Origin: Actinomycetota bacterium
Lineage (GTDB): Bacteria; Actinomycetota; Thermoleophilia; BMS3ABIN01
Reading direction: 5' to 3'
DNA length: 64,000 nucleotides
Assembly (NCBI GenBank): GCA_023382335.1
Contig: JAMCPM010000007.1
Coordinates: forward strand, 1-64,000
Both the position numbers and the translations under genes were made by a program. How positions within the stretch are numbered: the first letter of the stretch is position 1; each line of letters opens with the position of its first letter. Positions 1-64,000 of the stretch are shown one piece after another. Below the pieces are notes generated by a model that did no database searches, was not told where the DNA came from, and worked only from the letters and a program-made list of their open reading frames with translations.

Positions 1-77
1 TACTCCTCCGCGTGATCGAGCACCATCCGTACTGCTCGTTCCTTCAACTCTTTGGGATACCGCTTTCGTGTGTTCAT
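1..77 (-). CDS. IS3-family transposase OrfA, N-terminal fragment
   Basis: The start codon is at 77-75 on the minus strand and the first 25 residues read MNTRKRYPKELKERAVRMV followed by LDHAEE. This is the usual opening of IS3/IS911-type OrfA, a small helix-turn-helix protein that is joined to OrfB by programmed frameshifting to give the active transposase. The reading frame runs off the left edge, so only the first quarter of a typical 90-100 residue OrfA is visible. Its position just inside the IS terminus fits the family. Confidence 0.78.
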   Translation of the reverse strand, partial: MNTRKRYPKELKERAVRMVLDHAEE

Positions 78-127
78 GACTCCATCCTCTCAAAAGATGG
101 AGCCTCCAGGAAACCCGGGGCGATTCA
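1..127 (-). mobile_element. End of an IS3-family insertion sequence (element continues off the left edge)
   Basis: Read on the minus strand, the element begins at 127 with TGAATCGCCCCGGG, a terminus typical of IS3-family elements (TGA...CCC). About 50 bases further in is the start of a protein with the IS3 OrfA N-terminus. The boundary is sharp: position 128 onward reads in frame as the C-terminal part of a tyrosine recombinase, so the IS interrupts that gene. The other end, the orfB transposase and the target duplication lie outside the window. Confidence 0.8.
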
Positions 128-283
128 GGCATTAACCCGAAGGTCGTCAGTGAACGACTTGGGCATTCAAGTGTAAGCGTAACGCTTGAAACCTACTCTC
201 ATGTTCTTCCCGGTATGCAGGAGGAGGTAGCGAAGAAAATCGACGCAGCTCTTGGACCTGCTATTTTGGACCTCGCTGCATAA
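128..283 (+). pseudogene. Tyrosine recombinase (phage-type integrase), C-terminal remnant cut by the IS
   Basis: In frame from 128 to the TAA at 281-283 the DNA encodes 51 residues including GINPKVVSERLGHSSVSVT and LETYSHV. This is the end of the tyrosine recombinase catalytic domain: the LGHSS motif carries the conserved histidine, and the Y in TYSHV is the position of the nucleophilic tyrosine. The N-terminal part lies beyond the IS3 element or is lost. It marks a former integrated mobile region to the left of the window. It is not expected to be functional alone. Confidence 0.8.
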
Positions 284-482
284 GCCGCCAGCCGGCCGGA
301 TTCCAACTCCAGGTTCAAACCATCGCTTTCCGGGTAAATCCAACCTGCACGTGTTTTACCTGCATGGATTTATCTTTTGCAGACCGCTGCCGATTGATTA
401 TTCGCCCTTTTGCCAATCACGGCGGGGGCAAGTTAAAGCCGTTGGCGAGACGTTGCCGTCGCGGCTTTGGGAGGCGAACGAG

Positions 483-827
483 ATGTCCAACCCGCTAGAG
501 CGCAGCATCCTCATGGCCCTGGGCGCCGCGGCCATATCCAAGGAAATGGCTGACTCCATCGCCGGCAGCCTGGCGCAGAAGGGCGAGGAGACCACCGCAC
601 TCGGCCGCGAGGCGGTCGACGAAGCCGTCGAGAAGGCCAAGGAGGAAACCCGCTCCCTGCGCGGGCGTTTTGACGACACCCTGCGGCGGAATTTCCGCGA
701 GCTCGGCCTGGCCCGGGATGAGGACGTCGATGAGCTGAAGCTCAAGGTCGCCCAGCTGGAGCACCGCATTTCCCTGCTTGAGGCCCGGTCGGAAGCTCCA
801 GCCGCTGAACCAGAGAAAGAAGAGTAG
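483..827 (+). CDS. Phasin-like / coiled-coil small protein
   Basis: A 114-residue acidic protein of mostly alpha-helical, heptad-like sequence. It has an N-terminal helix (MALGAAAISKEMADSIA), a central charged helix and a C-terminal coiled-coil stretch (VAQLEHRISLLEAR) followed by a Pro/Glu/Ala tail. Phasin-like proteins and short UbiB-associated coiled-coil proteins look like this. ATG 483 is preferred because the reading frame upstream of it has no protein-like composition. It ends 5 bases before the UbiB-family kinase gene, so the two probably form one operon. A role at a lipid or polyester surface is inference. Function is otherwise unknown. Confidence 0.55.
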   Translation: MSNPLERSILMALGAAAISKEMADSIAGSLAQKGEETTALGREAVDEAVEKAKEETRSLRGRFDDTLRRNFRELGLARDEDVDELKLKVAQLEHRISLLEARSEAPAAEPEKEE

Positions 828-832
828 GCGCC

Positions 833-2494
833 ATGCGACTCGCCAGCAGCGTCCGCAACGCCGACCGTGTGCGTGACATCACCGAAGCCGCCGTCAAGCA
901 TGGCTTCGGATATTTCCTCGAGCGCCACCGGCTGCGCAACCTTCTGCCGAAGGGCTGGCGCGGCATCCCCAAACCTGTTGGGACGCGCGGGGGGCACATG
1001 CGCCGCCTGCTGGAGGAGCTGGGGCCGACCTTTGTGAAATTCGGTCAGCTGCTGAGCACGCGGCCCGACGCCATTCCCGAGGACATCATCGACGAGCTGC
1101 GCAGGCTGCAGGACGATGTGCCGCCCTTCCCGCTGGAGATCGTCGAGGAGACGATCGAATCCGAACTCGGCCTTACCATCGAGCGGCTGTTCCTCGAATT
1201 CGATGAAACACCCATCGCCGCCGCCTCGATCGGGCAGGTGCACCGCGCCGTGCTGCCAAACGGCGACCGGGTCGTGGTCAAGGTGCAGCGGCCCGAGGCC
1301 GAGGCCCAGGTCCGCGCCGACATCGATCTGCTCTACCAGCTGGCGCACCTGCTGCGCGATCACAGCCCCTTCGAGCTCTTCTTCGATCCGGTCGGCATCG
1401 TCGACCAGTTCTCCCGCGGCATCCGCAACGAGCTCGACTATCACGTCGAGGCCAGAAACGCAGAGCGCTTCCAGGAAAATTTTTACGGCGACGAGACCGT
1501 GCGGGTCCCCAAGGTCTACTGGCAGTACTCGACCTCGCGGGTCTTGACCCTGGAGTATCTGGATGGCATCCAGCTGGTCGACGTCGACCGGGCGGTCATG
1601 GATCTGGGCGAGCGCCGGGCGCTGGCGACCACCATTGCCCAGTGCTGGCTGAAGCAGGTCTACATCGACGGCTTCTTCCACGGCGATCCCCACCCCGCCA
1701 ACATCATGGTCTTCGACGACGGCACCATCGGCCTGGTCGATTTCGGCATCGCCGGCCGCCTGAGCGGCGAGGACCGGCAGAACATAATCAGCCTCTTCCT
1801 CGATATCATGAACGAACGGATCGAGAGCATACCCAAGCGGCTCTCTTCGCTGGGCGTCGATTTCCCGCGTTCAAAGGAAGCCGACTTCGTCACCGAGACC
1901 CGCGACATGTTCACCAAGTATTACGGCGCCAGCCTCGATGAGGTCGACCCGGTCATGGTCATGCGCGACGTCTTCGGCGCCATCTACCGGCTGCAGCTGA
2001 AGCTGCCTTCGCAGTACCTGCTGCTGGAGCGGGTCGCGGCGACGCTCGAGGGCATCGGCAAGGAGCTCTATCCCGGCTTCAACGTGTTTGAATTCGCCCG
2101 GCCCTACACGCGCGAATTCCTGAAGCGGCGCAATTCTCCCGAGAACCTGCTGGCGCGCGGCAGCCGCGAGGTCCAGGGTTATGTCAGCCTGCTGCGGGAC
2201 TATCCCCAGCAGATCCACGACGCCCTGGGGCAGATCACCGGCGGCGAGCTGCGGGTCAACTTCGTTCACCGCAATCTCGAGGACCCCATACGCCGCTTCA
2301 CCGCCGTGGCCAACCGCCTGACCATAGCCATCATGCTGGCGTCGATCATTCTGGGTTCCTCGGTCATCGGCCTCTTCGCCCAGGGAGGGCCGACCCTGAT
2401 GGGGGTCTCGGTTTTCGCCCTCTTCGGCTTCCTTACGGCAGGATTCTTCGGGGTCTGGCTGATCGTGGGCATCCTGCGCTCGGGAAGGCTCTAG
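833..2494 (+). CDS. ABC1/UbiB (AarF) family atypical protein kinase
   Basis: The 553-residue protein has the UbiB family marks in order: the KxGQ motif (VKFGQLLSTRPD, near residue 68), the Ala-rich nucleotide loop (AAASIGQVHRAVLPNG), the ATP-anchoring lysine (VVVKVQRP), the catalytic HGDPHPANI and the metal-binding LVDFGIAG. Two hydrophobic segments near the C-terminus (about residues 498-550) match the usual membrane anchor. Family members are ATPases/kinases needed for isoprenoid-quinone or other prenyl-lipid metabolism. The substrate here cannot be read from sequence. It is the second gene of a likely two-gene operon with the coiled-coil protein upstream. Length and motifs are complete. 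Confidence 0.9.
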   Translation: MRLASSVRNADRVRDITEAAVKHGFGYFLERHRLRNLLPKGWRGIPKPVGTRGGHMRRLLEELGPTFVKFGQLLSTRPDAIPEDIIDELRRLQDDVPPFPLEIVEETIESELGLTIERLFLEFDETPIAAASIGQVHRAVLPNGDRVVVKVQRPEAEAQVRADIDLLYQLAHLLRDHSPFELFFDPVGIVDQFSRGIRNELDYHVEARNAERFQENFYGDETVRVPKVYWQYSTSRVLTLEYLDGIQLVDVDRAVMDLGERRALATTIAQCWLKQVYIDGFFHGDPHPANIMVFDDGTIGLVDFGIAGRLSGEDRQNIISLFLDIMNERIESIPKRLSSLGVDFPRSKEADFVTETRDMFTKYYGASLDEVDPVMVMRDVFGAIYRLQLKLPSQYLLLERVAATLEGIGKELYPGFNVFEFARPYTREFLKRRNSPENLLARGSREVQGYVSLLRDYPQQIHDALGQITGGELRVNFVHRNLEDPIRRFTAVANRLTIAIMLASIILGSSVIGLFAQGGPTLMGVSVFALFGFLTAGFFGVWLIVGILRSGRL

Positions 2495-2524
2495 AGCCGA
2501 GCCGTGCGCATCTTCAGCGGAATC

Positions 2525-2585
2525 GGCGTAACCTTGGCTTAACCTTGCGGGCGTAACCTGTGCTTAACCTTGCGGGCGTAACCTT
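2525..2585. repeat. 25-bp tandem repeat (2.4 copies)
   Basis: Two near-identical 25-base units (2525-2549 and 2550-2574) and an 11-base partial third (2575-2585), each beginning GGCGTAACCTT or GGCGTAACCTG and containing CTTAACCTTGCG. The array lies between the UbiB-like gene and the diguanylate cyclase gene. It is followed by an AT-rich stretch near 2600-2620 that could hold a promoter. No function is established. Confidence 0.75.
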
Positions 2586-2691
2586 CCTGAGCCAATCGCG
2601 CTAAAATATCTACATGTAGGACTTTTTAGGGAAGCTCGCGCCCGCCTCTTTCTGGAAGCTCGTCGCCGCTGCCGCTAGCCAATCTTCCACT

Positions 2692-4653
2692 GTGAAACTT
2701 CACACCAAGCTATATCTCTTTTTTGCCGGGATCGTTTTGTTTCCGTTACTTGTGGTAACGGTGGCCGCGAGCCTGGTCCTCGGGCGCTCCGCCACGGAAA
2801 CCTACCAGGGCCGCCTTCAGAGCGGCATCGTGGCCGCTTCGGCCATCATCTCAGCCCAGGCGCAGGCGCTCTCGGGCGATTCCCAGGCTGCCCTGCAGGC
2901 CAGCGACCCGGCGGCGCTGCTCTCAGGCGGCGACGCCGCCCGGACCGCCATCCTGGGTTCCCTGGCCTCGCGGGCCAAAGCGTCGGGCGCAACACTTCAG
3001 GACGGCACGGGCAAGACCGTCGCCGCTACGGGGACCGGCGCGACGGGTGCTGCCGCTGGCGCATCCGCCAACGGTCCTGCCGGCACTGCACCACAAATAA
3101 TATCCACCATCAACTTAGCCAAAGCTGACGGCTCCATCTGGCGCCTGACCCTGTACCAGCCCTGCGACAGCGAAGCCGTGGCGCGGGTGTTCTCGGCCCA
3201 GGGGCTGGAATGGGGACTGTTGCAAAACGGTATCGCCGAGGCCGGGTCGCTGCCGGCAGGCACGGCGGTGCTGGCCGAAGACGGCGCGCCGCTGCAGTCC
3301 CTCGATCTGACCGAACCGTCCGGAGTGCTTCAGGTGAGCGCCGGCGAACGGGAGCTGCTGGCATCCGGGCTGATGCTGCCTCGTGAGATCACCAGCGGCC
3401 AGACCGTGCTTTTTGCCGACGTGCCGTCGAGCACGGTGGGGGCGGCGTCCAGGCAGGTCCTCGAAGTCGGCCTGGGGCTGATGCTGGCGGTGGCGTTCAT
3501 GGCCGGGACCCTGGGCTTTTTCATGGCGCGCAATATCACTCAGCCGCTTCGCGACCTGACCAGAGCCGCGGCCGCGGGTATCGAGGGTGACCTCTGGCAA
3601 ATAGTCGAAGTCAAATCAAAAGACGAGGTTGGCAGCCTTGCCGATTCGTTCGGCCAGATGCAGAGCAGCATCAGGGATTACATATCAGAGCTCGAGGAAT
3701 CGAGGACGCAGCTGTTGCTGGCGCTTTCTTACGCCGGCGAGATCCTGGGCTCGACCTCAGACCGCGCCCGCATGATGAAGACCACCGCCGAGGCTGCCCG
3801 GCTGGCCACGGGAGCCAGCGGCATCTGGGTGGAGCTCTTCCCCGGGAAGCATTCCACGGAGATGACAGGGGTCTCGGCCGGAGTGCCTTCACACTTTTTT
3901 GATGACCGGGCCAAGCGGCAAACGCAAAGCCTGGTCGATGGCGTGACCGCCGGCAGCCTCACAAGCGGAACCGTTCTGGAGTTCAGCAACGGATTCGAGG
4001 CGGTCGCCTACCCGCTCATCTTCGAGCGCGAGGCTCTGGGGGCCATGGTCGCCATCTTTGAGAAGGGCCGGCTGGCTGAGGAGAACCTCAAGATCCTCGC
4101 TTCGCTGGCGGCTCAGGCGGCGACGGCGGTGGAGAACGTGAACTTCGGGGAGCTGCAGCAGTTGCTGGCGACGACCGACCCCATGACCAACCTGTTCAAT
4201 TTCCGCTACCTCTGCAACTGCCTCGACAAGGAGATCAGCAAGAGCCGCCGCTATGGCAGGAATCTTTCGCTGGCCATCATCGACCTCGATGACTTCAAGA
4301 GCGTCAACGACACCTACGGCCATCAGGCCGGCGACAGGCTGCTGAGGGCGGTCGCCGACGTGCTCGACGGCCAGGTGCGCGAGGCCGACATGGTCGCCCG
4401 TTACGGCGGTGAGGAATTCTCGGTGGTCTTCCCTGAGACCGTCAAGGCGGACGCGATGAAGGTCGTGGAAAAGCTGAGGCGCAAGATCGCTGAGATCGAG
4501 CTTGAGGATTATCCCGAGGTGCGCGTCACCGCCAGCATCGGCGTCGCGAGCCTGCCGGAGGACGGCGCCGACAAGACCGAGCTGCTGATGCGCGCTGACG
4601 ACGCCATGTACCGGGCCAAGGGAGCGGGGAAGAACTGCTCCGTGGCCGCCTGA
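2692..4653 (+). CDS. Membrane diguanylate cyclase (HAMP-GAF-GGDEF)
   Basis: The 653-residue protein has a membrane helix at about residues 6-29 and a Gly/Ala-rich extracytoplasmic region. A second helix lies at about 255-277, followed by a HAMP linker (FFMARNITQPLRDLTRAA), a GAF-like domain (about 345-470) and a C-terminal GGDEF domain (about 485-653). The active-site loop is intact (ARYGGEEFSVVF), and the metal/substrate region FKSVNDTYGHQAGD is present. It should therefore make cyclic di-GMP from two GTP. The start is GTG at 2692 and the ribosome-binding site is weak. It opens a block of signalling genes, but its input signal is unknown. Confidence 0.9.
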   Translation: MKLHTKLYLFFAGIVLFPLLVVTVAASLVLGRSATETYQGRLQSGIVAASAIISAQAQALSGDSQAALQASDPAALLSGGDAARTAILGSLASRAKASGATLQDGTGKTVAATGTGATGAAAGASANGPAGTAPQIISTINLAKADGSIWRLTLYQPCDSEAVARVFSAQGLEWGLLQNGIAEAGSLPAGTAVLAEDGAPLQSLDLTEPSGVLQVSAGERELLASGLMLPREITSGQTVLFADVPSSTVGAASRQVLEVGLGLMLAVAFMAGTLGFFMARNITQPLRDLTRAAAAGIEGDLWQIVEVKSKDEVGSLADSFGQMQSSIRDYISELEESRTQLLLALSYAGEILGSTSDRARMMKTTAEAARLATGASGIWVELFPGKHSTEMTGVSAGVPSHFFDDRAKRQTQSLVDGVTAGSLTSGTVLEFSNGFEAVAYPLIFEREALGAMVAIFEKGRLAEENLKILASLAAQAATAVENVNFGELQQLLATTDPMTNLFNFRYLCNCLDKEISKSRRYGRNLSLAIIDLDDFKSVNDTYGHQAGDRLLRAVADVLDGQVREADMVARYGGEEFSVVFPETVKADAMKVVEKLRRKIAEIELEDYPEVRVTASIGVASLPEDGADKTELLMRADDAMYRAKGAGKNCSVAA

Positions 4654-4697
4654 ATCATAAAGGCCGCAACGCTAGTGCGGCCGGGCCGCCGCCTGAA

Positions 4698-5351
4698 TCA
4701 GTCGGCTTCCCGGTTCGACCTGTTCCCGTGACCGCTGTCGGCATGGCTATGGGCAGCGCCTTCGCCTGAATGATGGCCCGAATTCGAGGCAACGCTCGCG
4801 TGATTGTTGCCCGGCCCCCGGCCCGAATTCGAACTCCACCCCGAGCCGGACTCATCCGAGCCGGACTTATCTTCCTCATTGTTGCCGTTGCCGGGCGCTT
4901 CACTGACGGTGGGCGCGGCCGGCGCCGAAGCGACAACCACGGGAGCGGCGGGCGCCGATGCGACGGTCGCCGCAGGAGGGACGGGCGCCGCAGGAGGGAC
5001 GGACGGAGCGGCTGCAAAAATAGACACGGTCAGGCCCAGCGGCGCGGTTGCGGTCGCAATCGCGGGTGTTTCCGCGGTGGCTTCAGACGGAATGGCTGTA
5101 TTGCCGGGAGTTTCAGCGACGTTGCCGCCGGCGCCGACCGGAATCGGTTCCAGCATGCGCGTGACCGGCAGGTCTGCCGTCGGCGGAGGGGGAAGCAGAC
5201 CCTGGCCGGCGAAAATGAACAGGTAGAGTGAGGCCGCCAGGGTCAGCAGCGAAATGAGGCCCGCGGCAACGATAGTCGCCAGCGTATGCGTCAAGAGACC
5301 ATTTTTCAGGCTGGAGGACAGCGCCGCCAGCCACTTTATTCTCATCTTCAT
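4698..5351 (-). CDS. Membrane-anchored Pro/Ala-rich protein with His/Gly/Ser-rich tail
   Basis: Start chosen at 5351 because AAGGAG lies just upstream; longer readings add an unlike N-terminus. The 217-residue product has a short basic N-terminus (MKMRIKWLAALSSSLK), one strong membrane helix (TIVAAGLISLLTLAASLYLF), a long Pro/Ala/Val low-complexity extracytoplasmic stretch and a polar tail rich in Ser, Gly, Asn and His (GHHSGEGAAHSHADSGHG). The histidines suggest metal binding, which is inference. It is divergent from the PAS histidine kinase gene. No family was recognised. Confidence 0.6.
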   Translation of the reverse strand: MKMRIKWLAALSSSLKNGLLTHTLATIVAAGLISLLTLAASLYLFIFAGQGLLPPPPTADLPVTRMLEPIPVGAGGNVAETPGNTAIPSEATAETPAIATATAPLGLTVSIFAAAPSVPPAAPVPPAATVASAPAAPVVVASAPAAPTVSEAPGNGNNEEDKSGSDESGSGWSSNSGRGPGNNHASVASNSGHHSGEGAAHSHADSGHGNRSNREAD

Positions 5352-5570
5352 GAGGAGCTCCTTACTCTCCACAGCGTAGCATTCCCGGAAAGGATACGCA
5401 CGTCTTGTTAAAGGATGCTCGCCAGCGGTGTTTTTTACACCAGGTGCGGGAATAATAGTAAAATGAGCTATAGTGGCGCGGCTTTCCAACCGAGTCTCAG
5501 AAAGCGTCCGCGCGGCTGACAATCAGTTCCCCGCGATGCCGAATCTGGAAACGAAAGACCGGAGCGCGGC

Positions 5571-7244
5571 ATGTTCCTTGAACGAGTAACCGTAAGGCAA
5601 AACGACCCCCGCCAGCGGCGGATGGCGACTTCGGCCGCCTGGATCTACTGGCTGGGAATCATCGTGGTGCTTATCGGCACCCGGCTCCCGGTCGAGCCCG
5701 ATTTCAATATCGACGCGGTGCTGCTGCTGACGCTGGGCGGCTTTCTCTCGACGGTCTCCCTCATCCTCATTCCCTGGGAACGGTTTACCTACAAGCTTTT
5801 TTATGGTGGGGCCGCGCTCGCCTGTTCCCACATCGCCACGCTCATCTATTTCAGCGGCGGCGTGCAGAGCCCCTATGGCGAGCTCTACATCCTGCTGGGC
5901 ATCTGGGCGGCTTATTTCTTTTCTTTCAGCGGTTATTCAATCGTGATATCCATGTGCATCGGCAGCTTCCTGCTTCCTTATTTTTACGATACCGAATACG
6001 ACACCGCCAGCATCACCTCGGCCATCATCAAGATCATGTTCATGCTGATCGCAGGCGGCCTTGTCAACCTGCTGGTGCAGCAGGTGCGCGACCGCAACAC
6101 CGAGCTCAGCCGCACCACTGACCGCCTGGCGTTGAAGATCCGCGAGGTGCTGCGTGAGAAGGAAAAGACTTCGGCGGTCCTGGCCAGCGTCGCCGACGGC
6201 GTTTACGTCGTCGACACCAGCGGACACATCGCGCTCTGGAACAAGGCGGCCGAGACTATCACCGGCTTCACCGAGACGGAGATGATCGGCAAGCGCTGCT
6301 TTGGCGCCGAGGGCGAGATCCCCGAGGGTTTTGAGGGCTGCACGCCCTTCTGCAGTTCCGCCCCGCGTGTAGATGAAGGCTTCTCCAGCACCGGCTACGA
6401 GGTGCTCACCTGCAAGAAGGACAGCGAGAAGATGTGGCTGTCGGTCAGCGCCGCGCCCATCAGGGATTCGGACGGCACCCTCGCCGGCGTCGTCCATGTC
6501 TTCCGCGACATCTCCGAATACAAGGAGATCGACCGCATGAAATCCGATTTCGTCGCCACCGTCTCCCATGAGCTGCGCACGCCGCTGACCTCGATCCTGG
6601 GATTCTCCAAGACGCTGCTGAGGACCGACGCCAGCTTCTCCGAGGCCAGCAGGCAGTCGTTCCTGCTGGAGATCGTCAGGGAAGGCGAGCGCCTGGCGCG
6701 CCTGATCGAGGACGTCCTCAGCGTCAGCCGCATCGAGGCGGGCCGCCTGCGGTTCGATCTCAAACCCGTCGATGCCGCGCCCACGGTGAACCAGGTGATC
6801 AAGAACATGGCGTGGTTGACTACCATTCATAATTTTGTTATCAATGTGCCGGACGATCTGCCGCGGGTCAGCGCCGATCCCGACAAGCTCTACCAGGTGC
6901 TGCTCAACCTGGTGGTGAATGCCATAAAGTATTCTCCCGACGGCGGCCCCATCACCGTCACCGCCAGCGCCGGCGACAGCAAGGTGCTCTTCGAGGTGGA
7001 AGACCGGGGTGTCGGCATCAGCCCCGATCACCTGCCGCATGTGTTCGAGCGCTTCTACCGGGCTGCCCGCGGCAAGGGCGGCGCCGCCGGCACGGGGCTG
7101 GGACTGTACGTCAGCAAGAGCCTGGTCGAACAGATGGGAGGCCGCATCTGGGTCGAGTCGGAGGTCGAGAAAGGCAGCCGGTTCTATTTTGAGCTGCCGG
7201 TAACGGTCGCCGAAGAGGCAGTCAAGGAAAAGATCGCCTCCTGA
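5571..7244 (+). CDS. Membrane PAS sensor histidine kinase
   Basis: The 557-residue protein has about five or six membrane helices in residues 22-170, a coiled linker, a PAS domain (about 200-315), a HisKA domain with phospho-acceptor His333 (VSHELRTPLTSILGF), and a HATPase domain with its N box (LNLVVNAIKYSPDGG) and G boxes (GVGISPDHL, GTGLGLY). The PAS domain carries a cysteine group (C243, C257, C261, C281) that might bind a cofactor or sense redox; this is inference. A response regulator gene follows after a short gap, so the two are likely partners. Family members autophosphorylate and pass phosphate to the receiver. Confidence 0.9.
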   Translation: MFLERVTVRQNDPRQRRMATSAAWIYWLGIIVVLIGTRLPVEPDFNIDAVLLLTLGGFLSTVSLILIPWERFTYKLFYGGAALACSHIATLIYFSGGVQSPYGELYILLGIWAAYFFSFSGYSIVISMCIGSFLLPYFYDTEYDTASITSAIIKIMFMLIAGGLVNLLVQQVRDRNTELSRTTDRLALKIREVLREKEKTSAVLASVADGVYVVDTSGHIALWNKAAETITGFTETEMIGKRCFGAEGEIPEGFEGCTPFCSSAPRVDEGFSSTGYEVLTCKKDSEKMWLSVSAAPIRDSDGTLAGVVHVFRDISEYKEIDRMKSDFVATVSHELRTPLTSILGFSKTLLRTDASFSEASRQSFLLEIVREGERLARLIEDVLSVSRIEAGRLRFDLKPVDAAPTVNQVIKNMAWLTTIHNFVINVPDDLPRVSADPDKLYQVLLNLVVNAIKYSPDGGPITVTASAGDSKVLFEVEDRGVGISPDHLPHVFERFYRAARGKGGAAGTGLGLYVSKSLVEQMGGRIWVESEVEKGSRFYFELPVTVAEEAVKEKIAS

Positions 7245-7305
7245 AAGATTGCCTCCTGAATTTTCGGGGGAAGCTTATCGTCGAGGTTTCGAAGAAGGGA
7301 TTGAA

Positions 7306-7713
7306 ATGGACGAGAACATGGAGCCAACCGTCGCTAGCCCCAAGCGGGTGCTGATCGTCGATGACGAAGCGTCACTGCGGACGCTGGTGCGGGCCAACCT
7401 CGAAGTCGATGGGCTGCAAGTCAGCGAAGCTGTCGACGGTAACGAAGCCATGGCGATGCTGAAGAAGTCGCAACCGGATCTGATCCTGCTGGATATCATG
7501 ATGCCGGGCAAAGACGGCATCGAGGTCCTCGAGGATCTGGCGTCAGACGAGAAGCTGAGGGAGATCCCGGTGGTTCTGCTGACCGCCAAGGGCGAGCAGG
7601 AAGACCTCGAGCGGGGCGCCTCGCTGGGAGCACGGGGCCATATCACCAAGCCTTTCGATCCCGAACAGATGGTGCGTACGGTCAAGGCGGCCCTGGGAAT
7701 AATGCGCCGCTAG
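7306..7713 (+). CDS. Single-domain response regulator (CheY-like)
   Basis: ATG 7306 is chosen because GAAGGG lies about 6-10 bases upstream; reading from 7249 adds about 19 unlikely residues. The 135-residue product is a lone receiver domain: acidic pocket (VDDEAS), phospho-acceptor aspartate in LILLDIMMPGKDG, the Thr switch residue (LLTAKGE) and the conserved lysine (ITKPFD). There is no DNA-binding output domain, so it probably acts by protein contact or as a phosphorelay shuttle. It follows the PAS kinase gene in the same direction. Confidence 0.88.
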   Translation: MDENMEPTVASPKRVLIVDDEASLRTLVRANLEVDGLQVSEAVDGNEAMAMLKKSQPDLILLDIMMPGKDGIEVLEDLASDEKLREIPVVLLTAKGEQEDLERGASLGARGHITKPFDPEQMVRTVKAALGIMRR

Positions 7714-7764
7714 GGCGGCCGGGTCCGGCTGGGTCCGGTCCGGCTGGCGCCGGGCGGCGGGCAG

Positions 7765-8133
7765 CTAATCGCTCAGGTAACCCCGCACCGTGGCGGCCAG
7801 CTCGCGGGTGTTGATCGGCTTGGAGATATAACCCTCACAGCCGGCGGCCAGGATCCTTTCCTCGTCGCCCCGCATGGCATGAGCGGTTATCGCCAGGATG
7901 GGGATGCTGGCGGTCGATTCTTTTCCCTTGAGGCGGCGGGTGGCTTCCAGGCCGTCCATCCCCGGCAGCTGGATGTCCATCAGGATGACATCGGGCGGAT
8001 CGTCGCCGGCGGCCTGCACTGCCTCCTCGGCGCTATCCATGACTCGCACATCAAAGCCGTCGCGCTCGAGCACGTACTCAACCAGCCGTGAGTTCATCTG
8101 GTTGTCTTCCACAAGCAGTACCTTTGGCTTCAT
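7765..8133 (-). CDS. Single-domain response regulator (DivK-like)
   Basis: A 122-residue receiver domain with LLVEDNQMNSRLVEYVLERD at the N-terminus, the phospho-acceptor aspartate in VILMDIQLPGMDG, AITAHAM for the switch region and ISKPIN for the conserved lysine. These details resemble the DivK/PleD receivers that take phosphate from hybrid kinases. A purine-rich ribosome-binding site (GGGGGG) lies upstream. It sits 27 bases downstream of the large hybrid kinase on the same strand, so it is the likely final acceptor of that kinase. No output domain is present. Confidence 0.88.
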   Translation of the reverse strand: MKPKVLLVEDNQMNSRLVEYVLERDGFDVRVMDSAEEAVQAAGDDPPDVILMDIQLPGMDGLEATRRLKGKESTASIPILAITAHAMRGDEERILAAGCEGYISKPINTRELAATVRGYLSD

Positions 8134-8160
8134 GCTGATTTACCCCCTTTTTTGATTTCT

Positions 8161-10992
<2,832 letters not shown>

Positions 10993-11078
10993 GGATTACA
11001 ACAGATTTTATCACCATTGTGATACTATATCCTTTCCCGCTGGTCATGCGGGTTTTTGATAGGGAAAGAGCCTTGCAG

Positions 11079-12737
11079 ATGAAGAGCGATGACATTAAAA
11101 AAGGTGTTACCAGGGCGCCGCACCGGGCGCTTTTGAGGGCGCTCGGCCTCGGCAGCCGCGAGATGGAGCTGCCTTTCATCGGCGTGGCCAATTCCTTCAA
11201 CGAGGTCATCCCCGGGCATACGCATCTGCGCAGCCTGACCGAGGCGGTCAAGCAGGGCATCTGGGCCGCAGGCGGCGTACCGTTTGAATTCGGCGGCATC
11301 GGCGTCTGCGACGGCTTGGCCATGAACCACGAGGGCATGCGCTTCTCGCTGGCCAGCCGCGAACTCATCGCCGACGAGGTCGAGGTCATGTCGATGGGAC
11401 ATGCCTTCGACGGCCTGGTGCTCATCCCCAACTGCGACAAGATCGTGCCCGGCATGATCATGGGCGCGCTGAGAGTCAACATTCCTTCGGTCGTCGTCAG
11501 CGGCGGCCCCATGCTGGCCGGCGACCTTCGGGGCGCCAAGGTCGATCTCCACAATGTTTTTGAAGCGGTGGGCGGCGTCCTCACCGGCAAGATCGGCGAG
11601 GAGGAGCTCGAGGAGCTGGAATCGTGCGCCTGCCCGGGCTGCGGCTCCTGCGCCGGCCTGTTTACCGCCAATTCGATGAACTGCCTGACCGAGGCGCTGG
11701 GGCTGGGGCTTCCCGGCAACGGCACCATCCCCGCGGTCCATGCCGCCCGCATCGCCCTGGCCCGCGAAGCCGGCCGAAGGGCAGTGGCCCTGGTCGGGGA
11801 AGGACTGAGGCCGCGGGACATCATCGACGGGCGGGCGATCAGAAACGCGCTCGCCGTCGATTCCTCGATGGGATGCTCGACCAACACGGCGCTGCACCTG
11901 GCGGCGCTCGCCCATGAGGCCGGCGTCAGCTTCAACCTCGCCGAGGTCAACGAGATCACCGCGGCGACGCCGCATCTTTGTTCGCTCAGCCCCGCGGGGC
12001 TTCACCATATGGAAGACCTGCACCGCGCCGGAGGCGTCCAGGCGCTGATGAAGACGCTGCTGGACGCCGGCAAGCTGGACGGCACGGCGCGGATGGCCAC
12101 TGGCCTGAGCCTCAGCGACCAGCTGGCGCCGGCCGAGGTCATCGATCCCGGGGTCATCCATCCGGTGGATAAGGCGTACCACGCCACCGGCGGCCTGGCG
12201 GTCCTGTTTGGCAACCTGGCGCCCGAGGGCGCCGTGGTCAAGGAATCAGCGGTGCTGCCGGAGATGTTGAAGCACAAGGGGCCGGCGATGGTCTTCGAGG
12301 AAGAGTCGCAGCTGGTCGAGGCCATCGAGGCAGGAAAGATTATTCCCGGTAGCGTAGTGGTCATGCGCTATCAGGGCCCCAAGGGCGGCCCGGGCATGCC
12401 CGAGATGCTGACGCCGACGGCGGCCATCGCCGGCGCCGGGCTCGACCGCGAGGTCGCGCTCATCACTGACGGCAGGTTCTCCGGGGCGACCCGCGGCGCC
12501 AGTATCGGACACGCCTCGCCGGAGGCTTTCAGCGGCGGGCCGATCGCGCTTGTGCTCGACGGCGACGAGATCGAGATCGATATCCCAGCCAGGAGTCTGA
12601 ACCTGCTGGTCGACGAGGAAGAGCTGGAGGCGCGCGCCGCGGCCTGGAAGCCGCGCGAACCGCGCTACAGCACCGGATTTTTATCAAGATATGTTAAGCT
12701 TGTGAGCGGCGCCGAGCATGGCGCGGTCACGGGATAA
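11079..12737 (+). CDS. ilvD: Dihydroxy-acid dehydratase
   Basis: This enzyme dehydrates 2,3-dihydroxy-isovalerate or 2,3-dihydroxy-3-methylvalerate to the keto acids used for valine/leucine and isoleucine. ATG 11079 gives 552 residues, the family norm, with GGGAAAGAG upstream; the longer reading from 11019 adds 20 unlikely residues. Conserved stretches include [14 protein letters not shown], the Fe-S cysteine regions [13 protein letters not shown] and [20 protein letters not shown], and [11 protein letters not shown] near the C-terminus. It heads a co-directional run with ilvB, ilvN and ilvC, 13 bases before ilvB. It is divergent from the hybrid kinase gene. Confidence 0.96.
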
Positions 12738-12750
12738 GGACTGAGGTTTC

Positions 12751-14436
12751 ATGAAGGGCTCGGAAGCAATAATCGAATCTTTGAAGGCGGCCGGGGTCGA
12801 CGTCGTCTTCGGCCTGCCTGGCGGCATGGTCATCCCGCTTTACGACGCCCTTTTTGATTCCGACCTCAAGCATTACCTGGTGCGCCACGAGCAGGGTGCG
12901 GCCCACATGGCCGACGGCTATGCCCGCGCCACCGGCAAGGTCGGCGTCTGCATCGCCACCAGCGGCCCCGGCGCCACCAACCTGGTCACCGGCATCGCCA
13001 ACGCCTACATGGACTCGACGCCGATGGTCGCCATCACCGGCCAGGCGCGCAGCGACCTCATCGGCACCGACGCTTTCCAGGAAGCCGACATCACCGGCAT
13101 CACCGAGCCGATCGTCAAGCACAGCTACCTGATCAAGAAGACCGAGGACATTCCCCGCGTCTTCCGGGAAGCTTTCTATATCGCCTCCACCGGCAGGCCG
13201 GGACCGGTCCTGATCGACATCCCTTCCGACATCCAGCTGGCGGACATCGACTACAAGCCAGCCGGCAAACCGGATCTTCCCGGCTACAAGCCGACTTTGA
13301 AGGGCCACAAGAAGCAGATACGCGCCGCGGCCAAAGCGATCGCGGCGGCCGAGCGGCCGGTCCTCTACGCCGGCGGCGGCATCATCACCGCCGGGGCCGA
13401 GAAGGAACTGATGGCCATCGCCAAGCTGATGAAGATACCGGTTACGACCACGCTCATGGGCCTGGGAGGATTCCCGGAGAACAACGACCTTTCGCTGGGC
13501 ATGCTCGGCATGCACGGCACCGGCTACGCCAATTACGCCGTTACCCATTGCGACCTGCTGATCGGCGTCGGCGCCCGTTTCGACGATCGCGTCACCGGCA
13601 AGCTGGCGACTTTCGCGCGGCAGGCCAAAAAGATCCACATCGACATGGACCCGGCCGAGATCAGCAAGAACGTCGCTATCGATATTCCCATCGTCGGTGA
13701 CGCCAGGGATGTCCTCGCCGGCATCCATGCGGAGCTCAAGACGATGAAGCGCGAGCCCAAAAAGACCGCGCTCTGGCTCGAACAGGTCATCACCTGGAAG
13801 AAAAAGCATCCGCTGCACTACAAGGATGAAAAGGGCGCCATAATGCCCCAGTACGTCATCGAGGAGATCAACCGCATCACCAGGAGCGACGCTATCCTCT
13901 GCACCGATGTCGGGCAGCACCAGATGTGGTCGGCCCTGTTCTACTCGCATATCAAGCCGCGGCACTGGGTCAGCTCCGGCGGGCTGGGGACGATGGGCTT
14001 CGGTTTCCCGGCGGCCATCGGCGCCAAGGTCGGCCGCCCCGACAAGGTCGTCATCGATGTCGCCGGCGACGGCTCCTTCCAGATGAATATCCAGGAGCTG
14101 GCGACCGCGGTCTGTTACGACATACCGGTCATCGTCTGCATCCTCAACAACGGATTTTTAGGGATGGTCCGGCAATGGCAGGAGCTGTTCTGGAACAAGC
14201 GTTATTCCGAGACGGTCATCTCCTGCCAGCCCGATTTCGCCGCCGTGGCCGAGGCCTACGGCGCGCTGGGAATGACCATCACCGGGAAGAAGGATGTCGG
14301 CGACGCCATCCGCACGGCGATCAAGTCCAAACGGCCGGCGGTGCTCGATTTCCATGTCAAGGCCGAGGAGAACGTCTTCCCCATGGTGCCGGCGGGCAAG
14401 TCGATCGACGAGATGATCGGCGGGCATAAATCATGA
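12751..14436 (+). CDS. ilvB: Acetolactate synthase, large (catalytic) subunit
   Basis: ThDP-dependent enzyme that condenses two pyruvates, or pyruvate and 2-oxobutyrate, to acetohydroxy acids. The 561-residue protein carries the conserved glutamate region (LVRHEQGAAHMADGYARA), the FAD/central domain (GVGARFDDRVTGK) and the ThDP-Mg motif (GDGSFQMNIQELATA...NNGFLGMVRQWQ). All three domains are complete. The stop overlaps the ilvN start by four bases, which suggests translational coupling with the regulatory subunit. Confidence 0.96.
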   Translation: MKGSEAIIESLKAAGVDVVFGLPGGMVIPLYDALFDSDLKHYLVRHEQGAAHMADGYARATGKVGVCIATSGPGATNLVTGIANAYMDSTPMVAITGQARSDLIGTDAFQEADITGITEPIVKHSYLIKKTEDIPRVFREAFYIASTGRPGPVLIDIPSDIQLADIDYKPAGKPDLPGYKPTLKGHKKQIRAAAKAIAAAERPVLYAGGGIITAGAEKELMAIAKLMKIPVTTTLMGLGGFPENNDLSLGMLGMHGTGYANYAVTHCDLLIGVGARFDDRVTGKLATFARQAKKIHIDMDPAEISKNVAIDIPIVGDARDVLAGIHAELKTMKREPKKTALWLEQVITWKKKHPLHYKDEKGAIMPQYVIEEINRITRSDAILCTDVGQHQMWSALFYSHIKPRHWVSSGGLGTMGFGFPAAIGAKVGRPDKVVIDVAGDGSFQMNIQELATAVCYDIPVIVCILNNGFLGMVRQWQELFWNKRYSETVISCQPDFAAVAEAYGALGMTITGKKDVGDAIRTAIKSKRPAVLDFHVKAEENVFPMVPAGKSIDEMIGGHKS

Positions 14437-14912
14437 AACATACTCTATCTGTGCTAGTTGAAAACAAGCCCGGCGTCCTGGCCCGTGTCGCCGGCCTGTT
14501 CGCGCGGCGGGGTTTTAACATCAACTCGCTGGCGGTCGGCATCACCGAGGATCCCGACATCTCGCGCATGACCATCACCGTCGACGCCGAAGAGCATCCG
14601 ATCGAGCAGGTGACCAAGCAGCTGCACAAGCTGATCAACGTCATCAAGATAACCGACCTCGACCCGGAAAAGACCGTCGCGCGCGAACTGGCGCTGATCA
14701 AGGTCAAGTCGGACGCGGGCACGCGGGCCGAAGTCATGCAGCTGGCGGAGATATTCCGCGCCAGGATCCTCGACGTCAGCAAGAAGACGCTGACGATCGA
14801 GATCACCGGCACCTATGAAAAGATCGACGCGCTCGAGCAGTTGCTGGCGCCACATGGAGTCACCGAGATAGTGCGCACCGGGCGCATCGCCATCGAACGC
14901 GGAGAAAAGTAA
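14433..14912 (+). CDS. ilvN: Acetolactate synthase, small (regulatory) subunit
   Basis: A 159-residue protein with the N-terminal ACT domain (LSVLVENKPGVLARVAGLF, RRGFNINSLAVG) and the C-terminal regulatory half (ALIKVKSDAGTRAEVMQLA, FRARILDVS). It binds IlvB and mediates feedback inhibition by valine in characterised relatives. The ATG overlaps the ilvB stop (ATGA), and ilvC begins 18 bases after it ends. Length is typical of IlvH/IlvN. Confidence 0.95.
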   Translation: MKHTLSVLVENKPGVLARVAGLFARRGFNINSLAVGITEDPDISRMTITVDAEEHPIEQVTKQLHKLINVIKITDLDPEKTVARELALIKVKSDAGTRAEVMQLAEIFRARILDVSKKTLTIEITGTYEKIDALEQLLAPHGVTEIVRTGRIAIERGEK

Positions 14913-14930
14913 CCAGGAACAGGAGTTTTT

Positions 14931-15938
<1,008 letters not shown>

Positions 15939-15977
15939 CTCCAAGCGGCTTAAACCAATCAAACAGGAACAATCCCA

Positions 15978-17132
15978 ATGATCAAGAAATTCCTCATGAC
16001 CCCGGGGCCGACGCAGATACCGCCACAGGTGCTGCTGGCTTCGGCCCAACCGATAATCCATCATCGCACCGGCGCCTACTCGGATCTGTTCGCGCGGGTC
16101 AACGATAACCTCAAATATGTCTATCAGACGGACAATGAAGTGATCTCGTTTGCCGCCTCGGGCACCGGCGCCATGGAGTCCGCGGTGGTCAACCTCTGCT
16201 CGCCCGGCGATCACGTGCTGGTCGCTTCCTGCGGCAAGTTCGGCGAGCGCTGGCACGACCTGGCGCAGGCTTACGGCCTGGTGGACGAGTACATCCAGTA
16301 CGACTACGGACAGGCGGTCGACCCGAAGGACATCGAGCGGGTGCTGCGCAACGTGCCGGAGATCAAGGCCGTTTTCGTCACCCATAGCGAGACCTCAACC
16401 GGCGTGGTCAACGACATGGAAGCCATCGGCGCGGTCGTCAACGTTTTTGATGCCGTCCTGGTCGCGGATTCGATCAGCGGTATGGGCTCCGCCGAGATGA
16501 AGACGGACGAGTGGAAGATCGACGTGGCCGTCGCCGGCTCGCAGAAGGCGCTGATGATCCCGCCGGGGCTGGCGTTCACGAGTGTCAGCGACAAGGCCTG
16601 GAAGCTCGTGGAGAGCTCCACCCTTCCCAAGTATTATTTCGACTGGAACAAGGCCCGCAAGGCGCTGGCCCAGCCGAAACCGACGACGGCGTTCACGCCG
16701 CCCGTCTCGCTGATGGTCGGCCTGGATGTGGCGCTCGGCATGATCCGCGACGAGGGACTTGACAACCTGTTCATGCGTCACATAGTGCTGGGGCGCGCCT
16801 GCCGCGCCGCGGTGAAGGGCATGGGCCTGGAGCTGTTTTCGCCCGACGACGACCGCTCCAGCTCAGTGACCGCGGTCAGGGTCCCCGAAGGCATCGACGA
16901 GGCCAGTCTGAGGCCGCTCATGCGCGACAAGTACGGCGTGCAGGTGGCAGGCGGCCAGGGGCCCGTCAAGGGCAAGATAATCCGCATCGGACATTGCGGC
17001 TACTATAACTATACCGACATCGTCATCGCCATCACGGCGCTGGAACTGGCCCTCAAGGAGATGGGCCACCCGGTCGAGCTGGGGTCCGGCGTCTCAAAGG
17101 CGCAGGCGGTTTTCGGAGAGGAGATGGTTTGA
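15978..17132 (+). CDS. Class V aminotransferase (serine-pyruvate / alanine-glyoxylate type), probable serine-pathway partner of SerA
   Basis: PLP-dependent fold-type I enzyme of 384 residues. It shows the family opening MTPGPTQIPPQVL, the substrate region IIHHRTGAYSDLF, the phosphate-binding SGTGAMESAVVNL, the aspartate in LVADSISGMGS and the Schiff-base lysine in AGSQKALMIPPG. It overlaps serA by four bases. In archaea and several bacteria without a classical SerC, enzymes of this subgroup are thought to transaminate phosphohydroxypyruvate to phosphoserine. The coupling to serA makes that the likely job here (inference). An alanine- or serine-glyoxylate role is the main alternative. Confidence 0.85.
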   Translation: MIKKFLMTPGPTQIPPQVLLASAQPIIHHRTGAYSDLFARVNDNLKYVYQTDNEVISFAASGTGAMESAVVNLCSPGDHVLVASCGKFGERWHDLAQAYGLVDEYIQYDYGQAVDPKDIERVLRNVPEIKAVFVTHSETSTGVVNDMEAIGAVVNVFDAVLVADSISGMGSAEMKTDEWKIDVAVAGSQKALMIPPGLAFTSVSDKAWKLVESSTLPKYYFDWNKARKALAQPKPTTAFTPPVSLMVGLDVALGMIRDEGLDNLFMRHIVLGRACRAAVKGMGLELFSPDDDRSSSVTAVRVPEGIDEASLRPLMRDKYGVQVAGGQGPVKGKIIRIGHCGYYNYTDIVIAITALELALKEMGHPVELGSGVSKAQAVFGEEMV

Positions 17133-18835
17133 GCCCGAAGAAGAGCACCAAGACCACCAGGAAGCCGGCGGCGAAGAAGCCGGTCGCGAAGAAGGCAGCC
17201 GCTAAGCCGGCGGCAAGGAAAAAGTCCGCAGCCGCCAGCGCCAGCAAGAAGCCGCGCGTCCTGGTAAAGGAAAAGATCGCCGACAGCGGCGTCGATCTGC
17301 TGAAGAAAGAATTCAGCGTCGACGTCAAGCTGGACATGGACCAGGAGCAGCTGCTCAGGGAGATCCATAACTATAACGCCATCGTCATCCGCAGCAGCAC
17401 CAAGATGACGAAAGAGATCATCGAGGCGGCCGGCAACCTGCAGGTCATCGGCCGCGCCGGCATTGGCGTCGACAACGTCGACATCAAGGCGGCGACCAAG
17501 AAGGGCATCATCGTCGCCAACGCCCCGCAGAGCAACATCGTCGCTGCGGCCGAGCACACCATCGGCCTGCTGCTGGCGCAGAGCCGCAACATCCCGCAAG
17601 CGCACGGCTCGCTCAAGGCCGGCAAATGGGAGCGCTCCAGCTTCGGCGGAGTCGAGCTGGCCGACAAGGTCCTGGGCGTCATCGGCTTTGGCCGTATCGG
17701 CGTGCTGGTCGCGCAGAGGGCGCGGGGGCTGAAGATGAAGGTCGTGGCTTTCGATCCCTATGTCAGCGCCGCCCGCTTTGAAGAGCTGGGAGTCGACGGA
17801 GTTGACAAGATAGAAGATTTGTATAAAGTGGCGGATTTCATCACCGTCCACCTTCCCCGGAGCCCCGAGACCCTGGGCTTCGTCGACGAGGCTGCCTTCC
17901 GCAAGATGAAGAAGGGCGTCCGCGTCATCAACTGCGCCCGCGGCGGCATCATCAAGGAAGAGGCGCTGGTCAAGGCGCTCAAGTCCGGCAAGGTCGCCGG
18001 CGCCGCCATCGACGTGTTCGAGAAGGAACCTCCCGTGGGCAACCCGCTGCTCGATTTCGACAGCGTCGTCGTCACTCCGCATCTGGGCGCCTCCACCATT
18101 GAGGCCCAGGACCGCGCCGGCACTATCATCGCCGAGCAGGTGGCCGCGGCTCTAAACAGCCAGTTCGTCAGCAACGCCGTCAATATCGCTCCGGTCAGCC
18201 CCGAGGAGATGAACGTGGTGCGACCCTTCCTGCCGCTGTGCGAGCAGCTCGGCCGCCTGATCACCGAGATCGCCGACGGGCCGTTGGAGAGCTTCGACAT
18301 CACCTACCAGGGCGCGCTCGCGGACTACAACACCAAGTTGCTGACAGTGGCGTTCTTCAAGGGAGCGCTCGAGGGCAGGGTTGAGGACACGGTCAATTAC
18401 GTCAACGCCGAGGGCATCGCCGAGGAGCGGGGCATCAAGGTTACCGAGTCCAAGCGCCGGCAGGCGGTGGACTTCACCAACCTCATCACCGTGGTCTCGG
18501 CCGACAAGCGCGGCGAGCTGACCGTGGGTGGAACCTCGATCGGCCCCAAGCACCGCCCGCGCTTCGTCAAGATCTACCGGCACGACATCGATATCGAGCC
18601 GGGCCAGTACATGGCCTTCTTCCGTTACGACGACATCCCGGGCATGATCGGCCGCGTCGGCACCATGCTGGGCGATCGCGGCATCAACATCGCCAACATG
18701 AACGTGGGACGCAAGAAGCGGGAGGGTAAAGCGGTCATGTCGGTGACGCTGGATAAACCGATCCCGCCGGAAGTGCTCGACGAGATCAAGTCCCAGCCGG
18801 GCTTCGACGACGTCACCTTCATCACCTTCTCCTAG
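17129..18835 (+). CDS. serA: D-3-phosphoglycerate dehydrogenase with H1-histone-like N-terminal tail
   Basis: Catalyses the first committed step of serine synthesis. Start is TTG 17129, overlapping the aminotransferase stop, with CGGAGAGGAG upstream. Residues 1-41 are a Lys/Ala/Pro tail (KPAAKKPVAKKAAAKPAAR) of the kind found in H1-like DNA-binding proteins. The enzyme proper starts at about residue 42 (PRVLVKEKIADSGVDLL). It has the NAD-binding motif (GVIGFGRIGVLVAQRA), catalytic RGG and GAST regions (NCARGGIIKEEAL, HLGASTIEAQ), the actinobacterial-type insertion domain and a C-terminal ACT domain (PGMIGRVGTMLGDRGINIAN). The tail is unusual for this family. Confidence 0.93.
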   Translation: MSPKKSTKTTRKPAAKKPVAKKAAAKPAARKKSAAASASKKPRVLVKEKIADSGVDLLKKEFSVDVKLDMDQEQLLREIHNYNAIVIRSSTKMTKEIIEAAGNLQVIGRAGIGVDNVDIKAATKKGIIVANAPQSNIVAAAEHTIGLLLAQSRNIPQAHGSLKAGKWERSSFGGVELADKVLGVIGFGRIGVLVAQRARGLKMKVVAFDPYVSAARFEELGVDGVDKIEDLYKVADFITVHLPRSPETLGFVDEAAFRKMKKGVRVINCARGGIIKEEALVKALKSGKVAGAAIDVFEKEPPVGNPLLDFDSVVVTPHLGASTIEAQDRAGTIIAEQVAAALNSQFVSNAVNIAPVSPEEMNVVRPFLPLCEQLGRLITEIADGPLESFDITYQGALADYNTKLLTVAFFKGALEGRVEDTVNYVNAEGIAEERGIKVTESKRRQAVDFTNLITVVSADKRGELTVGGTSIGPKHRPRFVKIYRHDIDIEPGQYMAFFRYDDIPGMIGRVGTMLGDRGINIANMNVGRKKREGKAVMSVTLDKPIPPEVLDEIKSQPGFDDVTFITFS

Positions 18836-18945
18836 TTTTAGGGACACATAACTAAATTCATGGTTTTAGGGTTTTATGGTTTTAGGGACACATTACTAAA
18901 TTCCTCAAAGGGGACACATTACTTGTAATGTGTCCCCTTTTTAAA
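18836..18945. repeat. Dispersed palindromic element, copy 1; includes a terminator-like hairpin after serA
   Basis: Three core units: GGGACACATAACTAAATTC at 18841-18859, GGGACACATTACTAAATTC at 18885-18903, and a perfect inverted pair with 16-base arms at 18907-18922 and 18925-18940 around a TT loop. The last hairpin ends in CCCCTTTTT, so it should also end serA transcription. The element starts directly after the serA stop codon. Related units occur at 37.8, 40.9, 47.0, 52.4 and 63.3 kb. Confidence 0.85.
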
Positions 18946-18997
18946 GCGGTTACAGCTCGAACACGGAAAGGCCTGCAAAGATCCGAACCAGAGATTT

Positions 18998-19126
18998 ATG
19001 AGACGCGACAGGAACACAGGTCAAATTTACGCTGACTTTTGGGACTGGTTGCGCCAGCATCCCTACTGGATGATAAGCCTGTTTTTTGCTTATCCGTTTT
19101 TTCTTATGACCACTGAAGAAGAGTGA
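18998..19126 (+). CDS. Possible 42-residue membrane peptide upstream of the ClC gene
   Basis: A short open frame from ATG 18998 to TGA 19124-19126 encodes a Trp/Phe-rich peptide with a polar start (MRRDRNTGQIYADFWDWL) and one hydrophobic segment (YWMISLFFAYPFFLM) ending in acidic residues. The ClC gene starts 15 bases downstream. The composition is that of a single-pass small membrane protein, but the ribosome-binding site is weak and I recognise no family. It may be chance. Confidence 0.35.
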   Translation: MRRDRNTGQIYADFWDWLRQHPYWMISLFFAYPFFLMTTEEE

Positions 19127-19141
19127 TGGAAGGAATATTTC

Positions 19142-20488
19142 ATGAAGAGCCGGATCGCCGAACACAGCATTCTAATTTTGAGTGTGGTCAAATGGGTGCT
19201 GCTGGCAATAACGATCGGTCTGATTGCCGGCGCCGGTGGAGCGCTCTTCCTTAAACTGCTGGGCTGGAGCACGGATGCGACCGGCAAATATTCGTATTAT
19301 TTCCTGCTCGTGCCGCCGGCCTTCCTCCTGAGCGCGCAGCTGGTGCACCGCCTGGCTCCGGACGCTGAAGGGCACGGCACCGAGAAGGTCATCGAGGCGG
19401 TCAACAAATCGTCGGGGAAGATCAAGCCAGCGGTAATTCCCGTTAAGGCTTTAACCACGATCGTGACGATCGCGGCCGGCGGTTCGCTGGGAAAGGAAGG
19501 GCCTTGCGCCCAGATCGGCGCGGGGCTGGCATCGGTTTTCGCCAGCCTGTTTCGATTCGGTGACACAGACCGGCGAAAAATCGTCATCTGCGGTATCAGC
19601 GCCGGATTCGCCGCGGTTTTCGGCACGCCGATCGGTGGCGCTATTTTCGGCATCGAAGTGCTGGCGATCGGCGCGCTCTCGTATGACGTGTTGCTGCCTT
19701 CGCTGATCGCCGGTGTCGTCGGCTATCAGGTCGCAGCCAACCTGGGAATTCCTTACCTCTATCATTATTATGGTTCGCCGCTGGCTTTCGACAGCATCGT
19801 ATTCGCCAAGGTCATCCTCGCCGGCATATTCTTCGGGCTTTGTTCCATCATGCTGATCGAGATCTCCAGGCTTGGTGAATATCTTTCAGAGAGGATGGCC
19901 CTGCGCAGATCGTGGAAACCTCTTATCGGCGGCCTGCTGATGATCGGTCTGGCTTTGCTGTTTTCAAGGAGCTATCTGGGCATGGGCCTGGATTCCATCG
20001 AGAGCTCGCTTGGCGGTAAAAGCCAGCCTTATTATGCGTTTTTCCTCAAGTCGGTCTTCACTAGCCTGACGCTGGCTTTTGGCGGCAGCGGCGGCATCGT
20101 GACCCCGATCTTCTTTATCGGTTCGACGGCCGGAGCCGCCTTCGCACAACTTCTCAACATGGACATAGCCCTTTTCGCGGCTATCGGCCTGGTCAGCGTG
20201 CTCGCTGGCGCGGCCAACACTCCGCTGGCCGCCGGCATCATCTCGATTGAGCTGTTCGGTCCGGCGGTGGCTCCATATGCCATAGTCGCATGTGCGGTCA
20301 GCTACCTTGTTACCGGACATCGTAGCGTCTTTCCCGCCCAGCGGCTGGCAACCGGCAAGTCGTCATCGCTAAGGGTCGAGCTTGACGCGGATATCCAGGA
20401 TGTGCGGCCGGAGTTCCATTACCGGGAAAGAAGTCTGCCCGGGGTCATCCATTCGCTGGTGCGTGTTGTTCGCAAGCGGCAAAAGTAA
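19142..20488 (+). CDS. ClC-family chloride channel / proton-chloride antiporter
   Basis: The 448-residue protein has about ten or more hydrophobic helices and the ClC signature GSLGKEGPCAQIGAGLA, near residue 114. This holds the external gating glutamate seen in ClC antiporters, which argues for exchange rather than pure channel activity. Further matches are GHGTEKVIEAV in place of GSGIPE, and GGSGGIVTPIFFIGSTAGAAF for the second chloride-binding loop. There are no C-terminal CBS domains. AAGGAA precedes ATG 19142. The physiological role (chloride balance or acid resistance) cannot be told from context. Confidence 0.9.
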   Translation: MKSRIAEHSILILSVVKWVLLAITIGLIAGAGGALFLKLLGWSTDATGKYSYYFLLVPPAFLLSAQLVHRLAPDAEGHGTEKVIEAVNKSSGKIKPAVIPVKALTTIVTIAAGGSLGKEGPCAQIGAGLASVFASLFRFGDTDRRKIVICGISAGFAAVFGTPIGGAIFGIEVLAIGALSYDVLLPSLIAGVVGYQVAANLGIPYLYHYYGSPLAFDSIVFAKVILAGIFFGLCSIMLIEISRLGEYLSERMALRRSWKPLIGGLLMIGLALLFSRSYLGMGLDSIESSLGGKSQPYYAFFLKSVFTSLTLAFGGSGGIVTPIFFIGSTAGAAFAQLLNMDIALFAAIGLVSVLAGAANTPLAAGIISIELFGPAVAPYAIVACAVSYLVTGHRSVFPAQRLATGKSSSLRVELDADIQDVRPEFHYRERSLPGVIHSLVRVVRKRQK

Positions 20489-20525
20489 GCCTGCCGCCGG
20501 ATCCCGCCCCACAGCGTTACCCGCC

Positions 20526-21050
20526 CTACGGCGTCACCGTAAAGCTTGAGTTCGGGCCGTTGACCAGGGAGCCGTCCGCGGCGGTGACAACGGCATTGAA
20601 AGTATAACCGCCCGCCAGGCTTGGCGCTGAGGACGCCGCCGCCCAGGTGGTGATGTCGTTGACCGTCGGTCCCCTTACCAGATCGACCGACATCGGCGCC
20701 CGGCCGCTGATATCCATCTTGACCGCGTTGACGCCGCCCCTGGTCCTCACTGTCAGGGCGATGGGGCCGCTGCGAGGGGCCGTCGGCGGGTTGATGGACT
20801 GCTCGACTATCTCAACACCAGCGCCCGGCTGAGGCGTGACCTGGGTGACGGTCTGCACATTCGTGACCGTGGCCGTCGTCTGTGTCTGCGTCGTCGCCGT
20901 GGAGGTGGTTTGCGTGGCGGTGGGAGTCGTGGCGGTCGTGGCGTTGTCACCGGAACTGCGTCCAAAAAGAAACGCCGCCGCAATGGCTGCCACCACCACT
21001 GCCGCGACGATTCCAATCACCATGTTGCGCTCACGATTTGTCAGTGCCAC
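20526..21050 (-). CDS. Single-pass membrane protein with Thr-rich linker and Ig-like domain
   Basis: GTG at 21050 is chosen because GGGAGGAGG lies just upstream; longer readings have no such site. The 174-residue product has a short cytoplasmic start (VALTNRERN), a membrane helix (MVIGIVAAVVVAAIAAAFLF), about 50 residues of Thr/Gln/Val low complexity (TTTPTATQTTST-like), and a C-terminal beta-rich domain of about 90 residues ending FTVTP that looks like a bacterial Ig-like fold. Probably exported and cell-surface exposed. Function unknown. It is convergent with the ClC gene. Confidence 0.65.
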   Translation of the reverse strand: MALTNRERNMVIGIVAAVVVAAIAAAFLFGRSSGDNATTATTPTATQTTSTATTQTQTTATVTNVQTVTQVTPQPGAGVEIVEQSINPPTAPRSGPIALTVRTRGGVNAVKMDISGRAPMSVDLVRGPTVNDITTWAAASSAPSLAGGYTFNAVVTAADGSLVNGPNSSFTVTP

Positions 21051-21169
21051 TTGTTGCCTCCTCCCGGATTTGTCAGTGCGGAAGATTTCGACTATACCGG
21101 TTATATTCCTGCTAATAGGGCGATTACGAGGGAGCGGACCATCAGTTGCCGCCCCCTCGCCCGCCGCTA

Positions 21170-21600
21170 TTAATTGTTGTTGATGGTGAAGACGCCGGTT
21201 ATCGAGACGGTGTTGTTGCCGGTGGCGGCGTAGGCCCTGGCCTCGTAGCTTCCGGGAGCCAGCGGCGGTATGGACATCACCCACCAGGCGTTGCCCTGGT
21301 CGTTCTTTCAGTGGCTGAGATTCACTGTCTGCTTGGCGCCGCCGGGAGATTTCCAGTATTCAACCCAGACGCTGGCCGGCTGGTCGATCGTGAGGATCTG
21401 ATTGTTGTTTCCGGGAATCCACAGCTGTACGTTGACGGTGAAATCGACCGGCAGCCCCGCGACCAGGTTATGGAACTCGTTGTCCTGATGCGTGTAAGGA
21501 AGACATTGCCGGGCTTTAAGCCGATCGTCTGCGGCTGCGGCGACTGCGGTACGGGCTGCCCCGAACCGCCGCCCGGACCGCCTCCCGAAAACTTACGCCG
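21170..21600 (-). pseudogene. Decayed secreted-protein gene (frameshift and in-frame stop)
   Basis: On the minus strand, one frame gives a Gly/Pro/Gln-rich linker ending QTIGLKPGNVFLT (to about 21495). A different frame then gives DNEFHNLVAGLPVDFTVNVQ, LWIPGNNNQILTIDQPASV and WVEYWKSPGGAKQTVNLSH. A TGA stop follows at 21310-21308, after which the same frame continues to GVFTINNN and TAA at 21172-21170. The two lesions, and a missing N-terminal signal region, indicate a dead gene for a secreted beta-rich protein. Two separate sequencing errors would be the alternative. No family was recognised. Confidence 0.65.
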
Positions 21601-21810
21601 CGTCTGCCACTTCCATTTAAACGGGGGCCACATCCGGGAACGAACCGCTCCCACGCGAAAAAAAAGCGGCTCCCATCCGGAAATGATTAAGATTCGGCCG
21701 GCGCGGAAATATATACGAGTTAGAGCGATCTATTCACTCTCCTTTGATTGCGCCAATTATGGTATCTTTATAGGCATTGTCCGGCCTCAGCATTTCCCGG
21801 GAGGAAGAAA

Positions 21811-22271
21811 ATGGCACCAAAGAAACACAACCCCTTCGCCGAGTTCGAGCGGCTGAGCTCCGAGATCGAGGACATGTTCTTCCGGTTCTACGGCGGGCCG
21901 CGCCTGCGCATCATGAAGGGCGGCTCCTTCCAGCCGCTTGCCGACGTCTATTACGTCAAGAAGACCAAGACCGTCATCGTCAAGCTCGAGATAGCGGGCA
22001 TTTCCCCCGATGACGCCCGCCTCACCATTCAGGACAAAACCCTCATCATCGAAGGCTCACGTGTAGATCCCGAGCATGAGGGGGAGAAGGTTTATCAGCA
22101 GATGGAAATCGATTACGGACATTTCAAGCGCCAGATCATACTGCCGGTGCCGGTGGATGTCGAAAGCGCCGCTGCCACCTACAGGGATGGTTTTCTGACC
22201 ATCGAGCTGCCGGTGGCCGACCGCTCGGCCTCGGCAATCAACGTGCCCATCGTCGTAAAGGACAAGAAATA

Positions 22272-22272
<1 letters not shown>
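21811..22272 (+). CDS. Hsp20 / alpha-crystallin small heat-shock protein
   Basis: The 153-residue protein has a short N-terminal arm (NPFAEFERLSSEIEDMF), an alpha-crystallin domain from about residue 47 (PLADVYYVKKTKTVIVKLEI) and the strand/loop DGFLTIELPV near the end. Family members hold unfolding proteins in a refoldable state. ATG 21811 has GGGAGGAA upstream; the longer reading from 21748 lacks such a site. The stop overlaps the lon start by one base, so a chaperone and a quality-control protease are made together. Confidence 0.9.
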
Positions 22273-24992
<2,720 letters not shown>

Positions 24993-25020
24993 TCGCGGCC
25001 CGCAAATACCTTCGCGAACT

Positions 25021-25048
25021 CAAACGCGCCTATCCGGGCGCGTTTTCA
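25021..25048 (+). terminator. Probable rho-independent terminator after lon
   Basis: AACGCGCC pairs with GGCGCGTT across a five- or six-base loop, and the downstream arm runs into TTTTCAG. It lies 30 bases after the lon stop, before the convergent FG-GAP gene. Confidence 0.6.
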
Positions 25049-25074
25049 GTTTAGGTCATCGCAATACGGTTTCG

Positions 25075-26610
25075 CTATGCTCCGGGCATCGGGCCCGGAT
25101 ATTCGAAAGTATTCCCGCAAGGGTCTTCGGCCGTGGCGTACAGCGCCGACCTGAAAGAAGCGACTCCGGCAGGGATCTCGAACCTGATGGTCACTGAAGC
25201 CGGGACCCCTGGCGAGATGGTTCCGATAGCAGCCGGAAGCGGAGTCGAGACAGAGACACCGTTCGTAGCGGTAAGGCTGACGATGTTGACATTGTATGCT
25301 GCCTGTGATGAAGAATCCGCCAGCGAGTAATCCACCGAGAGCAGGCCCGCTGAATAATCAGCGAAGCTCGCCCAGTAAGTTCTGGAGGTAGAAAGGTTCA
25401 GCTCCGGTTTGATCCCGCACCTGTTATACAATACGACCAGTCCATGGTTGTAGTCGGCGATCGCGATATCCGGATTCCCGTCGCCGTCGAGGTCGCCCGC
25501 GTCCATTCCCTGCGGATTGTAGTGCGAAGCGTAGGGCAGCGGATAGCTGCCGCTCCATAACAGCGTGCCGCCCGGCTGCTGCAGGTGTACGCTCAGGGCA
25601 TCCCAACCGCCGTGCGCGGTCGCGACGTCGGCTCTGCCGTCCCCATTGAAATCGGCTATCGCCACCGTTTCCGGGACGTCTAGCGTGAGATAGGTAACCG
25701 GTGCGCCTAACTTGCCCGAACCGTTTTGCGGGAAGACGGCGATGTGCGAATTGGGCGCGTTGCCGCCCGAAGATGCGACTACATCGTTGAGCCCGTCGCC
25801 GGTCACGTCACCGATAGCGATGCTATGGGTCAGGTTGACCAATATATCGCCGGGAACTGAGTAATAATCAGGAGAGTCAAAGCTGCCATCCGGCTTCTGC
25901 AGCAAGACGCCGATATTCGGCAGCAGCTTCTGCCCGCTCATCACGGCGATGTCGGTGAGGCCGTCGTTGTTCAGGTCGCCTACGGCCAGATCATCGTAAC
26001 CGCCATGTGTGACGCTGTAAGTCCTGGCCGCCGCCAGGGTCCCGTCGGCATTCTGCAAGATCACGTCAAGCGAATTCGTTCCCCAGCCTATCGCCGCGAT
26101 GTCATTCCGGCCGTCGTGGTTAAGGTCGGCGATGCAGACCTTGTTGGAATTCTGGGTCGGGTACTTGATGCTCGGCCCAAAACTGCCATCAGCGTTTTGC
26201 GGGAACACTTCCACTTCCTTTCCGCTGTTGCCGATGACGATGTCATTCCTTCCATCCCCGTTGACGTCGCCTACCGCCAACCCCTGCGGGCGGTTCGCGC
26301 CGCTGGCGTCGGTTTGGTACTTGACCGGAGCCCCGAGATGGCCTTTGCCGTCCTGGGTGAAGACGAAGAGCTGGAAATCATTCGGTGGATCGAAATAGAA
26401 AGAGGTGGTCATCGCCACGTCGTTACGGCCGTCACTGTTCAGGTCGCCGATCGCGACCGCCTCAGGCCATGAACCGACGGGGAAGGTTTGATAGGGAAAG
26501 AAGATATCGGCGCCGCTGTCAGCGGCCGAAGCAGGCCAGAGGAAAAAGGGCAGGAAAAGGACAGAGACCGAGATGAGCGCGATGGTTGAGGCTTTGATGC
26601 CGCCAGACAT
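25075..26610 (-). CDS. Secreted FG-GAP/VCBS repeat (beta-propeller) protein
   Basis: The 511-residue protein has a signal peptide (ALISVSVLFLPFFLWPASAADS) and then about seven FG-GAP/VCBS repeats with the calcium-loop pattern D-x-N-x-D-G-x-x-D-[IV]. Examples are IGDLNSDGRNDVAM, VGDVNGDGRNDIVI, IADLNHDGRNDIAA and AGDLDGDGNPDIAIA. The family folds as an integrin-alpha-like propeller, usually extracellular and calcium-binding. A C-terminal Ig-like stretch follows (about residues 390-511). No catalytic motif is visible, so adhesion or binding is the likely role. It is convergent with lon. Confidence 0.87.
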   Translation of the reverse strand: MSGGIKASTIALISVSVLFLPFFLWPASAADSGADIFFPYQTFPVGSWPEAVAIGDLNSDGRNDVAMTTSFYFDPPNDFQLFVFTQDGKGHLGAPVKYQTDASGANRPQGLAVGDVNGDGRNDIVIGNSGKEVEVFPQNADGSFGPSIKYPTQNSNKVCIADLNHDGRNDIAAIGWGTNSLDVILQNADGTLAAARTYSVTHGGYDDLAVGDLNNDGLTDIAVMSGQKLLPNIGVLLQKPDGSFDSPDYYSVPGDILVNLTHSIAIGDVTGDGLNDVVASSGGNAPNSHIAVFPQNGSGKLGAPVTYLTLDVPETVAIADFNGDGRADVATAHGGWDALSVHLQQPGGTLLWSGSYPLPYASHYNPQGMDAGDLDGDGNPDIAIADYNHGLVVLYNRCGIKPELNLSTSRTYWASFADYSAGLLSVDYSLADSSSQAAYNVNIVSLTATNGVSVSTPLPAAIGTISPGVPASVTIRFEIPAGVASFRSALYATAEDPCGNTFEYPGPMPGA

Positions 26611-26714
26611 GATCCCCCCTCTTTTTTTCAGAGGATATCCGCCAGGAAATTAAACGCGGCTAATTATATTACAAACATAATATTGCGTCAAAAACGGAAC
26701 CGTGCGTTATCGCT

Positions 26715-26987
26715 TTATCCCCCCGCCACCGCCGGCACGATGCTGACCTCGGCGCCGTCGGCGACCTCGGTGTCGAGGCCTGACGCGAAGCGGATGTCGT
26801 CGCCGTTGACGTAAATGTTGATGAAACGCCGCACTTCGCCCTCGTCGAGCAGCCGCTCGGCCATGCCCGGGTGCCGGTTCTCCAGTTCCATGATGATTTC
26901 ACCGATGGTGCCGGCGTCCATTTCTACCATTCCCTCACCGCTGGTCAACTGCCGCAGCTGCGAAGGGATTCTCACCTTTACGCTCAT
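26715..26987 (-). CDS. ThiS/MoaD-like sulfur-carrier (ubiquitin-like) protein
   Basis: A 90-residue beta-grasp protein: MSVKVRIPSQLRQLTSGEGM at the start, a mid-region FINIYVNGDDIRFASGL and the terminal AEVSIVPAVAGG. The C-terminal Gly-Gly is where relatives are adenylated and converted to a thiocarboxylate that donates sulfur. The start overlaps the stop of the threonine-synthase-like gene (ATGA), which signals co-translation and a shared pathway. Both are under a SAM riboswitch. I infer a sulfide donor for homocysteine (or cysteine) formation. A molybdopterin-synthase role is less likely because no moa genes are nearby. Confidence 0.85.
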   Translation of the reverse strand: MSVKVRIPSQLRQLTSGEGMVEMDAGTIGEIIMELENRHPGMAERLLDEGEVRRFINIYVNGDDIRFASGLDTEVADGAEVSIVPAVAGG

Positions 26988-28231
26988 CTGTTAGCTCCTT
27001 TCACAATGTCCCCGAGCACTTCGTCCTCGAACTGGGAGAAGACCGGGTCGATCTCGTAAGTGCTGATGGTGTCTGCCACGGCGTCGAGCGTCTTCAGGCC
27101 GTCGCCGGTGATGTAGAGCACGGTCTCGTCGTCGCGGTAGATCTTGCCGGACGCCGCCAGCTTGGCGAGCACCGCCGTGGTGACGCCGCCGGCGGTCTCG
27201 GTGAAGATGCCGGTGGTCTCCGCCAGCAGCTTGATGCCGTCGACGATCTCCTGCTCGGTGACGCTCTCGATGGCGCCGCCGGTCTGGCGCACGACTTCCA
27301 GCGCGAAGATGCCGTCAGCCGGATTGCCGATCGCCAGCGATTTGGCGATGGTGTCGGGCTTGACCGGCTTCACATGCTCGGAGCCCTCGGCGAAAGCCGC
27401 CGCCACCGGGCCGCAGCCCTCGGCCTGGGCGCCGAATACCGCCGGCGCCTTCCTGCGGATGAGACCGACCTCGCCCAGCTCCCAGAATCCCTTGTGGATC
27501 TTGGTCAGCAGCGAGCCCGAAGCCACCGGGGTGACGACCTTGTCGGGAGCGCGCCAGCCCAGCTGCTCGGCGGTCTCGAAGGCTAGCGTCTTGGAGCCCT
27601 CCGCATAATAGGGCCGCACGTTGACGTTGACGAACGCCCATTTCTTCTCCGAGGCGATCTCGGTGCAGAGGCGGTTGACGTCATCGTAGTTTCCGCGTAC
27701 CTTGACCACGTTGACGCCGTAGATGGCGGTGGCGATGATCTTTTGTATCTCGAGATTGGCCGGCACGAAGACATAAGCCTCGGTTCCGGAAGCAGCCGCG
27801 TGGGCGGCGACGCTGTTGGCGAGGTTGCCGGTGGAGGCGCAGGCAACGACTTCGAAGCCCATCTCCAGTGCGCGCTGCAGGGCCACGGAAACGACCCGGT
27901 CCTTGAAGGAGTGGGTGGGGTTGGCGGTGTCGTTCTTGACCCAGAGCTTCCTGAGCCCGAGTTCCGCGGCGAGGCGGTCAGCCTTGATCAGCGGCGTATA
28001 GCCCGCCTGCAGATCGACGACCGGTTTGCTGTTGACGGGAAGGAAATCAGAGTAGCGCCACAGCGATGGCGGACCCAGGGCGATGCGCTCCTTGGTGGCC
28101 CGCCTGCGAATCTTCTCATAATCATATGAGACCTCGAGCGGCCCGAAGCAGAAGTCGCAGACGAACAGCGCTTCCAGCGGATAGGTGCGCCCGCATTCTT
28201 TACATTTCAGATGTTCGGCGGTGGTGGCCAA
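26984..28231 (-). CDS. thrC: Threonine synthase-like PLP enzyme, under SAM riboswitch control
   Basis: Fold-type II PLP enzyme of 415 residues. It has an N-terminal zinc ribbon (CKECGRTYPL, CDFCFGPLEV), the PLP lysine in NPTHSFKDRVVSVA, the asparagine/phosphate region ASTGNLANSVAAHAAASG and a late GDGLKTLD. Start is TTG 28231 with AAGGAG seven bases upstream. By sequence it is a threonine synthase (O-phosphohomoserine to threonine). Two context facts are odd for that: a SAM-I riboswitch upstream, and translational coupling to a Gly-Gly sulfur carrier. It may instead, or also, put sulfur on O-phosphohomoserine to make homocysteine (inference). Another thrC elsewhere would support that. Confidence 0.85.
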   Translation of the reverse strand: MATTAEHLKCKECGRTYPLEALFVCDFCFGPLEVSYDYEKIRRRATKERIALGPPSLWRYSDFLPVNSKPVVDLQAGYTPLIKADRLAAELGLRKLWVKNDTANPTHSFKDRVVSVALQRALEMGFEVVACASTGNLANSVAAHAAASGTEAYVFVPANLEIQKIIATAIYGVNVVKVRGNYDDVNRLCTEIASEKKWAFVNVNVRPYYAEGSKTLAFETAEQLGWRAPDKVVTPVASGSLLTKIHKGFWELGEVGLIRRKAPAVFGAQAEGCGPVAAAFAEGSEHVKPVKPDTIAKSLAIGNPADGIFALEVVRQTGGAIESVTEQEIVDGIKLLAETTGIFTETAGGVTTAVLAKLAASGKIYRDDETVLYITGDGLKTLDAVADTISTYEIDPVFSQFEDEVLGDIVKGANR

Positions 28232-28331
28232 ACCATGCTCCTTGTCTGGCGCCGTCGCATCCTTGAGTCCATGGGGGAAGATGCCGCGCCGGCGGGAATT
28301 TCTTGCCGGCTTCGATTCGTGCGGGGGAACG

Positions 28332-28360
28332 AAAAAAACCTCCGCACGATGTGGCAGAGG
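28332..28360 (-). terminator. Riboswitch-controlled intrinsic terminator
   Basis: On the minus strand CCTCTGC pairs with GCGGAGG around an eight-base loop and is followed by seven T. The terminator 5' arm and loop contain CCACATC (plus-strand 28348-28354), which is exactly complementary to GATGTGG at the 3' end of the aptamer (plus-strand 28392-28398). The two can form an antiterminator. SAM binding would hold GATG in stem P1 and let the terminator form. Confidence 0.8.
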
Positions 28361-28394
28361 CTTGCGTAAGTACTACTGAGCCTATCTATCACCA

Positions 28395-28514
28395 CATCTT
28401 CCAGACCTATATGGTCTGCAGGAGTTGGCACCTTGCTGGCACTGGATTCCTTTGGGAATCGTGCCGCAGGTTGCCGAGGCTTCAAAGGGCCAGTCCCTCC
28501 ACCTCTCGGGATGC
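28395..28514 (-). promoter_or_regulatory. SAM-I (S-box) riboswitch aptamer
   Basis: The minus strand reads CCCGAGAGGTGGAGGGACTG, then GCCCTTTGAAGCCTCGGCAA and, later, AAGGTGCCAACTCCTGCAGA. These are the conserved SAM-I core segments: K-turn, J1/2, P2 and P3 with the J3/4 A-rich joint. The P1 arms are GCATC (28514 side) and GATG(T) (28395 side). It lies upstream of the threonine-synthase-like gene and the sulfur-carrier gene, so high SAM should switch both off. SAM-I riboswitches normally control methionine, cysteine and SAM synthesis or transport. Confidence 0.93.
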
Positions 28515-28545
28515 GAAAAACGCGTTCCTGGTTATAGCCTTAGGA

Positions 28546-28574
28546 GTCTAACAAGCGGGGAAGGCCTGTGTCAA
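28546..28574 (-). promoter_or_regulatory. Candidate promoter for the riboswitch operon
   Basis: On the minus strand TTGACA (28574-28569) is followed after 17 bases by TTAGAC (28551-28546), about 30 bases before the aptamer. The -35 box is perfect and the spacing ideal, but the -10 box is poor. Confidence 0.5.
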
Positions 28575-28597
28575 GAAGCCGTTGGGATAGGAGATAG
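28571..28597. repeat. Short dispersed repeat, left copy
   Basis: TCAAGAAGCCGTTGGGATAG continuing to GAGATAG at 28597 is repeated at 31878-31904 with one difference. A GGGGTGA/TCACCCC hairpin follows at about 28598-28617. The two copies flank the block of small secreted-protein genes at 28.7-31.8 kb. Confidence 0.75.
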
Positions 28598-28631
28598 GGG
28601 GTGAAAATCTGTCACCCCACCCCGAGATTAT

Positions 28632-28662
28632 TTGACAACTCGGGAGCCGCTGTCAATATAAT
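28632..28662 (+). promoter_or_regulatory. Candidate promoter/operator before the first small secreted-protein gene
   Basis: TTGACA at 28632-28637 and TATAAT at 28657-28662, with a 19-base spacer, both perfect boxes. The spacer ends in TGTCAA, an inverted copy of TTGACA, so the promoter also carries an inverted repeat that a regulator could bind. The gene starts about 50 bases downstream. Confidence 0.5.
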
Positions 28663-28712
28663 AACTTCAGTTTTCCTTGCCCAAGTGAATCGCTAGCGGG
28701 AGAGGAGCATCT

Positions 28713-29378
28713 GTGCTTCGAGATTTGCTGCGCAGGATGAAGAGACATTTTCAACGTATCATCATTTCCACAGTAGCCCTTGCGGCACTCATCACATTGG
28801 GCATTCTAGTTGCCCACTACAATGTGACTGGCGCTACCGGCAGCGGCGCGACGCCTGCTGACAGCCCTATCGATTCTAATGCAGCAGGGCCAGGTAATTG
28901 TGTGGAGTATCCCTCACTTGTTGGCACCGAGGATCACGCTGACGGTAGCAAGACCTACTTTTATGAACTCGACGGTAATCTTCTTCCAGAAACGGTTGGA
29001 CCGGGACAGCCAGAGCCCCACCCGTGTAAGACCAACGTTACAAATTGCGCACCGGCGGCTACGTATCGTATTGATGGCGGCGAGGAACGTGAGCTTGGAG
29101 ACTGCGTCATGCTGCTGACTGGGATAGGGATTCCTCCAAATATTTCTCTCCAAAAGGGGGAACAGGTCGAAATCCACATGATGAACCGCTCGTACTCGGC
29201 TCCTGTGAGCTCCGAGCCCTCGGTCCTAGACCGAGCCGGCCAAAGTGACGACGGTGCGACCTCGACATTTGTGGCTAACAGCAGCGGAACGGCGCTAATA
29301 ACGGTTCGTGGCGGTTGCATCGAGGATCCAAACAATACCAACGGCACGTGCCTAGTTCTTCAGATCTCGGTGCCGTAA
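28713..29378 (+). CDS. Small exported protein, paralog of the lipoprotein at 31266-31799
   Basis: GTG 28713 has AGAGGAG upstream; an internal ATG at 28738 is an alternative. The 221-residue product has a basic N-terminus, one membrane helix (IIISTVALAALITLGILVAH), a disordered linker and a C-terminal domain of about 110 residues. That domain shares clear blocks with the protein at 31266-31799: NISLQKGEQVEIHM, SDDGATSTFVANSSGTALIT and NNTNGTCLVLQISV. Cys pairs (GNC, NCAP, GDC, GGC...GTC) suggest disulfides outside the cell. No known family was recognised. Confidence 0.65.
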   Translation: MLRDLLRRMKRHFQRIIISTVALAALITLGILVAHYNVTGATGSGATPADSPIDSNAAGPGNCVEYPSLVGTEDHADGSKTYFYELDGNLLPETVGPGQPEPHPCKTNVTNCAPAATYRIDGGEERELGDCVMLLTGIGIPPNISLQKGEQVEIHMMNRSYSAPVSSEPSVLDRAGQSDDGATSTFVANSSGTALITVRGGCIEDPNNTNGTCLVLQISVP

Positions 29379-29424
29379 ATCCAAGAATCACTCTTAGCAA
29401 GGTGTCCAGAAAACCCGGACCAGA

Positions 29425-29650
29425 TCAGCTCGCCTGGAAGCTAACAAAGCATGGGATCAAGACAATGAGAAGCCTGACCCAGCTTTGTTTACTCGGGAGA
29501 TTCTTCCGTTAATTAAGGACGTACCACTTAGAAAACTCCAGTGGGCGACCGGTCTTTCCATCAGGTATTGTGCTTTTATTAGGCGGGGGCTTAAGGTGCC
29601 GCATCCGAGGCATTAGGAGAAGTTTCGCAATTTGGAGGTCCCATCTAATT
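29425..29650 (+). pseudogene. Remnant of a protein ending in an ATGLS...IRRG...PHPRHW motif
   Basis: From 29425 one frame reads SARLEANKAWDQDNEKPDPA, then LFTREILPLIKDVPLRKLQW and ATGLSIRYCAFIRRGLKVPH, then PRH and a TAG at 29614-29616. The frame then continues EKFRNLEVPSN. I recall the ATGLS-x2-Y-x3-IRRG-x3-PHPRHW pattern from C-termini of actinobacterial helix-turn-helix or mobile-element proteins, where a tryptophan follows PRH, so TGG to TAG is the likely lesion. The N-terminal part is absent. The family name is uncertain. Confidence 0.45.
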
Positions 29651-29661
29651 CATAAAGATGT

Positions 29662-30925
29662 TCAGTCCGCTAACGCCATGCAGGTTACATTCGTGTTTGA
29701 CGGGATCCCTGAATTGACCTCATTCCATTTGTTGCCGGCATCTGTCGACTTGAAGATGCCTTTGTTGGTTCCGGCATAGACCGTCCCATCACTGCCAAAA
29801 TTCGGAGAGACTACAATTGTTGACACGTTGGAATTCGGCGCCAGCCCGTCGTCAGATATGAGCCAGCTGGTTCCGCCGTCGGCTGATTCGTAAATGGTTT
29901 CAAAGTACCCCCCGGGATAGCCTTCTGTCCCGGCGAACAAAGTTTTATCGGCGGCAAATTCAGGCGAGATTGCCAGACTCTTTGTGAAAGTGTTTCTTGG
30001 TGAAATTGTGATCGGCTGGCTCCAGGTGCTGCCAGCGTCTGTCGACTCAGAAAACTCGCTGCCGGGAACGTCGGGCCTATTCATCTTCTCGATCGTATTC
30101 AACTTCTGGATCGAGATGAAAACGATTCTGTCCCCAGCAAAGCTCGGCGATACGGCAATTGAAAAGATATTCTCGGGCTGGCTGGACGGCGGCTGGTATA
30201 TCTTTGTGTTGACCCAGCTGAGGCCGCCGTCTGATGATCTGTAGACGCCGAAAGCTGTGCCGAGAAAGACCGTCCGGTCGCTTACGAAGGCAGGCGAGAA
30301 TGATATCGAACTGACCGGGATGTTGTTAAATACGTTATTGCTACCGCTCCAATTGCTTCCCCCGTCAGTTGATTTGAAGACATCTCCTTCTATTATCTGT
30401 AAGAAGCCGGTATGAGGTGCTGCCACTGAGTTATCAGCGGTGCTGGTGTCCTTAGTTGATGGGGAGGAATCATCTGGTCCTGTAGCGCCGGCATTATATG
30501 GTCCTTCAGCGCTGGCAAATACTGTGTGATCATTGACGAAATCCGGCGAGACGGCGACCGTGCCCACGGATTCATAGCTGACGCCTGTGTTAACTGCCGT
30601 CCAGTTGCTGCCGCCAGACGTCGACTTGAAAACGCCGCCACCTCTGCTGCCGGCAAAAACTGTTCCATCGCTTGCAAAACCAGGAGAAACCGCCAGCGAC
30701 GAAATATTCATATTCGCGAGCCCGCTGCTCGACGAGGTCCAGCTGACGCCGCCGTCGACCGATTTGTAAACACCGCCACCATCAGTGCCGGCGAATATTG
30801 TTCCGGAAAACCCCGCTGTTGTAGCCGGGGGTTTCCCCGCAGCCGGCGGTCAGGAATAAGACCAGTGAAAAAAAGATCGTCAGGAATATTGCCACGTGCC
30901 TGAGTATCCGACATTTCTTCAACAA
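29662..30925 (-). pseudogene. BNR/sialidase-like repeat lipoprotein with an apparent frameshift
   Basis: Two frames together make one plausible gene. From TTG 30925 (GGGAGGAA upstream) the first frame gives a lipoprotein signal (HVAIFLTIFFSLVLFLTAGC) and stops soon after. The second frame carries GTIFAGTDGGGVYKSVDGG and then about 349 residues of repeats such as VFAGSRGGGVFKSTSGGSNW, VFKSTDGGSNW and VYAGTNKGIFKSTDAG. These are BNR/Asp-box or YCF48-like propeller repeats. The span is one base off a multiple of three, and runs of C, G and T near 30795-30845 are likely indel sites. A sequencing error is possible, in which case it is an intact surface propeller protein. Confidence 0.7.
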
Positions 30926-31100
30926 TATCTTCCTCCCGCAGATTGAAAAGATGCCTCTAAAATACTATACGCACGAAGTCATAATTTATCACAGTGAAAC
31001 TATATACGGGGTAAAGAACAGTTCATAACGCCGACTGGCCGATTCAGAATGACCTGGTTCGAATAAGTGCCGATTACGCCCACCAAATTTTGATCCTGAT

Positions 31101-31122
31101 AAATGGCTTGGCTAAGCCATTT
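31101..31122. other. Perfect 9-bp inverted repeat in a gene-free stretch (30926-31265)
   Basis: AAATGGCTT and AAGCCATTT flank GGCT, followed by ATTTATG. It could be a weak terminator or an operator. The rest of 30926-31265 is AT-rich for this window and probably holds the promoters of the two divergent lipoprotein genes. I see nothing else there. Confidence 0.5.
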
Positions 31123-31265
31123 ATTTATGCCAATATCGCAAACACCATAGGGGCTTCGAACTTTTTCGCTCGGTTTCGATCGTATTAGTTGCCAATGATG
31201 TGATACTTACGCATTCGTTATCGTATATATATATTCAAGAGTAGCCCAAATGAACGCTAGCGAGG

Positions 31266-31799
31266 ATGAGAGTGGAACCACCAATGCGTAGATCACGCTT
31301 GTTGCCAATAGTAGCCGTCGTTATTATGGCATCTTTGCTGCTCGCGAGCTGCTCAGCTTCGCCCACATCTGAATCGCGCCCGTGGTGGCAACCATCGAAG
31401 GACACAACTGCGCAGGTCTTCACAGTAGGTACGCTAGTTATCACAACAGATCCTAATGCCCCTTCCTCTAGTTGCGGACCACCGGAAGTTTTGTATCGCA
31501 TTAATAGCGGCGCCGTAGATTCGTTTGGAAACTGCCTCTGGAGTCCCTCTGCAAACTCTGCTCCGAACGTTACTCTCCAAACCGGGGATCAGCTCGAAAT
31601 CCACATGGAGGGCCCCTCGCCTCCCTCTAGTTCCAATCCCGCGGTCCTGGACCTGTCGGGGCGGAGTGACAATGGAGCGACTTCGACATTTGTTGCTAAA
31701 AGCAGCGGTACGGCAGCGATAACGGTTCGAAGCGCATGTCGCGAGGATCCAAATAATGACAACGGAACGTGTCTGGTTCTTCAGGTAACGGTGTCGTGA
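31266..31799 (+). CDS. Small lipoprotein, paralog of the protein at 28713-29378
   Basis: The 177-residue protein has a lipoprotein signal peptide (LLPIVAVVIMASLLLASC; lipobox LLASC), so it should be lipid-anchored outside the membrane. The mature part ends with the same blocks as the paralog: NVTLQTGDQLEIHM, SDNGATSTFVAKSSGTAAIT and NNDNGTCLVLQVTV. ATG 31284 is an alternative start. Function unknown. The pairing of C-terminal domains and the flanking repeats suggest a segmental duplication. Confidence 0.68.
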   Translation: MRVEPPMRRSRLLPIVAVVIMASLLLASCSASPTSESRPWWQPSKDTTAQVFTVGTLVITTDPNAPSSSCGPPEVLYRINSGAVDSFGNCLWSPSANSAPNVTLQTGDQLEIHMEGPSPPSSSNPAVLDLSGRSDNGATSTFVAKSSGTAAITVRSACREDPNNDNGTCLVLQVTVS

Positions 31800-31862
31800 A
31801 TCAGGGATCCTGACCTGTAGGATTTCTCATCTTTCACCATAAGGGTGCACTTTTGCGGGCCC

Positions 31863-31904
31863 CTATCTCCTATCCCGTCAAGAAGCCGTGGGGATAGGAG
31901 ATAG
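31863..31904. repeat. Short dispersed repeat, right copy, with a 14-bp stem
   Basis: CTATCTCCTATCCC (31863-31876) and GGGATAGGAGATAG (31891-31904) are perfect inverted arms around a 14-base loop that contains TCAAGAAGCCGTG. The loop and right arm match 28571-28597. It lies between the lipoprotein gene and the convergent exported-protein gene, so it may end transcription. Confidence 0.75.
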
Positions 31905-31992
31905 AGGCCGGAAAAATGTCACCCGACGCACGATGACCGACTATGGCGCGAGCCAGAAAAGGCAGCTTGCCGGTGCGGCCGCATACCGAAAG

Positions 31993-32688
31993 TCACGGTG
32001 TGGGACCCTGCATTCCTAAGGCGAACCCCCCTGCCGCGGCGCTTTCACCTGAACAGCTACCGTTTGTGCCTTCGGAGGCCCACAATAATGGAACATCGTT
32101 TTCATCGACTGCGATGGTCATTTTTGACCCATTGGAATCAGTAAATTCCAGAAATTTCGCAGCGCGTATTTTGTCGTCTGCAGCCTGATTATGTGCGCTA
32201 AAACTGAGTTTGGGGCGATCTTTCGTAGGAGGTTGGGCCATGAATTCATCATATGTCAGCACGGTCAGGTCAGCAGCGTTCTCCGCGGACTCCATTGAGC
32301 GCAATATTTTTTGTGGACTACAAGGCCCGCCGGAAGCAAGCTCCTCGTTAGATGGCCCCCCGGGGATGCCTGGCCCCGGGCCGGGCTCAAGCGTCTGGAC
32401 GTAAGTGCAATTGGAGGGATCTACCAGGTTGGTCGTTCCGTGTGTGTTTCCAGACGTGTGAAAGCTAGCTGTGCATTTACCGTCTGGGTCACGGGTGCCC
32501 TGGATCGTTTCGGTCGTTTTGGCCGTGATGGTGTCCGAGTGGTCCTCTGGTGGAATAAGCCACTGGTGGTCAGTTGAGGTGTTTGACTGCTGCTGGTCTG
32601 ATGCTTTTGCCAGGCCAATGTAGCCGACCCAGCCAAGAGCGGCGGCAATTGTTACAATCGATAAACCTATCAAGCCTTTTTTCAACAT
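31993..32688 (-). CDS. Exported protein of unknown function
   Basis: ATG 32688 has GGGAGGA upstream. The 231-residue product has an N-terminal signal or anchor helix (LIGLSIVTIAAALGWVGYIG), then a polar Thr/Ser/Asp-rich region, a Pro/Gly hinge (LEPGPGPGIPGGPSNEE) and a C-terminal mixed region with four cysteines in the mature part. No recognisable domain. It sits among other small exported proteins at 28.7-33.5 kb. Confidence 0.6.
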   Translation of the reverse strand: MLKKGLIGLSIVTIAAALGWVGYIGLAKASDQQQSNTSTDHQWLIPPEDHSDTITAKTTETIQGTRDPDGKCTASFHTSGNTHGTTNLVDPSNCTYVQTLEPGPGPGIPGGPSNEELASGGPCSPQKILRSMESAENAADLTVLTYDEFMAQPPTKDRPKLSFSAHNQAADDKIRAAKFLEFTDSNGSKMTIAVDENDVPLLWASEGTNGSCSGESAAAGGFALGMQGPTP

Positions 32689-32958
32689 GACGATCCTCCC
32701 TCAGGCATGATTCAAAACCAACAGGTATTAGGGATACACAAATGTTTATCCTATATATACGTATTTATGTCAACCATATAGGTTGGATTAAGAGTTAAAT
32801 ATTCATAAAGAATTATGAAGAAGAGGGAATAACCGATTATGGGAAATTTGTTACAAAAGTCACAGAGGGTGACACTTTTTGCCGGGACTGCAAACGACGG
32901 CCCTTCTTCCTCTGCGGTTTAGCTATGCCCTAAGTGCCAATCTGCTCTAGCCAGTGCC

Positions 32959-33465
32959 CTAAGCACCACCACATTGATGCTGTGAGTCGGGAGCTTCCCA
33001 GGTTTCGCCAGTCCTCAGGTTCGTGGCATCGTAAACTTTGCCACGATTATCTCCGGGCGGACAGTTGGACGGAATCGAAACCAAAAGAAGTTTAACCGCA
33101 TCACCAATCTGCCAGTCCTGCACGGTTGCATCCATATTGTAAGAAACCTGATAGCCTCCATTTGCATAATTGACTGCCACGCCGCTATCTGGTTGGCCAA
33201 CCAATCTGCTGCCAATTGAAACAATCGAAGTGATCGAAGATTCACCAACGGCCGTCGGCAGGGGGTCGTTCTCCCCGGCCCGCGCTGATTGGTTCGATGG
33301 TGGGGACTGCGTGCTGGGGCCACTATTAGAAGGAGGCTTTGTTGGAGTCGTTTTCTCGACCGTTACCGTATTTGTTTGAGTGACAGTCTGAACTGCAGCA
33401 TTGTCCCCACAACCCACCATCAATAGGAGCGACAGACCAAAGAGTGAAACGTATAACATCTTCAT
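32959..33465 (-). CDS. Small lipoprotein of unknown function
   Basis: The 168-residue protein has a lipoprotein signal (MKMLYVSLFGLSLLLMVGC; lipobox LMVGC), a Thr/Val/Pro/Ser linker (VQTVTQTNTVTVEKTT), and a C-terminal domain of about 100 residues with a Cys pair (NCPPG...QCGG). The linker resembles that of the membrane protein at 20526-21050. It lies 31 bases upstream of nothing on its own strand except the large surface protein at 33497-37654, which ends just before it, so they may be cotranscribed. Confidence 0.62.
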   Translation of the reverse strand: MKMLYVSLFGLSLLLMVGCGDNAAVQTVTQTNTVTVEKTTPTKPPSNSGPSTQSPPSNQSARAGENDPLPTAVGESSITSIVSIGSRLVGQPDSGVAVNYANGGYQVSYNMDATVQDWQIGDAVKLLLVSIPSNCPPGDNRGKVYDATNLRTGETWEAPDSQHQCGGA

Positions 33466-33496
33466 TCTTTAAACCTCCGCTTTCCGCGGACTCCGC

Positions 33497-36400
33497 TTAC
33501 TTCCGCGCCGGCTTGCCCACGACCTCGTTGAAGCTGTCCATGTAGATGACCCGCTGGCTGATGATCAGCTTCTCGCCGCTCTTGCAGTTGGTGCAGGTCA
33601 CGTTCACGGGCCCGCCTATGGTCCCCGGGAAGTACGGCGTGGTGCTGCCGCCCCCGGCGCGGGCGACGAAGGTATCGCCGCCGCCGGCCATCTTCATCGG
33701 CGCCCCGCCCGGGCCGATCGCGACCTGGACGTAGACGTCGGCCGCCGCGCTCTGGTTGCCGACCAGTATCCAGTCACCCTTCATCAGCGGCGGCGTCAGG
33801 TCGTACCAGGTGAAGACAGAACCGTCGCCCATGTCCCGCGGGCTGGTTCCCTGGACCTCCTCGAAGGAATCCTTGTAGAGCACGCGCTGGCTGGCCATGA
33901 TTTTCTGGTCGCCGCGGCAGCTGGTGCAGCCGACGTGGACCGGGCCGCCCATGGTGTTGGGGAACACAGGCGTTATGCGCCCGCCCGCCGGTATCGAATA
34001 GTCGCCCATGCGTTTGCCGCCGATCTCGACGTAGACGTCGGCGGCGGCGCTGCTGTTCTCGTTGCCGATCAGCACCCAGTTTCCATTCATGGAATTCTCG
34101 CGCTTGGAGTCGTACCAGGTGAAAAAGTATTCCTTGTCAAGATCGCTGACGCCGGTTCCCATGACCTCGGAGAACGCGTTTTTGTAGATGACCCTCTGGC
34201 TGACGATCAGCTTCTGGCCGCCGCGGCTCTTGACCCTGACCGAACCGTCCATCATGCCAGCATACGTCGGTGTGGCGATGCCGCCCGGCGGCAAGGTGTA
34301 GGTTCCCTTACAGGTGGAGCCAATATAGACGTCGACGACGGCGCTGGAGTTGTCGGCGTTGCCGATGAGGATCCAGTTGCCGTTCATGCCGTTCTCGGGT
34401 CTGGAATCATACCAGGTGAAGCGGTAGTCGGAGTCGAGGTCGCTGTCGCGCACCGCCATCACCTCGTTGAAGGAATCCTTGAAGAGCACCCGCTGGCTGA
34501 CCAGCAGTTCGTTGCCGGCGGTGGAGACCACCTTCACCGGCCCGCTGGTGCGTCCCGGGAACTGCGGCGTGATGCGGTCGCCCGGGGCGATCGTCCAGGA
34601 GCCGACCTTCTCGTTGCCAATATAGATGTCGACCGGCGCCGGAGTGTCTTCCTGGTTGATGACCAGGATCCAGTTTCCCTTCATGCCGTTCTCGGGTTTG
34701 GAGTCATACCAGGGTGCGTAATAGGTCATGGAATAGACGAAGGTGGAAGTCACGGTCGCCGATTGCAGCCCCACGCGGTCTTTGACAAAAAGCTTTATTG
34801 TGTGGCTTCCCTGCGCCAGGCCGGCGGCCTGGTAAGTGAGGCCGTTGCCGTCAACGGTGGCGCCGGCGGTCACATCCTTGCCGTCGAGCAGCAGGCTGGC
34901 GGAGCCGGGGTCGATGCCGGAGCCGTAATCCGACCAGGCGGCGCTGATGAGCGGGCTGTTGTTCTCGACGTGGGCGCCGTTGACCGGAGTGAGGCTGTCG
35001 ATCACCGGCGGATCGTTATCGATCATGTAAGTGAAGGTAGAAGTGCTGGTCGCCGACTGCTTGCCGGTCTTGTCCCTGACGCTCACCGAAACCGTGTGGT
35101 CGCCAAGGGACAGGCCGCTGGCGGCATAGGTGAGGCCGTACTGGCCGAGCGCCGCGCCGCCGCTGACATCGGCGCCATCGAGCTCCAGATGCGCCGTGTA
35201 CTGATCCACGCCGGCGCCGTAGTCGGTCCAGGCGGCGCTGATGAGCGGATCGGGATTGTTGACGAATCCGCCATCGACGGGGGTGAGGCTGTCGATCACC
35301 GGCGGCTGGGTGTCGACCGTGAATGTGCAGGTGGAGGTTCCCTTGTTGCCGGCATTGTCGTAGACCTCAAAAACAGCGGTATGCGGCCCGTCGCCTAAAG
35401 GCGCCGGCGTGTAGACGGTCTCGGCCGCTCCCGGTGAGATCGCGGCCGCAACGCCGTCGAGCTTCATCGACGCCGAGGAGCTGTTGACGCCGTACTGGTC
35501 CTGGTAGGCGAAGCGGATCTCCGGGGTGGCGTTCTCCACCACCGTGCCGCAAAGCGCCGAAGGCGTGATCGCGGGTGGCGTGTGATCGATGCTGAAGGTC
35601 CATTCCTTCATGTTCTTGTTGCCCTTGCTGTCGGTGGCGATGACCCTGACCGTATGGTCGCCGTCGGTCATCGGCATCTGCACCGCCTCCAGAGTCGAGC
35701 AGCCGGAACCCCATTTCGTGACCACCGTGTGGTCCCAGGAAATCCCTGCCGGGCTCCAGTGCACTCCCACGGCGTAACACTTAGTCACCTCGTAACCGTC
35801 GAACCACATCTGCGGCCCGTTAGCGGTTCCGTGGGAGGCGACGCCGTCGGGATCGGAGTAGCTGACGCTGATGCTGTCGAGGGGATCGTTTGTGGAAACG
35901 GCGGGATGCTCATCGCTGAAAGTGGGGCCGTCGGGATTGAAGACTGAATAGGTGAAGGCCGAGCTGAGCGTGTCCGACTGGTGCCCGATGTTGTCCTTGA
36001 CGTATACGGAGACCGTGTGGACGCCCAGCCCCAGGCCGCTGGCCTGATAGCTGAGGCCGTCAGCCGTGACGGTCGCGCCCGCGGTGACATCGGCGCCGTC
36101 GAGCGTCAGGTGCGCCGAGGTCTGGTTGATTCCGGAAGAGCCGAGGTCGTGCCAGGCGGCCTTGATCAGGGGATCGGTCGTGTTGACGGTATCGCCGTTG
36201 GCGGGAGTGATGCCGTCGACCACCGGCGCCTGCGTGTCGTCTGAATAGTTGAAGGTGGAGCTGCGGGTCAGCGACTGGTGGCCGACCTTGTCTTTGACAT
36301 AAAGTGAAATCGTGTGGGAACCGAGCGAGAGGCCGCCGGCCTGATAGCTGATGCCGTACTGGTCGGCAGTCGCGCCCGCGGTGACATCGGCGCCGTCGAG

Positions 36401-37654
36401 CGTCAGGTGCGCCGAGTACTGGTCGACGCCGGCGGAATCGGGATCGTGCCAGGCCGCCTGTATCAGGGGATTGGCGATCTGCACCAGGGAACCGTCAGCC
36501 GGAGTGAGGCTGTCGATCAGCGGCGCCTGAGTGTCGTTGGAAAAGATGAAGGTCGAGCTGCGCGTCGAGGACTGCTTGCCGGTCTTGTCACTGACATACA
36601 CGGAAACCGTGTGGCTGCCCTGCGCCAGGTTGCCGGTCTGGTATGTGAGGCCATACTGGGTGACGGTGGCGCCCGCGGTGACATCGCCGCCGTCGAGCGT
36701 CAGGTGCGCCGTGTACTGGTCGGCGCCGGCGCCGGTGTCTGACCAGGCGGCGCTGACGAGCGGGCTGGCGGTGTTGACCACCGAGCCGTCGGCGGGAGTC
36801 AGGCTGGTGACCTGCGGCGCCTGCGTGTCGACGGTGAAACCGCAGATGGCGCTGCCCTTGTTGCCGGCGCTGTCCTTGATCTCGAAAATCGCGGTATGCA
36901 CACCGTCAGCGAGAGCCTGCCCGGGAGTGTAGACGGCTTCAGCGGGTCCTGCCGCCGCCGTGACCGTGACCCCGTCGAGCTTCATCACCGCCGAGGACGT
37001 ATCGATGCCGCTGGCGTCAGAATAAGTGAATGAAATAGTTGGTGTGGCGGAGGGCGCGATCGTGCCGCAGAGCGCCGAGGGCGTGACCGCCGGTGCGGTG
37101 TGGTCCATGCTGAAGGTCCACTCCAAGGTGTTGGAATTGCCCAGCTTGTCGGTCGCCTTGACCCTGACGGTATGCGTGCCGTCGGACATGGGGAGGAACT
37201 CCGCCGCCAGCGCGCTGCAACCGACGGGATTCCACTGGGTCACAGTGTAATGGTCCCACCACATGCCGGTTGCGGTCCAGTGCATGCCGACTGCCGAACA
37301 TTTAGTCGTCTCGTAGCCGTCGTACCAAATCTGCGGCCCGTTGGCCCATCCGTGCGCGACGACGCCGTCGGGGTCGGAATAACTGACGCTTATCGCCTGA
37401 TAGACATCGGATGCCGCGGCGGCCGGCTGCTGGTTGCTGAAGATGGGGCCGTCGGGATTGTAATTGATGTAGGAAGCGCTGGAAACGAAGATGCTGGGGC
37501 TGCTGCTGAAAATGACCGTGTCGGGGGAAAGTGGGGCAGAAGAGCCGGAACTATCGCTGGCAGCCAGAAGGAACGAGGGAACCGCGATCGCGAGAGCGAC
37601 GAAAATGGCCGGCAACAAGATCAGCGCCAGGCGAGCCCGACGGATGCGTTTCAT
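33497..37654 (-). CDS. Giant surface protein: Ig-like modules plus four C-terminal WYD repeats
   Basis: The 1385-residue protein has a signal/anchor helix (LALILLPAIFVALAIAVPSF). It then has at least nine Ig-like modules carrying AHLTLDGADVTAGATV and YVKDKVGHQSLTRSST-type motifs. A multi-domain block (NPDGP[IT]F...WTFSMDHT...) occurs twice, near residues 68 and 575, which shows a large internal duplication. The last 400 residues are four copies of an approximately 95-residue unit: FTWYDS, GNWILIGN, GG..TP.FP, GGPV.V, SQRVLYKDSFNEV. No LPXTG or S-layer motif was seen. The lack of catalytic motifs points to an adhesin or structural surface protein. Confidence 0.8.
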   Translation of the reverse strand: MKRIRRARLALILLPAIFVALAIAVPSFLLAASDSSGSSAPLSPDTVIFSSSPSIFVSSASYINYNPDGPIFSNQQPAAAASDVYQAISVSYSDPDGVVAHGWANGPQIWYDGYETTKCSAVGMHWTATGMWWDHYTVTQWNPVGCSALAAEFLPMSDGTHTVRVKATDKLGNSNTLEWTFSMDHTAPAVTPSALCGTIAPSATPTISFTYSDASGIDTSSAVMKLDGVTVTAAAGPAEAVYTPGQALADGVHTAIFEIKDSAGNKGSAICGFTVDTQAPQVTSLTPADGSVVNTASPLVSAAWSDTGAGADQYTAHLTLDGGDVTAGATVTQYGLTYQTGNLAQGSHTVSVYVSDKTGKQSSTRSSTFIFSNDTQAPLIDSLTPADGSLVQIANPLIQAAWHDPDSAGVDQYSAHLTLDGADVTAGATADQYGISYQAGGLSLGSHTISLYVKDKVGHQSLTRSSTFNYSDDTQAPVVDGITPANGDTVNTTDPLIKAAWHDLGSSGINQTSAHLTLDGADVTAGATVTADGLSYQASGLGLGVHTVSVYVKDNIGHQSDTLSSAFTYSVFNPDGPTFSDEHPAVSTNDPLDSISVSYSDPDGVASHGTANGPQMWFDGYEVTKCYAVGVHWSPAGISWDHTVVTKWGSGCSTLEAVQMPMTDGDHTVRVIATDSKGNKNMKEWTFSIDHTPPAITPSALCGTVVENATPEIRFAYQDQYGVNSSSASMKLDGVAAAISPGAAETVYTPAPLGDGPHTAVFEVYDNAGNKGTSTCTFTVDTQPPVIDSLTPVDGGFVNNPDPLISAAWTDYGAGVDQYTAHLELDGADVSGGAALGQYGLTYAASGLSLGDHTVSVSVRDKTGKQSATSTSTFTYMIDNDPPVIDSLTPVNGAHVENNSPLISAAWSDYGSGIDPGSASLLLDGKDVTAGATVDGNGLTYQAAGLAQGSHTIKLFVKDRVGLQSATVTSTFVYSMTYYAPWYDSKPENGMKGNWILVINQEDTPAPVDIYIGNEKVGSWTIAPGDRITPQFPGRTSGPVKVVSTAGNELLVSQRVLFKDSFNEVMAVRDSDLDSDYRFTWYDSRPENGMNGNWILIGNADNSSAVVDVYIGSTCKGTYTLPPGGIATPTYAGMMDGSVRVKSRGGQKLIVSQRVIYKNAFSEVMGTGVSDLDKEYFFTWYDSKRENSMNGNWVLIGNENSSAAADVYVEIGGKRMGDYSIPAGGRITPVFPNTMGGPVHVGCTSCRGDQKIMASQRVLYKDSFEEVQGTSPRDMGDGSVFTWYDLTPPLMKGDWILVGNQSAAADVYVQVAIGPGGAPMKMAGGGDTFVARAGGGSTTPYFPGTIGGPVNVTCTNCKSGEKLIISQRVIYMDSFNEVVGKPARK

Positions 37655-37758
37655 GCTGTAACTCCTTGGAGTTTTTGCGCTGGGTGACGCATTTCACCTG
37701 CGAAATGCGGTATTTAATAATACTCGCCTGGGGTATTTCGGTCAAGGACAAACAAAAA

Positions 37759-37860
37759 GGGGACACATTACTTAATTCCAATTAAGTAATGTGTCCCCAA
37801 AACCGGCAATTTAGTAATGTGTCCCCGAATCCCCCCGAATCCCCCCGAATCCCCCGAATG
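37759..37860. repeat. Dispersed palindromic element, copy 2, and a GAATCCCCCC tandem tract
   Basis: GGGGACACATTACTTAATT (37759-37777) and its exact reverse complement (37780-37798) form 19-base arms with a two-base loop. A third unit lies at 37809-37827 in the inverted orientation. It is followed by about four copies of GAATCCCCCC (37827-37860). The element lies between the start of the 1385-residue protein and the end of the 962-residue protein, where it could terminate transcription in either direction. Confidence 0.88.
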
Positions 37861-37865
37861 CGCTG

Positions 37866-40754
37866 CTATTGCCCCTTGCCGACGATCTCGTTGAAATAGC
37901 CGTTCCAGAGGACGCGCTGGGAGGCGAAGACCAGGTACGGCGTTCGCTTGAGTTGAATGCCCCCCGGCGCGGTTTCAGATTTCCATGCCTCGACCTCGAC
38001 CGGACCGCCCATTCTCCCCGGGAATGTCGGTGTCTTGTTATCGTACGGGTTAACCACATCGCCCCAAACGGTTACACCGGCAATCCGGACTTCCGCATAT
38101 AACGGCTTATCAGTCGGGTTTGATATCAACACCCAGTTCTTCGCGCCGGCGGATGCCTGGTCGTACCAGGTCCAGGTCGAAGTGGTGAAGGAGATATCTG
38201 CTGGCACCGAACCAGCGAGTTCTCCGAACGAAGGTCCCCACAAGACTCGTTGCGAGACCACAATATTCGCATCTGGACTTGAGGATCCCTCATTGTATCC
38301 CCATGCGTACACAGGACCGCCCATAACCGGCTTGCGGAAGGCATGTGTTTCGTATGCGCCGAGAACTGCCTCATCGACGTATACGGGGTTGTTAAGGTTG
38401 CCGACCGCGATTTGGGCGTTGATCTTCGTGGAACTCGGATTCGAGACTACGATCCAGTTTGAACCGTTGACATCGTCATACCAGGTCCAGATGTTGGCCG
38501 GGCTCAGCTTCGATGCAGCGATTCCCGGCATCTCATTGAATGCGCCGTTATAGAGCACGCGTTGAGAGGCGATGACCTTACGTGGGTCGCTATCCTCATT
38601 CCCACCCTGCTTCCATGCTTTCACTTCAACAGGACCTCCGAACCTTCCGGCATATATTGGCGTCCAGGTTTGTCCCGGCGCAAGATCCCTGGCTTCAGAG
38701 ATATCAGGGCCGGCGTTGTGTACGGTCACGTGCACGGTTATGTTCTCGCCGTTATCGGGAGGATTGGCCACAAGTATCCAGTTCCTCATCCCGGCGCTGG
38801 CGCTGTCGTAGACCGGCCACCAGTAGTGCGAATCGAGGTTGTAATAGGAAGTGCCCCAGACCTCCTCGAAGGAATTGCCGAACAGTGAACGTTCACTGAC
38901 CAGGGAATCCCCATAATGGGAATCCACCTTGACCGGACCTCCCATCCTGCCGTTAGGCGGCATGTTTTTGGTCTCACCTTTATTGATAAACATGTTGTTT
39001 GCCAGCAAGTCCATCGAACCGGAACCGGCATTGTGCATCCGGATGTCGATGAGGTTCGAACGTGCTGCGGGCGACCCGGAGAACGGCTGAGCCTCCAGCA
39101 CCCAGGTCCTGCCAAACAAGCTGTCGAACCAGGGAAAGTAATACGTGGCAGGTGCGGCGAAGGACCATTGTGCCACGCGCTTGTTGTGCGCATTGTCCCC
39201 GACCACAAGCCCCACGTTTTGTGTTCCGTCTCCGGTGACGTTAACCGAAATGTGGCCGGGCGTTATTGTGGCCTCGCTGGTGACGTCCCTGTTGTTGACA
39301 TACATAATTATCGATGCGTTGTCTATACCGGAATCAGAATCTGAAAAATCGGCACTGATGTTGAATGAATTCCCGGCCTGGTCGGCTGTGGGAAGCGTAT
39401 TCGTGATGACAGGAGCCGAGATTTCGACCGGGGTCACGAAAACATCTGACATGTTATTGGTATCGTCCGAGACCAGATTGCTCGCTTGTGACTCGAAGCC
39501 TAGAGCTTTGCCGTCTGAAGAAATCGCAGGCTTGATGCTGTCGCTTGTCCCTGCCGATCCATCCGCATTTCTGGACACGAGACCAATATCGCCAGTGGTT
39601 GTATCTTTGACAAAAATATCGGTCTTCCCATTTTTGTCATCAATCACTAGATTTGTTGCATTAGATTCGAAGGCAACGTAGCGGCCATTTCCTGAGATAG
39701 AAGGATGATAGCTGCGATCACTTGCCTCAGAACCCGATGAATCCGATGAGGCGCAGGTGGTGATTCCGGTCTGGGTATCCTTTACGTAGATATCATCAGG
39801 CCCATAAAAGCCCGGGACGACATTGATCGCCTCTGATTGGAACGCCACGTAGCGGCCGTCGGCGGATAGCGATGCGAATTGGCTGTTACCTTGAACCAGA
39901 TTTCCGGATGAACTCGTGGATGCACATATGGTGGTTCCGCTAATCGTGTCCTTCACGTAAGACTGGTAGTAGGCGTAGGTAACCCCAGCCACCAAATTGG
40001 TTGAGTTCGATATGAATTCCACATACCGGCCATCCCCGGAAATTTCAGGGTCGAGACTTGAACTGTCTCCTTGAATTCCTGACGAATTCGATGAAATCAG
40101 CGTGGTGGTTCCCGTCTGAGTATCTTTGAGATAGACGTTTGAGCGGTTAAACCAGCCACCTGGAGCCAAGTTGGAAGCGGACACGAAAGCCACATAGCGG
40201 CCGTTGTCTGAGATAGATCCGTAGTAGCTGTAATTGTTACCTTCGATTCCCGATGAGTTCGAAGATACGAGGGACGTCATTCCGGTCTGGGTATCCTTGA
40301 CGAAGACATCGGGTTGGCCGTTGGTATCACCTGTAACAAGGTTTGTCGCCCCGGATGAAAAAGCGACATAGCGGCCATCAGCGGAAATAGAAGAAGCGTA
40401 GCTGTAACTGGATCCATTTGACGGGTTGCCGTAGGCATCTGTTGATGCGCAGATGGTCACGCCGGTCTGGGTATCTTTGACGAACACATCCTTGAAATTA
40501 TCCGTGCTTGCGCCAGTAAGGTTATTGCTGTCGGAGGTAAAAGCTACATAGCGGCCGTCAGAGGAGACAGATGCCGAATCGCTGGTCATGTTTCCCTGGA
40601 TTCCAGTGGAATCAGTTGACGCTCTCGTTATCTGGCTTGGCGCGACCGCCGAGGCGATAAAGGAAGGAATCAGCAGCAGCGCAGCCATCAGCGCCAATGC
40701 GATGATCACGGGAACTGCCAAAGCGAACCTGCGAACCGGCCTGCGAACTTTCAT
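37866..40754 (-). CDS. Giant surface protein: TolB/PD40-like propeller plus C-terminal WYD repeats
   Basis: The 962-residue protein has a signal/anchor helix (VIIALALMAALLLIPSFIAS). Then come about eight repeats of the PD40/TolB type: SSDGRYVAFTSDSNNL, DVFVKDTQTGVTICAST, SISADGRYVAFSSGATNL. These should fold as a beta-propeller. An Ig-like module follows (near residues 460-540). The C-terminal 420 residues hold about four WYD-type units (IWTWYDDVNGSNWIVVSNP, MGGPVEVEAWK, FASQRVLWNGYFNEIVG). The C-terminal repeats are the same family as in the two neighbours. Its role is probably binding at the cell surface. Confidence 0.8.
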   Translation of the reverse strand: MKVRRPVRRFALAVPVIIALALMAALLLIPSFIASAVAPSQITRASTDSTGIQGNMTSDSASVSSDGRYVAFTSDSNNLTGASTDNFKDVFVKDTQTGVTICASTDAYGNPSNGSSYSYASSISADGRYVAFSSGATNLVTGDTNGQPDVFVKDTQTGMTSLVSSNSSGIEGNNYSYYGSISDNGRYVAFVSASNLAPGGWFNRSNVYLKDTQTGTTTLISSNSSGIQGDSSSLDPEISGDGRYVEFISNSTNLVAGVTYAYYQSYVKDTISGTTICASTSSSGNLVQGNSQFASLSADGRYVAFQSEAINVVPGFYGPDDIYVKDTQTGITTCASSDSSGSEASDRSYHPSISGNGRYVAFESNATNLVIDDKNGKTDIFVKDTTTGDIGLVSRNADGSAGTSDSIKPAISSDGKALGFESQASNLVSDDTNNMSDVFVTPVEISAPVITNTLPTADQAGNSFNISADFSDSDSGIDNASIIMYVNNRDVTSEATITPGHISVNVTGDGTQNVGLVVGDNAHNKRVAQWSFAAPATYYFPWFDSLFGRTWVLEAQPFSGSPAARSNLIDIRMHNAGSGSMDLLANNMFINKGETKNMPPNGRMGGPVKVDSHYGDSLVSERSLFGNSFEEVWGTSYYNLDSHYWWPVYDSASAGMRNWILVANPPDNGENITVHVTVHNAGPDISEARDLAPGQTWTPIYAGRFGGPVEVKAWKQGGNEDSDPRKVIASQRVLYNGAFNEMPGIAASKLSPANIWTWYDDVNGSNWIVVSNPSSTKINAQIAVGNLNNPVYVDEAVLGAYETHAFRKPVMGGPVYAWGYNEGSSSPDANIVVSQRVLWGPSFGELAGSVPADISFTTSTWTWYDQASAGAKNWVLISNPTDKPLYAEVRIAGVTVWGDVVNPYDNKTPTFPGRMGGPVEVEAWKSETAPGGIQLKRTPYLVFASQRVLWNGYFNEIVGKGQ

Positions 40755-40904
40755 TTGATCTCTCCCTGCCCGGGCCGCCCTGTCTGGGCGGCCGATTACC
40801 CGCTTCCGTTCCCCGAGAACTCAAAAAAAGTGGACCAATATTACAACTAATGATCTATTAGGTCAACGAGAACAAAGGGGAGAATAAAAGGGACACAGAA
40901 TAAA

Positions 40905-40972
40905 AGGGACACATTACTTAATTCCAATTTAGTAATGTGTCCCCAAAACAGGCAATTTAGTAATGTGTCCCC
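40905..40972. repeat. Dispersed palindromic element, copy 3
   Basis: GGGACACATTACTTAATT (from 40905) faces AATTTAGTAATGTGTCCCC (to about 40944), followed by a third unit AATTTAGTAATGTGTCCCC at 40954-40972. The arrangement (inverted pair plus an extra inverted unit 10 bases on) is the same as copy 2. It lies between two giant surface-protein genes in the gene-free stretch 40755-41078. Confidence 0.85.
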
Positions 40973-40980
40973 AAAATTAA

Positions 40981-41006
40981 GGGCGGGCCGCTTGCGCGGC
41001 CCGCCC
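40981..41006 (-). terminator. Strong terminator after the 1311-residue surface protein
   Basis: GGGCGGGCCGC and GCGGCCCGCCC are perfect 11-base arms with a TTGC loop (GCAA when read on the minus strand). On the minus strand the stem is followed by TTAATTTT. It lies 73 bases past the stop of the 41079-45014 gene. Confidence 0.75.
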
Positions 41007-41078
41007 TGATCGTTCTGCTTATATTCCGTCTGGGCTTTGGTCTATTCCTTCAGACTGCCAGCCGGATTTGTTTTTTGC

Positions 41079-44000
41079 TTACTGCTGGCCCAGCGTCTCG
41101 TTGAAGTAGCCGTTCCAGAGTACCCGCTGTGATGCCATCACGTTGGCGGGAGTGCCCTTGCCGGCATCGGTCCAGGCCTTGACCTCGACCGGTCCGCCCA
41201 TGATCCCGGGGAAGGCCGGCAGAGCGTTCTTGCCTGCATCGATTGTGCCGCTGGCTCTGACTATGTTCTGAACCGTGACCTCATAGTAGATCTGGCTGTT
41301 GCCGGGATTGGCGACCAGTACCCAGTTGCGGGCGCCGGCAGACTGCATGTCATACCAGGTCCACTTGTAGCCTGTGTGCAGGTTGTTGGCGTCATAACCG
41401 GGGACTTCCTCGAAGGACGGGCCCCAGGTGATGCGTTGTGAGGCGATCGAGCGCTTCGGTGTGGTCATGCCGGCATCCGAGAATGTCTCGACCTTGACCG
41501 GACCGCCGATGCCCATGTCGAACATCGGAGTTACCTTCTGGCCGGGAACGATCGGGCCGCCGGAACCAGCCACAGCGCCGTTGATGGTGATCCTGTAATA
41601 CAGATCGTCAACATTATCGGTGCCGTCCTGGTTTGTCAGCGGATTTGCGATCAGTACCCAATCCCTGTTTCCAGGTGTTGTCTGGTCATACCAGGTCCAG
41701 AGGTATTTGTCGCTCAGCTTCTCGTTGGGAATGCCGGGCACCTCATTGAAGGCGCCGCCATTGTTTGACAGCACCCTCTGCGATGCCATGACCTTCATCG
41801 GGTTGGTTCCCTTTGCCCCAGATGCTACATCCCAGGCCTGGACCTCTACCGGTCCGCCCATGATGCCGGGGAAGTGGGCATTGATCTGCTGGCCGGCGGG
41901 GATAACGCCCTGTTGATGAACATCGCCGGCGATCCTGATCTGGTAGTACACGTCAGCCGCTGCATTGGTATTTGATACCAGTACCCAGTCCTTATAGCCG
42001 AGGCTCTGCTCGTCATACCAGGTCCAGTAGTAGTGGTCGGACAGGTCACTCTCGTTCATCGCCGGAACTTCTTCCAGCGAGTTGCCGCCCTTGGGCCACA
42101 GGATGCGCTGGCTCATGAGGCCGTTGGCGCCGGTCGTCGATGTCGCCTTGACCGGGCCGGCCATGAGGCTGTCGAACTTGGGAGTGATCAGATTGTTAGG
42201 CGTCACGACGCCGCCGCTTGCCAGCGTCTTGACGTTTCCTCCGATCGACAGATCGTAGTCGACGTCGCCGGACGCGTTGGCGTTGCCGAGCAGGATCCAG
42301 TTATCGCCCCAGATGTTGTCGTACCAGGTCCAGAAGTAATTGATCTGGGTCAGGTTGAACGAGCCGGTGCCGAGCGTCGCGCTATTGCCAACATTATCCT
42401 CGGTGTAAACCGAGAAGGTGTGGGCGCCGGCGGTCACGCTGGCCGGGCAATCGATCGCGGCGGCCGTCCTGGTGCAGCCGGTCAGGGCCGTACCCGAACC
42501 ATCGAGGTAGATGGCAGAGGATGCAGAATTGATGCCGCTGCCGGACCCGTAGTCGGCAAGCGCCGCGTGCAGCGTCGGCGTCGAGGTCTGAATGTCGCCG
42601 CTCGGCGTTAATCCGGAGATCACCGGATTGGATGTATCGATGTTGAAGTGCTGCGTTCCGGTGCCGGGATGGCCCGGATTGAACTCGGCCGAGAAGACGA
42701 CCGTGTGGGGAGTGCCTTCGGCAAGAACGGCTACTGGCGTGCACGATATCGATGTATCGTTCGCTGTCACTGTTCCATCGCAGGCTGAGCCATCGATGGT
42801 TACTGTTGCTGTCGCCGGATTGATATGCCCCGCGCCGATACCACTGATCGCTGCGCTGAGCGCCGGAGTCGTATCGCTGGTCCAGTTGCCGTCGGTCGGG
42901 CCAGGCAGGTAACCGAATCCGTTCGGCGTGACCGTCGGCGCCGTGGTGTCGACGGTGAACGTGTCGGTGCCGGCGGAGCTGCCTGCGTTAGTGGCAGTGT
43001 CAACGACGGTTATCTTGGCGTTGTAGGTATTCGGTGCGCCAGGAAGCACGTCTGTTACGGGACAGCTGATGGCGCCGCTGGTGATGGTACAGGAATACTG
43101 CAGCGCCAGGGGCCACGTAGAGCCGCCGTCATTGCTCAGGTTCAGGGTCGCTGTTGCCGGAAGCCCACCTGACGGGGCCGGGTCGGTAACGGTGCCGGTG
43201 ATCGTCGGCGACGCATTGTTCGACGTTCCTGTCGGCGCGGTATAAGTCACCGTCGGCGCCACGTTGTCGCCCACGTAGAACGAAGTGGTGCTTGTCTGCG
43301 GGTTGCCGGCCAGATCTCCAGTGAAGATCTCGAGCGTATGAGCACCATATGCCAGGCCCGAGGTCGGGCAGCTGACGCTGGTAGTGGTGATGGTGCAGCC
43401 GGACATGATCATGGCGCTATCTACGTGGACCATGGTCACGGCAGGATCGACATTGATGCCGCTGCCGCCGGCGTTGTCGCCGAGAGTTGCGCTTACGGTC
43501 GGTGACGCGGTGTAGACAGTTGCCGCATTGGCCGGCGAGACGCTGCTGATCGTCGGCGCTGTCACGTCGGTCCAGAAGTCAAGCGGAGCCGAGGTGCCGT
43601 TTGCATAACCGTCATAGACGGTCAGGGTGCCGGTGTAGTGAGTATTGGCAACCAGGCCCGTGAGGCTCGAGGTATGGACCGCGTTCAGGACCGTGCTGTT
43701 GACGTGAATGGCGGGAGCGCCGCCGGAACCGGTCAGATCGATCTTGCTGGTCGCGGGCTCACCGGCGGTCCTGGCAACATCGGCGGACGTCGCCGTGATG
43801 TTGCTGATGGTCGGTCCGGAGCTGATGGACGGCGCAGTCGTGTCGACCTTGCCAGTGAAAGACGTAGTGCTCTGCAGCGGCAGGCCATCGCCATAGGCGA
43901 CCTGCTGCTCGCCCAGGGTTCCGTTCCAGTGCGAGATGCCACCGGTGATGGAGCCGCCGGTGATCATGGTGTAGCCGAGCATCTTCAGACCGATGGCGCC

Positions 44001-45014
44001 GGTGGAACCCATCTGGGTCCGGCCGGTCAGTACGGTCGTCTGAAGCGGATCGAGGTTAGCCAGCCCGCTAAGGCTGAACAGGGTGTTGATTGGCACCTGC
44101 AGGTTGGTGCCTGCGGATGACATGGTGGTGATGCTGCCTGCCCTGACGTCCACGGACTGGCCGGCGCCGGCGATCGTGGCTATGGTAGTCTGACCGTTGC
44201 CGACGTTGCCGAGGGTGGATGCGAGGGCCCAGTTGGCCTGGCACTCGACGAGAGCCAGATCGGTTGCGGATGCATCACAGTTGGCCACGGTGCCAGGGGC
44301 GGCGAAGCCACCGGCAGAGGTCTCAGGCGCTGCTGTTGCTTCCCCGCCAGGAGCGTTGGACAGGTAGTTCCTCCAGCCGTTGCGCGAGTAATCGGCGATG
44401 TAGACCTTCGGAATCAGCGAAGTGTCGCTGGAAAGCGCGCCGGGGACCTGGGCGATGATGCCAAAGCCACCAGTAACCGGACCGGCGGTCTGGGAGCTGA
44501 CGCAGTGGTCGACGATGTCGGTTGAGAAACCGGCAGCCTTATGGGCGTCGACTATCTCCCTGATAGCGGTGATCGATGAATCCGCGAAACAGCTCTGGTC
44601 GGCATTCCAGTTACAGCGGAACTCGGTGCCGGGGATGTACGCGGTCTGCCCACTCAGGTTATCGATGAGCACCGGCCGGTTGGCCATGTCGTCGCCCTCA
44701 CCAAGAACTCCGGTGACGGTGGTGCCGGTACTGCCGACTCCCGCCGCGCCGGCGTTCGGCTGGATGTCGCCGTTGGAGTCGAGCCGGTTCCACAGGGCTA
44801 CCTTGCCCATCCGGAACCCGGCTTCACCATCGAGACTGGAATTGTACTGCGCGCCACCATAATAACTATTGATGTAGCCGCGTACTGTCTCCCACTGGCT
44901 GGGGCTCAAGGCTTGTGCCTGCTGGCTGTTGTAGAAAACCACGACGAGCAGCGTGGTCAGCACGAGAGCCAGGATGATTGCTGTCCTTGACAGCAGTTTG
45001 GAGCTAGCTTGCAT
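41079..45014 (-). CDS. Giant surface protein: possible rhodanese-like N-domain, Ig-like modules and WYD repeats
   Basis: ATG 45014 is chosen because GAAGGAGGG lies about nine bases upstream; a longer frame begins at 45095. The 1311-residue product has a signal helix (TAIILALVLTTLLVVVFYNS) and a unique N-terminal domain (about 30-350) with VLIDNLSGQTAYIPGTEF, DIVDHCVSSQTAG and YSRNGWRNYL, faintly rhodanese-like. It then has about five Ig-like modules and, at the C-terminus, about five WYD units (YYWTWYDEQSLGYKDWVLV, MGGPVEVQAWD, MASQRVLSNNGGAFNEV). It ends YFNETLGQQ, like its neighbours. It is the most N-terminally distinct of the three, so ligand specificity may lie there (inference). Confidence 0.8.
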   Translation of the reverse strand: MQASSKLLSRTAIILALVLTTLLVVVFYNSQQAQALSPSQWETVRGYINSYYGGAQYNSSLDGEAGFRMGKVALWNRLDSNGDIQPNAGAAGVGSTGTTVTGVLGEGDDMANRPVLIDNLSGQTAYIPGTEFRCNWNADQSCFADSSITAIREIVDAHKAAGFSTDIVDHCVSSQTAGPVTGGFGIIAQVPGALSSDTSLIPKVYIADYSRNGWRNYLSNAPGGEATAAPETSAGGFAAPGTVANCDASATDLALVECQANWALASTLGNVGNGQTTIATIAGAGQSVDVRAGSITTMSSAGTNLQVPINTLFSLSGLANLDPLQTTVLTGRTQMGSTGAIGLKMLGYTMITGGSITGGISHWNGTLGEQQVAYGDGLPLQSTTSFTGKVDTTAPSISSGPTISNITATSADVARTAGEPATSKIDLTGSGGAPAIHVNSTVLNAVHTSSLTGLVANTHYTGTLTVYDGYANGTSAPLDFWTDVTAPTISSVSPANAATVYTASPTVSATLGDNAGGSGINVDPAVTMVHVDSAMIMSGCTITTTSVSCPTSGLAYGAHTLEIFTGDLAGNPQTSTTSFYVGDNVAPTVTYTAPTGTSNNASPTITGTVTDPAPSGGLPATATLNLSNDGGSTWPLALQYSCTITSGAISCPVTDVLPGAPNTYNAKITVVDTATNAGSSAGTDTFTVDTTAPTVTPNGFGYLPGPTDGNWTSDTTPALSAAISGIGAGHINPATATVTIDGSACDGTVTANDTSISCTPVAVLAEGTPHTVVFSAEFNPGHPGTGTQHFNIDTSNPVISGLTPSGDIQTSTPTLHAALADYGSGSGINSASSAIYLDGSGTALTGCTRTAAAIDCPASVTAGAHTFSVYTEDNVGNSATLGTGSFNLTQINYFWTWYDNIWGDNWILLGNANASGDVDYDLSIGGNVKTLASGGVVTPNNLITPKFDSLMAGPVKATSTTGANGLMSQRILWPKGGNSLEEVPAMNESDLSDHYYWTWYDEQSLGYKDWVLVSNTNAAADVYYQIRIAGDVHQQGVIPAGQQINAHFPGIMGGPVEVQAWDVASGAKGTNPMKVMASQRVLSNNGGAFNEVPGIPNEKLSDKYLWTWYDQTTPGNRDWVLIANPLTNQDGTDNVDDLYYRITINGAVAGSGGPIVPGQKVTPMFDMGIGGPVKVETFSDAGMTTPKRSIASQRITWGPSFEEVPGYDANNLHTGYKWTWYDMQSAGARNWVLVANPGNSQIYYEVTVQNIVRASGTIDAGKNALPAFPGIMGGPVEVKAWTDAGKGTPANVMASQRVLWNGYFNETLGQQ

Positions 45015-45369
45015 ATCCGTGTTCCCTCCTTCTTCCTTGTGAGATAATTTAAAACCCTTCAGGGTCCCCTTACCTGATGCTAGGCGGTTACTCATAAACT
45101 GCGGCTCCTCCGTGGTTTGGGATTGGCGGGCGGTTAATCTCTAAACTGCGAGAATAATATGAATACCCCGAGTGAAAAAAATGGTTTTTGCATGGCTTGG
45201 GCAGACGGAATCAGGCGTACGAGGACGCGCGTTAGCTGTTCCTCATTAAACCTGGATTGCATGTAGCGGGGTGTATTCCTGGCTACAACTATTCCCGGTA
45301 AATCTGCCCTAGTGTCCCCTTCCTCGGAACCGAGGACTTCCATCGTATAACACACAAGCTTCGATAAGC

Positions 45370-45395
45370 AATAGCGGCCGCAAAAAGGCGCTATT
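45370..45395. other. Inverted repeat in the gene-free stretch 45015-45434
   Basis: AATAGCG and CGCTATT flank a GGCCGCAAAAAGGC core. It lies about 40 bases after the guaA stop when read on the minus strand and may be its terminator. The rest of the stretch carries the upstream region of the giant surface-protein gene; I see no gene in it. Confidence 0.45.
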
Positions 45396-45434
45396 CATGT
45401 GAATTATTTCGCTAAATCGGGGCCTTTTCTTGTC

Positions 45435-46961
<1,527 letters not shown>

Positions 46962-46975
46962 AGGATGCATATTAT

Positions 46976-46981
46976 AAGGTT
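46976..46981 (-). promoter_or_regulatory. Candidate -10 box of guaA next to its start codon
   Basis: TATAAT read on the minus strand lies at 46976-46971, about 10 bases from ATG 46961. Its -35 region would fall inside the palindromic repeat, and no good TTGACA match is there. A leaderless transcript is inferred from the lack of a ribosome-binding site. Confidence 0.35.
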
Positions 46982-47032
46982 TTAGGGACACATAACTAAA
47001 TTGGCAATTTCAGGGACACATTACTAAATTCG
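46981..47032. repeat. Dispersed palindromic element, copy 4 (two direct units)
   Basis: GGGACACATAACTAAATT (46985-47002) and GGGACACATTACTAAATT (47013-47030) in the same orientation, preceded by TTTTA. It fills the space between the guaA promoter box and the stop of the small membrane-protein gene. Confidence 0.85.
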
Positions 47033-47049
47033 TATGAAAGCGACGCCGG

Positions 47050-47331
47050 CTAGCCGTTTTCACGCCGGTCACGCACATACATGGCAGCAAACAGCATTCC
47101 CAGCGCTATCAGCAGCCCGCCGAGCACGTAGCCGGCCAGCTTCGGATACGCGACCATCATGAAGACGCCAATGGTGCACTGTATCAGCGTCTGGCGCAGC
47201 AGCATCTTCTGTCTCTGCGACTGCTTTCTTTTCATGGGTGGCGCCGGCTTCTGCCGCGGCCGCGCTTGCTGCTGAGGGCCCTTCGCTCCCCGCTTGTCAG
47301 GTTTCCTAGATTGTCTTCCTGAAAATACCAT
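47050..47331 (-). CDS. Small two-helix membrane protein
   Basis: A 93-residue protein with a long basic, Gln/Lys/Arg/Pro-rich N-terminus (GAKGPQQQARPRQKPAPPMK) and two hydrophobic segments (TLIQCTIGVFMMVAYPKLAG and YVLGGLLIALGMLFAAMYV). Its ATG overlaps the stop of the epimerase-like gene (TGATG), so translation is coupled. No known family was recognised; the pairing with an NDUFA9-like protein suggests a membrane-associated role. Confidence 0.6.
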   Translation of the reverse strand: MVFSGRQSRKPDKRGAKGPQQQARPRQKPAPPMKRKQSQRQKMLLRQTLIQCTIGVFMMVAYPKLAGYVLGGLLIALGMLFAAMYVRDRRENG

Positions 47332-48218
47332 CAGAATCCCTCGATCGCTCTCTTCAGCCCCTCGGCAAATCCGACCGGGTCGACGCCGAGCTCCCTGCGC
47401 ATGGCGGTGATATCACAAACGTTGTCGACCAGCAGCATGTTCAGCTGGTCGCGCGTCAAAAAAGGTTTGCTCTGCACTTTCTCACTGATCCAGGCGACCG
47501 GCCGCACCATCGCCGCCGGCACGTGCGCCAGGCGCCGCTGCTTTCCCATCGCCGCCGACAGCACGCCTACCAGTTCATTATATGTGAGCGCCGCCGGCCC
47601 GCCGATCTCATAGACCTTGCCCGCGGCCGCCTCGCTCGACAGCGAAGCCGAGAAGCAGGCCGCCACGTCGAAGACGGAGATCGGCTGCAGCCGGTAATTG
47701 CCGTCGCCGATCACGGGAACCACCGGCAGGCGCCGGATCTGCCCCTTGAGCATCTCGATGAACTCGCTGCCGGGGCCGTAAATGATCGACGGCCTGAAGA
47801 TCGTGTACGGAATACCGCTGGCTCGCACGTCTTCCTCGGCCGCCCATTTGGTCCGGTGGTAACCGGCGGTAGCCCCGGCGCTGGTGCCCAGAGCGCTCAT
47901 GTGGACGAAACGCCGGGCGCCCACTTTGGCGGCGGCGGCCAGCGCGTTGCGGGTTCCTTCCACATGGATCTTCTGGAAGCTGGCGCCGCGCCGCTCGAAG
48001 ATGATTCCTACCAAATGTATGACAGCTTCGCAACCACCGGCCGCGAGCGCCACCGATTCGGGGATGGTAATGTCGCCGACGACGGTCTCGGCCCCCAGGC
48101 CGTCAAGGAACCAGGCTTCATCGGAGGAATCCGACCGCACCAGGCACTTGATCTGGTGTCCGTCCTCCACCAGCCTGCCGGCGATATGCTTGCCGACGAA
48201 ACCGGTAGCGCCTGTCAT
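47331..48218 (-). CDS. NAD(P)-binding reductase, NDUFA9/NmrA-like (extended SDR)
   Basis: A 295-residue Rossmann protein with TGATGFVGKHIAGRLVEDGH at the start, VVGDITIPESV and the extended-SDR-like YHRTKWAAEEDVRASGIPYT region (YxxxK is present). Close relatives are called complex I NDUFA9-subunit-like, atypical SDRs that bind NAD(P) and often act on quinones or sterol-like lipids. The true start may be a CTG at 48230, which gives LKVFMTGATG (compare the usual MKVFVTGATG) and overlaps the cobT stop. The ATG at 48218 lacks a ribosome-binding site. It is the second gene after cobT. Confidence 0.8.
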   Translation of the reverse strand: MTGATGFVGKHIAGRLVEDGHQIKCLVRSDSSDEAWFLDGLGAETVVGDITIPESVALAAGGCEAVIHLVGIIFERRGASFQKIHVEGTRNALAAAAKVGARRFVHMSALGTSAGATAGYHRTKWAAEEDVRASGIPYTIFRPSIIYGPGSEFIEMLKGQIRRLPVVPVIGDGNYRLQPISVFDVAACFSASLSSEAAAGKVYEIGGPAALTYNELVGVLSAAMGKQRRLAHVPAAMVRPVAWISEKVQSKPFLTRDQLNMLLVDNVCDITAMRRELGVDPVGFAEGLKRAIEGF

Positions 48219-48226
48219 GAAGACTT

Positions 48227-49309
48227 TCAGATGCCGGCGCCCTGTTCGGTCCTGTCCTCTTCCTTCTCGGAGACTCCCGCCTCGGCAAAAGTGACCATCT
48301 CAGACAGCACCTTGCAGCTGGCCTCTACCAGGCTGGACGCCAGCGCGGCGCCGGTGCCCTCGCCCAGGCGCATGTTCATGAACAGCATGGGCTTGAGCGC
48401 CAGCTGGTCGAGAATGAGTTTGTGTCCGGGCTCGACGCTGACGTGCGAGGCGATCATGTAGTTGCGGCTCTCGGGACAGACGCTGGCGGCGATCATCGCC
48501 GCGGCGCCGGAGATGAAACCGTCGACGATCACCGGCACGCGGTTGGCTGCGGCGCCGAGCATGACGCCCGCCAGGCCGCCGATCTCCAGGCCGCCGACCT
48601 TGGACAGCACGTCCAGGCCGTCTTCCTTGTCAGGCTGATTGACGCGGATTGCGCGCCGGATGACATCCTTCTTGAGCTCCAGTGCCTCGGCGCCGATGCC
48701 GGTTCCCCGGCCGACGCTGAGCTCGAGGTCGGCTCCGGAAAACACCGTCAGGATGGCGCTGCTGGCAGTCGTGTTGGCGATGCCCATGTCACCGGTGCCC
48801 AGCAGGTCGGCGCCGTCGGCGATGGCCGCCTCGGCCACCTCGATGCCGGCCTCCAGGCAGGCGATCGCCTGGTCGCGGGTCATTGCCGGGCCCTCGGCCA
48901 TATTGGCCGTGCCGGGCCGGACCTTCATGTCGATCACGCCGGGAATATCCATCGGAACCGCCACGCCCATGTCGACCACGCGCACCTCGGCGCCCGCATG
49001 CCGCGCCAGCACGTTGATGCCGGCGCCGCCGGCCGCGAAATTGGCTACCATCTGCGGCGTGACCTCCTGCGGGAATGCGCTGACGCCCTCGGCGGCGACG
49101 CCGTGGTCGCCGGCCATGACGATGATGACCTTCTTGTGGATCTCGGGAATCGCCCGCTGCTGGATTCCCGCCACCTTGATCGACAGCTCCTCGAGGATGC
49201 CCAGGCTGCCCCGGGGTTTGGTCAACTGGTCCTGCCGCTCGCGCGCCAGGCGCATCGATTTGAGGTCCAGACCATTTATCTTCTTTATAGTTTCATTCAG
49301 TCTGCTCAT
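48227..49309 (-). CDS. cobT: Nicotinate-nucleotide:dimethylbenzimidazole phosphoribosyltransferase
   Basis: Makes alpha-ribazole phosphate, the lower-ligand precursor of cobalamin. The 360-residue protein has KPRGSLGILEELS, the GDHGVAAEGVSAFP loop, GTGDMGIANTTASSA, and the catalytic glutamate in MRLGEGTGAALA near the C-terminus. Length is typical. No other cobalamin genes are in the window, and I see no cobalamin riboswitch in the 56-base gap upstream. Confidence 0.94.
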   Translation of the reverse strand: MSRLNETIKKINGLDLKSMRLARERQDQLTKPRGSLGILEELSIKVAGIQQRAIPEIHKKVIIVMAGDHGVAAEGVSAFPQEVTPQMVANFAAGGAGINVLARHAGAEVRVVDMGVAVPMDIPGVIDMKVRPGTANMAEGPAMTRDQAIACLEAGIEVAEAAIADGADLLGTGDMGIANTTASSAILTVFSGADLELSVGRGTGIGAEALELKKDVIRRAIRVNQPDKEDGLDVLSKVGGLEIGGLAGVMLGAAANRVPVIVDGFISGAAAMIAASVCPESRNYMIASHVSVEPGHKLILDQLALKPMLFMNMRLGEGTGAALASSLVEASCKVLSEMVTFAEAGVSEKEEDRTEQGAGI

Positions 49310-49365
49310 ATTTCCTCCGATCTTCCAGCGGGCCGCCGGGTGGCGGCAGTTACATGGTCATGCCT

Positions 49366-49800
49366 TCAGCTTGCCGCCGAGGGGCGGCATTTGTAGATCG
49401 CCAGCATCAGCGCCGTCATCGAGGCCACTGACTGGGTGAGCAGGCGCACCGTGTAATCGGGCGCGCCGGGAATCTGCAGGGAATGCCGCTTGCGGTTATG
49501 GGTGGGGAACCAGCGATGGCGTCCCCGCTTGGGATCGGTCCAGGGAAGCACCTGCTCCACATCGGGAAGCACGCCGCCCATGGCGCACCAGAATGGCGGT
49601 GACTTGAAGCCGCAGCTGGTCCCGATTATCCCCAGCATCGTCGCCACCAGGAGTCCTTCAGCCTTGTGCGCCGAGATATCCTTGTGCGGCATCAGGTCCA
49701 GCGCCGCATGTGCAACGACGCCGGCGGCGAAAGCGGCAAGCGGGTTCCTGAAAAGCCGGCCGACGGCTGCATTGACGCAGGTATGGGGAACTAGCATCAT
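49366..49800 (-). CDS. Conserved membrane protein, YdjM/metal-dependent-hydrolase-like
   Basis: A 144-residue protein with hydrophobic segments (AAFAAGVVAHAALDLMP; VATMLGIIGTSCGF) and a set of His/Asp residues (AHAALDLMPHKD, GGVLPDVEQVLPW, HRWFPTHNRKRHSL) arranged as in small membrane proteins annotated as metal-dependent hydrolases. The histidines may bind metal. Function unknown. It lies upstream of cobT on the same strand with a 56-base gap. Confidence 0.55.
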   Translation of the reverse strand: MMLVPHTCVNAAVGRLFRNPLAAFAAGVVAHAALDLMPHKDISAHKAEGLLVATMLGIIGTSCGFKSPPFWCAMGGVLPDVEQVLPWTDPKRGRHRWFPTHNRKRHSLQIPGAPDYTVRLLTQSVASMTALMLAIYKCRPSAAS

Positions 49801-49922
49801 CCGGGCGAACTCCTTCCCATGCAGGGAGGTTTGCTAATGAGGAAACATTTTCTGGCATTGGCAACAGGAATGCAACCGGGCCGGCTGCGGCGTGCTGGCG
49901 CCTGCCGCCGGCTCCGGCCCGC

Positions 49923-50585
49923 TCAGTACTCGATGACCGCCCCCGGGCAGAGCCCCTCGATCACGCACTCGCCGCACCTGGGCCTGACCGCCTTGCACAC
50001 CTTGCGGCCGTGCAGCACCAGATTTATATGGAAGCTGTATTTGTCCTCATCGGCGACGATGGCGTTCATGATCCAGTGGGCTTCCTCGCGGGTGGCGTCT
50101 TCGGGCAGGAAATCCAGGCGCTTGCAGACCCTGAAGACATGCGTGTCCACCGGCATCACCGGCCGCCCCAGCGCGAACAGCAGCACGCAGGACGCGGTCT
50201 TGACGCCGACGCCCGGCAACTTCGTGAGATAATCGAGCGCGGCGCGGTCGTCCATCCCTTCCAGGAATCCCATCTCCAGGTCGCCGTGTTCTTCCAGCAG
50301 CTTCGAGAGCGACCCCTTGATGTAGCGCGACTTTGGCCCGGAGATGCCGCTCATCGAGATAGCCGCGGCGATGTCTTCCTCGGGAGCAGCGGCCACGTCT
50401 TCCCAGCCGGGATAATTCTCGTGAAGCGACGCCAGGGCCCGCGTGGCGTTGATATCGGTGGTGTTCTGGGCCAGGATGGTGAAGACCATCTCTTCCGCCG
50501 GAGGGTAGCGGGGCGCGAAGCGCGGCCGGAAATATTCCTGGTCGAGGAAGCGGACGATCACCGGCAGCCTCGCCGGGGTCACCAC
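49923..50585 (-). CDS. nth: Endonuclease III (DNA glycosylase / AP lyase)
   Basis: Removes oxidised pyrimidines and cleaves at abasic sites in base-excision repair. The 220-residue protein has the helix-hairpin-helix with catalytic lysine (KLPGVGVKTASCVLL), the catalytic aspartate in PVDTHVFRVCKRL and the C-terminal 4Fe-4S cluster with C-x6-C-x2-C-x5-C spacing (VCKAVRPRCGECVIEGLC). It starts at a GTG. The order on the minus strand is lipid-kinase-like gene, nth, then the YdjM-like gene. Confidence 0.9.
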   Translation of the reverse strand: MVTPARLPVIVRFLDQEYFRPRFAPRYPPAEEMVFTILAQNTTDINATRALASLHENYPGWEDVAAAPEEDIAAAISMSGISGPKSRYIKGSLSKLLEEHGDLEMGFLEGMDDRAALDYLTKLPGVGVKTASCVLLFALGRPVMPVDTHVFRVCKRLDFLPEDATREEAHWIMNAIVADEDKYSFHINLVLHGRKVCKAVRPRCGECVIEGLCPGAVIEY

Positions 50586-50649
50586 GGGGCCACGCTGCCT
50601 GCCGCCATCACGATCCCGACCGTCGCCGTAATCCGCCTGTCGGCCGCCA

Positions 50650-51534
50650 TTAAGCGCCGATCCCCGCGCAGATCTTCAGCGCCCGGGGAAGCACCGAGAC
50701 CCGCACCGGCAGCTCCGCCACCATCTCGCCATCGGTCTGGACCAGCACCTGCTCACCGGACGGGCAGGTGATCTCGGCCCCTTCGGCGCGGAAATACTCC
50801 GCATGCGGCTCATCCAGCTGTTCCTTCCGGATCGAGCTGATCCAGAACCGCAGCATCTCGGTGAAGCTTTTTTCCTTGAGGATGCAGAAATCCAGCAGGC
50901 CGTCCTGCATGTTGGCAAGCGGCGTCGGCCCGAAGCGCCCGCCGTAATAGCGTGAGTTGGCGGCGATGACGAAATAGCCCTCGGTCTCCCGTCCGTCGCT
51001 CTTCACCTTGATCAGCGGCAGGTCCTCGGTGATGAAAGTCCTGAGCCCGGAGATCGGATAGGCGGCTCCCTTGAGAGCCCTCTTGAGCACGGGATCGAGG
51101 TTCTTGATGGTCAGCGCGTCAAAGCCGATGCCGGCCATCAGCGTGAAGTAACGGTCGCCGGCGAGGCCGACGTCGATGGCGATGCTGCCGCCCTTCATCG
51201 CCAGGCGGCAGGCGTCGTCGATGTTCGACGGGATCGCCAGCGCCTTGGAGAGGACGTTGACCGTGCCCACGGGTATCACGGCCAGCTCGACGCCGCTGCC
51301 GGCCATGCCGTTGACGGTCTCGTTGACGGTGCCGTCGCCGCCGGCCACGATGATCTTCCTGATGCCGAGCTCGACCGCCTCGCGGGCGAAGCGCGTGGCC
51401 GCGCCGGTGGCGTCCGTCGCCATGGGAACGATCTCGCTGCCGTAACTCCTGAGGATATCGGCGATCCTCATCGCACGGCGCTCGCCGCAGCTTCCGGCTA
51501 CCGGGTTATAGATGAGGTATGCAGTCTCGGTCAT
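50650..51534 (-). CDS. Diacylglycerol/lipid kinase-like protein (DagK/YegS family)
   Basis: ATG 51534 gives 294 residues starting YLIYNPVAGSCGERRAM; a longer frame from 51615 adds an unlike N-terminus. It has the family nucleotide motif VAGGDGTVNETVNGMAGSG and VIPVGTVNVLSKAL, the loop GIGFDALTIK, and the C-terminal Q-T-D-G-E motif (QVLVQTDGEMVAELPV). Family members phosphorylate diacylglycerol or related lipids with ATP and recycle membrane lipid. The substrate cannot be read from the sequence. It overlaps nothing; the PHP phosphatase gene follows upstream. Confidence 0.88.
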   Translation of the reverse strand: MTETAYLIYNPVAGSCGERRAMRIADILRSYGSEIVPMATDATGAATRFAREAVELGIRKIIVAGGDGTVNETVNGMAGSGVELAVIPVGTVNVLSKALAIPSNIDDACRLAMKGGSIAIDVGLAGDRYFTLMAGIGFDALTIKNLDPVLKRALKGAAYPISGLRTFITEDLPLIKVKSDGRETEGYFVIAANSRYYGGRFGPTPLANMQDGLLDFCILKEKSFTEMLRFWISSIRKEQLDEPHAEYFRAEGAEITCPSGEQVLVQTDGEMVAELPVRVSVLPRALKICAGIGA

Positions 51535-51577
51535 GGAAGGTAAACAGTCTCTCTGATGGAAGCGCGCCCGGCCGCGG

Positions 51578-52378
51578 TCATGGCAGCGGCTGCGGGACCT
51601 GCTGGCGGCCGGCAAAGCCCACGTAATCGGTATAGCCGGCGGCGAGGGCCAGTTCCAGCAGCCGGTCGAACTCGCGCCCTACCTGCGCCGGTTTGTGGGC
51701 GTCGGAGCCAAAGGTGATGGGAACGCTGTGCGACTGCATTATCTCGAGGATCTCGAGGCTGGGGTAGATCTCGCCCACCGGCTTGCTCAGGCCCGAGGCG
51801 TTGAGCTCGATGGCCACGTTGCTCTTGGCCAGCGTTGCCGCCACTTCGTTGTAGAGCGGCTTCATGTCTTTGGTGGGCCTGTGCCCGTACTTCTTGACCA
51901 CGTCCAGGTGGGTCATGACGTCGAAAAGTCCGGTGCGGGCGGCATCCATCACCAGGCCGAAGTAGATCTCGTAGACCTCGTTGATGTCCCGCCGCTCGAA
52001 CTCGAACTTGAAGCGCGACTGGTCGATGCCCCAGCCGCCGATGAAATGCACCGAGCCGTAGACGTAATCGAACTTGTAACGCGCCAGGGCCGCGGCCACA
52101 TCGTCCAGATGGGGGACGATGTAATCAGCCTCGATCCCCAGGCGCGGCGGATAATCCGGATATTTTTTCTGCAGCTCGCGCACCTTGTCTATATAGAGGG
52201 GCAGGTCGGCCTGGCACATCGTCAGGGTCGGGTCCTCGACATGAAACAGCGGCAGATGGTCGGCAAAACCCATCTCCGGCAACCCCAGGCCGCGGGCCGC
52301 CAGCAGGTACTCTTCCATCTCGCCGCCGGCATGGCCGCAAAAGGGCGTGTGTATATGGTAGTCAGGCAGTTTTGTCAT
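51578..52378 (-). CDS. PHP-domain phosphatase (histidinol-phosphatase-like)
   Basis: From ATG 52378 it is 266 residues, beginning MTKLPDYHIHTPFCGHAGG, the PHP motif H-x-H with metal ligands. It also has MGFADHLPLFHVED, LGIEADYIV, the HFIGGWGID region, MTHLDVVKKYG and a final FGSDAHKPAQV. These match the metal-dependent HisK-type histidinol-phosphatases that finish histidine synthesis. Starts at 52390 (MINAM) or TTG 52408 are also open. No other his gene is nearby, so the substrate is inferred from family only. Confidence 0.85.
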   Translation of the reverse strand: MTKLPDYHIHTPFCGHAGGEMEEYLLAARGLGLPEMGFADHLPLFHVEDPTLTMCQADLPLYIDKVRELQKKYPDYPPRLGIEADYIVPHLDDVAAALARYKFDYVYGSVHFIGGWGIDQSRFKFEFERRDINEVYEIYFGLVMDAARTGLFDVMTHLDVVKKYGHRPTKDMKPLYNEVAATLAKSNVAIELNASGLSKPVGEIYPSLEILEIMQSHSVPITFGSDAHKPAQVGREFDRLLELALAAGYTDYVGFAGRQQVPQPLP

Positions 52379-52445
52379 GGCATTAATCATAGAATACCCG
52401 GGCGCCAAACCCTAAACGCACCCGGGGGACAATTTTGACAATTTT

Positions 52446-52513
52446 GGGGACACATTACTAAATTCGAATTAAGTTATGTGTCCCTGAAACTACTAATTAA
52501 GTAATGTGTCCCC
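52446..52513. repeat. Dispersed palindromic element, copy 5
   Basis: GGGGACACATTACTAAATTC (52446-52465) pairs with the facing unit GAATTAAGTTATGTGTCCC (to 52484). A third, inverted unit AATTAAGTAATGTGTCCCC lies at 52495-52513. It lies between the divergent PHP-phosphatase and DtxR-family genes. Confidence 0.85.
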
Positions 52514-52565
52514 AAAATTGGATTCGCGTCTAATGACTTGCTTTAGCCGTGCCGAATGATTAAAA

Positions 52566-52579
52566 TAAGACTCGTCTAA
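52566..52579 (+). promoter_or_regulatory. Possible metal-repressor operator
   Basis: TAAGACTCGTCTAA is an imperfect inverted repeat (AGAC ... GTCT) in an AT-rich stretch about 75 bases upstream of the DtxR-family gene, and is followed by a second AT-rich palindrome-like stretch. A self-regulated iron or manganese repressor would be expected to bind such a site. It does not match the DtxR or MntR consensus closely. Confidence 0.3.
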
Positions 52580-52654
52580 TAAATTTTATCTGGTCACTAT
52601 GCATCAATTTAGCCTCTGCGCGCCACACGCGCCGGCATTTGAAGGGGGACCCCA

Positions 52655-53326
52655 ATGAGTCAGGCAGCCCAGGTACTCACGGAAGCAAGCGAAGAATATA
52701 TCGAGGCGATATACAAGATGTCCCTGGAGGGACAGGTGATCGCCGCCCGTCTTGCCGAGCGCATGAAGGTGTCGCCGCCCACGGTCGCCGACATGCTCAA
52801 GCGCCTCGCGGAGAAAGGCCTGGTCAAATCCAGCCGCCGCGATGGCGTCAGGCTGACCAGCAGGGGCCAGGAGACCGCCGAAGCGCTCGTGCGCCGCCAC
52901 CGGCTATGGGAGCGGTTCCTCACCGACGTGCTGGGGCTCAACTGGGACGAAGTCCACGAGGAGGCCTGCAAGCTCGAGCACGCCATGAGCCCCCAGGTCG
53001 AGGAGAAGCTCGCCCAGATCCTGGGCAATCCCGAGACCTGTCCGCATGGATATCCCATCCCCGGGACCCGCGGCGCCGAGAAGCGCGCCCGCGAGGCCAA
53101 GCCTCTTTCCTCCCTGTCCGTCGGCGACGAGGCCGTCATCGAACGCGTTTCCGAGGAAGATTCCCAGCTGCTGCAGTACCTTGCCACACTGGGGCTGCTT
53201 CCCAACGCCAAGGTCTCGGTCAAGGAGATCGCGCCCTTCAAGGGCCCGATGCTGGTCAAGGTCTGCGGCGCCCAGTACGCCCTGGGCCAGGAAGTCGCGT
53301 CAAAGATCATGGTGAAGAGCAAGTAG
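52655..53326 (+). CDS. DtxR/MntR-family metal-dependent repressor with FeoA-like C-domain
   Basis: The 223-residue protein has an N-terminal winged helix (EEYIEAIYKM, VIAARLAERMKVSPPTVAD, GLVKSSRRDGVRLTSRG) and the dimerisation/metal-binding middle domain (LWERFLTDVLGLNWDEVHEE, ACKLEHAMS, CPHGYPIPG). A C-terminal SH3-like FeoA domain follows (LSVGDEAVIERVSEEDSQLL, QYLATLGLLPN). Family members bind Fe(II) or Mn(II) and repress uptake genes. It starts 41 bases before the feoB start region, and the pair should form an iron-responsive operon. No separate feoA gene is present, so this C-domain may take its place (inference). Confidence 0.9.
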   Translation: MSQAAQVLTEASEEYIEAIYKMSLEGQVIAARLAERMKVSPPTVADMLKRLAEKGLVKSSRRDGVRLTSRGQETAEALVRRHRLWERFLTDVLGLNWDEVHEEACKLEHAMSPQVEEKLAQILGNPETCPHGYPIPGTRGAEKRAREAKPLSSLSVGDEAVIERVSEEDSQLLQYLATLGLLPNAKVSVKEIAPFKGPMLVKVCGAQYALGQEVASKIMVKSK

Positions 53327-53366
53327 CCGGCCCCCTGGCTCCTTCCGAAAAAGAGGCTGACCGATC

Positions 53367-55400
53367 ATGCAATTCTCTTCGTGCCATAGCGCTCTCGGCA
53401 AACTCCGCGGCGAGACCGATTTCACCATCGCCCTGGCCGGCAACCCCAACGTGGGTAAATCCAGCGTCTTCAATATCCTCACCGGCATGGGGGTCGAGAC
53501 CGCCAATTATCCCGGCAAGACGGTGGAAGTAAACATCGCCACCACCACCCTGGACGATAGCCGCATCGGCATCATCGACCTTCCCGGAACCTATGCGCTG
53601 GGCGCCGTGTCGGAAGACCAGTGGGTGGCGCGCCAGGGAGTGCTAGACGGCAATCCCGACGCCGTGATGATGGTCGTCGACGCCACCAACCTTACACGCA
53701 ACCTTTACATGGTGCTACAGTTCCTCGAGCTTGGCTATCCCATGGTGCTGGCATTGAACGTGCTCGATGTCGCCCGGCGCGAAGGCCGAGACATCGATAT
53801 CGCCGCCCTTTCGGACCGCCTGGGTGTGCCCATCCTGCCCACGGTCGCCAATCGCGGCGAGGGCCTTGATGAACTCATCATCGCCGCCGAGGAAGTCGCC
53901 CGCGGCCGCATCATGCCCCATCCCCACGACCTCGTCTACGGTCAGGATGTGGAGAAGGACATCACCATTCTGACTGACGCCATCGCCGCCGCCGAGCTCA
54001 ACGACCCTTACAATCTGCCGCACCGCGCCCTGGCGCTGCTGCTGCTGGAGAACGATCCCGAGTTCATCGAGCTGACCTCGGCCATGCCCGGGTGGCAGCC
54101 GGTGCTGGATCTGGCGGAGCGGCTGCGCGGGCACATCGAGGAAGAGCACGGCCAGGCATCGGCCACGCGCATCGCCGCCGAGCGCCACGCGCTGGCGGCC
54201 ATCATCGCCGAGGAGGTCGAGACCGTCTCGACCACCCGCAAGATCGGCCTGGGCGAACGCCTCTGGCGTTACACCACTCGGCCGCTGACGGGCGTGCCCA
54301 TCCTCTTCCTGGTGCTGGGCCTGGTCTTCGTGCTGATGTACTTCGTCGGCCAGAGGCTCGCGGATTTCCTGAGCGGCACCTGGGGGGCCCTGGTGGCCCA
54401 TCCGCTCACGTCCCTTCTCTACGACGACTTCGGAAACAATGTTGTCACCAATACTCTCTTGTGGGCCGTCAGCGGCATGCAGGCGGCGCTCACGGTCGGC
54501 ATCCCCTACGTGCTGGTCTTCTATCTGGTGCTGGCATTCCTGGAGGACTCCGGCTACCTCAATTCGGTGGCCTTCCTGACCGACTCGGTGATGCACAAGT
54601 TCGGACTGCACGGCCGGGCGATGATACCTATCATCGCCGGCGCCGGCTGCAACGTTCCGGCGATCATCGGTACGCGCGTGCTGACGACCATGCGCGAGCG
54701 CCTCATCGCCGGCACTCTCATCGTCATGGTCCCCTGCAGCGCCCGCAGCGCCGTCATCTTCGGCGCCGTCGGCTTCTACGCCGGTTGGCAGGCGGCTCTG
54801 GGGATCTACGTCATCGTCGGGGTTTTGTGGGTGCTGCTGGGGCTCGGCCTCAACAAGGTGATGCCGGGGAAATCGGCCGGGCTGGTGATGGAGATGTTCC
54901 CGTTCCGCCGGCCGCACCTGGGGACGGTCTTCAGGAAGACCTGGTTCCGCTTCAAGGCTTTCGTCTTCATGGCGGTGCCGATCCTGCTGGTCGGCAGCCT
55001 GCTGCTGGGGCTACTGTTCGAGAGCGGCCACCTCTTCGATCTTGCCAGCATATTCTCGCCCGTGGTCGAGAACTGGATGGGCCTGCCGCCGGTCGCGGGG
55101 CTGGTGCTGATCATGGCTATCCTGAGGAAGGAACTGGCGCTGCAGCTGCTGACGACCATGGCGATCATCATGGGAGCCAGCGCCGCCGTCGATAACAACC
55201 TGCTGCTGATCATGGACAAGCAGCAGCTGTTCGTCTTCGCGCTGGTGACGGCGATCTACATTCCCTGTGCGGCCACGATCGCGGCGCTCTCGAGGGAGAT
55301 GGGATGGGTGCGCGCCCTTGTCATCATGGCCTTCACGGTTGCGCTGGCGGTGCTGGTCGGCGGTGTCGTCCACCAGATTTTCACCGTCTTTACGGGCTAA
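53367..55400 (+). CDS. feoB: Ferrous iron transporter FeoB
   Basis: A 677-residue membrane protein. It has an N-terminal G domain with G1 (LAGNPNVGKSSVFN, near residue 23), G2 (NYPGKTVE), G3 (DLPGTYAL) and G4 (LNVLD) motifs, then a helical guanine-dissociation region and about nine membrane helices with two Gate domains (PIIAGAGCNVPAIIGTRVLT; FAMVPCSAR-like VMVPCSARSAVIFG). It drives GTP-dependent Fe(II) uptake. It lies immediately after the DtxR-family repressor, and a CDF-like gene follows 32 bases later. Confidence 0.94.
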   Translation: MQFSSCHSALGKLRGETDFTIALAGNPNVGKSSVFNILTGMGVETANYPGKTVEVNIATTTLDDSRIGIIDLPGTYALGAVSEDQWVARQGVLDGNPDAVMMVVDATNLTRNLYMVLQFLELGYPMVLALNVLDVARREGRDIDIAALSDRLGVPILPTVANRGEGLDELIIAAEEVARGRIMPHPHDLVYGQDVEKDITILTDAIAAAELNDPYNLPHRALALLLLENDPEFIELTSAMPGWQPVLDLAERLRGHIEEEHGQASATRIAAERHALAAIIAEEVETVSTTRKIGLGERLWRYTTRPLTGVPILFLVLGLVFVLMYFVGQRLADFLSGTWGALVAHPLTSLLYDDFGNNVVTNTLLWAVSGMQAALTVGIPYVLVFYLVLAFLEDSGYLNSVAFLTDSVMHKFGLHGRAMIPIIAGAGCNVPAIIGTRVLTTMRERLIAGTLIVMVPCSARSAVIFGAVGFYAGWQAALGIYVIVGVLWVLLGLGLNKVMPGKSAGLVMEMFPFRRPHLGTVFRKTWFRFKAFVFMAVPILLVGSLLLGLLFESGHLFDLASIFSPVVENWMGLPPVAGLVLIMAILRKELALQLLTTMAIIMGASAAVDNNLLLIMDKQQLFVFALVTAIYIPCAATIAALSREMGWVRALVIMAFTVALAVLVGGVVHQIFTVFTG

Positions 55401-55432
55401 GACATTAAGATAAGACCGGGGGAGGACGTCTG

Positions 55433-56140
55433 TTGAATCCGGGAACCCAGGATCCCTTGAGCAAGGGGAATGAAAACCGCAGAAAACTGCTGGGCCGCGG
55501 CGTCAGGCTGGAATATTTCACTATCGGCTACAACCTGCTCGAAGCCCTGGTCGCGGCCGCCGCCGGATTCGCAGCCGGCAGCGTCGCCCTGGTGGGTTTC
55601 GGCCTGGACAGCCTGATCGAGGTCACCGCCGCCGTGGCATTGCTATGGCGATTCCGTCGCGAGCTTGGGCTTGGCGGGAGCGGCAGAGGGACAGACAGCG
55701 CGGGAGAAGAAACCGCCCTTGATGGAAATGATCGTGGCGATCACAAGGATTTCGAACGCAAGGCGCTGTTCGTAGTCGCCCTTACCTTTTTTGCCCTGGC
55801 CGCCTACATCGTTCTTCAGTCGGGCTACAACCTGATCTATGCCAGAGAGGTCCGGGAGAGCACCCTGGGCATCGCCGTCGCGATCGTCTCACTTGTGGTC
55901 ATGCCGGTCCTGGCGCTCTCCAAGCAGAGGGTAGCCCGGGCGCTCCAGAGCAAATCGCTCGCGGCTGAGGCCAGGGAGACCTGGCTGTGCGCTTATCTCT
56001 CCGTGGTGCTGCTGCTGGGCCTGTCGTTAAACGCTCTCTTCGGATGGCAGCAGGCAGACTCGATTGCCGCCCTGGCGATGCTCCCCCTGGTAATCAAGGA
56101 AGGACTCGAGGCGCTCGAAGAAGCGGACGAAGCGGACTGA
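55433..56140 (+). CDS. Cation-diffusion-facilitator-like membrane protein
   Basis: TTG 55433 has GGGGGAGGA upstream. The 235-residue protein has a short Asn-rich start and five or six hydrophobic segments (LLEALVAAAAGFAAGSVALV, ALFVVALTFFALAAYIVLQ, LGIAVAIVSLVVMPVLAL, LCAYLSVVLLLGLSLNALF). GFGLDSLIEV matches the DxxxD-type CDF motif region only loosely, and the last segment LAMLPLVIKEGLEALEEADE ends the protein with no cytoplasmic domain. The place after feoB suggests metal export or a uptake accessory role. Function is inferred, so confidence is moderate. Confidence 0.7.
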   Translation: MNPGTQDPLSKGNENRRKLLGRGVRLEYFTIGYNLLEALVAAAAGFAAGSVALVGFGLDSLIEVTAAVALLWRFRRELGLGGSGRGTDSAGEETALDGNDRGDHKDFERKALFVVALTFFALAAYIVLQSGYNLIYAREVRESTLGIAVAIVSLVVMPVLALSKQRVARALQSKSLAAEARETWLCAYLSVVLLLGLSLNALFGWQQADSIAALAMLPLVIKEGLEALEEADEAD

Positions 56141-56206
56141 TCCTAAACCGGAACTGATCCCGAGAGCGGACTGATCCCGGCATCGATGCCGTGACGCAGG
56201 TCCGGC

Positions 56207-56752
56207 CTACATGCCGCCCGTGCTCGAACCCGAACCGGAATCCAGCTTGGCCAGGACGATATTGGCGACCTTCTTGGCCTGCTCCAGCGCCGGCTTGTCG
56301 CTGGCCGGGTCGGTTCCGGGCGGATTGCCTCCGCCGGTGGCGTAAACGCAGGTGTCGCCCGACGCCGCGTGAACCAGCAGTACTGACTTGTCCCAGGAAG
56401 CATGCATGCCTATTCCCTCAACCGGCTCCGCCGCCGGGTTGGTGGCGAGGTTGGAGTAGTCGGCCATGCTGCAGGGCTTGACGATGATGACGTTGGCGAT
56501 GCGCGGGGCCGCGCCCTTGGTCATGTAGGAACAGGATTTGGTGTTGTCGGCATCGCTGCGCTCGGCCTCGTTCACGGGCTCGCCCAGCACCGCTTCGGCG
56601 TCAGTCTTGGTGAAGGCTCCGCAGGGGTCGGGAACATCAGCGTTGTTTACCGCCTGGGTCGAGGAAGTCGTGTCAGTTGAACTTCCGCAGGCTGCTACGA
56701 CTCCGGCGAACAATACCACAAAAATAGTTGCTATCAAAAAGCGAAGCTTCAT
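56207..56752 (-). CDS. Lipoprotein with DUF3558-like domain
   Basis: The 181-residue protein has a lipoprotein signal (LIATIFVVLFAGVVAACG; lipobox VAAC), a short Ser/Thr linker and a compact domain starting DPCGAFTKTDAEAVLGEPV, typical of small actinobacterial DUF3558 lipoproteins. Two more cysteines (SCSYM, DTCVY) suggest disulfides. It ends in a Gly/Ser tail. Function unknown. It is convergent with the CDF-like gene. Confidence 0.7.
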   Translation of the reverse strand: MKLRFLIATIFVVLFAGVVAACGSSTDTTSSTQAVNNADVPDPCGAFTKTDAEAVLGEPVNEAERSDADNTKSCSYMTKGAAPRIANVIIVKPCSMADYSNLATNPAAEPVEGIGMHASWDKSVLLVHAASGDTCVYATGGGNPPGTDPASDKPALEQAKKVANIVLAKLDSGSGSSTGGM

Positions 56753-56997
56753 TAACGGCCATCCTTGTACGTGGGGAGCGATCAGGGAATGAGGGTAATA
56801 TACCCCTGCAAGCCCGGCAATTCAAGTTAAACCGGGCCGGCCGTGCGAGGCTGAAGCCACCACTGCGGCAAGGAAGAACCCGGCTCGCCCCGGCCCCGGA
56901 ATCCGGTTGACAAAAAGGTTAAGTTTTCCATCACCTTTCCCGATAGGAGTTCCCACAAGAGGCGGACTCACTCACCTTTGGGGAGGAGGTGAATAAA

Positions 56998-57267
56998 ATG
57001 GCAATCGATGCCAAGGCCAGGACCCAGCCGGTCAGGGCCAGGATTCTCACCGATGAGTACGAGATCGAGGGCAACGTACACATCAAACCGGGTGTCTACC
57101 GCGGACGCGTTTCGGACATTCTCAATGCTCCGGAAGTGGAATTCATCCCGGTGACCCAGGCAAAATGCACCAGCCGCGCCTCAGCGGACTCCAAACCGGT
57201 CAGTACCGACTGCACCATCGTCCAGGTGCGCACGATCAAGATGGTCTTTCCGTTCGAGGACTCATAA
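56998..57267 (+). CDS. Small conserved-looking protein of unknown function
   Basis: ATG 56998 has GGGAGGAGG upstream at good spacing; GTG 56989 falls in that site and is less likely. The 89-residue protein reads RARILTDEYEIEGNVHIKPG, YRGRVSDILNAPEVEFIPVT, then KMVFPFEDS. This pattern resembles short beta-rich domains found as a standalone protein or within chemotaxis-like proteins in related bacteria. I cannot name the family with confidence. TTGACA at 56912 may be part of its promoter. Confidence 0.65.
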   Translation: MAIDAKARTQPVRARILTDEYEIEGNVHIKPGVYRGRVSDILNAPEVEFIPVTQAKCTSRASADSKPVSTDCTIVQVRTIKMVFPFEDS

Positions 57268-57271
57268 ACCG

Positions 57272-57322
57272 GGCGTTTTGCGCCACCATAGCCGGCGTTT
57301 TGCGCCACCATAGCCGGCGTTT
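57272..57322. repeat. 22-bp tandem repeat after the small gene
   Basis: Two units beginning GGCGTTTTGCGCCACCATAG (57272-57293 and 57294-57315) and a partial third (57316-57322). Each contains the inverted pair GGCG...CGCC, so the array may fold and could act as a terminator. Confidence 0.7.
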
Positions 57323-57375
57323 ACCCTTGGCGCAAGCCGTTTTGCCACCGTTTTCAGGCGATTGGCTTTGTCCAT

Positions 57376-57409
57376 ATTGTACAAGTGGAAGGTTAATTTA
57401 TTGTACAAT
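57376..57409. promoter_or_regulatory. Paired TTGTACAA palindromes upstream of the PucR-family gene
   Basis: ATTGTACAA at 57376-57384 and ATTGTACAAT at 57400-57409, 24 bases apart, with a further TGTACA at 57478-57483. The second site is followed by TGGATAAAATAA, and that sequence also occurs in the region before the glutamate-synthase genes. Such a repeated palindrome is what a dimeric regulator would bind; which protein binds is unknown. Confidence 0.55.
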
Positions 57410-57532
57410 TGGATAAAATAATCGTATGGAAAAACGCATATTATTTATGCAGGTAACAGAGAAACGGTTCCGCTATTTGTACAGCGGGACCGGCGGACCT
57501 CAAGCATCTTACCTGCTGCGAAAGGAAAAACG

Positions 57533-59215
57533 GTGGCGCTGCGCGTAGCGGAAATCCTGAAATTACCGATCCTGGCCGACGCCAGGGTGCTGGCTGGCGA
57601 GAAGGGGCTGGACCGCGAGGTCTCGCAGGTGACTGTAGGCGAGGTCCCCGACATCGGCGACTGGCTCACCGGCGGCGAGCTGGTCCTCTCCACATTCTTT
57701 GCCGTTGAGACCACACCCGAGGCCCAGGTCGAATTCACCCGCAAGATCGTCAAGGCCGGCGCCGCGGGCCTGCTGGTCAAACCCGGGCGCTTCATCGAAG
57801 AGGTCAGCCCGGCGATCCTCGAGCTCGGCCGCAAGCATGACTTCCCCATCGTCGAGGTTCCTCCCGAAGTTCGCTGGACGCACATCACCGCCGAGATCTC
57901 AGAGCAGATCGTCGGCGAGCACCTGGCGCTGTTGCGCCGCTCCCAGGACATCCATCACCGGCTGCTCGAGGTCGTCATCGACGGCGGCAGCTGGAAGTCG
58001 ATCGCGGAGACCACCTCCGAGCTGATCGGACGCCCGGTCTTGCTGGAGAATTCCTTTTCCGAGGTGCTCTCGGAATCGGCGCCGGCGGAGGATGACCCGA
58101 AGCTGGTCGCCGAGTTCGACGAGCTGCGCAAGGCGGCAGGAGCCAACGGGCGCGCCCGCGCGGCCAGTAGCGCCGAGCGCTACAACCGCACGCCGCTGAA
58201 AAAGAAGACGCAGTTTCCCGCCATGGTGACCGTGCCCATCATCGTCAGCCGCGACGTCCTTGGCTATGTATCGAGTTTTGAACGTGACTCCGAGCTCAAC
58301 GAGCTCGACCTCACCGCGCTGGAGAGCGCCGCCACCGTGGCCGCGGTCGAGATGGGCCGGGAGCTGACCCGGATGGAGGCCGAGACCCGCCTGCGCGGCG
58401 ATTTCGTCGACGACCTGCTGGCCGACGAGTTCGACGGCGGGCCGACGATGCTGCAGCGCGCGAGCTTCCTGGGCGGCGACCTGAGCCAGGGATGCCTCTG
58501 CCTAATCGCCGACATCGATTCCTTCGGTGACCACGTGCGGGACAAAAAATTGACCGAGCCCGAAGTCCAGCAGATCAAGAACCGCTTCTTCAGCGGTGTC
58601 AAGCAGGAGATCCTCTCGCATCATCAGCACGCGCTGCTGACGCCCAAGAGCGACAACGTCATCGCCTTCCTGCCGCCGCTCAAGGATGGGGATGCCAAGC
58701 TCATGTCTATCGCTAGGTCAACGGCCCTGCGCATCCGCCAGAGCTGCGCCGAGCTGCTGCCGGGGCTGACGGTGTCGATCGGCATCGGCCGCTTCCACGG
58801 GGACCCGCTGGAGACCAGGCGCGCCTACCGCGAGGCGCAGTCAGCGCTGCAGGTGAGCCAGAGGCTGGGGGAGACCGGCGCCATCGCCAGTTTCGACGAC
58901 ATGGGCATCTACAAACTCTTGCTGGGCGCGCTGGAGGAAGACCCGGAAGAGGTGCGCAACTTCTACCAGGAGACCATCGCCCGCATCGAGGATTACGACA
59001 AGCAGCACAATACCGACCTGGTCGGCACGCTCGAGGCTTACCTCGCCAACAACCGCAGCGTCGCCGCCACCGCCGAGGCGCTCTTCACGCACCGGCACAC
59101 GATCCGCTACCGCCTGGGCCGCATCAACGACCTCACCGGCCTGGATGTGCACCGCAGCGAGGACCAGGAAAAGCTCGGTTTCGGGCTCAAGGTCATGCGC
59201 CTGTTGCGTCGCTGA
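57533..59215 (+). CDS. PucR/CdaR-family transcription regulator
   Basis: The 560-residue protein has an N-terminal PucR domain (MALRVAEILKLPILADARVL, TGGELVLSTFF), a middle GAF-like region (about 130-280), a GGDEF-like CdaR middle (about 285-430) and a C-terminal HTH_30 (TLEAYLANNRSVAATAEALF, THRHTIRYRLGRI). PucR relatives activate purine, allantoin or other nitrogen-source genes in response to a ligand. It starts at GTG 57533 with AAAGGAAAAA upstream. Palindromic sites in its own promoter and the same palindrome before the glutamate-synthase genes hint at a nitrogen role. Confidence 0.9.
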   Translation: MALRVAEILKLPILADARVLAGEKGLDREVSQVTVGEVPDIGDWLTGGELVLSTFFAVETTPEAQVEFTRKIVKAGAAGLLVKPGRFIEEVSPAILELGRKHDFPIVEVPPEVRWTHITAEISEQIVGEHLALLRRSQDIHHRLLEVVIDGGSWKSIAETTSELIGRPVLLENSFSEVLSESAPAEDDPKLVAEFDELRKAAGANGRARAASSAERYNRTPLKKKTQFPAMVTVPIIVSRDVLGYVSSFERDSELNELDLTALESAATVAAVEMGRELTRMEAETRLRGDFVDDLLADEFDGGPTMLQRASFLGGDLSQGCLCLIADIDSFGDHVRDKKLTEPEVQQIKNRFFSGVKQEILSHHQHALLTPKSDNVIAFLPPLKDGDAKLMSIARSTALRIRQSCAELLPGLTVSIGIGRFHGDPLETRRAYREAQSALQVSQRLGETGAIASFDDMGIYKLLLGALEEDPEEVRNFYQETIARIEDYDKQHNTDLVGTLEAYLANNRSVAATAEALFTHRHTIRYRLGRINDLTGLDVHRSEDQEKLGFGLKVMRLLRR

Positions 59216-59502
59216 CAGACGCTGGCACCGGCATTTTGCAGGCGCTAGCCAGAACTCCCCATCCGGTCTCATTTCAGAGTATTAACGGATTTAGCCTTCA
59301 GTACGCACCCGTATCCTAATTTTATGAGGGTCATTGGCCTTTTTAGCTATTAATGTTTAAACGAGATTTTAGCGGTTATCAAAATATAAGTGAGTTTCCT
59401 TATTTGATGAGACGGGAGGTTTTATGGACGCAAATCATCTCACTAGAGTACACGGGTGGATCTAGTCTGAGAAAAACGATGAGGATGAAGGAGATCACGG
59501 CC

Positions 59503-61755
59503 ATGATGAAACTCAAACTTGCATTTAGTTTTGGGCTTGTGGTGCTATTGCTGGTAGCAACGGCCGGTACGTACGCTCTGGCAAAGAAGCCCGCCCCGGT
59601 AGGTCCCGTCCAGTTTCCCGGAAACAAAATCCAGCAGTTTGCGCAGCCACTATCGACTCTGGATGCAGCCGGTGGAACAATACAAACCATCCTCGACAAT
59701 GGAACCGAGATTCCAATGAGGATGGTGGAGTTGCGGGCTAATATGTTGCCGCCATCATTCGTCCCGGCGAATGGCCTGCCATACGCGGGCACGGCGGTCT
59801 TTGGTTACCGGGCCAGCGCAGCGCCTGTTGCTCCGTTAACCGCCGTTGATACTTACGTCAATCCGGTCATAGTTGCCTCACGGGGAACACCGACCACGAT
59901 ACGGTACATCAACAACCTGACCACCAATGTCATCAACTGGAGGGCCTGGACCGACGCGAGTCTGCATTCTGCATTCCATCAGGCGGCGGACCAGGGGATG
60001 CCCATATCTGGCGATACAAACCACTACCAGGGACCGGTCCTGGCTGTGCCTCACCTTCATGGTGGTGAGGTCCCGGCGGTTATTGATGGTGGGCCGGAAG
60101 CCTGGTTTGCCAGTAACGTACCGGGACCGGACACGGTAACACCCTACAAGACCCAGGGTCCCGCTTACTATTCCAAGGCCGGAGCGGCTTCCAACGAAGC
60201 TATTTACTCCTATCCTAATAACCAGGAGGCAGCCCCTCTCTGGTTCCATGACCATCTGCTGGGTGGTACGCGCCTCAACGCCACCTTCGCCGGTCTCGCC
60301 GGTGGTTACGCTCTTACTGACCCGGGTCTGACGTTGCCGACCGGGCTGTTGCCGGTCGGTCTGGACACAAATGGCAACGGCGCGATGGATGCCGCAAACG
60401 AAGTGGTGACGCCACTGGTTATCCAGGACCGCATGTTCGACACAAACGGCGAGTTGTTCTTCCCCAACGTTGGGATCAATCCGGAACATCCCTACTGGGT
60501 ACCGGAATTCGTCGGCGATACGATCGTTGTCAACGGCAAGGCCTGGCCGTATCATAATGTAGACCAGCAGCGCTACCGCTTCTACCTGATTAACGGTTCC
60601 AACTCACGCCCCTATGATATGTTCCTGCAAGACCAGACCACCGGAGGCAAAGGTCCTGGAATGTGGGTCATCTCTACAGATGGCGGCTACCTGGACAATC
60701 CGGTTTACATTAACCCGAACGCCACCCAGGCGCAGATAAAGGCGGGTGCACAGAAGAGCCTGATGATGATGCCAGGCGAGCGCTACGAGGTCATCATCGA
60801 CTTCGCCGGAGTGCCAGCCGGGACGAACCTGATACTGCGCAACACCGCGCCAACGGTCATGGGCAATCCCAAGGCCAGCCTCGACGGGCGCATCATGCAG
60901 TTCCGGGTATCCGGCACCGTACCCGCAGGTGGCGACAAGAGCTATAATCCGGCTACTTCTCTCACGCCGTTACGCGCCGGCGCGCCTATCGTCCGCTTGC
61001 CGGGAACGCCCGGTGGCCCCGCCATCAGCCCTGCGACCGTGAACACGACCCGTCTGCTTACCTTGAACGAAGTGGCTGGAGCCGGGGGCCCGCTTGAGGC
61101 ATTGGTCAACAACTCCAAGTGGAGCGGTCTGCGTCCCGATATGACTCCGATACCCGGGTCAACGCTGATGAATGGCACCAACCAGGGCGCCTTCAGCTTC
61201 CAGGGCAACTACATTACGGAGACGCCCAACGAGGGCAATACGGAGGTCTGGGAAATCGTCAACCTGACGGCTGACTCCCATCCCATCCACCTCCACGCGG
61301 TACAGTTCCAGCTGATAGACCGTCAGCCGATCAATGCAAAGGGCTACGCGGCAATATACGGCGCGTCATTCCCAGGTGGACTCTATGTCGCTGGTAACGG
61401 TCCTCCTGGCGCCTACAATACTCCCAACGCAGCAGGAGCTATTGGGGGCAATCCTGACGTGACGCCGTTCCTGCTCGGAGCGCCTCTGGCGCCACTGCCT
61501 AATGAGGCAGGCTGGAAAGACACGGTCATCATGCGCCCGGGCGAAAGGACACGCATTGCCGTGCGCTGGGCGCCACAAGACACTGCTTCAGGAGTTACGG
61601 GCAGCTTCACCTTCACTCCCAACATCCTGAACGGAGTCTATGTCTGGCACTGCCACATCACCGACCACGAAGATAACGAGATGATGAGGCCTGACATGAT
61701 AATGCCGAACACGGTAGAAACAGCCAGGAGCTTCAAGCAAGGCATAAACTACTAG
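59503..61755 (+). CDS. Secreted multicopper oxidase (CotA/bilirubin-oxidase-like)
   Basis: ATG 59503 is chosen because AAGGAG lies nine bases upstream and a signal peptide follows at once (LAFSFGLVVLLLVATAGTYA); the frame is open further up. The 750-residue product has the four His clusters of the type 1, 2 and 3 copper sites: HLHGG, LWFHDHLLGG, SHPIHLHAVQFQ and VWHCHITDHEDNEMM. The cysteine plus the axial Met of the T1 site are in the last motif. Family members oxidise phenols, bilirubin, metals (Mn(II), Cu(I), Fe(II)) or dyes with O2. The substrate is unknown; its spot next to iron and nitrogen genes does not settle it. Confidence 0.92.
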   Translation: MMKLKLAFSFGLVVLLLVATAGTYALAKKPAPVGPVQFPGNKIQQFAQPLSTLDAAGGTIQTILDNGTEIPMRMVELRANMLPPSFVPANGLPYAGTAVFGYRASAAPVAPLTAVDTYVNPVIVASRGTPTTIRYINNLTTNVINWRAWTDASLHSAFHQAADQGMPISGDTNHYQGPVLAVPHLHGGEVPAVIDGGPEAWFASNVPGPDTVTPYKTQGPAYYSKAGAASNEAIYSYPNNQEAAPLWFHDHLLGGTRLNATFAGLAGGYALTDPGLTLPTGLLPVGLDTNGNGAMDAANEVVTPLVIQDRMFDTNGELFFPNVGINPEHPYWVPEFVGDTIVVNGKAWPYHNVDQQRYRFYLINGSNSRPYDMFLQDQTTGGKGPGMWVISTDGGYLDNPVYINPNATQAQIKAGAQKSLMMMPGERYEVIIDFAGVPAGTNLILRNTAPTVMGNPKASLDGRIMQFRVSGTVPAGGDKSYNPATSLTPLRAGAPIVRLPGTPGGPAISPATVNTTRLLTLNEVAGAGGPLEALVNNSKWSGLRPDMTPIPGSTLMNGTNQGAFSFQGNYITETPNEGNTEVWEIVNLTADSHPIHLHAVQFQLIDRQPINAKGYAAIYGASFPGGLYVAGNGPPGAYNTPNAAGAIGGNPDVTPFLLGAPLAPLPNEAGWKDTVIMRPGERTRIAVRWAPQDTASGVTGSFTFTPNILNGVYVWHCHITDHEDNEMMRPDMIMPNTVETARSFKQGINY

Positions 61756-61775
61756 GCAACAATACAAATGAGGCC

Positions 61776-61810
61776 AAAGAGGGGGCCGCCGCAAGGCGGC
61801 CCCCTCTTTT
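61776..61810 (+). terminator. Strong terminator after the multicopper oxidase
   Basis: AAAGAGGGGGCCGCC (61776-61790) pairs with GGCGGCCCCCTCTTTT (61795-61810) around a GCAA tetraloop, a GNRA loop. The second arm ends in a short T run. It lies 20 bases after the stop codon. Confidence 0.88.
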
Positions 61811-61924
61811 CCGGTGCGTTCGGCAGGGCGCACTCACCTGGATGTGATATTCCATCACCCCCGGCACCGGCACCGGCACGCACATCCTCGCGCCAGCTTC
61901 TCAATCCCCCGAGCAGCGCTGTGT

Positions 61925-62016
61925 CTGTACAACTGCATAACCTGGTCCAGCTTTACTTTATCCAGCGGGATAAAATAACCGCCCTCACCCAGAGCTATAC
62001 TCCAATTGTACAAGTG
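61925..62016. promoter_or_regulatory. Operator-like region before the glutamate-synthase genes
   Basis: CTGTACAAC at 61925-61933, TTTATCC (61957-61963) and GGATAAA (61968-61974) as a 7-base inverted repeat, then AATTGTACAAGTG at 62004-62016. The last is, on the other strand, almost the same as the sites at 57376-57409. GGATAAAATAA occurs in both places. The gene-free stretch 61756-62156 therefore holds a terminator and a likely regulated promoter. Confidence 0.55.
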
Positions 62017-62156
62017 TCTGCGCTGGCAAAGGATTTGGAGTCAATACCGAGGGGGTTGAGGCAGCCAATACCTCCGCCTTTAATGTATAATACTCCCCGC
62101 GCCATTTCCCGGTGTCTGAACCGAAACTGACTAAGATTTTACCGAGGCTTGCAACT

Positions 62157-63275
62157 ATGTGCCGACTTAGCGCCATCACATCAGCTGAATATTTTTCTCC
62201 CATGGAGAACGTCATGGCCCTCAACACCATGAAGGAAGGCCACGACGGCTCCGGTCTGGGCCTGGTCCTGCGCGATCTCGGCGGCGACTTCAAGGACCTC
62301 AAGCAGTATCCCATCCTTTCGGGAATCGCCTCGAGCGAGGGCCTGGCCGAACTGGACACGTTCATGTCCGGCCTTGGTTTCAGGGAAGTCCATTTCTGGC
62401 AGCCGGATATCGACGACAAGGCGCCGGAGCCCGAGCTGGGCCGCCGCGACCACTATTTCGCCAAGGCCTACGAGTACCCGGTCGACATGCAGAAGCGCCC
62501 GCAGGCGGAGAAGGAAGAGCTGCTGCTCGACGCGCGCCTGGCGCTGCGCGAGCTCGGCGAGGAGGACGAGTCGATCTTCGTCTTTTCGTTCTATCCCGAC
62601 ACGGTGACCTTAAAGGAAGTGGGGGACCCGCTGGAGCTCGGGAGATTCTTCCGGCTCGATGACGGCAAGCTCAAGGCCAGGATCATCCTCGCCCAGGGCC
62701 GCCAGAACACCAACTATGACATCTATCTGTACGCCTGCCACCCGTTCTTCCTGCAGGGGTACTGCACCATGACCAACGGCGAGAACACCGCTTTCGTGCC
62801 GATCATGGAATTCCTGACCAGCCGCGGTTTTCCCGGCTACATGGGTTACAATTCCGACTCGGAGGTCTTCGCCCACATCCTGCACTACACGCAGCGGCAG
62901 CTGGGCTATCCTTTGACATATTACAAGGATGTGATAACACCTCTGGCCGAGAAGGAGATCGACGGGCGCAAGGACGCCGAGGCGCTGCGGCTTATCCGCC
63001 GCTCGCTGCGGCCGCTGTGCATCGACGGCCCCAACTGCGTCATCGGCTTCGCGCCCGACGGCACGGTCTTCATGGTGCAGGACGCCAAGAAGCTCAGGCC
63101 CGGCATCGTCGGCGGCGTGCCCGGCAAGTACGCGCTAATGAGCGAGGAGTGCGGCCTCGACGAAGCCGTGCCCAGGCGCGACAAGACCGAGGATTTCTCG
63201 CCCATGAAGTACGATATGGCGATCATCAAACCCGGCGCCAGCGAGATGGTCCGCTGGAGCCAGCTAACCCCCTAG
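62157..63275 (+). CDS. Glutamine amidotransferase class II subunit of a split (archaeal-type) glutamate synthase
   Basis: ATG 62157 is chosen because the next codon is Cys (MCRLSAITSAEYFSPM), giving the N-terminal nucleophile of class II amidotransferases after Met removal, and GAGG lies upstream; the frame is open to 62112. The 372-residue protein has EGHDGSGLGLVLRDLGG and a central GYCTMTNGENTAF, and ends KYDMAIIKPGASEMVRW. It hydrolyses glutamine to supply ammonia to the next subunit. The following gene encodes ferredoxin-like clusters and the start of the FMN part, so this is the GltB domain-1 protein of a split GOGAT. Confidence 0.88.
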   Translation: MCRLSAITSAEYFSPMENVMALNTMKEGHDGSGLGLVLRDLGGDFKDLKQYPILSGIASSEGLAELDTFMSGLGFREVHFWQPDIDDKAPEPELGRRDHYFAKAYEYPVDMQKRPQAEKEELLLDARLALRELGEEDESIFVFSFYPDTVTLKEVGDPLELGRFFRLDDGKLKARIILAQGRQNTNYDIYLYACHPFFLQGYCTMTNGENTAFVPIMEFLTSRGFPGYMGYNSDSEVFAHILHYTQRQLGYPLTYYKDVITPLAEKEIDGRKDAEALRLIRRSLRPLCIDGPNCVIGFAPDGTVFMVQDAKKLRPGIVGGVPGKYALMSEECGLDEAVPRRDKTEDFSPMKYDMAIIKPGASEMVRWSQLTP

Positions 63276-63375
63276 TTTTAGGGACACATAACTTAATTCA
63301 TGGTTTTAGGGACACATAACTAAATTGCCAGTTTCAGGGACACATAACCAGGAACAAGGAACCAGGAACAAGGAA
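63276..63375. repeat. Dispersed palindromic element, copy 6, and a CCAGGAACAAGGAA tandem
   Basis: TTTTA then GGGACACATAACTTAATTC (63281-63299), GGGACACATAACTAAATT (63309-63326) and a truncated unit (63337-63349), all in direct orientation. It starts at the base after the stop of the amidotransferase gene, and CTAGTTTTAGGGACACATAA matches the boundary after serA. Two copies of AACCAGGAACAAGG follow and end just before the next gene. Confidence 0.85.
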
Positions 63376-63386
63376 CTTTTTTAATC

Positions 63387-64000
63387 ATGGATCCGGCCAC
63401 GATACTAGACAATAATCACGAACTCTCGCTGAGGGAGTTCCCATATATCGTCCGCTGGCGCGACGACCGCTGCACGCGCTGCGGCCGCTGCACCACCGTC
63501 TGCCCGGTGAACGCCATCGAGCCGGCGCCGCATGTGCACCGCCGCATCTATTCCGAGGGCGGCACGCCCAACCCCAAGGCCGAGCGTGAGATCGTCCACG
63601 TCGTCAAGCAGGTCACCGACGTCGACCGCTACTGCACCGGCTGTGGCACCTGCACGCTGGTCTGCCCCAATGAAGCCATCGAGCCGGAATACAACCCGCG
63701 CCACAAGCTGCTGACCTACAAGAACAAGGGCGGTGTGCCCTTTCGCCGCGGCGGCCGGCGCAACGATCCGTCGACTTCGACCGTCGACCAGCTCAAATTT
63801 ACCAGGATATCAATGCTCACCGACCCGGCGCTCGACGCCGGACGGCATGAGTTCCGCATCCGCACGCTGCTGGGACGCAACCTGCCGGCGGAAGCTCTAC
63901 CGCTCAAGAAGCGCGGCGACCGGCTGGTGGTCGGCAAGACTCATGAGCGCGGCCAGGCCGAGGACGGCCACACGGCGCACGGCTTCATCCCGCCGGTACG
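63387..64000 (+). CDS. Split glutamate synthase, ferredoxin and FMN-binding subunit (cut by window end)
   Basis: ATG 63387, reading to the edge (204 residues). It has FPYIVRWRDDRC then two 4Fe-4S motifs, CTRCGRCTTVCPVNAIEP and CTGCGTCTLVCPNEAIEP, and a region after them (KHKLLTYKNKGGVPF-like, with LTDPALDAGRHEF) matching the start of the FMN-dependent synthase domain of archaeal-type GltB. This subunit should take electrons from ferredoxin and form glutamate from 2-oxoglutarate and ammonia. The rest and a possible third subunit lie to the right. Distance from the amidotransferase gene is about 110 bases, occupied by the repeat. Confidence 0.9.
   Translation, partial: MDPATILDNNHELSLREFPYIVRWRDDRCTRCGRCTTVCPVNAIEPAPHVHRRIYSEGGTPNPKAEREIVHVVKQVTDVDRYCTGCGTCTLVCPNEAIEPEYNPRHKLLTYKNKGGVPFRRGGRRNDPSTSTVDQLKFTRISMLTDPALDAGRHEFRIRTLLGRNLPAEALPLKKRGDRLVVGKTHERGQAEDGHTAHGFIPPV

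Follow-up and report, generated by a model that had tools for sequence, protein, structure and literature searches.

Sequence elements shared by the pucR and gltB upstream regions

In a 64,000-nucleotide stretch of DNA from an Actinomycetota bacterium (the window), the word TTGTACAA occurs before a gene for a PucR-type regulator (pucR) and before the gene for the glutamine amidotransferase part of a split glutamate synthase (gltB). Is this a mark of common regulation, and if so, which genes share it and which protein binds it? The original prediction was that one regulator, perhaps the PucR-like protein, links purine/nitrogen status to glutamate synthesis.

In the window, TTGTACAA starts at 57377, 57401 and 62006 only, three copies compared with 0.20 expected, and 1 of 100 shuffled windows reached that number. 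The predicted arrangement, two copies before the regulator gene and one before the amidotransferase gene, thus holds at these coordinates. TGTACA occurs five times (57378, 57402, 57478, 61926 and 62007). A total of five is ordinary for the window (3.8 expected), but its clustering is not: all five copies lie in the intergenic regions upstream of pucR and gltB, as had been noticed, with the copy at 57478 then overlooked. GGATAAAATAA is likewise common to both regions, as proposed, at 57411–57421 before pucR and 61967–61977 before gltB. The genome-wide search suggested with the prediction, like all genome-wide counts here a pattern search, found six copies of TTGTACAA in the 2,452,407 bases of the genome, three of them in the two window regions. 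The others lie upstream of an ammonium transporter gene (by ∼97 bp) and of mraZ, and inside an ABC-transporter gene. TTGTACAA is therefore real as a shared element; taken by itself, however, it understates the signal, since it is part of a larger 16-bp operator.

A 16-bp operator at nitrogen assimilation genes

On sequence comparison, the full element is a 16-bp palindrome, TTRTMC-N4-GKAYAA, with TTGTAC...GTACAA and TTATCC...GGATAA as its extremes. Before pucR, a single operator, TTGTAC-AATT-GGATAA (57401–57416), is made up of TTGTACAA and the GGATAA next to it; before the amidotransferase gene, GGATAA belongs to another, TTATCC-AGCG-GGATAA (61958–61973). The pucR orthologues of the same family (68–96% identity) mostly have two TGTACA-like sites with a 24 bp step, flanked by a TTTATCC-like sequence on the upstream side and a GGATAAA-like one downstream.

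Exact matches to TTRTMC-N4-GKAYAA number five in 2.45 Mb, at pucR, gltB, glnA, amt-glnB and inside one coding sequence, compared with none for the reversed pattern. The TTATCC-N4-GGATAA form has two exact copies in the genome, in the glutamate synthase and amt regions. With one mismatch allowed, the genome-wide number (30) equals that of the control (32). Across 19 genomes there were 50 exact matches versus 14 for the reversed pattern. By comparison of coordinates, at least 33 of these 50 directly precede a pucR, gltB, glnA or amt/PII gene, and the remainder is about the number given by the control. The match within coding sequence (C11:69424) was dropped, as was G002:C84:11344, the same sequence in a relative.

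We also analyzed 59 upstream regions from 17 genomes (pucR 17, gltB 17, amt 9, glnA 16). With a 4-bp spacer they contain 28 exact sites, or 86 if one mismatch is tolerated, while any other spacer gave at most 3 and 10, respectively, and shuffled regions gave 0.03 and 0.55. A site scoring ≥8 was present in 57 of the 59 regions versus 3.5 in shuffles; the consensus was derived from these same family f1 regions, and the site counts are not independent of it. For this reason more weight is carried by the spacer series and the genome-wide controls, which together with data from other families (family f5 and genomes G151 and G361, below) provide independent support. Distances between sites peak at 32–33 bp (31 of the 97 pairs lying 16–80 bp apart). 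The 24-bp step between the two TTGTACAA copies was rejected as a signal in its own right, as it follows from operators ∼32–33 bp apart. A DnaA-like box was considered for TTATCC and set aside: the TTATCC pairs form palindromes and are located at nitrogen genes.

Beyond the window, glnA of this genome is preceded by a row of three sites, and a third amt gene, followed by a PII gene, has a one-mismatch copy, TTATCCCCGCGTACAG, ∼112 bp before its start. In the g3 genomes glnA has weak sites only. The regulon would consist of ammonium uptake, PII, glutamine synthetase, glutamate synthase and pucR itself, with one operator common to all. We regard the operator and its regulon as almost certainly real. 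No purine gene was found with an exact operator site; in this genome the exact sites are at genes for nitrogen assimilation or within a coding sequence. The predicted link to purine status consequently has no support, the word having come only from the name of the Pfam family.

Organization of the two upstream regions

The distal operator of pucR, O1 (TTGTCC-ATATT-GTACAA, 57368–57384), holds the first TTGTACAA. Its spacer is 5 bp in this genome and 4 bp in G004, G005, G008, G015 and G017. The proximal operator O2 (57401–57416) matches the consensus exactly and has the top score in the window, 24.1. A predicted −10 box, TATTAT (57439–57444, forward strand), lies 38 bp from the start of O2. A weak site in the leader, TTGTACAGCGGGACCG (57477–57492, score 8.6), has counterparts at the same place in relatives, for example TTATCCAGCGGTACAG in G004. 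The pucR gene follows on the forward strand with a GTG start (57533–59215). Just upstream of pucR ends a small DUF6812 gene (56998–57267, forward strand), and the end of its coding sequence (KTIRMVFPFEDS-like) is recognizable upstream of pucR in many members of the family.

The gltB region has a distal operator, CTGTAC-AACT-GCATAA (61925–61940, score 14.1), which contains CTGTACAAC of the original prediction, and 33 bp from it the proximal operator at 61958–61973. A predicted −10 box, TATACT (61996–62001, forward strand), again lies 38 bp from the operator start and is kept in relatives. A third site, TACTCC-AATT-GTACAA (61998–62013, score 12.5), holds the third TTGTACAA; it is conserved and overlaps the −10 box and the presumed transcription start, and could possibly be a negative site for gltB. 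Further downstream GTATAAT (62085–62091) is conserved in many relatives. Its TATAAT (62086–62091, forward strand) has no operator at the usual distance, and the element is probably a second gltB promoter. gltB itself (62157–63275, forward strand) starts MCRLSAITS... and has no Pfam match. It was identified from its N-terminal cysteine and from gene order, with an FMN/ferredoxin-domain gene and a GXGXG/oxidoreductase gene downstream. A multicopper oxidase gene (59353–61755, forward strand) lies between pucR and the amidotransferase gene, which are adjacent in most relatives. A search of Rfam found no RNA element in either upstream region; the sole match in the window is a SAM riboswitch (S box) at 28391–28517 on the reverse strand (86.4 bits).

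Promoter geometry

Across the exact sites, −10-like hexamers form a sharp peak at an offset of 38 bp, counted from where the site begins (15 of 28 sites). At amt-glnB of this genome no −10 box was seen at that offset. In family f5, TATAAT or TATACT is found at offset 37 in six pucR promoters. If the predicted transcription start is assumed to lie ∼7 bp downstream of the −10 box, the proximal operator would occupy about −50 to −35. A clear −35 box is absent. TTGTAC was considered as a −35 box and rejected, there being no −10 box at the right spacing. The natural reading of an operator that adjoins or overlaps the −35 region at a fixed distance from the −10 box would be class II activation. Operators 32–33 bp apart are separated by three helical turns and so lie on the same face of the DNA.

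The PucR-type protein

The 560-aa product of pucR has an N-terminal PucR domain (PF07905, 121.6 bits versus a cut-off of 33.5), present in 20 of 20 aligned members, followed by a GAF-like region, a GGDEF-like domain (PF17853, 63 bits) and HTH_30 (PF13556, 70.8 bits), the last two also above cut-off. By these domains it is a member of the PucR family of transcription factors. It does not appear to be a PucR in the strict sense, that is, a protein in control of purine catabolism.

A profile comparison matches residues ∼128–284 to the CodY GAF domain (E about 3e-6), and their predicted fold also resembles it (2gx5, target TM about 0.66). CodY senses branched-chain amino acids and GTP, and by this analogy it is plausible that the GAF-like region is a metabolite sensor. 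The predicted fold of the C-terminal half resembles MabR and BAD_0249, with MabR (9f80) as the best match. In the structure model the individual domains are usable and their packing is poor (pTM 0.43).

Association of the operator with PucR in other genomes

The genome encodes one full PucR-type HTH protein; the other match, a partial one, falls within an NtrC-like sigma-54 protein. Close relatives with names are uncultured MAGs, carrying the labels Thermoleophilia, Gaiellales or Actinomycetes, and Bacterium BMS3Abin01. The amidotransferase gene comes immediately after pucR in most relatives from other genera and in some of the relatives within the genus.

More distant families provided a comparison independent of the consensus. 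In family f5, where PucR is 40–45% identical, pucR and amt are neighbors in at least 12 of the 13 genomes that have both. With a matrix trained on f1, 12 of 26 upstream regions of f5 scored ≥10, compared with 0.11 in shuffles and 1 with the reversed matrix; the f5 pucR genes of G042, G052 and G072 lack a site of their own. Two genomes outside the class extend the association. In G151, divergent pucR and amt are separated by a gap that contains two sites with a spacing of 32 bp. The gene order in G361 is pucR, amt, glnB, nadE (NAD synthetase), glnA, and glnA is preceded by an exact site. In genomes of family f4, which do not have such a PucR, three amt/glnA regions contained no site.

The operators are conserved, pucR neighbors gltB, amt, glnB or glnA, and operator and PucR recur together in other families. 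This co-occurrence makes the PucR-type protein very likely the one that binds the operator. It would probably act as an activator under nitrogen limitation. The part of the original prediction that a common regulator, probably the PucR-like protein, governs both pucR and glutamate synthase is thus strongly supported by sequence comparison; the part concerning purines fell away. Overall, we consider the best explanation to be an array of nitrogen assimilation operators with an autoregulated PucR-type activator, to which we assign a probability of about 0.8.

Such a system might work as follows. PucR dimers would occupy operators 32–33 bp apart, three helical turns and hence on the same face, and the proximal dimer (about −50 to −35) would contact RNA polymerase at promoters that have a −10 box and no recognizable −35 box. 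A nitrogen signal would be read by the PucR/GAF/GGDEF-like part and switch the activity of the protein, which would then activate the ammonium assimilation genes in class II fashion and regulate its own gene.

Alternative explanations

Might the palindromes be due to chance, or be a general feature of promoters or AT-rich intergenic DNA with no common regulator? The equal numbers of one-mismatch matches in the genome and its control, and the exact match inside a coding sequence, are what this explanation would lead one to expect. The excess of exact matches in the 19 genomes, their concentration on the same few genes, the exact 4-bp spacer and the −10 offset all argue against it, and for practical purposes it is already refuted. 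A more substantial alternative is that GlnR, AmtR, an NtrC-like regulator or some other protein binds the operator and that pucR is merely one of its targets. In Streptomyces and Mycobacterium, pucR-family genes are in fact targets of GlnR (PMC10704036, PMC3662644), and this genome encodes an NtrC/AtoC-like sigma-54 response regulator paired with its histidine kinase (L229 2–2273, G000:C6). However, boxes for GlnR, NtcA, NtrC and TnrA were not found in the four promoters of this genome, except for a single loose match of the GlnR type, 348 bp upstream of amt; the GlnR box GTnAC-n6-GnnAC is absent at pucR, gltB and glnA. Judged by the NtrC box and the −10 box, the promoters are also not of the NtrC/sigma-54 kind, to which a −10 box at fixed offset is ill suited. 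Since it is pucR and no other regulator that accompanies amt, glnB and glnA in unrelated neighborhoods, we consider binding by another protein quite improbable.

The remaining alternative accepts PucR as the binding protein and has it act as a repressor, or both ways, with the genes off when nitrogen is plentiful. Repression would fit the conserved site at 61998–62013, where the gltB −10 box and start region are overlapped, and PucR of B. subtilis is both activator and repressor (PMC7652997). On the other hand, the dominant operator precedes the −10 box by the fixed distance of class II activators, with no clear −35 box. Most PucR-type regulators characterized so far are activators, acting on catabolic or specialized genes, and some bind inverted repeats (PMC7652997). 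A repressor therefore seems unlikely, and activation by PucR is the reading we prefer.

Comparison with known regulators

Central nitrogen control is known to be exerted by a handful of regulators, NtrC, GlnR, TnrA, AmtR, NtcA and a few others. The one with the most similar task is GlnR of actinomycetes, an OmpR-family protein with amt, PII, glnA and glutamate synthase as targets (PMC10704036). It differs from PucR in protein family and in its binding site, a GTnAC-n6-GnnAC box compared with the inverted repeat found here, in which the half-sites have an 8-bp step. GabR of Corynebacterium glutamicum resembles the present protein in having PF07905 and a C-terminal HTH, and it activates gabTDP through a pair of inverted repeats located between −87 and −23, binding strongly only when it has both (PMC7652997). 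The present protein would thus operate in the manner of GabR while performing the task of GlnR. In contrast, GabR acts locally, on GABA use, has a 21-bp repeat and lacks a GGDEF-like domain, while the present protein has a GGDEF-like domain, a 16-bp operator and an ammonium assimilation regulon. CodY of Bacillus has the GAF domain that residues ∼128–284 match but differs in DNA-binding domain and operator. MabR (Rv2242) of Mycobacterium tuberculosis shares the C-terminal half, GGDEF-like domain and PucR-type HTH, but has a globin-like N-terminus and mycolic-acid targets (PMC11617747).

In the open-access papers searched we found no PucR-type protein described as a regulator of ammonium assimilation. 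On balance, we favor the view that ammonium assimilation in several deep actinobacterial lineages is under the control of a PucR-family master activator, in place of GlnR, AmtR or NtrC, with an operator not previously described and a CodY-like GAF region as candidate nitrogen sensor. If this is true, a new protein family joins the master regulators of nitrogen, uncultured Thermoleophilia-like lineages gain a nitrogen regulon, and the unassigned pucR genes beside amt in Actinobacteria gain a candidate function. The operator DNA as a probe and the 560-aa protein offer a direct test.

Additional operator-like sequences

The division cluster is headed by mraZ, and the copy of TTGTACAA before that gene (L006 1501–1508; G000:C20:43184) is not a full operator. 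An exact palindrome, TTATCCTGATGGATAA, is conserved in two genomes of the same genus, G001 and G003 (L135 1501–1516 and L134 1501–1516). None of the tested nitrogen genes lies near it in either genome, and the locus is possibly a further target or a product of chance. In the distant genome G235, an exact TTGTACAAATGTACAA is found 40 bp after pucR (L233 6789–6804). By eye, the sequence beyond it looks like what is left of the C-terminus of a PII protein (IRTG...), which would suggest that amt-glnB was once present there and has been lost.
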